Part shown: positions 1 to 38,300 of the stretch, in pieces
How positions within the stretch are numbered: the stretch's first letter is position 1
How the letters are laid out: the number at the start of each line of letters is the position of its first letter
Program-made: the position numbers and the translations under genes
The notes under the pieces: generated by a model
What the model saw: the letters and a program-made list of their open reading frames with translations, nothing else
Database searches by the model: none
Told to the model about the DNA's origin: nothing
NCBI GenBank assembly: GCA_003671025.1
Contig: QWPW01000029.1
Coordinates: 1 to 38,300 of the forward strand
Origin: Planctomycetota bacterium
GTDB lineage: Bacteria > Planctomycetota > Phycisphaerae > Phycisphaerales > SM1A02
Length of the DNA stretch: 38,300 nt
Direction of reading: 5' to 3'

Positions 1-857
1 CCAAACGCCGCGGTGATGAGCAGTCGCCAACGATCGCGATCGCTCACCAAAATCACCGGCACTCGTCCTTGCAATGTGAGCGGCAGACCCGCGCGTGTAA
101 ATCGCTCGCGCCATGCATCGACAAATTGCTGCAGCGCCGCAGCGTCCTGCACCAGCGCGCTGCTGTCGCTCTCGGCCAACACCAAGAGTTCGGTGGTTGT
201 GTGCAGGGTCGCGCTTCCACCCGCACGCGCGAGTAATGCGCGCGCACCTTCGAGATTCTGCGCGTTGGCCGTGGCGCTCTCGTCGAGCGAAAGCGCGTTC
301 CATGCTGCGGCAGGAAACGCCGTCGCTTCGGGATGACGCGCCTTCACTCGGCGTTCCATTTCAGTGCGCTGAAACGCCTCGCGCGCGCCGCGCAGTTCAT
401 CGGCGACAACTTTGAGATGCGCGACTTGCTCCCTGCTCGCGCCCTTTCGGCGCGCCCATTCGACGGCGTTTCGGCCGATGGTCTCCGAGTCAGCCAACGA
501 AAGCACAATCGCGGCCGCATCGCACGCCGCGTCAAGCGGCGCGTTCACGATCGGCGCACTTGTGTTGGGCGCAGTTGTGGGGTCTGCAGTCGCGTCTGAA
601 CCGAGCGCATCGACCAGTTGTTTCAGCAGCGCAAATGCGCTTGCGGGCTTGACTTGCTCCCAGCGGTATGACCCGCACGACCCCTCCAAACCCACCCCGC
701 TCCACGCAGCCACGGTGCAGCGAGCGTCGAGCCCTGTTCTCAACGCGATTGAAAATGGTTGCGCATCGGCGCATTCTCGTCGCTGAATATCCGCTCTTGT
801 CTGCGCATAAAAAGCGAGCATGGCAGAGCAGACGAACGTGAGGACAAGTTGCGGCAT
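1..857 (-). CDS. Exported protein of unknown function (5' part, runs off the window)
   Basis: An uninterrupted minus-strand frame starts at the ATG at 857 and stays open to base 1, so at least 285 residues are present and the C-terminus is missing. The N-terminus (MPQLVLTFVCSAMLAFYAQTRA) looks like a signal peptide, with cleavage near residue 20. A helical, charged, Ala/Glu/Arg-rich middle follows. The last visible part (TELLVLAESDSSALVQDAAA, then VPVILVSDRDRW) resembles the strand-helix-strand pattern seen before the catalytic region of DUF1570-type putative peptidases of planctomycetes, but the catalytic part would lie outside the window. That link is inference. It is transcribed away from clpC, with about 190 bp between the two starts. 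Confidence 0.72.
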   Translation of the reverse strand, partial: MPQLVLTFVCSAMLAFYAQTRADIQRRECADAQPFSIALRTGLDARCTVAAWSGVGLEGSCGSYRWEQVKPASAFALLKQLVDALGSDATADPTTAPNTSAPIVNAPLDAACDAAAIVLSLADSETIGRNAVEWARRKGASREQVAHLKVVADELRGAREAFQRTEMERRVKARHPEATAFPAAAWNALSLDESATANAQNLEGARALLARAGGSATLHTTTELLVLAESDSSALVQDAAALQQFVDAWRERFTRAGLPLTLQGRVPVILVSDRDRWRLLITAAF

Positions 858-901
858 AGAAGAGTTCGAACAATACCTTCGCTTTGTCGTATCTCGAAGG
901 C

Positions 902-958
902 TTGTCCGACCGAAATAGATTGAAGAGGTTGGAACAAGAATTGCCTTTGTCCGACCGA
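902..958. promoter_or_regulatory. Pair of 12-bp direct repeats upstream of clpC
   Basis: TTGTCCGACCGA occurs at 902-913 and again at 947-958, exactly 45 bp apart, in the divergent region between the exported protein (start 857) and clpC (start 1048). A short inverted repeat, CCTTCG at 876-881 and CGAAGG at 895-900, lies just before it. Identical, evenly spaced sites ahead of a heat-shock-type gene suggest an operator. No known CtsR or CIRCE consensus is recognised, so the regulator is unknown. Confidence 0.35.
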
Positions 959-1047
959 GCATCGCCTGAGGTGGCAGTGCTGCGCGCATAGGATGGAACC
1001 AGCGGCCCTCATTTCGACGGCGCTGACCGAACAGGATGGAGCTTCCC

Positions 1048-3633
1048 ATGTTTGAACGACTGACTGATCGAGCCCGCAAAGTCATGGCCCTCGCCAATCA
1101 AGAGGCGCAGAGGCTGAATCACGAATACATCGGCACCGAGCACATCCTGCTTGGACTGGTGAAAGAAGGCTCGGGCGTTGGCGCCAATGTGCTCAAGAAT
1201 CTTGATATCGATCTGCGCAAGGTGCGCCTCGAAGTTGAGAAGTTGGTCAAGAGCGGTCCCGAGATGGTGACCATGGGGAAGCTGCCCCAGACTCCGCGCG
1301 CCAAGAAGGTCATCGAATACGCGATCGAAGAAGCGCGCAATCTCAATCACAACTATGTCGGCACTGAGCATCTCTTGCTTGGTCTTCTGCGTGAGCATGA
1401 CGGCGTTGCCGCGCAAGTGCTGATGAACCTCGGTCTCAAGCTCGAAGAGGTGCGCGAAGAAGTTCTCAATCTTCTCGGCGCGGGCGTGGAAAGCGAAGAA
1501 GCTCCACCGACCAGCGAGCCGCGGGACGAGCCACCGATGGGCGCTCCGCCACAAGGCGGCGACAACGCTGCTCGACGCACCGCGAAAAGCAAGACTCCTG
1601 CGCTCGATAGTTTCGGTCGCGACCTCACCGAACTCGCCAAAGCGGGCGAGCTTGATCCGGTCGTTGGTCGCATGAATGAGATCGAGCGACTCGTGCAAAT
1701 CCTCTGCCGCCGCACGAAAAATAATCCTGTGCTTCTGGGCGAAGCTGGCGTTGGAAAGACCGCGATTGTCGAAGGATTGGCGCAACGCATCATCGATCAA
1801 GAAGTTCCTGACTTGCTGTTCGAGAAGCGACTCGTCGTGCTTGATCTTGCGGCGATGGTCGCGGGCACCAAGTACCGCGGTCAATTCGAAGAGCGCATCA
1901 AGGCCGTGATGAACGAAGTGCGTCGCGCGAAAAACATCATTCTGTTCATTGATGAGTTGCACACGCTCGTGGGCGCTGGAGGAGCAGAAGGCGCCATCGA
2001 TGCGTCCAACGTGCTCAAGCCGGCGTTGGCGCGCGGCGAGATTCAGTGCATCGGCGCGACGACGTTTGATGAGTATCGCAAGTACGTCGAGAAGGACGCG
2101 GCGCTTGATCGACGCTTCCAGTCGATCGCAGTCGAGCCACCCAACGCCGAGCAGACCTTTGAGATTCTCAAAGGCATCCGCCCGAAGTACGAGCAGCATC
2201 ACCGCGTGAAGTTCACCGACGGCGCGTTGCGCGCGGCGATCGAATTCTCCAATCGTTACATCCCTGGTCGTGTGCAACCGGATAAGTCGATCGATGTCAT
2301 CGATGAATCGGGTGCGCGTCTTCGTCTGCGCGGAATGGCCAAACCGCCCAACCTCGCGGAGATCGAAGCGAAGGTCGAGCGCCTCGCGATCGAGAAAGAC
2401 GAAGCGGTCAAGAACGCCGACTACGAGCGCGCCGCGCAAATTCGCGACCAGATGGACAAGCACCGCCGCGAGCGCGAGCGCTTGCAAGTCGAGTGGAAGG
2501 AACGCATCAGCGAGACAGTCGGCACGGTCGACGAAGAGATCATCGCCGAGGTCGTGTCCAAGATGACCGGCGTTCCGCTCACGCGTCTTGAGAAGGCCGA
2601 GAGCGAGCGACTCATGCAACTCGAAGGCGAATTGCATCGCACCGTCGTCAGTCAAGACGACGCGGTCAAGGCCGTCGCGCGCTCGATTCGCAAGGCGCGC
2701 TCTGGTCTCAAAGATCCCAAGCGCCCCATGGGTTCGTTCATCTTTGTCGGTCCTTCGGGCGTTGGAAAGACGCTGTTGGCCAAGGCTCTCGCGGAGTTCA
2801 TGTTCGGCGACGCCGATGCGCTGCTCTATCTCGACATGTCGGAGTACATGGAGAAGCACAACGTCAGCCGTCTCGTCGGCGCGCCTCCGGGATATGTCGG
2901 ATACGAAGAGGGTGGACAACTCACCGAGCGCATTCGTCGCCGCCCATACGCGGTGGTGTTGCTCGACGAAGTTGAGAAGGCGCATCCTGATGTGTTCAAC
3001 ATGCTGTTGCAGATCATGGAAGAAGGCCGCCTCACCGACAGTTTCGGTCGCCACATCGATTTCAAGAATGTCATCTTGATCATGACATCCAACCTCGGCG
3101 CTGATGTGATCAAGGGCGGCGCGAGCTTCGGCTTCGGTAAGCGCGCAGAAGTGCAGGACTACGAGAAGATGCGCAAGTCGCTCATGGGCGAAGTCGAGAA
3201 GTTCTTCCGTCCTGAGTTCATCAATCGTCTCGACGATGTCGTCGTGTTCCGTCCGCTGCTCAAAGATGATCTCACCGTGATCATTGAGTACGAACTCTCG
3301 AAGGTGCGCAAGCGCTTGCAAGAGAAGGGCATGAAGCTTGAGCTCGACACGGCAGCGAAGGACTTCCTCATCGATAAGGGCTACAACCCCGACTTCGGTG
3401 CGCGTCCCCTGCGTCGTGCGCTGGGCAGTTACATCGAAGATCCGTTGGCCGAAAACTTGCTCATGGGCGAGTTCAAGTCTGGCGATGAGATTCGCGTCAC
3501 GCGCGTCGAAGGCCAAGATCACTTGAGCTTCAAGGCCGTGCGTGCTGGCGATGGCGGTGGCGGCGACGAAGGTGGAGGCACGGCCCCCATCGAGCCGACG
3601 CCAACTCCAGCGGCAGGCGCAAACGCGCCGTAA
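1048..3633 (+). CDS. clpC: ATP-dependent Clp protease ATP-binding subunit ClpC
   Basis: Class I AAA+ unfoldase that feeds proteins to ClpP; 861 residues, normal for the family. Two N-terminal Clp repeats occupy residues 1-145, each with the GTEH(I/L)LLGL motif. Glu31 and Glu107 correspond to the phospho-arginine-binding glutamates of Bacillus ClpC. The first ATPase domain has Walker A GEAGVGKT near residue 231. A UVR-type coiled middle domain ([17 protein letters not shown]) lies near 455. The second ATPase domain has Walker A GPSGVGKT near 568. An FGFG loop near 697 is the likely ClpP contact. The C-terminal tail is Gly/Pro/Ala-rich. The ATG at 1048 is preferred over the in-frame ATG at 1036 because GGAG (1038-1041) sits 6 bases before it and the protein then starts MFER as in homologues. 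clpP is not in the window. The gene is followed by its own terminator. Confidence 0.97.
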
Positions 3634-3695
3634 CTGCGGCGTGGCGCGCATGTTGGCGCCGAGCGTTCGACAACTCAAGCATCCGCAACAATGTT

Positions 3696-3734
3696 CGACG
3701 GGCACCTCTCTCTTGAGGTGCCCGTCGCTTTTTT
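3696..3734 (+). terminator. Rho-independent terminator of clpC
   Basis: A perfect 13-bp stem (3696-3708 with 3715-3727), a 6-base loop, then C and six T (3729-3734). It lies 62 bases after the clpC stop. No other gene intervenes, so clpC is probably monocistronic. Confidence 0.95.
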
Positions 3735-3983
3735 GACGCAGTGCGAAGTCAGGTGCGTGGAGGTTTCACAAAACGAAGCCAGATTGGATGACGAATGCGC
3801 CGCATTCTTTTGCAATGGCTTCGACGTGCTCAGACCCTATAATCATGCGGTTTTGCGCATTAAATGCCGATTTTTGCGATCGTTTCGCCAAGCATGCCCA
3901 TGCGATGTTTCGAGAAATTGGCTATTCCGTTTGCCTTCGCTCGTTTACGTCGCAGAATGGAAATGACATTCTTCGGAGCTCAG

Positions 3984-4068
3984 GCTTCGCACGAAAGCGT
4001 CAAAGAGCGGAACCGCCGGGAAGCGGAACCACTCTAAAGAGGGTCGCACGCGAGTGATCGCAAGCGAC
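3984..4068 (+). ncRNA. Candidate structured RNA or leader element
   Basis: Three hairpins follow each other. The first is GCTT (3984-3987) with AAGC (3995-3998). The second is AGAG (4004-4007) with CTCT (4032-4035), then a 5x5 internal loop, then CCGC (4013-4016) with GCGG (4023-4026). The third is GTCGC (4043-4047) with GCGAC (4064-4068), an AC/AA internal loop, then GCGA (4050-4053) with TCGC (4058-4061) closed by GTGA, a GNRA-type tetraloop. The nested stems read better as RNA on the plus strand, and a TATAAT lies 140 bp upstream. No known riboswitch or RNA class is recognised; it may be chance folding in GC-rich DNA. Confidence 0.25.
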
Positions 4069-4217
4069 GGAATAGGGAATGCACAACACGATTGGCTTCA
4101 ACGAGCCTTCAGCTGAGTGTTCAGTTGATTGTTCAGTTGTTGTTCTCGTCATCGATCAACTCACGAACCCGCATGCGAGTTCTGGTGAGTGCGGGCGCAG
4201 TCCCGTATTCGACGAGT

Positions 4218-4262
4218 AGTTGATGCGAAGTTGATGCGACGTTGATGCGAAGTTGAATGCGA
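4218..4262. repeat. Fourfold 11-bp tandem repeat
   Basis: AGTTGATGCGA is repeated head to tail at 4218-4228, 4229-4239, 4240-4250 (first base C) and 4251-4262 (one extra A). The spacing is close to one helical turn, so the units face the same side of the DNA. The array ends about 100 bp before the PEP-CTERM-type gene and could be a regulator binding array or simple slippage. Confidence 0.7.
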
Positions 4263-4363
4263 CGGCGATGTCAACAAGGAGTTGCGTCGCGAGTCAAAGG
4301 GGGCATCGGTGCCGTGGTGGCGCGGATGCGAGGAACGGGAAACTCGTGTGGGGATCATCAAAG

Positions 4364-5050
4364 ATGCGTATCAATCAAGCAAGCACTGCAGCGGCAGTCG
4401 CAGCCATCGTTCTTTCCGTGGGTAGCAACGCACACGCCGCGTTCGTGGCAAGCAACGCCGTCGTTTCGCCTGACGGGTCGTACTCCGACGCGTACTCGAG
4501 CAACGGCAGTTACACCTACGCGTCCACTGGCGCGCAGGGGTTCAGCCTCGAAGAAAGCGTCACAATTTCATCACTGCGTTTCTGGGGCTCGAGCAACCAA
4601 TTCAATGGACTCGGCCTGGGGAACATCGCCGGGTTTGAAATCGTGATTTGGAACGCCGACTTCACGGCCGCGATTTCAACAACGTTGATTCCAACCGCAG
4701 CGATCACTTCGAGCGCAACGGGAAGCATGAATCGCTTCGGTGGCGCGGAGTTCCTCTTCGAACTCGCGATCGGCGGAATTCTGGGTGCCGGCAATTACAA
4801 CATCAACATCGGCGCGCAACTCATCGATAGTGAAGGCGATCAATTCGTCTGGTCGCAAGGCGCAGACACCGCGACTTACTTCATCGCTGATGGAACGCCC
4901 TTCGGAGCATGGCGCCCTTTCCCTAACGGAATCGAGGAATCGCCAGGTGGAGCGTTCGAGTTGCAAGGTGGAGCAATTCCAGGTCCAGGCGCAACGGTGC
5001 TGCTGGCGCTTGCGTCGCTCATGGGCATCACCAGTCGTCGACGGCGCTAA
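4364..5050 (+). CDS. Exported protein with PEP-CTERM-like sorting tail
   Basis: The 228-residue protein begins with a signal peptide (MRINQASTAAAVAAIVLSVG, cleavage probably after AHA near residue 25). A Ser/Thr/Gly/Asn-rich beta-type domain follows. The C-terminal tail is IPGPG, a hydrophobic stretch (ATVLLALASLMGI) and basic TSRRRR, the three-part layout of PEP-CTERM signals recognised by exosortases in planctomycetes. It is expected to be exported, cut near the tail and kept at or released from the cell surface. The ATG at 4364 is chosen because it opens the signal peptide; a GGGGA lies about 10 bases upstream. No exosortase gene is in the window. Ligand and role are not evident. Confidence 0.85.
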   Translation: MRINQASTAAAVAAIVLSVGSNAHAAFVASNAVVSPDGSYSDAYSSNGSYTYASTGAQGFSLEESVTISSLRFWGSSNQFNGLGLGNIAGFEIVIWNADFTAAISTTLIPTAAITSSATGSMNRFGGAEFLFELAIGGILGAGNYNINIGAQLIDSEGDQFVWSQGADTATYFIADGTPFGAWRPFPNGIEESPGGAFELQGGAIPGPGATVLLALASLMGITSRRRR

Positions 5051-5086
5051 ACATCAGTGAAGCGCGCGCGGCGTAAACTCGTCGCA

Positions 5087-5779
5087 CTAGCGAATTCCCG
5101 CGAGCAACACGCGATCGCCTTCGTATTCAATCTCGACGACACGAAAGTGAAACTCCCCCGCCACTTGTGGCGCGAGGCGAAGCTGCAGCAACGTCGGTCC
5201 AACTTTGGTCATGATCACCGCGTTGGTGCTGAAACCAAACGACATGCGATTGAGTAGCGTCATCACATTGGTGCGGCTCTCGACACACCACTCGATGAAC
5301 TTCGCGCGCGCAGCTTCGTTTCCGTCGGCAGCCTCGGCGCGACGGCGTACGCCCGTGGCCACACTCTGATCCCACAACGCGCCGAACTGTTCTTCGCGAA
5401 ACGCGCGCATCGTGTTGGCGATGACGTGCTCAGGCATGAGCGCGTCCATCTTGACGCTGCCATCACTGAACTCTTCCCACGGCACAAACGCAGGACCGCG
5501 CTTGGCATCGTCTTCGAGGCTCGGCGGCTCATAGTCTTGACCCGCGCGACGAGCTTCTTGGCGCGCGATGTATTCGGTGCGTGAGATGTAATGGATCACC
5601 GTGCCGTCATCGAGCACGACTTCATCGGGAAGATCTGCAGCGGTGGCGAATCCAGGACGCGGGCGATAGATGACATTCGAATCGCACCCGCCGCACAGTG
5701 TGCACGCGAGTGTTCCCGCCGCGATGAGCAGAGTGGCGCGCAACGCGTGCATGCGGCGACACCATCGTGGCCGCAACAT
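5087..5779 (-). CDS. Lipoprotein of unknown function
   Basis: About 230 residues. The basic N-terminus (MLRPRWCRRMHALRATLL) and hydrophobic stretch end in CTLCGGC, a lipobox, so the mature protein should be lipid-anchored at Cys32. The mature part has DEVVLDDGTVIHY, an Arg/Glu-rich central stretch and a C-terminal beta region (GEFHFRVVEIEYEGDRVLLA). No family is recognised. It is the last gene of a minus-strand operon: the chosen ATG lies 5 bases after the nadB stop. A start at the ATG at 5752 (MHALRATLL) is an equally good signal peptide, and a GTG at 5794 would overlap nadB. No clear ribosome binding site separates these options. Confidence 0.8.
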   Translation of the reverse strand: MLRPRWCRRMHALRATLLIAAGTLACTLCGGCDSNVIYRPRPGFATAADLPDEVVLDDGTVIHYISRTEYIARQEARRAGQDYEPPSLEDDAKRGPAFVPWEEFSDGSVKMDALMPEHVIANTMRAFREEQFGALWDQSVATGVRRRAEAADGNEAARAKFIEWCVESRTNVMTLLNRMSFGFSTNAVIMTKVGPTLLQLRLAPQVAGEFHFRVVEIEYEGDRVLLAGIR

Positions 5780-5784
5780 GGGAT

Positions 5785-7470
5785 TCACGCACACACCACT
5801 TTCGCGCCAGGGAGCACCGCGCGCAACTGCGGCGTTTCTGCGGTGATGCGATAAAGACGACGCACGGACTCGGTTGGACGCGGGTTGGGGAAATCACTGC
5901 GCGTGTGTGTGCCGCGCGATTCTTCGCGTGCATGGGCCGCCTGCGCGACCACCACCGCACACGACAACATGTTTTGGATTTCCCAACCGGCGAGATCGTC
6001 GAAGATTTTGTCGAGCGAGTAGCGACACCAGAAGTCGATCATGTCGTGCGCATCCGCGAGGCGATTACCCGCGCGCACGATTCCCACATTGCGCCACATG
6101 GCGCTGCGCAAACTCGAACGCACATCGATCAAATCGAGTTCGCCTTTATCGCTGGGACGAATATCACTGATGATGCGGACATTGCTTCGCGGAGAGAAAT
6201 CGCTGCGTGCCGCGGCGTTTCCTGCACGACGACCAAACACAAGTCCTTCGAGTAGCGAGTTGGACGCGAGTCGATTGGCGCCATGCAAACCGTTGCACGC
6301 GCACTCGCCGCACGCGTAGAGGCCAGGCACGCCGGTGAAGCCATCGAGATCGGTCCACACGCCACCGATGGTGTAGTGCGCTGCGGGCATCACGGGAATC
6401 GGCGTTGTTCCAGGATCGATGCTGTACGAACTCAACAGCGCATGAAGGCCTGGAAATCGCTTGCGAAAGCCTGCGCTGCCCAGCGCGCGCGCGTCGAGAA
6501 ACACGTTGGGATCTTGCGTGGCTGCGAGATGCTCCACGATGGAGCGACTCACGATGTCGCGCGGGGCCAACTCACACAGCGGATGACGCGACTCCATAAA
6601 GCGACGACCCGCGCGATCAATGAGCAGCGCGCCTTCGCCGCGCACTGCTTCGGAAATCAACGATCTCGCGGCGCCCGCGACATAGAGCGCGGTGGGATGA
6701 AACTGCACGAACTCCAAGTCGGCAATCGCCGCGCCCGCTCGCCATGCCATCGCGACACCGTCGCCAGTGGCAATGCGCGTGTTGGTCGTCTCACGCCACA
6801 ACTGACCCATGCCGCCGGACGCGAGAATCACCGCGCGCGCCCACACGATCTGCAGTCCGTACTTGGGATGATGGGTGATCGCGCCGAGGACTCGATCTTC
6901 GCCGAGCGCGCCGCCGCCACTGGTGAGCAAGTCGAGGCCGAAACATTTTTCGAAGATGCGAATGCGCGGATGCGCCTTGCACGCGGCGGTCAGCGCGCGC
7001 GAGAGTTCGTGCCCCGTCGCGTCACCATCGGTATGCACGATGCGTCGACGACCATGACCGCCTTCGCGCGCAAGTGCCAACGCGCCGTGTTCATCGCGAT
7101 CGAAACGCATTCCCAATTCGATCAAGTGCGCGATTTCGCCGGGGCCTTCTTCGACGAGCGTGCGCACCGAGTCAACGTCGCACAGCCCGGCGCCGGCAGT
7201 CAGTGTGTCGTTGATGTGTTCGCTCGAGCTGTCATCTTCGGCGAGTACCGCCGCAATTCCACCTTGCGCCCATTCGGTGTTCGATCGCGACAATTCATCC
7301 TTCGCAAGAAGGATGACCTCGCCATGCTCGGCCGCCGCGAGTGCCGCGCGCAATCCGGCGACTCCGCAACCGATGACCAAGGTCTCGCTGAAGATCGCGG
7401 GCAACAGCTGCGAACGAAACGGAATCAAGTAACGCCGCTGTGAGATTGCCGCGAGTTTGGCCGCACTCAT
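5785..7470 (-). CDS. nadB: L-aspartate oxidase
   Basis: FAD-dependent oxidation of L-aspartate to iminoaspartate, the first step of de novo NAD synthesis; 561 residues in the cytoplasm. The dinucleotide-binding motif VIGCGVAGLRAAL lies near residue 32. Family signatures follow: SRSNTEWAQGGIAAVL, TDGDATGHEL, FVQFHPTAL, RGEGALLID, and CNGLHGANRLASNSLLEGLVFG with the conserved Arg and Ser of the flavin site. The C-terminal helical domain is complete. The ATG at 7470 overlaps the stop of the upstream propeller gene as ATGA, which supports this start and translational coupling. nadA and nadC are not in the window. Succinate dehydrogenase flavoprotein is the main look-alike, but the overall sequence fits NadB better. 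Confidence 0.95.
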   Translation of the reverse strand: MSAAKLAAISQRRYLIPFRSQLLPAIFSETLVIGCGVAGLRAALAAAEHGEVILLAKDELSRSNTEWAQGGIAAVLAEDDSSSEHINDTLTAGAGLCDVDSVRTLVEEGPGEIAHLIELGMRFDRDEHGALALAREGGHGRRRIVHTDGDATGHELSRALTAACKAHPRIRIFEKCFGLDLLTSGGGALGEDRVLGAITHHPKYGLQIVWARAVILASGGMGQLWRETTNTRIATGDGVAMAWRAGAAIADLEFVQFHPTALYVAGAARSLISEAVRGEGALLIDRAGRRFMESRHPLCELAPRDIVSRSIVEHLAATQDPNVFLDARALGSAGFRKRFPGLHALLSSYSIDPGTTPIPVMPAAHYTIGGVWTDLDGFTGVPGLYACGECACNGLHGANRLASNSLLEGLVFGRRAGNAAARSDFSPRSNVRIISDIRPSDKGELDLIDVRSSLRSAMWRNVGIVRAGNRLADAHDMIDFWCRYSLDKIFDDLAGWEIQNMLSCAVVVAQAAHAREESRGTHTRSDFPNPRPTESVRRLYRITAETPQLRAVLPGAKVVCA

Positions 7471-8729
7471 CGCGCGGCGCCGCTCGCAGCGCCGGGCGTT
7501 GCTGCTGGAGGAACAGTCGTTGGACTCGTCGTCGTCGCTGCGGGAGGTACATATCGTCCGATGTAGAGTTGGCTCGATTTCCCTTCGTGCCGTTGTCCCG
7601 TCCACAACATCCATTTGCCATCGGGGGAAAACACGGGGAGCACATCCGCGCCGTCGGACTCAGTCACGCGACGACGAATCGGCTCTTGTGATCCATCGGT
7701 TGGAAGCACGATCTCAAACACTTCGTAATTGCGATGGCCCACTTCACTCGAGGCATACAACAGCGTCTTGCCATCGGGCCGAAAGAACGGACACCAGTTC
7801 ACATGCTCGTTCGATGTGAGCTGCCGCTCATTGGTGACTCCAGTGATTCCGCCGTCAGGGCCAAACACAAGATCCGCGGTGAACACTTGCAAGAGATTGT
7901 CTTGCTTGCGATCGGAGCGATAGCAAATGCGCTTGCCTTCGGGCGAGAAGAACGGACCGCCGTCGTAACCCGCGGCTTTCACCAGCGCGGTGCGCACGCC
8001 AGTTTTTGCGTCGCGCACATAGAGATCACCGTCGCCCGTCTCAAGCGAAGTGAAGAGCAAGAATCGTCCATCAGGCGAAACGCTACCTTCGGCGACATAC
8101 GCGGTGCCGTCGCCTTCGAGTGTGGAGAGACTTTCGGGTGAACGATCTGCTTTGCCCGAATCGGCGCTGAGGTCGACTTCAACAATGCGCGTTTCCGGCG
8201 GAAAGCTCCACTTATAGCGACTGGTGCCGCGTTGGAAACCAGGCGCGTTGGGCGCAGTCGGTGCGCCAATCGTCGAACCGAAGAGCAACGTCGATGGCTT
8301 CGTCGGATGAAACCATCCGCAAGTATTCGCGCTGCCCACAGGACTCACGCAACGAATGTTGTCGAGTGCAACGATGTCATCGTTGCCATCACGCACCAGA
8401 TCGGCCACGAACATCGCATAAAAATCTGCGGGCTCGCCGCCATCGGTGGGAACTTCGATCGCTTGAAACACGATGCGCTTGGCATCGGGCGAGAAGTAAC
8501 TTTCTCCTGCTTTGATGAATCGTGTGGGGAAGGTGAGTTGGCGCGCATCGCGTACGCCCGGCTCAGACTTCGCGAGTGCATTCGCGGGCGCAGTGGTGGT
8601 CGTCGAAGTTGGCGCCGTCGTTGGCGGGGCACTCGTGAGTCGAGGCGCGTGTGGCGCGTGACTCGGTGTCGAATGGGCGAGAACAATCGGGGCGAAAAGA
8701 CTCACGACGGACAGCGCAAGAGTGACCAT
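7467..8729 (-). CDS. Exported TolB-like beta-propeller protein
   Basis: About 420 residues. A hydrophobic signal sequence (MVTLALSVVSLFAPIVLA) and a Pro/Thr/Ser linker precede repeated PD40/WD40-like blades, visible as SYFSPDAKRIVF, GSVSPDGRFLLF, PFFSPEGKRICY, PFFRPDGKTLLY and PVFSPDGKWMLW. Spacing suggests six or seven blades. The C-terminus is again Pro/Thr/Ala-rich. It probably sits in the periplasm or on the surface; the partner is unknown, and no tol-pal genes are nearby. It is the first gene of the operon with nadB. An ATG at 8756 would add nine residues (MGCDYTNRL) but would overlap the divergent gene's TTG codon; a TACACT box at 8744-8739 fits the shorter start. Confidence 0.88.
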   Translation of the reverse strand: MVTLALSVVSLFAPIVLAHSTPSHAPHAPRLTSAPPTTAPTSTTTTAPANALAKSEPGVRDARQLTFPTRFIKAGESYFSPDAKRIVFQAIEVPTDGGEPADFYAMFVADLVRDGNDDIVALDNIRCVSPVGSANTCGWFHPTKPSTLLFGSTIGAPTAPNAPGFQRGTSRYKWSFPPETRIVEVDLSADSGKADRSPESLSTLEGDGTAYVAEGSVSPDGRFLLFTSLETGDGDLYVRDAKTGVRTALVKAAGYDGGPFFSPEGKRICYRSDRKQDNLLQVFTADLVFGPDGGITGVTNERQLTSNEHVNWCPFFRPDGKTLLYASSEVGHRNYEVFEIVLPTDGSQEPIRRRVTESDGADVLPVFSPDGKWMLWTGQRHEGKSSQLYIGRYVPPAATTTSPTTVPPAATPGAASGAAR

Positions 8730-8737
8730 AAGGCGGT

Positions 8738-8746
8738 TAGTGTAGT
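8738..8746. promoter_or_regulatory. Candidate bidirectional -10 region
   Basis: Between the divergent starts at 8729 (minus) and 8756 (plus) lies TAGTGTAGT. Read on the minus strand it gives TACACT (8744-8739), and on the plus strand TAGTGT (8738-8743) or TGTAGT (8741-8746); all fit TAnnnT or close variants. Each would start transcription only a few bases before its gene, giving nearly leaderless mRNAs. The -35 regions are poor, so this is tentative. Confidence 0.3.
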
Positions 8747-8755
8747 CGCAGCCCA

Positions 8756-9421
8756 TTGCTCGACTCAGGCTTCACGATCCTCTTTTGCGACGACTCGATC
8801 ATTGTCTGTGACAAGATCTCGGGGCTGCTTTCCGTTCCGGGAATTGGCCCCGAAAAGGCGGACTGCCTCATCGCTCGCGTGCAACGCGTGATGCCCGAAG
8901 CGCGCATCGTCCATCGCCTCGATCGCGACACCTCGGGCATCATGGTGCTCGCGCGTAATCCTGCGGTTCACCGCGCGCTTTCGATGGGTTTTGAGGCGCG
9001 CACGGTCGAAAAAAGTTACGAGGCTTTGCTCGGCGGACACGTCGCGCTTGATGAGGGATTCGTCGATTTGCCGCTGCGCAAAGAGGCACTAGGAAGCGCG
9101 CGCCAGATGGTGCACATGACGGAAGGCAAGGCGAGTTACACGGCGTTTCAAGTGTTGGAGCGCGGCCGTGATGCAAGTGCTGCCCGCGTCGTCGACTTTG
9201 CGTGGACGCGCGTGTGCCTGCGCCCGGCCACCGGACGCAGTCACCAACTGCGCGTGCATATGGCTGCGATCGGTCATCCGATCCTCGGCGATGAGCTGTA
9301 CGCCGACGCCGTCTCTCTTGTGGCACGACCGCGACTTTGTTTGCATGCATCAACGCTCGAGTTCGCGCATCCGGTGACCAAGGAGCGCGTTTCGTTTGCG
9401 GCGCTCTGTCCATTCAAGTGA
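8756..9421 (+). CDS. RluA-family pseudouridine synthase
   Basis: Isomerises uridine to pseudouridine in rRNA or tRNA. The 221 residues hold only the catalytic domain, without an S4 domain, like the short RluA/TruC-type enzymes. ILFCDDSIIVCDKISGLLSV is the usual N-terminal strand pair. HRLDRDTSGIMVLAR near residue 53 carries the catalytic Asp. RPATGRSHQLRVHMAAIGHP and LHASTLEFAHPVT are the later family motifs. The start is a TTG at 8756: an in-frame TAG at 8738 excludes anything longer, and a later start would cut the first strand. The target uridine cannot be told from sequence. Confidence 0.92.
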   Translation: MLDSGFTILFCDDSIIVCDKISGLLSVPGIGPEKADCLIARVQRVMPEARIVHRLDRDTSGIMVLARNPAVHRALSMGFEARTVEKSYEALLGGHVALDEGFVDLPLRKEALGSARQMVHMTEGKASYTAFQVLERGRDASAARVVDFAWTRVCLRPATGRSHQLRVHMAAIGHPILGDELYADAVSLVARPRLCLHASTLEFAHPVTKERVSFAALCPFK

Positions 9422-9430
9422 TGGTCGAGA

Positions 9431-9447
9431 GAAGTGATCGTCACTTC
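9431..9447. other. Short perfect hairpin between convergent genes
   Basis: GAAGTGA (9431-9437), loop TCG, TCACTTC (9441-9447). It lies in the 80-bp gap between the pseudouridine synthase and the arginase 3' end. No T-run follows on either strand, so terminator function is uncertain. Confidence 0.35.
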
Positions 9448-9501
9448 GCATGATGAACAGACATCGCGCCGCGCGCATGACGCGCGAAGCACCCGCAGGT
9501 C

Positions 9502-10398
9502 TCACACCGGTCGACCACACAAGAGTGCCGCGGCTTCAACGGCGAGCAGTGCTGTTCGTTGATCAATGTCTGCTGAAGGATTCACTTCGACGACTTCAAC
9601 CGCCGCGATGCCCGGATGCAAACCGATTTGTGTCAATATCGCTTGCGCTTCCGCCCACAAGAACCCACCCTCAACGTGACAGTCGACGCCAGGAGCAATC
9701 GAGGGGTCGAGGCTGTCGAGATCAAAACTCACGCTCACGCGACCGTCGTCACCACCAGCGATTTCCAACGCGAGCGCGACCATTGCGTGAACTCCGCGCG
9801 TGCGAACCTCTTCCGCCGTGATGATGCGGCAACCGAGTCGTTGCACGATGAGGCGCTCTTCGTCGTCGATGTCTCGCGCGCCGAGATACACGGTGCGCGC
9901 GGGGTCGCGCAGACCGCCGTCAACCACCTCACGAAACGCTGCGACATCAAGTCCATGGATCGCTGCGAGCATCATGCCGTGCAGGTTGCCCGAGGGCGTT
10001 GATTCCATGGTGTTGCAATCGGTATGCGCATCGATCCAGATCAATCCTGGCACGGAGCGACCTTCGCCACGAGCAACACGCGCAACCGCAGCTTGCGTCG
10101 CGGCACCGATCGAGTGATCGCCGCCAAGGATGCAAGGCAGCGAGCCGCGCAACAGAATCGCTTCGACCGCGGCGCGCAGTTCCAGCGAGTACCGCTGCAT
10201 CTCTGCAATCACTGCGGGACCAGGATCTCGACCAATCGCGCGAACGACAGGGCGCGCCACGATGTCGCCGAGATCGCGCATGTGGTGAATGCGGCGCGAC
10301 AACCCCGCCGCACGAATCGCAGTTGGTCCGTCGGCCGTTGCGAGGCTGCGGCCACCGATCCCTACGCGAGCTCCTATGACTTCCACTGTGCGTGCCAT
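9502..10398 (-). CDS. rocF: Arginase (ureohydrolase family)
   Basis: Hydrolyses L-arginine to ornithine and urea using two Mn ions; 298 residues, typical. The three metal-binding signatures are present: GGDHS near residue 97, DAHTDCNT near 127 and SFDLDSLDP near 225. The rest follows the arginase/agmatinase fold (AAIHGLD, VYLGARDID). GNLHGM matches the arginase version better than agmatinase, but substrate choice within the family is not certain. The ATG at 10398 gives MARTVEVIGA as in homologues, with GGGA a short way upstream; the ATG at 10413 has no such signal. It lies 47 bp after the peptidase gene on the same strand and is probably co-transcribed. No urease or arginine biosynthesis gene is nearby. 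Confidence 0.88.
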   Translation of the reverse strand: MARTVEVIGARVGIGGRSLATADGPTAIRAAGLSRRIHHMRDLGDIVARPVVRAIGRDPGPAVIAEMQRYSLELRAAVEAILLRGSLPCILGGDHSIGAATQAAVARVARGEGRSVPGLIWIDAHTDCNTMESTPSGNLHGMMLAAIHGLDVAAFREVVDGGLRDPARTVYLGARDIDDEERLIVQRLGCRIITAEEVRTRGVHAMVALALEIAGGDDGRVSVSFDLDSLDPSIAPGVDCHVEGGFLWAEAQAILTQIGLHPGIAAVEVVEVNPSADIDQRTALLAVEAAALLCGRPV

Positions 10399-10445
10399 GA
10401 ATCTATTTCCCATTAATAATTAACTCGAATGAACGAAGCCCGCAG

Positions 10446-13148
10446 TTAGCCGCCGCGACTTCGTCCACCGCGTCCGCCCGCGCCACCTGCGCCACCACGC
10501 TGCGGACGATCGCGAATTTCTCCGTCACCCGTCACAATAAACGAAACGTCGTCGTCGGTTCCGACTGATGCGTCGGGACCAGCGCTCACGATTTGCGCGA
10601 TGCCTCCGCTGTCTTTTTCGGCGCCGTCGAGAATCACGAACGGTGTCGACCACCCGTCCTTGAGCGCAGACGCGTCCGCATCGGCGATGACACTGCCCGC
10701 GCTGCGACCATCCTTCACCGCCTGCGCGACCAACTTCGCCAACGTCAATGCAGACGCGCGAGTGGTCTCGCTCTTGGCTGCATCTTGTGCACCACGCATT
10801 GGATTTCCGCCGCGTTCACGTGGTTGGATCTCGAATGCGCCGCGGGCAATCTCTTGCGGAAACGCGTTGTCCGAGGGATCGCGATCAGCAGTCTCGCGAC
10901 GACGATCGAGTTCGACGCGCACCAACTCCTTCGCGGTGATGAACAACTTCGATGCTTCACGTCCGCCGGCGTAGCGCCATATTTCCGCAGGAATAAGCAC
11001 CTCTTGGGTCGTGTCGTCAGCGAAGGTCAAGAGCAATGGCAACGGCGAGGGCACGCCTTCGTCATTGCGAAACCGCACCACCGCAAACGAGAGCGTGGTG
11101 TTGAGCAGCGCAGCATCGCGCGCGCCAAGACGCGAGACTAATCGCTTGAATCGCGTGCGATCTTCGGCGGTGACATCGAGTTCATCAAACGTCGAATAGA
11201 AGTCCAACAGTTCCGGATAGCGCTCGGCGCGCACCGCGAGTTCTGCGTTGCCCGACTCGCTCAATGTGGCGGGCCGTTCATCGCGTCGCGCCTTCTGCGC
11301 GGGCTTGATTGTCTCGGGATCGCCGGTGTCCAGCGTGAATCGCTGCACCGAAGTGATCGAGATGTTGACCGCGCGCGTGGAGTAAAACCATCCGCGCCAG
11401 AACCAATCGAGATCAACGCCCGACGCATCTTCCATGGTGCGAAAGAAGTCCGCAGGCTCAGGACGCTTGAACGCCCAACGACGGCAGTACTCGAGAAATG
11501 CAAAGTCAAACAGCTCGCGACCGAGCACGGTTTCGCGCAACACATTGAGCGCCGTCGCGGGCTTGGCATACGCATTGGCTCCCAATCGGCGCACGCTCTC
11601 CGAGTTGGTCATGATCGGCTCTTGATCCGAGCTGGTCATGTAGTCAATGATCTTCTCTGGCTCGCCGCGACCACTGGGATATTTCTTCTGCCACTCTTGC
11701 TCGGCGAGGTACTGGCAAAACGTGTTCAGCCCTTCGTCCATCCAAGTCCACTGCCGCTCATCGGAGTTGATGATCATGGGGAACCAGTTGTGTCCCACCT
11801 CGTGAATGACCACGCCGATGAGTCCCCACTTCGAACCCGCGGAATAGGTGCCGTCTTTCTCCGGTCGCGGACCGTTGAAGGAGAGCATGGGATATTCCAT
11901 TCCACCCACTGGTCCGTTGACACTAATGGCGACGGGATAGGGATATGGATACGCGTGACGCGAGTAGGAATCGATGGTGTGCGCAACGGCATGGGTGGAG
12001 AAGCGGCTCCACAGCGGCTCGGCTTCGATGGGAAAGAAACTCATGGCCAACGCCGCGCGATCGGTGCCAGGAATCGGCGCCTTGGCTGCGTCCCAAAGGA
12101 ACGCTGGACTCGCGCCAAATGCGACATCGCGCACATTCGTTGCGCTGAATTTCCAAGTCTTGGTCGCACTGCTCACGGCGCTGCGCATGAGCGCGGCTTC
12201 TTCGGGCGTGGTGATGAATTGCGGCTTCTCGTCGAGACGCGCGGCGGCCAAACGCTCGCGTTGGGTGGGCGTCAGCACATCGGCTTCGTTCTGCAATTCA
12301 CCCGTCGCCGCGATGGTCCAATTGTCAGGAACTGTCACCGCAAGCGTGTAATTTCCAAACTCAAGCGCGAACTCGCCCGTGCCCAAGAATTGTTTGTGTT
12401 GCCATCCGCGCACATCGTTGTACGGCGCGAGGCGCGGAAAGAATTGCGCCATGTCGTAGATGGGCGCGAGGTCGGGCTTCTTGAGTTCGACATCAGTCTC
12501 GCCCAGCAATTCGTAGGTGGAACGCGCGCCGCTGACGAGATTGTGCAACACAGAGAAACGCCACGACATGCCAAAGACAAATGTCGCGCCCGAAGCCAAC
12601 GGGCTGGGCAAGTCGACGCGCATCATGGTGTCGACCACAGTGAACGGCAGCGCCTTTCCTTGCGCGTCTACCACGGTGATGTCGCGGTAGCCGCCCTCCC
12701 ACTCTTGCTTGGCCACCGCAGAGCGCAAGAATCCGATGTCCTGCGGCTTGGAAAGATCCGGCGCGAGTTCCGCGCGCGCGCCAAGCGAATCCCAGCGGAA
12801 ACGATTCTGATCCATCTGCAACCACAAGTAACGCAACTCTTCGGGCGAGTTGTTGTGATAGGTGATGGTTTGACAACCCGAGAGTTCGCGCGCGACAGGA
12901 TCGAGCGTCACCGCGATGTCATGATCGACTTGCTGCTGCCAATAGCCAGGACCAGGCGCACCCGACGCAGTGCGCACCGCACTCGGAGTGGGCAGTGCTT
13001 CATCGAGTTGGCGAAACCCATCGCCTTCGAGCAGCAACGAAACTGGGGTTTCTACCGCAGATTTCGTGCGATCGACCGAGAGATCAGGTGGCGCATCGAC
13101 GCAGCAAAGGCTGATGAGCACGACGATCGCAGCAGGCGAATGAATCAT
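10446..13148 (-). CDS. Exported M1-type (gluzincin) metallopeptidase with GspG-like C-terminal motif
   Basis: 900 residues. A signal peptide (MIHSPAAIVVLISLCCVDA) is followed by an aminopeptidase-N-type beta domain. The catalytic site is HEVGHNWFP near residue 460, with the third zinc ligand in WMDEGLNTF 18 residues after the second His. GGMEYP upstream resembles the GxMEN substrate motif of M1 enzymes with Asn replaced by Tyr. A beta domain and helical region follow. The last 120 residues carry DGWSTPFVILDG and VSAGPDASVGTDDDVSF, which resemble the C-terminal calcium loop of type II secretion pseudopilins (GspG), and then a Gly/Arg-rich tail. It is probably periplasmic or secreted. The ATG at 13148 opens the signal peptide; a start at 13226 would add 26 unlikely residues. 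It is followed by arginase. Confidence 0.9.
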   Translation of the reverse strand: MIHSPAAIVVLISLCCVDAPPDLSVDRTKSAVETPVSLLLEGDGFRQLDEALPTPSAVRTASGAPGPGYWQQQVDHDIAVTLDPVARELSGCQTITYHNNSPEELRYLWLQMDQNRFRWDSLGARAELAPDLSKPQDIGFLRSAVAKQEWEGGYRDITVVDAQGKALPFTVVDTMMRVDLPSPLASGATFVFGMSWRFSVLHNLVSGARSTYELLGETDVELKKPDLAPIYDMAQFFPRLAPYNDVRGWQHKQFLGTGEFALEFGNYTLAVTVPDNWTIAATGELQNEADVLTPTQRERLAAARLDEKPQFITTPEEAALMRSAVSSATKTWKFSATNVRDVAFGASPAFLWDAAKAPIPGTDRAALAMSFFPIEAEPLWSRFSTHAVAHTIDSYSRHAYPYPYPVAISVNGPVGGMEYPMLSFNGPRPEKDGTYSAGSKWGLIGVVIHEVGHNWFPMIINSDERQWTWMDEGLNTFCQYLAEQEWQKKYPSGRGEPEKIIDYMTSSDQEPIMTNSESVRRLGANAYAKPATALNVLRETVLGRELFDFAFLEYCRRWAFKRPEPADFFRTMEDASGVDLDWFWRGWFYSTRAVNISITSVQRFTLDTGDPETIKPAQKARRDERPATLSESGNAELAVRAERYPELLDFYSTFDELDVTAEDRTRFKRLVSRLGARDAALLNTTLSFAVVRFRNDEGVPSPLPLLLTFADDTTQEVLIPAEIWRYAGGREASKLFITAKELVRVELDRRRETADRDPSDNAFPQEIARGAFEIQPRERGGNPMRGAQDAAKSETTRASALTLAKLVAQAVKDGRSAGSVIADADASALKDGWSTPFVILDGAEKDSGGIAQIVSAGPDASVGTDDDVSFIVTGDGEIRDRPQRGGAGGAGGRGGRSRGG

Positions 13149-13275
13149 CGTGGCACTGTACGCGAGCTTCGCGCTCACGCGCGTGTGAGTCTCTGCGGCG
13201 AACGCGCCGTGCGTGTGATGGACCAATCACGTCGTGCGTGATTCGAGTGTTCAAACATCGAACCCGCACGTTGTA

Positions 13276-13306
13276 AGAGAGCCCTGCGATGACTTGCGGG
13301 CTCTCT
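13276..13306 (-). terminator. Inverted repeat, weak terminator candidate
   Basis: AGAGAGCCC (13276-13284) pairs with GGGCTCTCT (13298-13306) around a 13-base loop. On the minus strand the stem is followed by TACAACG, with no T-run. It could end the squalene-hopene cyclase transcript, but without a T-tract this is uncertain. Confidence 0.3.
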
Positions 13307-13365
13307 GTGCGATGCGCATTCTTTGTCGCCTCCTCGCGCGTGACGACGCGCTCCGATGCAAGCGC

Positions 13366-13479
13366 TCAAAGAATTCCGAGATTCAGCGGAGAGATCAATC
13401 CCGCGAACGCGAAGATGAGCCAGCAGGCGCGTGAGGACGCGCCACTCATACCGATCGCTCCCTTGGTCACAAGGAACAT
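13366..13479 (-). CDS. Possible 37-residue membrane peptide
   Basis: A small frame beginning MFLVTKGAIGMSG with one hydrophobic segment (ACWLIFAFAGLISPLNLGIL) reaching the C-terminus. It lies downstream of squalene-hopene cyclase on the same strand and before the inverted repeat at 13276-13306. A second in-frame ATG would give 27 residues. No homologue is recognised. It may be a chance frame, although a clean transmembrane segment is unusual for chance in GC-rich DNA. Confidence 0.2.
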   Translation of the reverse strand: MFLVTKGAIGMSGASSRACWLIFAFAGLISPLNLGIL

Positions 13480-13592
13480 CCCTGATGTCACTAATTTCCC
13501 ACTTGTGGCCCTGCGATTCACCGTGAAATCGGCGTTGGCTCGACATCGTGTTCAGCATCCGAAATCGGATCTTTGGTCTTCACGCTGTCCGC

Positions 13593-15689
13593 CTACAACC
13601 CCAGCGCAGCGCGTTCGCCCTTGTCGAAGAGACGCACTCCGCGCAAGCCTCGTCCGTGTGCCGCGAGGTAGCGACCGAGCGCCATCGTGGGGAAATACAG
13701 GCGATAGAGGTGATAGCGCAGATAGAACACCTTCGGAAAACCCGTGCCGGTGAATTCGGTTTCGCACCAACTGCCCGCGGGATCGCCGTCGGGATTCGAG
13801 AGCGGATCCGCCGCCGATTGCGTGTCGAGTTGCGTCGCGCACAACCACTCGATGGCGCGAATCAAACTTAGATCATCAACGCCGTAAATCTCTTGCAACA
13901 CCATCGCCGCCCACGCGGTCTGGCTCGCGGTTGAAGGCCCCACGCCCTTGAGCGAGGGATCGTCGTAACTGTCGGCGCTCTCGCCGAAGCTTCCGTCGGC
14001 TTTCTGAATCGACTTGATCCACGCACCTGCGCGCTGAATCCATGCTTCATCACGCGAGACGCCGCAGCGAATCGGGCCGATCACCGCTTGCCATGTTCCA
14101 TAGATGTAGTTGACGCCCCAACGGCCAAACCAACATCCTTCGTGTTCTTGTCGCGCGCGAATGAATGCGATGCCTGCGCGCACTGCTGCGTGTTCGGTGG
14201 TGTAGCCATGCCACGCGAGACACTCGAGCACACGACCAGTGATGTCGGGGCACGACGGATCTTGCATCGCGTTGTGATCGGCAAAGGGAACGTAATCGAG
14301 CACGCTGCGATGTTGCGTGCGATCGAACGCAGCCCAACCGCCATCATCGTTTTGCATCGCCATCATCCAACGCACGCCGCGTTTCGCTGCGGCATGAATC
14401 GGTGACGCGTCGTCATTGGGCGCAATACGAATGAGCGCCATCGCCACCATCGCGGTGTCGTCGCTGTCGGGGTAATGCGCGTTGGCATACTCGAAGTACC
14501 AACCACTTGGCGCAGTGGGGACATCGAGATTTCGCTGCCATTCGCCCGCAAATGTGCACTCTTTGCTCACGAGCCACTGCGCCGCGCGTGCGGCAGAATC
14601 GTCGCTGACGGTGATCCCGCAATCGGCCAACGCATAGAGCGCAATGCCCGTGTCCCACACCGGTGAGAAGCACGGTTGCACACGAATGGGCGCGTCTTCA
14701 CCATGACCGAGCGTGACGAAGAACGCGTCGAGTTCGCGTTCGGCGCGCATCACCAATGGATGCGTGCGTTCGTATCCGAGCGCGTGCAACACGATTTGCC
14801 AATAGACCATCGAAGGGAAAATCGCCGCCACTCCATCGGTCGCCGCTGCACCATCTTGGCCTGCGCGTGTTTCGATCCATTCGAAGGCGCGATGAATCGC
14901 CTCTTGCCGCCACGGCGTTCCTCCTGCGTTGTGCAATTTTTTGAGCGCGCCATCCACAGCAAGAAAAAACCTCTTCCATCCGCGCGGCGCAGCGTTGGTG
15001 GCCTTGAGCAAATGACGTGCGTCTTGATCCACGAAGAGTTCGCCGATGCCAAGATCGCTGGGCACTTCGCGCGTGTGACGCTTGCTCGACACGATGGTGA
15101 GCGGAACGATCATCGCGCGACTCCACGCGCTCACCTTGTCTAAATGGAAGTAGCACCACTTGGGCAGAAACATGATCTCGGGCGGAATCGTGGGAACGGC
15201 GTTCCACGAAATCTGCCCTAACCCCGCGAGAAAAAAATTCGTGAAACTGTTGCACCGCTCAGCGCCACCGAGATGACGAATCACGGCGCGCGCCTTCTTC
15301 ATGTGCGGCGCGTCGGGCGAATCGCCGAAAAGTTTGAGCGCGAAGTACGCCTTCACCGATGCGGAAACATCGCTGCTTGAGCCTGGATATGGCCCCCATC
15401 CACCATCTTCGCGTTGCTGTGTGCGCAAGTACGCGAGAAGCCGCAGCAAGGTCTTCGCAGGCCGTCCGTCGACAAGCGGCTCTCGCTCTTGGCCGAGAAT
15501 CCACTTCATCAACAGATACTCGCTCTGCAGAATCGAATCGCCTTCGAGCTCGGCGCACCAATGTCCATCCGCGCGCTGCAACGATTTGAGCGCCGTCACC
15601 GCACGCTCAAGATGCCGCTCCATTTGCGGAATGGTGCACAGCTCAATGGAAGGTGGCATCGATGTGCGAGAAGGAACGATGTGTGGCAT
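13593..15689 (-). CDS. shc: Squalene-hopene cyclase
   Basis: Cyclises squalene to hopene/hopanol at the membrane; 698 residues, in the family range. The catalytic DxDDTA motif is present as PDSDDTAM near residue 363. QW repeats are clear: QREDGGWGPYPG near the N-terminus, QNDDGGWAAFDRT near 404, GCWFGRWGVNYIYGTW near 480 and QKADGSFGES near 525. The C-terminal signature GTGFPKVFYLRYHLYRLYFP is also present. The ATG at 15689 gives MPHIVPSRT; a GTG at 15716 would add nine residues. The squalene-forming genes (hpnCDE) usually found beside shc are absent here. It follows the oxidoreductase gene by 99 bp on the same strand. Confidence 0.95.
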   Translation of the reverse strand: MPHIVPSRTSMPPSIELCTIPQMERHLERAVTALKSLQRADGHWCAELEGDSILQSEYLLMKWILGQEREPLVDGRPAKTLLRLLAYLRTQQREDGGWGPYPGSSSDVSASVKAYFALKLFGDSPDAPHMKKARAVIRHLGGAERCNSFTNFFLAGLGQISWNAVPTIPPEIMFLPKWCYFHLDKVSAWSRAMIVPLTIVSSKRHTREVPSDLGIGELFVDQDARHLLKATNAAPRGWKRFFLAVDGALKKLHNAGGTPWRQEAIHRAFEWIETRAGQDGAAATDGVAAIFPSMVYWQIVLHALGYERTHPLVMRAERELDAFFVTLGHGEDAPIRVQPCFSPVWDTGIALYALADCGITVSDDSAARAAQWLVSKECTFAGEWQRNLDVPTAPSGWYFEYANAHYPDSDDTAMVAMALIRIAPNDDASPIHAAAKRGVRWMMAMQNDDGGWAAFDRTQHRSVLDYVPFADHNAMQDPSCPDITGRVLECLAWHGYTTEHAAVRAGIAFIRARQEHEGCWFGRWGVNYIYGTWQAVIGPIRCGVSRDEAWIQRAGAWIKSIQKADGSFGESADSYDDPSLKGVGPSTASQTAWAAMVLQEIYGVDDLSLIRAIEWLCATQLDTQSAADPLSNPDGDPAGSWCETEFTGTGFPKVFYLRYHLYRLYFPTMALGRYLAAHGRGLRGVRLFDKGERAALGL

Positions 15690-15788
15690 GAGTCGCCCGC
15701 GAAAAAATTCAGGCACTGCGCAAGCAGAAAGAAAGGCGAACAGAAACGCGCAGCGAGTTGCCGCGACGCGCGGATCGAAAACGCGCGA

Positions 15789-17048
15789 CTAGAACTTGTC
15801 GAGTTCACGCAGCGGAACTGGACGACGCTCGCGCGCGCTGCGCAACGCTGCCTCGAGGACGCACTGGGTCTTGAACGCGTCTTCGAAATCCGGAAGCGGC
15901 ACGATGGAAGAACCACCCGCGACAACGGCACAAGTGTCCGCGGCTTGGCTGATGAAACCGTGCTCGTATCCGATGGGGTGCGCCGCGGGCCAGTAGTGCG
16001 ACGCGTAAGGATGCGTCGCGTCGGTGCACATGATGCGATTCCATCCGCGCAGTTTTGGATCAAGCGTGTGATCCCACCACTGCAGTTCGTTCATGCGCTC
16101 GAAGTCAAATTTGATCGAGCCCTTCTCGCCGTTGATTTCGATGTTGTTGCGATTCTGATTTCCCGTGGCCAAACGCGACGCTTCGAAACTGGCAATCGCG
16201 CCTTGCTTGAAGCGCGCCAAGAACAGAACCGCATCATCCACCGTTGATTTGCCCGACTTTTTGCCTGAGGGCAACGACGAACTCTTCAGCACTTTCGCGC
16301 CTTTGCCCGAGGCTTCGTCCGCAGAGTGCGCGATGAATTCGCGTTCTTTGATGAACGTCTCTTCGATCGCGCCGACCACTTCGGTGATCTCGTCACCGGT
16401 GATGAACCGCGCCATATCGATGATGTGCGCGTTGAGATCTCCGTGCGCACCCGAGCCCGCGAGGTCGCTCTGAAAGCGCCACAACAGAGGAGTGTCGGGG
16501 CCGCCCCAATCTTGGAGGTAACTCGCGCGCACATGGAAGATGCGACCGAGTCGTCCTTCCTTTACCAAACGATGCGCAAGCGCGACCGCGGGGCAGCGTC
16601 GATAGTTGAACCACACAAAAGTTTGCACGCCCTTCTTGCGCGCCGCGCGCGCCGCAAGCACCATCAACTTGGCATCGGCGAGCGTGCCTGCGAGAGGTTT
16701 TTCACACGCGACATGTTTGCCCGCTTCGAGACATGCAATCGCCATCTGCGCGTGCAAGTGATTGGGCGTCGACACATCGACGAGTTCCACCGCGTCGTTG
16801 GTGAGCAATGATTTCCAGTTGGTGGTCGCACTGCTCCATCCCCATTTCGCTGCGAATGCCGTGGTTTCATCGCTGTTGCGACCGGCCACGGCTTGCAGCA
16901 CAGGTTGGCGCTTGAGATCAAAAAACTGCGCGGCCTTCCCCCATGCGGTTGAGTGAGCACGCCCCATGAACTTGGTGCCGATGAGGCCAATGCCAAGTGG
17001 TCCCGAAGTCTGCGGACGTGGTTCTTTCGCGCGATCACTCTTGGACAT
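15789..17048 (-). CDS. Gfo/Idh/MocA-family oxidoreductase
   Basis: NAD(P)-dependent dehydrogenase of sugars or inositol-like compounds, 419 residues. The N-terminal Rossmann fold has GIGLIGTKFMGRAHSTAWG, and CEKPLAG near residue 115 carries the catalytic Lys. The C-terminal alpha/beta domain follows with GAHGDLNAHIIDMARFITGD, matching the family's GG..D.G.H.iD motif. A Ser/Lys/Gly-rich loop (ASGKGAKVLKSSSLPSGKKS) interrupts this domain. AAGGAA four bases before the ATG at 17048 supports the start. No secretion signal is seen. Substrate unknown; no sugar transport or catabolic genes are close. It is upstream of shc on the same strand. Confidence 0.9.
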   Translation of the reverse strand: MSKSDRAKEPRPQTSGPLGIGLIGTKFMGRAHSTAWGKAAQFFDLKRQPVLQAVAGRNSDETTAFAAKWGWSSATTNWKSLLTNDAVELVDVSTPNHLHAQMAIACLEAGKHVACEKPLAGTLADAKLMVLAARAARKKGVQTFVWFNYRRCPAVALAHRLVKEGRLGRIFHVRASYLQDWGGPDTPLLWRFQSDLAGSGAHGDLNAHIIDMARFITGDEITEVVGAIEETFIKEREFIAHSADEASGKGAKVLKSSSLPSGKKSGKSTVDDAVLFLARFKQGAIASFEASRLATGNQNRNNIEINGEKGSIKFDFERMNELQWWDHTLDPKLRGWNRIMCTDATHPYASHYWPAAHPIGYEHGFISQAADTCAVVAGGSSIVPLPDFEDAFKTQCVLEAALRSARERRPVPLRELDKF

Positions 17049-17175
17049 GTCGTTCCTTGTTCGTCATTCATGCGCGTGTGCGCATGGCTCGCTTCATCCG
17101 CAGGCTGCATCCGCCCGCACAGTGGGCGATATGCTACCGCCCCTTCGCGAATCGTCGAAGCACCTTGGAGAACTC

Positions 17176-18558
17176 ATGCCGCAGAATGCCCCGATCGCCG
17201 CGAATTTCCCTTCCATTGACAACACCGAACTCGCCGCGCTTCGTCACGAAATGGCTTGTTTACAAGGGGAAACACGCGTGTTGCGCCGCAGGGCCTCGAT
17301 CGCGCTGATCGGACTCGGGCTCACCGTGGTCGGCGGTTTGATCGCCATGACCAACCCTGAAGTTACCGCCGTCATTCAAACCAAGCGTCTGGAAATCGTC
17401 GACGATCAAGGCCGCGTCACTGTCGTCGCATCGACGTCGCCGCAAGGTGGACGCGTTGATGTGTGGAATGCGAACGGCGCGAATGTCGCGCGTCTAGGCA
17501 GCAACGATCTCGGCGGCGATTTCATCTTGTGGAACCGCGACGGCAAGGCCGCGTTCAGCGCATACGCGCAGCAAAATGGTGGCCGCGTTGAACTCGGTTC
17601 GAGCAACGGCACCGTCGCCACGATGATGGAGTCCGCGCTTGAAGGCGGACGCGTGACTCTCGCGAATACTGCGGGAAATCCGCTGTTCGGCGCAGGCGCG
17701 TTTGCGGCCGGCGGCGCGTTGCGCATCGGTGATCGCGACAACAATGATGCGGCCGTGTTGCAAGCCACGAGCGCTGGCGGAAGTCTCGGAATGTCTTCAC
17801 CCGATGGCACGATCATGGCGCGTATGCGCGCGGGTGCTGAAGGTGGTGAGTTTGATCTCGCGGCGAAGTCGGGCGGCACGCGCGTGAGTGCGTCGGTGAC
17901 GGACAGTGAGAGCGTGATCATCGCGATCTCTCCTACTGGCTCTGGCAAAATCGAAGCGGACAAGGATGGCGGAAAGATCGATGTCCTCAATGACAAGGGT
18001 GATCGATTGGCATCACTCGAATCCAACGAAGGCGGCGGCTTGATGGTTTGTCGTGCAGGTGGAGCGCGCCCGGTCGCTAGCTTGGGTTCGAGCGGAACCG
18101 GGGGCAAAGGCGGATTGCTTCAGGTGTACAACGGCGAGCAGAATCCCGTGTTCGCCGCCGCAGTGAATGCGCAGGGCGCGGGACGATTGGCCTTGGGCAC
18201 GCAAGCCGGTGTGGCCACGATCGTCGCTGAGAGCGGACAAGAAGACGGCGGAAGTTTCAGCCTGATTCGCGGCGGAAAACGCTCGATTGCATTTGTCAGC
18301 GGATCCAACGGCGGATTGCTCAATCTTTTCTCGCTCACGGGAGTGCCCATCATTGCTCTCGGTGGCGCGATGGATGCGGCCAACGGAACCGTCGATTCTT
18401 CGGGCACCACCAGCGAATCTGCGGGCGGCGCCGTGGTCCTGCGTTCGAGTGAAGGTAAAGATCTTGTGCGTATGGGCGTTGATGAAAAGGGCGGCGGCAA
18501 TGTCGTGCTATTCAACAAAGATGCGACTGAGCGCAAGTCCATCGCCCCGCCGCGCTGA
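17176..18558 (+). CDS. Membrane-anchored Gly-rich repeat protein
   Basis: 460 residues. Residues 1-38 form a charged, helical N-terminus (ELAALRHEMACLQGETRVLR), and 40-58 a single transmembrane segment (SIALIGLGLTVVGGLIAM). The remainder consists of tandem units of about 22-26 residues with a pattern like GGrvxlxnxxGxxvaxlgsxxxGG, for example GGRVDVWNANGANVARLGSN, GGRVELGSSNGTVATMMES and GGRVTLANTAGNPLFGAGAF. About 14 units are visible. The regular strand/Gly/Asn pattern suggests a beta-solenoid outside the membrane. LEIVDDQGRVTVVAST opens the repeats. The start is set by GGAG at 17167-17170, five bases before the ATG. It diverges from the oxidoreductase gene by 127 bp. Function unknown; a structural or adhesive surface role is only a guess. 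Confidence 0.85.
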   Translation: MPQNAPIAANFPSIDNTELAALRHEMACLQGETRVLRRRASIALIGLGLTVVGGLIAMTNPEVTAVIQTKRLEIVDDQGRVTVVASTSPQGGRVDVWNANGANVARLGSNDLGGDFILWNRDGKAAFSAYAQQNGGRVELGSSNGTVATMMESALEGGRVTLANTAGNPLFGAGAFAAGGALRIGDRDNNDAAVLQATSAGGSLGMSSPDGTIMARMRAGAEGGEFDLAAKSGGTRVSASVTDSESVIIAISPTGSGKIEADKDGGKIDVLNDKGDRLASLESNEGGGLMVCRAGGARPVASLGSSGTGGKGGLLQVYNGEQNPVFAAAVNAQGAGRLALGTQAGVATIVAESGQEDGGSFSLIRGGKRSIAFVSGSNGGLLNLFSLTGVPIIALGGAMDAANGTVDSSGTTSESAGGAVVLRSSEGKDLVRMGVDEKGGGNVVLFNKDATERKSIAPPR

Positions 18559-18640
18559 TCGCAACAGTCGACAAGACATTTGAAGTCGGTGAAGGCGCGT
18601 CCTCACTTCACGCCCGCTCATGCAGCGGTACGCTTGTCGT

Positions 18641-19855
18641 ATGCGCACACACTCGACTCTGCTCACTGTCGCGTTGATGATTGCTTCGCACCCTGCGTTT
18701 GCTGCCGCTGCACCTTCGCCAGCTTCCGCGGAGACCGTTGGCGACGCAGAGTTTCCTGAAGCATGGTTTTGGCGCCTCGGCAGCGCGGGACCTGCGCACA
18801 TTGCGATGACCGGCAAGGCGCCGCCGGCACTCACCGTGCGCGATTGGCGCGGCGACGCAACCGATGTCGCTGCGATTGGCACGGGCGATGTGTGGGCCGC
18901 GCTCAAAGGCAAAGTAGTGGTCGTCGACTTTTGGGCGACATGGTGCGGACCATGTCGCGCCGCGCTGCCGGAAAATGTCGCGATGGTGAAGGAGCTCAAA
19001 GATCAAGGGTTGGTGGTCATCGGTGTGCACGACGCGAAAAAAGGCAGCGAGAAGATGGACGCCGTCGCAGCCACCGCGAACATCAACTATCCAATGGCCA
19101 TCGATGATGCGGGCAAGAGTGCTAGTGCGTGGAAGGTCGGCTTCTGGCCCACCTACGCGGTGATCGATCGCGCGGGAGTCGTGCGCGCGATTGGCTTGCA
19201 ACCACAGCATGTCCGCGCAGTGGTGACGAAACTGCTGGGCGAAAAAGCGCCTGAAACCGCCGCGAAAGCGCCAAATACCAACGCGACGCCTCCGACCAAG
19301 GATGCACCCACGCCCGCGAAGGATCCTGCACCAAGCGCAACGAGCTCAACTCCTGTCGCGCTATTGAGTGCCGCGCTCCACGAGGGCGATGCGCGTCGAC
19401 GCAGCGCATTGGCCAAGTTTGATTCATGTCCAATCGCGCCCGCGCTCACCGATGCGTCGCAGTGGAGCGACGTGGGCGGAACCAGCGGCGGAGCCACTTC
19501 GCTTGAGGCACTCAAAGGCAAAATCGTCGTGCTCGATTTTTGGGCGACATGGTGCGGACCATGTATCTCCAGCGTTCCGCACATGAATGAGTTCGCCAGA
19601 GAGTACGCGGCAAAGGGCGTGGTGGTGATTGGCGTCTGTCATCCACGCGGCGGAGAGAAACTCGCGGCGACTGCGCTCAGTGCCAAGATCGAATATCCAA
19701 TCTGCCTCGACACGAAGGGCGAAGCAAATCGCGCCTACGCGGTGGACAGCTATCCCGACTATTACCTCATCGATCGCCAAGGTCGCGTGCGCGGAGCAGA
19801 CATCGGCAACGGCAATCTCGAAGCAGCCGTGGAACTCTTGCTTGCCGAGCGATGA
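18641..19855 (+). CDS. Exported protein with two thioredoxin (TlpA-like) domains
   Basis: 404 residues. A signal peptide (MRTHSTLLTVALMIASHPAFA) is followed by domain 1 with WCGPC near residue 101, a Pro/Thr/Ala/Lys-rich linker (about 205-245), and domain 2 with WCGPC near residue 304. Both domains have the TlpA/ResA features: a hydrophobic strand before FWATWCGPC, a strand (VVIGVHD / VVIGVCH) and a cis-Pro region (GFWPTYAVIDRAG / DSYPDYYLIDRQG). It should act in thiol-disulfide exchange in the periplasm. The two active-site regions share 27 identical bases (18929-18955 and 19538-19564), pointing to internal duplication or sequence exchange. An upstream ATG at 18620 is possible but adds MQRYACR. 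It lies 82 bp after the repeat protein and may be co-transcribed. Confidence 0.9.
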   Translation: MRTHSTLLTVALMIASHPAFAAAAPSPASAETVGDAEFPEAWFWRLGSAGPAHIAMTGKAPPALTVRDWRGDATDVAAIGTGDVWAALKGKVVVVDFWATWCGPCRAALPENVAMVKELKDQGLVVIGVHDAKKGSEKMDAVAATANINYPMAIDDAGKSASAWKVGFWPTYAVIDRAGVVRAIGLQPQHVRAVVTKLLGEKAPETAAKAPNTNATPPTKDAPTPAKDPAPSATSSTPVALLSAALHEGDARRRSALAKFDSCPIAPALTDASQWSDVGGTSGGATSLEALKGKIVVLDFWATWCGPCISSVPHMNEFAREYAAKGVVVIGVCHPRGGEKLAATALSAKIEYPICLDTKGEANRAYAVDSYPDYYLIDRQGRVRGADIGNGNLEAAVELLLAER

Positions 19856-19858
19856 GCA

Positions 19859-20650
19859 TCACGCGGCGACCGTGCCCGCAACACCATCGCGCGTGACATA
19901 AAACAGTTCGCGCGTGATGGGATAGGGGAGGCGAAGGTAATCGTCTTCCACGCGCAACTTGAGGCGACCGACAAATGGATCGGGGCCAACGCTGATCGCG
20001 ATGAAGCTGTCCCGTGAAGGACACGCAACATAAAAATCGCCCTTGAGTTCGCGCGCCAGGCGACCATGAAGCGACGAGAGCAAGAGTCGCGCCGCGTCGT
20101 AACCATCTTGCTGTGCGACAATCGCCGCGCGTCCACCATCGTGCGAATCCACGATCCGTACTTCGAGGTCAGGCGCGTAACGCGCGAGATTTTCCCGCGA
20201 AATCACGTCTAAATCGTCTGGCTGCAAACCCCAGCGCACCATCTGTTCGGTGGTGATCGAGACTGTGAGCTGCGGAAGATCGATGACAAACACCACGCAC
20301 GTGCCGTTCACAAACGGAATATGCGCGACCTGTTCGCGATCAAGATGTTCGAAGATCGTCTCGGGCTGAATGCGCGGCATGATGCGCGTGCGCGCCACCG
20401 AAAATGGCAAAGGGGAACCAGAGATTTGATCGCCTTCGAAGAGACGCTCGAGATAGTTTTCCACGATGTCACGCGCGTTGCGCGGATCACGCATCACCAT
20501 GCGATAAAGATTCTCGAGGCCAAGATGTCGGCCATCAAATACCACATGAAGTGGGCCGGTGATCGCTGCGTTGCGCGCGGGATATTGACGACGCAACATC
20601 TCGAGCACATGAGCCGCAAACGCTTCGGGTTCAATTGGTAATTGATCCAT
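19859..20650 (-). CDS. DUF1444 (YtpQ-like) family protein
   Basis: 263 residues without signal peptide. The order of conserved stretches matches the DUF1444/YtpQ family: AAITGPLHVVFDGRHLGLEN, then YRMVMRDP, HIPFVNGTCVVFVIDLP, DGYDAARLLLSSL, CPSRDSFIAI and a C-terminal ITRELFYVTRDG. The function of the family is not established. The ATG at 20650 (MDQLPIEPEAFAAHVLEMLR) is chosen because sequence upstream of it reads antisense to the kdsA leader. It converges with the thioredoxin gene (3 bp apart) and diverges from kdsA with 232 bp between starts. Confidence 0.85.
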   Translation of the reverse strand: MDQLPIEPEAFAAHVLEMLRRQYPARNAAITGPLHVVFDGRHLGLENLYRMVMRDPRNARDIVENYLERLFEGDQISGSPLPFSVARTRIMPRIQPETIFEHLDREQVAHIPFVNGTCVVFVIDLPQLTVSITTEQMVRWGLQPDDLDVISRENLARYAPDLEVRIVDSHDGGRAAIVAQQDGYDAARLLLSSLHGRLARELKGDFYVACPSRDSFIAISVGPDPFVGRLKLRVEDDYLRLPYPITRELFYVTRDGVAGTVAA

Positions 20651-20882
20651 CGGGCAGTACTCGCATCGAGTCACTTCGTCGGACTTGGGCGGCGCGTGCT
20701 GCCCGTTCCGAGAAGACTTCGGCACTGCCAACCGCTCGCTTTGGTCGAACCTCAAAAACTCGAACAAGTCAGGCGAAATGAGCGCACGATTCGCGCGGGA
20801 CTTCCTCGCCGGGAGCGAGCTCGCTCTCCTCACCCACGCCTCTAAGCACGAGCCGTTGGTGCGGATTCCGTACACTCCGCGA
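20651..20882. other. Divergent intergenic region between DUF1444 gene and kdsA
   Basis: 232 bp that must hold promoters for both genes. No good -35/-10 pair is recognised on either strand, and both strands show only low-quality frames. Confidence 0.4.
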
Positions 20883-21740
20883 ATGAGCCCAAACGCACGA
20901 TTGGACCAGTGGTTTTCCACCCCCGCAGGAAGCACGCGCCCGCTGCTGCTCATCGCGGGGCCATGCGTCCTTGAAGACGACGACACCAATCGACGCATCG
21001 GCGACACCGTTGCGGAGATTTGTGCGGACCTTGGAATTCTTTACGTCTTCAAAGCGAGTTTCGATAAAGCGAATCGCTCGAGCATCAAAAGTCCGCGTGG
21101 ACCGGGGCTGAGCAAAGGACTCGCGATGATCGCGGCGATGCGCGAGCGCTTGCAGGTTCCCGTCACCACCGACATTCATGCGCCAGAACAAGCCGCGCCC
21201 GCCGCGGAAGTCGTGGACGTGTTGCAGATCCCCGCGTTTCTCTGTCGTCAAACGGACTTGCTCGCCGCAGCAGCAGCCACGGGACGCGCAGTGAATGTGA
21301 AGAAGGGACAGTTCATGTCGCCTCCAGAAATGCGCAACGCATTAGAAAAACTGCAAGAAGGCGGCGCAAAACGCATGATGTTGACCGAGCGTGGCACCTT
21401 CTTTGGCTACAACCGATTGGTCACTGATTTCATCGGACTCGGCGACATGATCGAGTTGGGCCGCGAGTTCGACACTCCCACTTGTTTCGACGCGACCCAT
21501 TCGACGCAACTTCCTGGCGGCGACAAGACCTCGACGGGCGGACGTCCTGATCGTTGCGCACAACTCGCGCGCGCCGCAGTGGTCACTGGAGTCGATGCGA
21601 TATTCCTCGAGTGCCATCCGCATCCCGCGCAATCGAGTTCGGACGCGGCGACGATCCAACCATTGAGTCGCGTGCGAGAAATACTCACCTCGCTTGTCGC
21701 GGTTCGCGCGGCGTTACACGGCAGCAGCGCACCTCACTGA
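20883..21740 (+). CDS. kdsA: 3-deoxy-8-phosphooctulonate synthase (Kdo-8-P synthase)
   Basis: Condenses phosphoenolpyruvate with arabinose 5-phosphate to Kdo-8-phosphate for lipopolysaccharide inner core; 285 residues, typical. Signatures are LLIAGPCVLED, YVFKASFDKANRSS, RGPGLSKGLAM, VTTDIHAPEQA, VNVKKGQFMSPPEM, LTERGTFFGYNRLVTD, FDATHSTQLPGG and FLECHPHP. FDATHS rather than FDVTHS is a small variant. The ATG at 20883 starts MSPNARLDQWFS, directly before the barrel. It leads a run with mcsA and mcsB (81-bp gap) and indicates a Kdo-containing outer membrane. Confidence 0.97.
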   Translation: MSPNARLDQWFSTPAGSTRPLLLIAGPCVLEDDDTNRRIGDTVAEICADLGILYVFKASFDKANRSSIKSPRGPGLSKGLAMIAAMRERLQVPVTTDIHAPEQAAPAAEVVDVLQIPAFLCRQTDLLAAAAATGRAVNVKKGQFMSPPEMRNALEKLQEGGAKRMMLTERGTFFGYNRLVTDFIGLGDMIELGREFDTPTCFDATHSTQLPGGDKTSTGGRPDRCAQLARAAVVTGVDAIFLECHPHPAQSSSDAATIQPLSRVREILTSLVAVRAALHGSSAPH

Positions 21741-21821
21741 CTACAGTGTCGAGCGTTGCGAGGTGCTTCATCTCTCGCAGTTTCTACCCTTCTGATTGCA
21801 GTTGAGATTGACGGACGAACC

Positions 21822-22382
21822 ATGCAACGCGAATGCGACTGCTGCCCCGAAATCGCCGTCGTGCACGAGACTCTCGTGCGTGATGGAGTCAAGTCGGAAG
21901 TGCACCTGTGCGTGGCGCATGCGCAAGAGCGCGGCTACATCCTTCCCAGCAGCGAAGGGCCCACCCTTATCGTGAGCAAGCTGCTCGAGCAGACCAAACC
22001 CGTCGCAGTGCGCGCGGCGCGCGCGTGCCCTGTATGCGCCATGACCATGGCCGCGATTCGCGCGGCGGGACTTGCGGGTTGTCCACAGTGCTACAGCTTT
22101 TTTGAGGGCGACCTCGGACTCATCATCGAGCGCGCACAAGGCGGCGCCACCGTGCATGTGGGTCGACACCCCGAACACGCGGGTGAGTTGGTTGATCGTG
22201 CGGCGATGCGCAACAAATTGGCGAAAGAATTGCGCGAAGCAGTTTCGCGCGAAGAGTACGAACGCGCCGCGCGACTGCGCGATGCGTTGCTGCAGTTGGG
22301 CGTGCCTGTGGATAAGAATGAAGTCGACATTGCATTCAAAATCGGATCACAGGGCGACGAGAAAGATGGTGCCCCATCGTGA
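21822..22382 (+). CDS. mcsA: McsA-like zinc-finger protein with UVR motif
   Basis: 186 residues with the layout of McsA, the activator of the protein-arginine kinase McsB. There are cysteine groups at the N-terminus (CDCC, residues 5-8; LCVAH near 29) and a second pair (ACPVC near 67, GCPQC near 85), a charged middle, and a C-terminal UVR motif (LREAVSREEYERAARLRD near 145) like those that contact ClpC or Uvr partners. The ATG at 21822 gives MQRECDCC, so the first finger starts at once; a longer start at 21756 has no support. The stop overlaps the mcsB GTG by four bases (GTGA), so the pair is translationally coupled. Confidence 0.88.
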   Translation: MQRECDCCPEIAVVHETLVRDGVKSEVHLCVAHAQERGYILPSSEGPTLIVSKLLEQTKPVAVRAARACPVCAMTMAAIRAAGLAGCPQCYSFFEGDLGLIIERAQGGATVHVGRHPEHAGELVDRAAMRNKLAKELREAVSREEYERAARLRDALLQLGVPVDKNEVDIAFKIGSQGDEKDGAPS

Positions 22383-23539
22383 GTGCGAGCGGCAGCAATC
22401 CGCAGCCACCGCGAAGCGACGCTGATCGCGTGGTGCCCACGTCGCTCGATGCCCTCATCGAACGCGACAACGCGCAAGGACTGATCGCGCCCGACAGCGA
22501 TTGCGTGGTGTCGAGTCGCGTGCGCCTCGCGCGCAATCTCATCGGCTATCCGTTCGTGCATCGCGCGACACCCGATCAACTCAACGACCTCGTTCATCGC
22601 GTGCAATCGGCGCGTATGAGCGGCCCCTTTCAAGCGGGCGTGCGCTGGGTCAATGTGCAAGCCACCGCGGCGATTGATCGATTGCTCTTGTTTGAACGCA
22701 ATCTGATTTCACGTCCCTTCGTCGAGAGCCCGCATCCGCGCTGCGTGGCGATTTCCAGCGACGAAACCACCAGTGTCATGGTGAATGAAGAAGATCACTT
22801 GCGTCTGCAGATGCTCGCGCCGGGATTGCAGTTGCAGCCACTGGCCTCGCGCATGTTTGCCCTCGATGCCTCGCTCGAGCGTTCGCTTGAGTTCTCGTTT
22901 CATCCGCGCTTTGGCTACCTCACCGCGTGCCCCACCAATGTCGGCACCGGCATTCGCGTGAGTGCGATGCTTCATCTTCCTGCGCTGATCATGCTCGACG
23001 AAATCGACCGCATGAAGCGTGCGGCCAAAGACATGCATCTCGCGGTGCGCGGCTTTCATGGCGAAGGCACCGAAGCCATCGGCGACTTTTTTCAAGTCTC
23101 CAACCAAACCACCCTCGGACGCAGCGAAATCGATCTGGTCGAAGAATTCACCTTGAGCATCGTGCCGCAGTTTGTCGCCTACGAACGCACCGCGCGGCAA
23201 ACTCTGGTGGAGCGCGATCCTGCTTCGCTCGATGATCGTGTCTTCCGCGCGTTAGGAATTCTCCGTTCGTGCCGACTGCTCGCATTGGAAGAGTCGCTCA
23301 AGTTTCTCTCGCGCATTCGCTTAGGAGTTGCGCTCGGGCGCGTGAGCGATGTGACCCTCGCGCAAGTCGATCGCTTGTTGGTGGAAGTGCAACCCGCGCA
23401 TCTCGCGCGTTCGATGGGACATGAGCTGAACACCGCGCAGGACGAAGAGTTGGCGAAAGACGCAAGCCCTCACACGGGCAAGAATCGCGACGACCGCGCG
23501 GCACGCGCCACGATGGTGCGCGCGTCGCTCAACGCGTAA
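22379..23539 (+). CDS. mcsB: Protein-arginine kinase McsB
   Basis: Guanidino-kinase-fold enzyme that phosphorylates arginine residues of proteins; 386 residues, slightly longer than Bacillus McsB because of N- and C-terminal extensions. Signatures are VVSSRVRLARNLIGYPF near residue 43, NEEDHLRLQ near 137 with catalytic Glu, CPTNVGTGIRVSAMLHLP near 183 with the conserved Cys, RGFHGEGTEA near 222 with the second catalytic Glu, and ISNQ-like VSNQTTLGRSE near 241. The helical C-terminal region that recognises phospho-arginine is present. GTG start, overlapping mcsA by GTGA. Arginine or creatine kinase is less likely because of length and the mcsA partner. The 3' end lies one base from the convergent pabA/trpG gene. 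Confidence 0.94.
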   Translation: MSASGSNPQPPRSDADRVVPTSLDALIERDNAQGLIAPDSDCVVSSRVRLARNLIGYPFVHRATPDQLNDLVHRVQSARMSGPFQAGVRWVNVQATAAIDRLLLFERNLISRPFVESPHPRCVAISSDETTSVMVNEEDHLRLQMLAPGLQLQPLASRMFALDASLERSLEFSFHPRFGYLTACPTNVGTGIRVSAMLHLPALIMLDEIDRMKRAAKDMHLAVRGFHGEGTEAIGDFFQVSNQTTLGRSEIDLVEEFTLSIVPQFVAYERTARQTLVERDPASLDDRVFRALGILRSCRLLALEESLKFLSRIRLGVALGRVSDVTLAQVDRLLVEVQPAHLARSMGHELNTAQDEELAKDASPHTGKNRDDRAARATMVRASLNA

Positions 23540-23540
23540 C

Positions 23541-24125
23541 TCAGCGCATGGCAAGAAAGTTCGCGAGAAGCGTTGGCCCCTCTAACGTCAGAAAACTCTC
23601 GGGATGAAATTGCACGCCCTCAAGAGGTGCGCTTCCCGTTGGCGCTTTCCAGCGCAATCCCATGACTTCCCCTTTGGCCGTCCACGCCGTTCGTTCGAAC
23701 TCAGGATGAATCGAATCAGGATCAACCACCAGCGAGTGGTAGCGCGTGGCCACGAAGGGATTACTCATTCCCGCGAAGAGACCGCGACCATCGTGATGGA
23801 TTTCGGAAGTCTTTCCGTGCACCGGCTCATCGTTGCGCCGCACCACCATTCCGTGGCAATCGCCGATGGTTTGATGACCAAGGCACACGCCGAGCACGGG
23901 AATCCGCCCGCGAAAGTGCGTGATCAACGCGGCACTGATGCCCGCTTCTTTGGGCGTACACGGTCCCGGCGAGATCACCAGATGCGACGGTCGCAGCGCC
24001 TCTGCTTGTTCGACCGTGATCGCGTCGTTGCGCACCACTTCAACACGCAACGCGCGGTTAATCTCGCCAAAGCGCTGCACCAGGTTGAAGGTGAACGAGT
24101 CGTAGTTGTCGATGAGCAACAGCAC
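23541..24125 (-). CDS. pabA: Glutamine amidotransferase subunit of anthranilate or aminodeoxychorismate synthase
   Basis: Releases ammonia from glutamine for the chorismate-using partner (TrpE or PabB); 194 residues. The class I amidotransferase triad is visible: Cys in GVCLGHQTIG near residue 81, and His and Glu in GVQFHPESFLT near 173. DNYDSFTFNLVQ at the N-terminus and ISPGPCTPKEAG near 57 are typical of TrpG/PabA. Sequence alone does not separate TrpG from PabA, and one protein often serves both. A GTG at 24125 (MLLLIDNYDS) is chosen since homologues start there; longer frames run into the next gene's upstream region. No partner gene is in the window. Confidence 0.92.
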   Translation of the reverse strand: MLLLIDNYDSFTFNLVQRFGEINRALRVEVVRNDAITVEQAEALRPSHLVISPGPCTPKEAGISAALITHFRGRIPVLGVCLGHQTIGDCHGMVVRRNDEPVHGKTSEIHHDGRGLFAGMSNPFVATRYHSLVVDPDSIHPEFERTAWTAKGEVMGLRWKAPTGSAPLEGVQFHPESFLTLEGPTLLANFLAMR

Positions 24126-24258
24126 TCGAGGAATGGTACGCAAGCACGCATTCGGTGCAATGCGCGAGCACGATGCGAGCGTCGCGCATGCAAGGCGTGC
24201 GACTGATGCGCACGGCGAAACCACTCGCGTATGCAGAGCGGGTATCGTCCCAATCCTT

Positions 24259-24672
24259 ATGAACGCCGATGTTGCTCCCCACTGCGCCACGTGCATGCTT
24301 CGCCTCGAATCTTCGACGGGCACAAACTTCGTGCTCTCGATTCCCGAAACCGATTACACGCTCGATCTCATCGCCGCGGGGACGACCAACAAGGCGATCG
24401 GCAAGCGCGTGCAAGGCACCATTCACGCGCGCGCACAGAAGATGCATCGAGCCACTGCGGGCGGCCAATTCATCGAACCCGTGTCGGGACATCCACGCAT
24501 CGTGCAAGGCCGCATTCTTGAGATTGACAGCGCGGGCAATCGCGTGCTGCTTCAAGCAGTGGTGCCCATGTGGGTCGCACTCGATCCTCTGCAAGAGACG
24601 AGCGCGTTCGCTGCGGGCGACTTTGTGAACTTCTACATGGAGAGCGGAGTCACCTTCGCGCCCACCGCGTGA
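24259..24672 (+). CDS. Uncharacterised 137-residue protein
   Basis: No recognised domain. The sequence is beta-rich, with two Cys at the start (CATCMLRLESS), a central GTIHARAQKMHRATAGGQFI, then GHPRIVQGRILEID and VNFYMESGVTF at the C-terminus. The VQGRILEIDSAGNRVLLQ pattern suggests a small barrel of the OB or SH3 kind, which is inference. There is no signal peptide. It overlaps the next gene by GTGA, so the two are coupled. It diverges from pabA by 133 bp. The ATG at 24259 is the last reasonable start; longer frames would cross the antisense pabA start region. Confidence 0.75.
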   Translation: MNADVAPHCATCMLRLESSTGTNFVLSIPETDYTLDLIAAGTTNKAIGKRVQGTIHARAQKMHRATAGGQFIEPVSGHPRIVQGRILEIDSAGNRVLLQAVVPMWVALDPLQETSAFAAGDFVNFYMESGVTFAPTA

Positions 24673-25694
24673 GCGACGTCTCTGCGGCAGACGAGCGCGT
24701 CATCGGCGTGGCAGTGATCGGACTCGGATTCATGGGTCGCGTGCATCTCGCGGAGTATGCGCGTGCTCCGCGAGTCGCGGTGCGCGCAGCGTTTGATCCG
24801 GCCAATCCCACGGCCTCGTCGGGCAACCTCATCACTACCAGCGATGACACCGAGCGCCTGCTCGCCGCAACGCCGCGCGAGAGCTCGCTGACCGCGTTGC
24901 TCGCCCGCAGCGATGTCGAACTCGTGTCCATATGCACGCCCACCGACACGCACATCGATCTCGCGCGCGCAGCGATTTCCGCGGGAAAACACGTCCTTCT
25001 CGAGAAACCCGTATCGCTCGATGCACAGGCAATCGACGCGCTCGAGGCACACGCACGCGCCGCCGGCGTGCTGGTGATGCCCGCGCATTGCATGCGATTC
25101 TGGCCCGCGTGGAGTTGGATGGCTGACGCGGTGCGCGAGAAAAAATTCGGCGCGGTGCGGCGTGCTTCGTTTCGTCGCCTCGGCGCGGCTCCCAATTGGA
25201 GTCAGAACTTTTATCTCGACGACACGCGCTCAGGCGGCGCGATGGTCGACCTTCATATTCACGACGCAGACTTCGTGCGCTTCGTGTGGGGCGAACCACG
25301 GCGCGTCAGCGCGCAAGGCAGCCGTCGTCACGTCCACACCACCTATGAGTTTGCCGATGGATTGAGTGTGCACGCGGAAGGCGGATGGATGAACGATGCG
25401 AACTTCGCGTTCACGATGGTCGCCTCCATCGAATGCGAAAACGGAATCATCGACTTCCGCTTGGGCCGTGAGGTAGAGCTGATGGTGTTGGAGGTCGACG
25501 GAGCGCAACGCGGCGTCGCGCGCGCGATCATCGCGGGTGTCGACTATGCGACAGGCACTGGGTACGAACATGAAATTGCCGCGTTTCTTGCGGCAATTCG
25601 CGCAAATGCGAGGTGCGCGCCCGTCACCCTCGCCGATGCCGCTGCGACGCAACGTCTGCTTGATCGCGAGTTCGCCGCGATCAATGACGTGTGA
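24669..25694 (+). CDS. Gfo/Idh/MocA-family oxidoreductase
   Basis: Second member of this NAD(P)-dependent dehydrogenase family in the window, 341 residues. IGVAVIGLGFMGRVHLAEY near residue 10 is the Rossmann motif, SICTPTDTHIDLA near 88, LEKPVSLD near 112 carries the catalytic Lys, and GGAMVDLHIHDADFVRFVWG near 193 is the second family motif. It is only distantly like the protein at 15789-17048. The GTG start at 24669 overlaps the previous stop by four bases. Its coupling to an unknown beta-rich protein may be a clue to its role. The 3' end is 15 bp from the convergent pterin dehydratase gene. Confidence 0.92.
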   Translation: MSDVSAADERVIGVAVIGLGFMGRVHLAEYARAPRVAVRAAFDPANPTASSGNLITTSDDTERLLAATPRESSLTALLARSDVELVSICTPTDTHIDLARAAISAGKHVLLEKPVSLDAQAIDALEAHARAAGVLVMPAHCMRFWPAWSWMADAVREKKFGAVRRASFRRLGAAPNWSQNFYLDDTRSGGAMVDLHIHDADFVRFVWGEPRRVSAQGSRRHVHTTYEFADGLSVHAEGGWMNDANFAFTMVASIECENGIIDFRLGREVELMVLEVDGAQRGVARAIIAGVDYATGTGYEHEIAAFLAAIRANARCAPVTLADAAATQRLLDREFAAINDV

Positions 25695-25709
25695 CTCACG
25701 CGCAATTCT

Positions 25710-26015
25710 TCACGCGTTCGCAGGCACCGCGCTGGCCAATCGGTCGGCCTCCGCAGCGAACTCGAAATCTTTCTCGGTGATGCCGCCGGCATCATGCGTC
25801 GAGAGCGAGAGCGTCACGCGGCTGTAGCGAATGAGAATGTCGGGGTGATGCTGCACACGCTCGGCGTGCGCGGCAATCGCGCCGACGAACTCCATCGCCA
25901 GCAAGAAATTGCCAAAGCGAAAGGTGCGCTGAATCTCTTCGCCGGGCTGCGACCACTCGCTCCGCGCGTCAAGGCGTGAGGCAATTTCGTGATCACTGAG
26001 TCGAGTGGTGGACAT
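25710..26015 (-). CDS. phhB: Pterin-4a-carbinolamine dehydratase
   Basis: Dehydrates 4a-hydroxytetrahydropterin and recycles the pterin cofactor; 101 residues, normal size. The family motif HHPDILIRYSRVTLSLSTHD holds the active-site His-Pro and the downstream His, followed by GGITEKDFEFA. RTFRFGNFLLAMEFVGAIAA is the usual helix before it. ATG at 26015; a TTG one codon earlier is possible. No phenylalanine hydroxylase is in the window, and many bacteria carry this gene alone. It diverges from the DUF192 gene by 124 bp. Confidence 0.93.
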   Translation of the reverse strand: MSTTRLSDHEIASRLDARSEWSQPGEEIQRTFRFGNFLLAMEFVGAIAAHAERVQHHPDILIRYSRVTLSLSTHDAGGITEKDFEFAAEADRLASAVPANA

Positions 26016-26139
26016 CAAGCCAGTGTAACTCTCAGTTGAGCCTCGGCACCATCCTCGGCCTCACTGCGAACCGTCGCGCCACTGGGCGTGGTCCGCGAGC
26101 AACTTGACGCGGGCATCTTCGCGTCGTACTTCTCTCACT

Positions 26140-26625
26140 ATGCGCCGCATTTCACTTGCTCTGACCATCTCGGTTTTGTTGGGCTGCGACGCGACCACTC
26201 CACCGGCGAGTGTGCCCGTTTCTGCTGGCGGCAAGACCTTCGCGTGCCGACTCGCGATCACCGATGCCACCCGAGAAAAAGGTCTCGGTGGTGTGACCAG
26301 CCTCGGCGCCGACGAGGGCATGCTCTTCGCGTTTAATGATTCTCGACCGCGCAGTTTTTGGATGTACGGCTGCGTGATCGATCTGGACATCGCATTTATC
26401 GATCCGTTTGGTTTCGTCACCGCGGTGCACACCATGCCCAAGGAAGCGCCGCAATCTGCCGAGGAATCCGACGCCGTCTATTCGGGGCGGCTCAAGCGCT
26501 ATCCCTCGATGGGCGACGCGCAATACGTCCTGGAAGTGGCGCCGGGAACGCTCAAGCCACTGGGCGTTCATCGTGGAAGTAAGGTCGATTTTGACGCACC
26601 CGCGCTCAAGCGCTTCATCGAGTGA
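26140..26625 (+). CDS. DUF192 lipoprotein
   Basis: 161 residues. A short signal sequence ends in the lipobox VLLGC (MRRISLALTISVLLGC), so it should be lipid-anchored. The DUF192 signatures follow: REKGLGGVTSLGADEGMLFA, FWMYGCVIDLDIAFID, and AQYVLEVAPGTLKPLGVHRG. The family's usual RxGLM is altered to KGLGG, and the WMKNT motif reads WMYGC. The role of DUF192 proteins is not settled. The ATG at 26140 is preferred over 26104, which would put extra residues before the signal. Confidence 0.88.
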   Translation: MRRISLALTISVLLGCDATTPPASVPVSAGGKTFACRLAITDATREKGLGGVTSLGADEGMLFAFNDSRPRSFWMYGCVIDLDIAFIDPFGFVTAVHTMPKEAPQSAEESDAVYSGRLKRYPSMGDAQYVLEVAPGTLKPLGVHRGSKVDFDAPALKRFIE

Positions 26626-26700
26626 GCCGATGCCCCTCGCGCGGAAACTCGGCATCGCGAGTTCGCAGGCAGTCCCTCTTTTTGGTCGCGCGTTGTCGTC

Positions 26701-27957
26701 ATGCAGAATTGTCGAGCCGTTGTTCGCGTGGTTGTGCTGAGTTCTCCAACGCTCACGGCGTCGGGGCATCACTGGCGTGACCGCATCGCTCAGGAAATTT
26801 CGGGCGTGAGCGTGACCCACCTCGCGCTCGATGCAGCGATGAGTGGAACCGCAACGGCGATGAGTGGGCTCGGCCTTGATGTCGAAGTCGCGCTCTTGCT
26901 CATCGACGGCTCCACACAAGAACTCAACCGTGCACTCGATGCGGCTATGCACGCAATGCAACATTCTGCGGGTGAAAGCGGAGGTCTCGGCGCCGCGCGC
27001 GTGATCGCCGTGAGCGATGCGGTTGCCACCGTCTGCTCGCGCGCGGGCTTCGAACTCATGCCGCGCGCCAACGCGGACAGCGAACTTCTTCCGTTTTTGC
27101 GGGGAATTGTGGCCTGCGCGTCCAACTTGCGCGAAGCGCGCCGCGAGTTGTCGCTGCTCAACCGCGTGGTCGGATCAATGCGCAACGAACTCGAAGAGCG
27201 CACCGAAGAATTGCAACTCGCGGCGCAGGTGCAACGCGACTTTCTTCCGTTGCCCATCGAGCCCGTACATGGCGTGCGCGTCTCGACGTTCTATCGTCCA
27301 CTCGCGTTGGTCTCAGGCGACGTCTATCACATCGAACAAGTCGATGATGATCAGATCTCGATCTTTCTCGCCGACGCTGTTGGTCACGGAATTCCTGCAG
27401 CGCTGTTAGGGACTGCAGTGTGTCGTTCGCTCGAAGTCACTGAACGTGTGCACGGCGTGATGCGCGTGCTTGGTCCTGCTGAAACGCTTGCACGCGCGAA
27501 TCGTCGACTCATCGAGCACCAGCGCGCGACGACACGCTTCGCCACGGCCATCGCGGGATTGCTTGATTGCCGCACGCGTCGACTGCGACTTGCTGTCGCG
27601 GGTCATCCCCCTGCGATTCTGTTGCGACCCGGACAACTGCCGCAACAAATCGAAGCGAGCGGCGGGCTCTTGGGAATTTTTCCTGACGAGGAATACAGCG
27701 AAGTGGAGATCGATCTCCAACCCAACGATCGATTGCTCTTGTACTCCGATGGCTTTGAACAAGCCTTTTTCGAAGATGGCGCGTCGCGTCACATCGAAGA
27801 GTTTGGAAAACTCGCGGGCGTACTCGACTGCGAACAATTGGTGAACGAAATCGCCGCGCGCATCGATGCGCAAAGCGGTTCACTTCATCAAGCCGACGAC
27901 TTGACGCTGCTGTGCATTAGTGTCGAAGAGATCGTGGCCATGCGCCGCGCAGCATGA
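26701..27957 (+). CDS. SpoIIE/RsbU-type PP2C serine phosphatase with N-terminal receiver-like domain
   Basis: 418 residues, no membrane segment. Residues 1-140 are alpha/beta and look like a divergent receiver domain (VVRVVVLSSP, VALLLIDGS, ARVIAVSD), but the normal phospho-Asp pattern is not clear. A coiled-coil linker (about 140-180, LREARRELSLLNRVVGSMRN) leads to the PP2C domain: LQLAAQVQRDFLP, SGDVYHI near 204, FLADAVGHGIPAALL near 224, AGHPPAILLRPG near 300, LLLYSDGFEQA near 345 and QADDLTLL near 400. In SGDVYHI the usual second Asp (GGDxxD) is His. It probably dephosphorylates an anti-sigma-factor antagonist, but no STAS or kinase gene is near. ATG at 26701; no good ribosome site. Confidence 0.9.
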   Translation: MQNCRAVVRVVVLSSPTLTASGHHWRDRIAQEISGVSVTHLALDAAMSGTATAMSGLGLDVEVALLLIDGSTQELNRALDAAMHAMQHSAGESGGLGAARVIAVSDAVATVCSRAGFELMPRANADSELLPFLRGIVACASNLREARRELSLLNRVVGSMRNELEERTEELQLAAQVQRDFLPLPIEPVHGVRVSTFYRPLALVSGDVYHIEQVDDDQISIFLADAVGHGIPAALLGTAVCRSLEVTERVHGVMRVLGPAETLARANRRLIEHQRATTRFATAIAGLLDCRTRRLRLAVAGHPPAILLRPGQLPQQIEASGGLLGIFPDEEYSEVEIDLQPNDRLLLYSDGFEQAFFEDGASRHIEEFGKLAGVLDCEQLVNEIAARIDAQSGSLHQADDLTLLCISVEEIVAMRRAA

Positions 27958-27963
27958 TGTGGC

Positions 27964-28611
27964 TTAGTCGCGGGTAGCGACGCGCGATTGCATCCACTCC
28001 AACTGACGCGCGACCAGTTTCGCGAGGTAGTCCACTTCAAGGTTGATCACGTCACCAACTTCACGCGCAGCGAGCGTCGTGCGCGCAAGTGTTTCGGGAA
28101 TCAAACACACATCGATGATGTCACCCATTGCGGTGCTCGCAACGGCCGCAACCTCCACGCGCGCGATCGTGAGCGAGACTCCATCAAGCGTGATCGAACC
28201 GCGCTCCACCGCAAATCGTGAGAGCGACTCCGGCAAGCGAACGCGCACGCGCCACTCACCTTCGCGGAGGACTTCGACCACCTCCGCCAGTCCATCGACA
28301 TGACCAAGCACCACGTGACCGCCGAGAAATGTCATCGGCGTCGCCGCGTGCTCAAGGTTGACGCCATCACCAACGCGCAGTCGTCCCAGACTTGTGACCG
28401 CGAGCGTTTGCGCCACTACATCAAAAGAAATCGTTGCATCGAGGCCATCGCCAACGGCAACCACGGTGAGACACGCGCCGTTCACACTGATGCTTGCACC
28501 AAGCTCGGGGCGATGCGGCCACACGCCAGTGCCGATGACCAAACGCGTCGCATTTGGCTGAATCACAAGGGAATTGACGCGACCGAGCGCTTGGATGAGA
28601 CCAGTGAACAC
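27964..28611 (-). CDS. ribE: Riboflavin synthase (alpha subunit)
   Basis: Dismutates 6,7-dimethyl-8-ribityllumazine to riboflavin; 215 residues in two homologous barrel halves. The first has MFTGLIQALGRV, SISVNGACLTVV and NLEHAA. The second begins GGHVVLGHVDG and has SITLDGVSLTIA and VNLEVDYLAKLVARQLE. The GTG at 28611 gives the standard MFTGLI start; upstream residues are not family-like. It converges with the phosphatase gene (6 bp apart). No other rib genes are in the window, and no FMN riboswitch is seen upstream. Confidence 0.96.
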   Translation of the reverse strand: MFTGLIQALGRVNSLVIQPNATRLVIGTGVWPHRPELGASISVNGACLTVVAVGDGLDATISFDVVAQTLAVTSLGRLRVGDGVNLEHAATPMTFLGGHVVLGHVDGLAEVVEVLREGEWRVRVRLPESLSRFAVERGSITLDGVSLTIARVEVAAVASTAMGDIIDVCLIPETLARTTLAAREVGDVINLEVDYLAKLVARQLEWMQSRVATRD

Positions 28612-28700
28612 GGCGCGAGGATACGGTCGGCGCACGAGTTCGTGCAGCCGTGGAGGCGAATCGAAACGCAGCTTGATCAGCAATCACACGCCTACACGGC

Positions 28701-28730
28701 TTGACGCTTCACTACCCTTGGGGCGATACT
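28701..28730 (+). promoter_or_regulatory. Sigma-70-type promoter for the PQQ propeller gene
   Basis: TTGACG (28701-28706), an 18-base spacer, then GATACT (28725-28730). Transcription would begin about 30 bases before the ATG at 28771, leaving room for GGAG at 28756-28759. This is the best consensus match noticed in the window. Confidence 0.6.
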
Positions 28731-28770
28731 CCGACACTCGGCCCTTAAAGCCGTTGGAGCCCCACCGACA

Positions 28771-30099
28771 ATGATTCTCACGAAGATGTTCTCGTCTCTC
28801 GTTCCCTCTTCCGCGCATTGCCTCTGCTCAATGGTTGCGTTGGCCGGCGTCACCACGCTCAGTGCAACGATCACGGCCTCGGCACAAGACGGCGCGGTTC
28901 ATCCGCGCGTCGCGGCCGATGTCGCGGCAGTGAACAATGCGTATCTCATCGGGCCTGACGCTGCGTCGAAACTCGGTTGCCGCGTGACGTGGCAAACGAT
29001 TGTTCCGTTGGCGACAGAGCACGGTCTCACCCTGGTTTCGTCGACGCCGCAAGCGGTGTTGGCGCTCAACTCGCGCAACGAACTCTCGCTCATTCGCACC
29101 GAGACCGGTGATCGTGCATGGACGACTTCTGGCGCCGAGGCGGTCGATCGCGTGATCGCGATCGAACCTGTCGAAGTGCATTCGAGCCAAGGTCACACCG
29201 ATCTGCGCATCCTGCTCCTCAGCGACACAACTGCATACGGCATCAACGGCGACACCGGCGCGACATTCATGCGCACACGCTTTCGTCGCGTGCCCAGCAC
29301 TGCGCCGTCGATCTATGCGGGATCGCTGATCTTCGGCACGCGCAGCGGCGAAGTAGTTTGGCTCAATGCCACCAACGGCGGCGACTATCGCGCGTACACC
29401 GTCGATGGTCCGCGCGGACATAGCCCGATCGCGGCGGCGCCAGCACTCGCGGACAACATCATCGTCGTCGGCAGCACGCAAGGAACTGTTGTTGCAATCG
29501 AAGCTGCGTCGGGGCGCTCGCTGTGGAAGCGCACGCTGCTCGCTGGCGTCCGCGCGACGCCCGCGATCGGAAAGGATCTCGTCTTTGTCGCCAGCGAAGA
29601 TCAGTACCTTTACGCGTTTGATCGCGGCAACGGCGCAACGGCGTGGAAATACTTCACCCAGGCTCCGCTCACGACTTCGCCGTTTATCGCGGGCGACATC
29701 GTGGTGCAAGACATTCCTGGCGAGGGATTCGTGGCGTTCAACCAGAATCCTGACGGCAATCCTGGCGGCGAAGTGCTGTGGAAAAAGACTGGCCTTCACG
29801 GTCAACCGATCGGCACACTCGCCGAGCGCGATACCGATGCGCTTGTGTTCTGGTGTCCGCTCACGCATCAGGCCACGGTGGTTGACATGAAGAAGGGCGA
29901 TGTTCTGCGCACGATCGCGTTGCCTTTGGTGCAACACCTCGTCGCCGACTCCATCGAGAGCGATGGCTTCCTCGCGTGGAACCAAGACGGTCGCATTGAG
30001 CGCCTTTCGCCTAAGACCAAGGCTGTTGTGCCAACCGCTGAACCTCTCGCACCAGCGACGACGACCGCGGCTGCTCCTGCAGCAAATTCGAACGGCTGA
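28771..30099 (+). CDS. Exported PQQ-type beta-propeller (BamB-like) protein
   Basis: 442 residues. A long signal sequence (hydrophobic CSMVALAGVTTLSATITASA) leads to repeated PQQ-like blades: LALNSRNELSLIRTETGDRAW, YGINGDTGATFM, IFGTRSGEVVWLNATNGG, VVGSTQGTVVAIEAASGRSLWK, FVASEDQYLYAFDRGNGATAWK and GFVAFNQNPDG. The C-terminus is a Pro/Ala/Thr tail. The fold resembles BamB, but no lipobox or other bam gene is seen, so enzymatic, scaffold or assembly roles are all open. It is driven by the promoter at 28701-28730. A 7-bp hairpin (30123-30142) follows without a T-run. Confidence 0.9.
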   Translation: MILTKMFSSLVPSSAHCLCSMVALAGVTTLSATITASAQDGAVHPRVAADVAAVNNAYLIGPDAASKLGCRVTWQTIVPLATEHGLTLVSSTPQAVLALNSRNELSLIRTETGDRAWTTSGAEAVDRVIAIEPVEVHSSQGHTDLRILLLSDTTAYGINGDTGATFMRTRFRRVPSTAPSIYAGSLIFGTRSGEVVWLNATNGGDYRAYTVDGPRGHSPIAAAPALADNIIVVGSTQGTVVAIEAASGRSLWKRTLLAGVRATPAIGKDLVFVASEDQYLYAFDRGNGATAWKYFTQAPLTTSPFIAGDIVVQDIPGEGFVAFNQNPDGNPGGEVLWKKTGLHGQPIGTLAERDTDALVFWCPLTHQATVVDMKKGDVLRTIALPLVQHLVADSIESDGFLAWNQDGRIERLSPKTKAVVPTAEPLAPATTTAAAPAANSNG

Positions 30100-30208
30100 A
30101 AAACGCGCGCGTTGATGTTCAACATCCATTGTTCCATGGATGCATGCTGTGAACTCGCAGAGTTGTCGCGGCTCGTCGCGGCCTGAGACATCGTTGAGAG
30201 ATTTCATT

Positions 30209-31813
30209 ATGCATGGACTCGTCCGCGTTCGCCGTGCGTTGATTTCCGTCAGCGACAAACGTGATCTCATCCCCTTCGCGCGAACGCTCGCCGAGCTTGA
30301 CATCGAAATTGTCTCGACCGGTGGAACGGCCAACGCGCTCTCCGCCGCGGGAATTCCCGTCGTTCCCATCGAGAAACTCACGGGTTTCCCCGAGATGATG
30401 GACGGCCGCGTGAAGACGCTACATCCGCGCGTTCACGGCGGATTGCTGGGTCGCCGCGATGTGCCTGATCACGTCAAGAGCATGCTCGAGCACGGCATCG
30501 CGCCCATCGATTTGGTGTGCGTGAATCTCTATCCCTTCGAGATGACCGTGCGTCGCGAAGGCGTGCATGAGCACGAGGCCATCGAACAGATCGACATCGG
30601 CGGACCTTCGATGCTGCGTTCGGCGGCGAAGAATTTCGAGTTCGTCACGGTGATGACCGATCCATCGCAGTACGACAGCGTGGCCAGTGAACTCGCGAAC
30701 AATCAAGGGCAGACCACGATGGAGTTGCGTCGCGCGCTCGCGTGTGCAACCTTCGCGCGCACTGCGGCCTACGACACCGCCATCGCCGCGTGGATGTCGC
30801 AACGCGCGGGCAATCGCTTTCCTCCTGTGTTTGAATTGCGCGGAGTCAATGAAGGCGAACTGCGCTACGGCGAGAATCCACACCAAGCGGCGGCGGTGTA
30901 TTGCGATCCCACCTATCGCGGACCCAACGTTATTTCGGCACGGTTGCTCCACGGCAAACCGCTCTCGTACAACAACCTGCTTGATGCTGCGGCGGCGCTT
31001 GAGTTGGTGCAGGATCTGCGCGAGATCGCGCCGGACTGTGCGGGCGTCGCGGTGGTCAAACACACGAATCCCTGCGGCTGCGCAGTAGATCGTTCGTTGC
31101 AAGACGCATTCGCGCGCGCCTACGCAGGCGACCCGATGGCCGCGTTTGGCGGAATCGTCGCGCTCAACGCTCCTGTCGATCGCGCCACCGCTGAAGCGAT
31201 TGTCAGCGGCGAAAAATTTCTCGAGGTCATCGTCGCGCCCAGTTACGACAGCGACGCATTGGCCCTGCTGAGCGCGCGCTGGAAAAACGTGCGCTTACTC
31301 GCGGTAGGCAACATGGCCGCGACTCACAAGTCGGTGATGGTGCGTTCGATTGCGGGCGGCTTCTTAGCGCAAGAGTCAGACACGCACGCGATCAAAGCTC
31401 ACGAGTTCGAACTCGCCGCGGGGCCGAAGCCGAGCGACGCCACGCTGCAAGACGCTGCATTTTTGACGGCGGTGGTCAAGCACCTCAAGTCCAACGCAGT
31501 GTGCATCGGCGCAAGCGGACAACTCTATGGCGCAGGCGCGGGACAAATGGATCGCGTCGCGAGTTGCCGCAACGCCATCGAAAAGACACAAGCCCAGCGC
31601 AGTGCCCTCAACGCGCAACGCGTTGACGCACCACTCGTCGCCGCGAGCGACGCGTTCTTCCCCTTCGACGACGGACCGAAACTACTGATCGACGCCGGCG
31701 TCCGCTGCCTCGTGCACCCCGGCGGATCCAAGCGCGACGAAGACACCTTCAAGTTGTGCAATGAGCGCGGCGTGACGTGTTTGCTGACGGGAACGCGTCG
31801 GTTCCGGCATTAG
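30209..31813 (+). CDS. purH: Bifunctional AICAR transformylase/IMP cyclohydrolase
   Basis: Performs the last two steps of IMP synthesis; 534 residues. The N-terminal IMP cyclohydrolase domain has RRALISVSDKRDL, EIVSTGGTANAL, GFPEMMDGRVKTLHPRVHGG and IDIGGPSMLRSAAKN. The C-terminal transformylase domain has RYGENPHQ near residue 220, LSYNNLLDAAAALELV, VVKHTNPCG, GDPMAAFGGIVALN, the late catalytic region SDAFFPFDDG and LVHPGGSKRD. ATG at 30209 with GAGAG eight bases upstream. It is 109 bp behind the PQQ propeller gene. Confidence 0.97.
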   Translation: MHGLVRVRRALISVSDKRDLIPFARTLAELDIEIVSTGGTANALSAAGIPVVPIEKLTGFPEMMDGRVKTLHPRVHGGLLGRRDVPDHVKSMLEHGIAPIDLVCVNLYPFEMTVRREGVHEHEAIEQIDIGGPSMLRSAAKNFEFVTVMTDPSQYDSVASELANNQGQTTMELRRALACATFARTAAYDTAIAAWMSQRAGNRFPPVFELRGVNEGELRYGENPHQAAAVYCDPTYRGPNVISARLLHGKPLSYNNLLDAAAALELVQDLREIAPDCAGVAVVKHTNPCGCAVDRSLQDAFARAYAGDPMAAFGGIVALNAPVDRATAEAIVSGEKFLEVIVAPSYDSDALALLSARWKNVRLLAVGNMAATHKSVMVRSIAGGFLAQESDTHAIKAHEFELAAGPKPSDATLQDAAFLTAVVKHLKSNAVCIGASGQLYGAGAGQMDRVASCRNAIEKTQAQRSALNAQRVDAPLVAASDAFFPFDDGPKLLIDAGVRCLVHPGGSKRDEDTFKLCNERGVTCLLTGTRRFRH

Positions 31814-32322
31814 CAATTGGAGCGGTCGCAGTTGGGGTTGATGTTCGATGTGATCGACTTCGCATCGATCACTGGCGCGCTGGTGCTCCCAGATTCAGAG
31901 AGTGCGAAACACGCACGTGACTGAATTGCACACGCACGAAAAAAGGCCCGTGTCGTGATCGTGGTATTGCGCGGCTTCCTCAATATTGCCGCCGCGCTCA
32001 AGGAGGAATTCAGAGGCCGCATGCACGACGCCACCGGGCGATCAGGGCAAGACAGGTTGAGAACGCTCCGGTCACTCATCATCGATTCGGTTTGGCATCG
32101 TTGGCCCATTGGGGCACTGCAAGCGCACCGATCTGACCTCGGCGTGACCGAGAGAGCGCGGCCGACCGAATCGACTCGGCGGCGCCTTAATGGACCGCCA
32201 CGGTGGACCAAGTCGCGGCGATTCATCGAACACGTCACGCGATCGGCGCGACGAGTTTCGCGGCAGCGATGATGAGCTGCGCATTCCCTGCCGCCATGAC
32301 CACGCCGTATACTCGCCGCCCT
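31814..32322. other. 509-bp region without a recognised gene between purH and nuoC
   Basis: No frame on either strand is convincing. A minus-strand frame ends TSNINPNCDRSNC just beyond the purH stop but is Arg/Ser-rich as shadow frames are; a plus-strand frame from 31955 lacks family features. Several hairpins occur: GCGCGGC (31969-31975) with GCCGCGC (31991-31997), and a CTCGG/CCGAG stem further on. A weak stem (GTGCG/CGCAC) lies before the A-run at 31939-31944. This may be the nuoC leader or promoter region, or hold an unrecognised small RNA. Confidence 0.4.
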
Positions 32323-32886
32323 ATGTCCGCGAATGCTGCTTCGACGCTTGATCACCCGACGCTTCCCATCATCAAGGAAGCGTTTACCGATGTGAAGTTG
32401 TCTGCGGCGGAGTTCCGCGGGCTCACCACCATCATCTGTCCGCCTGAGCGCATGCACGATGTGCTGCGACAAATGCGCGATGACCCGCGCCTTGATTACA
32501 ACTTTCTCACCGATGTGGCGGGCATCGACTATCTGAAGTATCCCGCCAAGCAGCCGGGGCGATTCGCCGTGCTCTACCTCTTGCAGTGCCACAAGCGCGA
32601 ACTGCGCATCGGCGTGAAGTGCTATCTCGAGCCGACGCTTGATACCAGCGGCATCTTGGTCGACCCTGCGCTGGAAGTCGACAGCGCGAGTGATTTGTGG
32701 CCGGGCGCGGAGTGGATGGAGCGCGAGATCTACGACATGTACGGCATTCGCTTTCGCAACCATCCCGATCTGCGGCGCATTCTGATGTGGAAGGATTATC
32801 CCGCGCATCCGCTGCGTAAGGACTATCCGCTTCGTGGTCGTGGCGAGCGCGAAACCTTCGTGCCGCTGACGCGCGAGAGTCGATAG
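32323..32886 (+). CDS. nuoC: NADH-quinone oxidoreductase subunit C
   Basis: 30-kDa-type subunit of the peripheral arm of complex I; 187 residues. The signature EREIYDMYGIRFRNHPDLRR near residue 135 is followed by KDYPAHPLRKDYPLRG, where the family norm is GHPLRKDYPL. FLTDVAGIDYLKYP near 63 and RFAVLYLLQCHKRELRI match the N-terminal half. The ATG at 32323 (MSANAASTLDHPT) is chosen; upstream frames run through non-coding sequence. It is alone here: no other nuo gene is next to it, and a terminator follows. Confidence 0.94.
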   Translation: MSANAASTLDHPTLPIIKEAFTDVKLSAAEFRGLTTIICPPERMHDVLRQMRDDPRLDYNFLTDVAGIDYLKYPAKQPGRFAVLYLLQCHKRELRIGVKCYLEPTLDTSGILVDPALEVDSASDLWPGAEWMEREIYDMYGIRFRNHPDLRRILMWKDYPAHPLRKDYPLRGRGERETFVPLTRESR

Positions 32887-32957
32887 CGCGGCTTAGAGCG
32901 AGAGCGCAAGGGCGAACGATGATCGCCGCCTGATTGATTTAGAGAGAGCACAAACAA

Positions 32958-32990
32958 AAACGCGCATGGAACCATGCGCGTTTGTTTTTT
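32958..32990 (+). terminator. Rho-independent terminator of nuoC
   Basis: AAACGCGCATGG (32958-32969) pairs with CCATGCGCGTTT (32972-32983); in practice the loop is GGAACC or its inner bases. One G and six T (32985-32990) follow. The A-rich stretch before the stem would give T-richness on the other strand too, so it could work both ways. Confidence 0.9.
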
Positions 32991-33021
32991 GCGTCACTCA
33001 ACTTCAGTGGAGGAAACCTCA

Positions 33022-33954
33022 ATGCCCGAGACCAAACGACATCTGCAATTGAAAGACATCGCGCTCGCGTGGCTGCGTGCTGCTGGATGTCGCGCCGTTG
33101 CGCTGGAAGTCTCGTGTCCATTCCACCGCTATCGCTTTGATGCGCTGGGATGGCTTGATCACGCCGATGCCCCTGCGGCAGTTGCCGCCCTTGCGTCGAT
33201 GGCTCCTTCGAGTGCGATGCGCGCATCGAGTCCCCTGCAGTCCGACCCACACGGTCCGCGCGTGATCGCGATTGAGTGCAAGCAATCGCGCAGTGACTTC
33301 GCGTCAGATGATGTCGATCCTGCGGAACTCGCTGCGCGCAAGGAGTATCTCTTGCAGCGTCGACAGGTCATCGAAGAGTTGCGCGTCAAAGTGCGCGAGA
33401 CCCATCTCAAAGTCGAAGGATCGAGTTTGTTCGAGGAACTCGCGACGTGGGAGTTTGGTCACAGTCGCATCCATGCGTATCGCAACGTGCTCACGCAGCT
33501 CGCGGCCATCGACGCGAAGATGGGCATCGATACGAAGTTCGCACAAGTGGCGCGTTGGCGCGCCGCCGATCATCTGTTGCTGATGACTCCCGCGGGGCTG
33601 CTTCGTCCGCGCGAGGTTCCTGCGGGCTGGGGTTTGATCGAAGTTGACTCGGGGGCACTGCGCAAGAGTTGGCACGCGAAGTCGGGCGCGCCGCTTCCGT
33701 GCGTCACGCGCGTCATGCCCGTGGCGTTGGCGATGCCGGCGCATCGACGCGTGCGACTGCTGCGCAATCTCGCGGTGGCCGCCTCGCGTGGTGTCGGTTA
33801 CGGCGTCGCGGAATACGAAAAACCAGCGCGAAATGCCGTGAAATCTCGCACTCCGGCGACAGCTGCACCAACGAACGCGGCTCACGACACGCTCTTCTCA
33901 TTCGATCACGCGCCGCGCTCCGATACTATGGCGCGTCACCCTGAACCTCGGTAG
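33022..33954 (+). CDS. PD-(D/E)XK nuclease-fold protein, MmcB-like
   Basis: 310 residues. The N-terminal helix (HLQLKDIALAWLRAAGCRAV) precedes strand residues FRYDALGW-like RFDALGWLD near 38, and IAIECKQSRSDF near 84, which together supply the Asp and Glu-x-Lys of a restriction-endonuclease-type site. A long helical insert (about 95-175) follows, then ADHLLLMTPAGLLRPREVPAGWGLIEV, which resembles the end of the MmcB DNA-repair domain. The C-terminus is a low-complexity tail. GGAGG at 33009-33013, eight bases upstream, fixes the ATG at 33022. The stop TAG (33952-33954) lies inside the tRNA-Arg gene. A role in DNA repair or nucleic-acid cleavage is inferred from the fold only. Confidence 0.8.
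   Translation: MPETKRHLQLKDIALAWLRAAGCRAVALEVSCPFHRYRFDALGWLDHADAPAAVAALASMAPSSAMRASSPLQSDPHGPRVIAIECKQSRSDFASDDVDPAELAARKEYLLQRRQVIEELRVKVRETHLKVEGSSLFEELATWEFGHSRIHAYRNVLTQLAAIDAKMGIDTKFAQVARWRAADHLLLMTPAGLLRPREVPAGWGLIEVDSGALRKSWHAKSGAPLPCVTRVMPVALAMPAHRRVRLLRNLAVAASRGVGYGVAEYEKPARNAVKSRTPATAAPTNAAHDTLFSFDHAPRSDTMARHPEPR
33901..33929 (+). promoter_or_regulatory. Possible promoter of the tRNA-Arg gene
   Basis: TTCGAT (33901-33906), a 17-base spacer, and TACTAT (33924-33929), ending 15 bases before the tRNA. It lies inside the end of the preceding coding sequence. The -35 match is poor and the -10 match is fair. Confidence 0.4.
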
Positions 33955-34018
33955 CTCAGTTGGACAGAGCACCCGCCTTCTAAGCGGGCGGTCGGCGGTT
34001 CGAATCCGCCCCGAGGTG
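33945..34018 (+). tRNA. tRNA-Arg (anticodon TCT)
   Basis: The cloverleaf is complete. The acceptor stem is ACCTCGG (33945-33951) with CCGAGGT (34011-34017), and the discriminator is G34018. The D stem is GCTC/GAGC (33954-33957, 33967-33970). The anticodon stem is CCCGC/GCGGG (33972-33976, 33984-33988) with loop CTTCTAA, anticodon TCT at 33979-33981. The T stem is GGCGG/CCGCC around TTCGAAT. CCA is not encoded. The first ten bases overlap the end of the upstream coding sequence. Confidence 0.97.
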
Positions 34019-34047
34019 TTGCATCAATTGATTCGCAGCTCTCTTTT

Positions 34048-34617
34048 ATGAACGCGTTAAACCAAGAAGCCATCACTCACGGCCGCCTCGAAGTGATCTG
34101 CGGGCCGATGTTCGCGGGCAAGACCACGGAACTCATGCAACGGATTGCGCGTGCGCGCGCGGAGGGCCGACGCGTGGTGGTGTTCAAGCCACAACGCGAC
34201 ACGCGCTACGCCACGGATGAGATCGTTACTCACACAGGATGTCGTCTGAGCGCAGTGAGCGTGACCCATGCACGCGAGTTTCTCACGCACTGCAGCGACT
34301 ACGCGACTATCGCGATTGATGAAGTGCATTTCTTTGCGCTCGATGCGGTGGAACCGATCACGCACATGCTGCGTCGCGGGCAGAGCGTGATCGTCAGCGG
34401 CTGCGACCTCGACCACTTCGGCGATACCTTCGAACCATTCGCAGCGTTGATTCCCCTTGCGAACGAGGTGTTGCGACTCACGGGAGTCTGCACGCGCTGC
34501 GGCGGACTCTCCACGCACAGTGCGCGATTGAGTGGTACCACGCAACGCATCGAAGTCGGCGGCGTGGGCCAATACGAACCGCGCTGCGCGGCGTGCTTCA
34601 CTCCGAGTCATCGTTGA
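34048..34617 (+). CDS. tdk: Thymidine kinase (type II)
   Basis: Phosphorylates thymidine (and deoxyuridine) with ATP in nucleoside salvage; 189 residues. The P-loop is GPMFAGKTTEL near residue 20; AIDEVHFFA near 90 holds the catalytic Glu; VSGCDLDHFGDTFEP near 113 is the family's lasso approach. Structural zinc is bound by CTRCGG near 148 and CAAC near 182. The lasso motif YEPRC is present. It starts 29 bp after the tRNA. Its 3' end overlaps the convergent uridine-kinase-like gene by 20 bp. Confidence 0.96.
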   Translation: MNALNQEAITHGRLEVICGPMFAGKTTELMQRIARARAEGRRVVVFKPQRDTRYATDEIVTHTGCRLSAVSVTHAREFLTHCSDYATIAIDEVHFFALDAVEPITHMLRRGQSVIVSGCDLDHFGDTFEPFAALIPLANEVLRLTGVCTRCGGLSTHSARLSGTTQRIEVGGVGQYEPRCAACFTPSHR

Positions 34618-35212
34618 CCACGATGAAATCCGCCGTCGCGCGGTAGCGCTCAGCCACGCGGGCGAAGGTTGGATCCGCGACGGTGTGAAAGAAGTGCTCG
34701 ACGTACTCCATGCTCCAACCGCGTTCACCAGCGAGTTCGCGCGCCTGCGCCCGCTGCCAACGCACCGCTTGCGCCGACTGCACAAACACCGCGATGTCGA
34801 TGTACGCGCGAGGAATCGCATGCAGTGCGTGCAACCCTTCGCACACGATCAGGTGCGCACTCTCGATGCGTTGCTCGCCTACGCGACTGTGTGAGTCGAA
34901 GCTCCAGCGCGGAATGAGCGTCGACGCTCCGCTCGCGAGCGATGCAAGATCGCGCGCTAATCGCGGCAAATCGGATGATTCGGGCACGTCGCGCAAAGGC
35001 TCTGGCGTGAGGTCGTAGTCGGGCAAGTAGTGATCGGTACTCACGACCAGCGGCGAGAGCTTGCGCGCGAGCGTCGACTTTCCCGCGGCGACGGCACCGG
35101 TCACTCCGATGACGACGCGACTTTCGCGCGCGCGTGCCGCGGCCAAGATCGTGGCCACCGCGTCTCTCCACGCAACAACAATCGGACTGCGATGAGGCGT
35201 GGGTTGGTTCAC
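34598..35212 (-). CDS. Uridine kinase-like P-loop kinase
   Basis: 204 residues of the uridine kinase/phosphoribulokinase family. The Walker A motif is GVTGAVAAGKSTLARKL near residue 36; STDHYLPDYD near 58 matches the Asp-Asp-Tyr region of uridine kinases; the base-binding segment PRWSFDSHSR lies near 101, and LIVCEGLHAL near 119 is Walker B. RWQRAQAREL near 152 is the lid region. Context (thymidine kinase on one side, a nucleoside transporter on the other) supports uridine/cytidine phosphorylation, although pantothenate- or other small-molecule kinases of this family cannot be excluded. The first 29 codons are duplicated at 37999-38085. Confidence 0.85.
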   Translation of the reverse strand: MNQPTPHRSPIVVAWRDAVATILAAARARESRVVIGVTGAVAAGKSTLARKLSPLVVSTDHYLPDYDLTPEPLRDVPESSDLPRLARDLASLASGASTLIPRWSFDSHSRVGEQRIESAHLIVCEGLHALHAIPRAYIDIAVFVQSAQAVRWQRAQARELAGERGWSMEYVEHFFHTVADPTFARVAERYRATADFIVVNDDSE

Positions 35213-35288
35213 CCTCGCAGAGTAAGGCGCGGAAGTATCCTTGGAAACTGTGCGCGTTCACTCACGCATTCAGTCCGCGCGCGGGCGC
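35126..35288 (+). repeat. Direct repeat, left copy (163 bp)
   Basis: Identical to 37999-38161 except for T35188 versus C38061. It covers the first 29 codons of the uridine-kinase-like gene and the upstream region it shares with nupC. Identity stops abruptly at both ends; after a divergent stretch of about 32 bases it resumes over the first 21 bases of nupC. The copies flank the segment with glycosyltransferase and sulfotransferase genes. Confidence 0.97.
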
Positions 35289-35320
35289 GTCATTGCGCAC
35301 CCAACTGCGCGAGGAACTCC

Positions 35321-35380
35321 ATGCAACAACTCACTGGACTGTTCGGCGCCACCGCAAAGGCGACATCTTGGCATCACTGA
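35321..35380 (+). pseudogene. 5' stub of the nupC-type transporter gene
   Basis: MQQLTGLFGATAKATSWHH then TGA. The first 21 bases equal those of the real nupC start at 38197, and the next few codons are partly similar (CTGTTCGGCGCC versus CTGCTCGGCGTC) before the reading diverges. A GAGGAA site five bases upstream is kept. It is the leftover of nupC on the left side of the insertion and cannot make a transporter. Confidence 0.85.
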
Positions 35381-35401
35381 CAACGGCACCCCACGGAGTG
35401 C

Positions 35402-35631
35402 GCCAGCGATGTGAACGATGTCAAGTGCATGGACTTCGTGCACCACTGCGACGAGCGCCGTCGATCGCAGGTTGGCTGGCGATCGTTGACGAGTTCACGC
35501 GTGACTATGTCGCGTTCGACATGTTTCGCTCGATGACGTCCCTCGATGTCCTCGAAACTCCGGTCGGTGTGCTCAAGCCTCGCGGCGACGGTTCCCTGTG
35601 CGGCATGCGTGAGATCATGTGCTTGATGTGA
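35402..35631 (+). mobile_element. IS3-family transposase remnant (integrase core, frameshifted)
   Basis: In one frame NDVKCMDFV (35414-35440) resembles the NEVWSMDFV motif of IS3 OrfB. About 30 bases later, in another frame, LAIVDEFTRDYVAFDM (from about 35475) followed by RSMTSLDVLET matches the (L/V)xVVDEFTRExLAI..RS....VLE region. A further shift yields VPCAACVRS, like the VPxHxRSDNG block, without its catalytic Asp-Asn. Both ends of the element, orfA and the terminal inverted repeats are missing. It is therefore a degraded fragment of roughly 70-80 codons next to the left direct repeat. Confidence 0.7.
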
Positions 35632-35673
35632 ACAACCCTCGTCTCAGTGTGAGGGCATCGAGAGCGGGACAGG

Positions 35674-36639
35674 TCACCGCTCTTTCGCGTGCGGTGAGGG
35701 CCAACCGTTCCACCACTCACTTCTTTGACGCATCACGGCGCTGTAACTCGCCACGTACTCTTCGCGACCTCTCACCCGTCCGTAGAGTTCACGCGTCGCT
35801 GCGTGGAGCCACAGGAGCGTCTTGCACAGCGTGCTGTGAACTGGGCCGTAGTGCTTGTCATAGAAAGTGGCATTGCCGCGGGCCCGATTGAGCATGCGGG
35901 ATGGCGTTCGCCGTGCGCCACTTCCAGTGTCATGGAGCATACGAATCCTCGGATCGACCACAAGCGTTCCGCCCGCGTCAGCGATGCGCTTGCAAAGGTC
36001 AACTTCTTCCGCATACATGAAGAACCGTTGATCAAAACCGTCGAGAGCCCGCCAGACTTGGGCGTCAACCATCATGAACGCTCCGCTTAGCACCGGAACC
36101 GATTGAGGTTTGAGGCGCATCGGATCTGCGGCGCCGGGACGGAGTCTCGCGAGTCCAACCAGCGCCAGCAGCAAGGGCGTCATGCCGAGCATTGGTTGAA
36201 TTGAACCACCATCGATCTCGCCACTGGGCAGCACCGTGACCGCACCCCAAGCAGATGCGTCGGCATGCAATTTTGCGAGTGTGAGCAGCGCGCTCAGTTC
36301 ATCTTCCTGCGCGAACGCATCGGGATTGAGGAGGAGCAGCCGATGCCCGCGCGAGGCGGCGGCAAGCACGTTGTTTCCTCGAGCAAATCCGAGATTACCT
36401 TGATAGGGCAGAACTCGAACCTTGGGAAACTGTTCGCGCACGAACGCTTCGCTGCCGTCGTTTGAGCAATCGATAAACAGAAACTCAAAGTCAGCACCGC
36501 GCGCGGATGCCATCGCGCCACGCAAGCAGCGTCCGATGTAGTCGAGGCTCTTGTAGCCAACAACGAGCACGCTCACTTCAGGCAATGCCGCTGACACCGA
36601 GCCGCTGCTGAGTTCACTGTCCAAGCAGGAGCCTCGCAC
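35674..36639 (-). CDS. Family 2 glycosyltransferase (rhamnosyltransferase-like)
   Basis: Transfers a sugar from a nucleotide-sugar to a glycan acceptor, facing the cytoplasm; 321 residues. The GT-A fold shows VSVLVVGYKSLDYIGRCL near residue 22, FLFIDCSNDGSEAFVRE near 53, GNLGFARGNN near 80 (typical of WbbL/RfbF-like enzymes), LLLLNPDAF near 98 as the DxD-like site, and FDQRFFMYAEEVDLCKRI near 199. A helical C-terminus ends in WNGWPSPHAKER. It overlaps the end of the sulfotransferase gene by 26 bp, so the two form an operon. A GTG inside the frame would also give a complete domain. It lies between the two direct repeats, apparently acquired. Confidence 0.9.
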   Translation of the reverse strand: MRGSCLDSELSSGSVSAALPEVSVLVVGYKSLDYIGRCLRGAMASARGADFEFLFIDCSNDGSEAFVREQFPKVRVLPYQGNLGFARGNNVLAAASRGHRLLLLNPDAFAQEDELSALLTLAKLHADASAWGAVTVLPSGEIDGGSIQPMLGMTPLLLALVGLARLRPGAADPMRLKPQSVPVLSGAFMMVDAQVWRALDGFDQRFFMYAEEVDLCKRIADAGGTLVVDPRIRMLHDTGSGARRTPSRMLNRARGNATFYDKHYGPVHSTLCKTLLWLHAATRELYGRVRGREEYVASYSAVMRQRSEWWNGWPSPHAKER

Positions 36640-37675
36640 GCCGCGTGATGTACGCCGTCATGTTTCCGCTTCGCTTCGCGTTGATGAATGCGGCGCGGAC
36701 GAGTGCGGGAAGCGCACTCGCGTAGTAAGGCGCTGTGGACAAAAAACTTGCTCGCGGTGATGCGGATTCGTAACCCATGCGGCCGAGGGCTGCGCCACAG
36801 CAACGCTCAACCACAGCGATTTCCTGTGGCAGCATGGTCTTATGCCACCGATCCATCGCGCCGCGCACGAATCCGCCGACTTCCGCGTATTGCTCGTAGC
36901 TTGAGTTTCGAACAGGAACATTGGTCATGCCCTCGGGGCGTTCGAGTCCGAGCCAGTCGAAGACTTCGCCAAGTTCGCTCTCTGGTTGATCACAGAGGGA
37001 TTCGTAGCGTTGAAGTCGCACTCGCGACGGACCGAATCGGCCGAGCGCTTGCGATGCCGCTTGCGCAGCTGCCACCCAGAGAAGTGAAATCGTGACCGGG
37101 TGATAGGAGCGACGCGCGCGGGAGTGATCAGCCGCAAGTGTTTCAGCGTGACCAGGGTCATTTGTGAAGTCAAACCCGCCCTGGTTTTTCCAATCGCGGT
37201 AGCTGGCGACAACGGCGCGCGGATCGCGGAGCATGAAGAGTACTTTCGCATCGGGAAAGCGCGTAAGCATTTCGGTGAGGCGAAAGACATGCCGTGGCGT
37301 CTTCTCTCCCCACACGGTGGCATTCGTGCGCGCACCCCATTCACGACAAAATGCCTCGAAGTACTCATCCGCACCGCCGCCGAGAAGCTCGGCGTGAGAA
37401 CGCAAAGATTCGCGCTGCATCCATCCTTGATTGGGATCACCTTCGTGACCAAATGGCCGATGCGAGAGCCCAAGAAAGTAGTCTTCGATCCGCTCACGAC
37501 GCGCATCGTCTAGCGGACTCTTGATGCCGACTGCGCCGAGTGCGACACGCATGTCGTCGAAGTAGTGTGTCTCGCCCGCGATCGATACTCGGGCGTTCTT
37601 CTCGAGAGCCGATTGCAGCAAACTTGTTCCGCTTCGGCTCGTTCCGCAGATGAAGATGGGTCCAGTGAAAGTCAT
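36614..37675 (-). CDS. PAPS-dependent sulfotransferase
   Basis: 353 residues; would move sulfate from PAPS to a carbohydrate or other hydroxyl group. The 5'-phosphosulfate loop FICGTSRSGTSLLQSAL is at residues 7-23, and LFMLRDPRAVVASYRDW near 150 is the 3'-phosphate-binding motif with Arg and Ser. WGEKTPRHV near 126 and LQRYESLCDQPESELGEVF near 225 are further family blocks. The ATG at 37675 (MTFTGPIFICG) is chosen, since upstream residues are not family-like. It is the first gene of a two-gene operon with the glycosyltransferase. No PAPS synthesis genes are in the window. Confidence 0.9.
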   Translation of the reverse strand: MTFTGPIFICGTSRSGTSLLQSALEKNARVSIAGETHYFDDMRVALGAVGIKSPLDDARRERIEDYFLGLSHRPFGHEGDPNQGWMQRESLRSHAELLGGGADEYFEAFCREWGARTNATVWGEKTPRHVFRLTEMLTRFPDAKVLFMLRDPRAVVASYRDWKNQGGFDFTNDPGHAETLAADHSRARRSYHPVTISLLWVAAAQAASQALGRFGPSRVRLQRYESLCDQPESELGEVFDWLGLERPEGMTNVPVRNSSYEQYAEVGGFVRGAMDRWHKTMLPQEIAVVERCCGAALGRMGYESASPRASFLSTAPYYASALPALVRAAFINAKRSGNMTAYITRRARLLLGQ

Positions 37676-37998
37676 AGTGCTGAAGGACGGGTGCTCGAAA
37701 TGAAAACAAATCAACTCGCTGATTTGCTGAAGAACGATTTCCTCACTTGTAGTGTATTGCAAGTCATCACGTCAGCCGCCGCTGACTTCCATCATCAACG
37801 ATCGGATATCGGAATTTCGTGCTGCCCCTGTTTACATCTCATGAGCAGTCGTCGCGCATCGTGAATTAAAAGACGACGCCCCGGTTAGGCGTCCTCTTGT
37901 TGATCTTGTCATGCGCCGACTTCGAGTCGCTCCACAACAAGTCGAATGCGCACAACCGGCGCCAGCTTGATGATCGGGACTCACCACCACCGATGAGA
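37676..37998. other. 323-bp region between sulfotransferase and right direct repeat
   Basis: It should contain the promoter of the sulfotransferase/glycosyltransferase operon. No coding frame or transposase similarity is recognised. One hairpin at 37875-37893 is described separately. Confidence 0.45.
37868..37893 (-). terminator. Weak terminator candidate
   Basis: GACGCC (37875-37880) pairs with GGCGTC (37888-37893). On the minus strand the stem is followed by GTCTTTTA. The 6-bp stem is short. It lies just past the uridine-kinase-like stub and could stop transcripts started from the duplicated promoter. Confidence 0.35.
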
Positions 37999-38085
37999 GC
38001 GCGCGCGTGCCGCGGCCAAGATCGTGGCCACCGCGTCTCTCCACGCAACAACAATCGGACCGCGATGAGGCGTGGGTTGGTTCAC
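37999..38085 (-). pseudogene. 5' stub of the uridine-kinase-like gene
   Basis: The duplicated first 29 codons (MNQPTPHRGPIVVAWRDAVA...) of the gene at 34598-35212, with Ser9 changed to Gly by the single mismatch. Similarity ends at 37999, before the Walker A motif, so no kinase can be made. Confidence 0.9.
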
Positions 38086-38161
38086 CCTCGCAGAGTAAGG
38101 CGCGGAAGTATCCTTGGAAACTGTGCGCGTTCACTCACGCATTCAGTCCGCGCGCGGGCGC
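37999..38161 (+). repeat. Direct repeat, right copy (163 bp)
   Basis: Second copy of 35126-35288, offset 2873 bp, one mismatch (C38061). It supplies the upstream region of the intact nupC start, followed by AAGGAA six bases before the ATG at 38197. Confidence 0.97.
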
Positions 38162-38196
38162 CACGCTGCACAAAGCAGGATGCACAAGGAACCTTC

Positions 38197-38300
38197 ATGC
38201 AACAACTCACTGGACTGCTCGGCGTCGCCGCGATTCTACTGATCGGCTTCGCACTCTCCAAGCATCGTCGCCACATCAACTATCGCACGCTGGCCACTGG
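38197..38300 (+). CDS. nupC: NupC-type concentrative nucleoside transporter (5' end only)
   Basis: Only 34 codons are in the window: a hydrophobic segment (GLLGVAAILLIGFAL) followed by SKHRRHINYRTL, which is the conserved start of CNT/NupC transporters (first helix, then SxNRRxINWR-like). AAGGAA lies six bases before the ATG. It diverges from the uridine-kinase-like gene in the ancestral arrangement. Family assignment rests on this short stretch plus the nucleoside-kinase context. Confidence 0.75.
   Translation, partial: MQQLTGLLGVAAILLIGFALSKHRRHINYRTLAT

Follow-up and report, generated by a model that had tools for sequence, protein, structure and literature searches.

The window analyzed here (38,300 bp) is the complete contig C22 of a 3.25-Mb draft genome in 68 contigs, and carries a glycosyltransferase gene (GT) and a sulfotransferase gene (ST) between udk and nupC, bracketed by a long direct repeat. 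How did these two genes come to lie at this junction, and why is the junction copied on either side of them?

The direct repeat and the junction that it copies

The left copy of the repeat (35126 through 35288, + strand) covers the 5′ end of udk and the shared upstream region; the right copy (37999 through 38161, + strand) holds a 29-codon udk stub (37999 through 38085) and the upstream region of nupC. As the initial annotation had reported, the copies differ at one of 163 positions (35188 T versus 38061 C) and enclose ∼2.7 kb; their spacing is 2,873 nt, and the exactly identical stretches inside them measure 62 and 100 nt. Every one of the 102 exact 31-mers that recur on the + strand of the window does so at this spacing. 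The log10 of the number of such repeats expected by chance is about −84, and the repeat is not due to chance. With the repeat as a DNA query, no match was found in the other 15 genomes of the genus, and a 31-base repeat pattern found no exact match in viral contigs.

Both neighbors of the insert are intact, in agreement with the earlier claim. The uridine kinase-like gene udk (34598 through 35212, − strand; PF00485, E = 4e-17; NCBIfam uridine kinase models match below their cut-offs) is whole in the window, and its first 29 codons lie inside the left copy. On the other side, nupC starts at 38197 (+ strand; PF01773), is cut by the contig end at 38300, and resumes on contig C39, where the gene is complete at 431 aa. 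The tdk gene of the window was assigned by PF00265. An Rfam search of 33500 through 38300 returned tRNA only, and an imperfect inverted repeat with two 35-nt arms (71% complementarity) lies at 32935 through 33006.

Likeness between the two sides extends past the 163 bp. Directly after the left copy, positions 35289 through 35356 (+ strand) hold a diverged leader and the first 12 codons of nupC (a stub with its ATG at 35321). When 69 nt of this continuation (to 35357) are aligned with the 71 nt facing them, 54 columns match, 11 mismatch, and 10 are gapped; in the core, 162 of 163 positions are identical (Fisher p = 4.9e-6 for the contrast). Past codon 12, the left copy showed no trace of nupC (422 of 500 shuffles equalled the local alignment score). 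At the edge of the right copy, beyond a 67-nt deletion, a 28-nt piece (37971 through 37998, − strand) matches udk nt 155 through 182 at 23 of 28 positions. Its score was reached in 1 of 1,000 shuffles under strict scoring and in 2 and 251 of 1,000 under two other schemes; the following 140 nt of udk gave a score this high with 15 window pieces (itself among them), and the whole remaining udk did so with 35 of 1,257 other window pieces. We assign this piece with moderate confidence as a further udk remnant. Because the diverged nupC piece and, less surely, the udk piece lie outside the core, the duplication was probably once longer and has decayed at both ends; the 163 bp originally given as the duplicated length holds for a near-identical core but probably not for the full extent. 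The identity of the core suggests that it was made alike again later, most simply by gene conversion.

A search for NupC covered 61 genomes, this one plus 60 relatives, and gave matches in 19, of which 18 were relatives. The locus was compared in 16 of these 18 (G049 and G053 were left out), with eight queries mapped on the regions. Thirteen of the 16 yielded both genes: 11 members of the same genus, G031 (same family), and G058 (same order). In these, udk and nupC are divergent, with aligned ends 58 to 200 bp apart, and no GT or ST match lies between them in any of the 13. In G032, G035, and G038, nupC was found without a udk match, and the search for nupC gave no match in genus members G007, G009, G010, and G015. 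The unoccupied locus that had been proposed as a check is therefore present in all 13 relatives having both genes, and because udk and nupC adjoin there without the insert, the insertion is, on this comparison, the derived state.

Contents of the insert

Most of the contents first listed for the insert are confirmed, namely a nupC stub, a glycosyltransferase, a sulfotransferase, and a kinase stub. The IS3 remnant, also listed, stands in part: a decayed, frameshifted transposase-like fragment is present at 35411 through 35631 (+ strand), but its match to the rve family (PF00665; E = 2.5e-4) stays below the cut-off (21.7 bits versus 32.6) and was obtained only with a query peptide that combined two frames; a peptide from one frame alone gave no match. 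Its identification as IS3 is weak. IS3 target duplications are short, and IS transposition was rejected as the origin of the repeat; at 163 bp the repeat is, as had been noted, far longer than such a duplication, and the transposase-like fragment lies inside the insert.

The GT gene (35674 through 36639, − strand) is an open frame of 321 aa assigned to the GT2 family (PF13641, E = 5.4e-11; also PF00535). The ST gene (36614 through 37675, − strand) encodes 353 aa from a conserved ATG; its start is probably at 37675, not 37762, because of the alignment with three relatives. ST scores 92.5 bits against Sulfotransfer_3 (PF13469, E = 6e-26; cut-off 27), a profile of PAPS-type sulfotransferases. Conserved blocks common to the four aligned ST sequences include CGTSRSGTS and RDPRAVVASYRDW, and such blocks presumably bind the sulfate donor PAPS. 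The curated models of NCBIfam match GT and ST only far under their cut-offs. The comparison of composition proposed in the initial annotation gave a weak signal in codon use (relative to 40 mechanically chosen reference ORFs, GT scores 1.8 SD and ST 1.2 SD under the mean), and the GC content of both genes is like that of the genome.

Between ST and the right repeat lies a terminator-like hairpin (37875 through 37893, − strand), one of six such sites in the region, where 3.5 are expected in shuffles; this predicted hairpin would stand between the ST-GT pair and the duplicated upstream region of udk. A stretch of 33 nt (37938 through 37970, − strand) is similar to the tsf 3′ end, at 26 of 33 positions for G006 and 25 of 31 for G012. 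Together, ST and GT most likely modify a surface glycan, a role that we infer from the locus in relatives.

Source of the ST-GT pair

Searches of 101 genomes gave any match (E = 1e-3) to ST in 47 and any match to GT in 73. The ST relatives at 69 to 74% identity are in genus members G001, G003, G005, G006, and G012 (two are partial, at contig ends), and the full-length GTs of G001, G003, G006, G011, and G012 are 57 to 68% identical to the window GT. No donor with an ST above ∼74% identity was found among the 101 genomes searched. ST relatives on four plasmids share 23 to 25% identity, and phages gave no ST match at E = 1e-5. At the DNA level, matches in relatives are confined to GT-ST (35840 through 37679).

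In G001, G006, and G012 the order is tsf, ST, GT, directly adjoining, within the rpsB-tsf-ST-GT glycan locus of the genus. The window keeps this order of ST and GT, with tsf-like sequence ahead of ST; unlike the genus locus, the pair lies here between udk and nupC and is preceded by only the 33 tsf-like nucleotides. G005 has ST after tsf, up to a contig end, and G003 has ST and GT as neighbors on one contig and tsf with a piece of ST on another. GT of G001 is followed by a flippase-like gene (under the model cut-off) and then by rmlB and rmlA. In G002 (L088, 749 through 4085), GT and a flippase-like gene are followed by a gene of 302 aa and another of 299 aa distantly resembling ST (25%).

When nine tsf ends were compared with the 33-nt stretch, its score was reached in 0 of 500 shuffles for G006, G012, and G011 and in 1 to 22 of 500 for the others (own tsf, 3). 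Among 1,274 window pieces, only two that overlap the stretch itself match its score. Under looser scoring the match does not stand out, being equalled in 807 (G012) and 473 (G006) of 1,000 shuffles.

A core-gene tree (seven concatenated genes, 13 genomes, quick supports; four rows cover less than half of the columns) groups this genome with G008 and G014 (SH-aLRT 93). These two species carry another GT type, and the ST search gave no match in them or in G009, G013, and G015. A GT tree made by the same quick method puts the gene of the window in a clade with G001, G002, G003, G006, and G012 (support 95), with G001 as its neighbor (88); in the ST tree this genome stands, without resolved branching, beside G001 and G003. 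Contig C46 ends in a GT fragment, beside the genome's own rmlB, that groups with G008, G009, G013, G014, and G015 (97, from just 59 residues). The native interval from tsf to rmlB is split by contig breaks (L093, 9927 through 10093, at the end of C46; L097, 1 through 162, at the start of C38). When the genome itself was searched with the terminal DNA of C46 and C38, each end matched only itself, and a search for the rest of the native-type GT did not find it. Because the own rml locus ends in a GT fragment of a different type, the pair appears to have been added at another place, and the suggestion that surface-glycan genes are swapped is not supported. The ST-GT pair was most likely acquired from another lineage of the genus, at a new site.

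Possible routes of insertion

The best explanation, in which our confidence is about evenly balanced with our doubt, is that a fragment of a related species' glycan locus was inserted between udk and nupC by single-crossover integration of a circle. The fragment would have comprised the 3′ end of tsf, ST, and GT from the surface-glycan locus of that species. Illegitimate ends would have linked it to a copied udk-nupC junction, the product would have closed into a circle, and one RecA-type crossover would have integrated this circle, leaving a junction copy on each side. These copies would have decayed, and more recent gene conversion may have re-equalized the 163-bp core. We favor a single crossover because integration of such a circle leaves the foreign DNA flanked on either side by a duplicated piece of the host. 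The features seen here are those of Campbell-type integration: direct repeats homologous to the host flank foreign DNA, the neighbors are intact, and the junction is uninterrupted in relatives. The recombination-based insertion first suggested for the locus fits this picture.

Single crossovers of recircularized DNA in E. coli, as described in one report (PMC3240628), duplicated 109 to 950 bp in 14 sequenced clones and gave a duplication-diagnostic PCR product in 56 of 60 clones. As described there, these integrations share with the udk-nupC locus a duplicated host piece flanking foreign DNA and no deletion of a host gene opposite; the present case differs in its natural origin, its age, and its decay around a near-identical core, and its circle is presumed. 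Homology-facilitated illegitimate recombination, in the accounts considered, combines one homologous and one illegitimate joint and has been proposed for gene additions in T6SS clusters of Vibrio cholerae (PMC3240628, PMC5361080); it is described as generally deleting host DNA at the illegitimate side (PMC3240628). Here, in contrast, no host DNA is lost (udk and nupC are complete) and homology is present on both sides.

Two other readings change the order or the origin of events. Rather unlikely is a stepwise history, in which a tandem duplication of the udk-nupC junction (perhaps with more of nupC) was followed by an IS3-type element entering the spare copy and later by the glycan genes; a decayed transposase-like fragment after the nupC stub, and decay of several ages side by side, would suit it, but it requires three events, the left copy is without nupC trace after codon 12, and the IS identification is weak. 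We consider it unlikely that an ancestor's own ST-GT pair moved from the tsf/rml locus to udk-nupC. A search of the assembly did turn up just one copy each of ST and of this GT, the divergence of ST-GT from its relatives resembles that of nupC, and the native tsf-rmlB interval is interrupted between C38 and C46. Against such a move, the GT fragment on the rml side is of the other type, and the tsf remnant reaches a score of 38 with G006 and G012, compared with 28 for the own tsf. Because the core genes group this genome with species of the other GT type that lack ST matches, and because its rml locus holds a fragment of that type, transfer within the genus appears the better reading.

An assembly or binning artefact joining two strains or species is very unlikely. 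The draft is in 68 contigs with a contamination estimate of 2.41, and the window stops 139 bp past the right repeat in what looks like a graph branch: positions 38174 through 38300 are identical to positions 1 through 127 of contig C39 (L004), an exact 127-bp overlap that is probably an assembly-graph joint, since we take such overlaps at contig ends to be its mark. The identical stretches of the repeat (62 and 100 nt) are, however, below the apparent 127-base word, and an assembler would not produce the decay at both edges. The break was not read as a sign of a variant with the empty site, whose branch point, by our own reasoning with a 127-base word, would be expected at 38125 or 38189. The least probable reading of all is a site-specific integrative element or island with the 163-bp repeats as attachment sites: direct repeats do restore the 5′ end of a gene on one side, but a Pfam search of the insert ORFs (small ORFs only partly covered) revealed no integrase, and divergence is graded outside the core.

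The insertion is thus probably an old within-genus acquisition by a single crossover, ordinary in kind and unusually readable in detail. Recombination of one repeat with the other should be capable of deleting the cassette, which would return the locus to its plain state. It is quite improbable, if worth stating, that ST-GT is a cleanly lost cassette whose repeats are kept alike by ongoing recombination and whose presence or absence is polymorphic in populations; were it so, surface-glycan modification would vary among otherwise alike cells. With its likely source, landing site, and joints readable, the locus lets one trace, in nature, a mode of insertion that is familiar mostly from crosses made in the laboratory. 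It also illustrates how genes for surface glycans may be passed around a genus and settle at a second site without a host gene being broken or the native set replaced.
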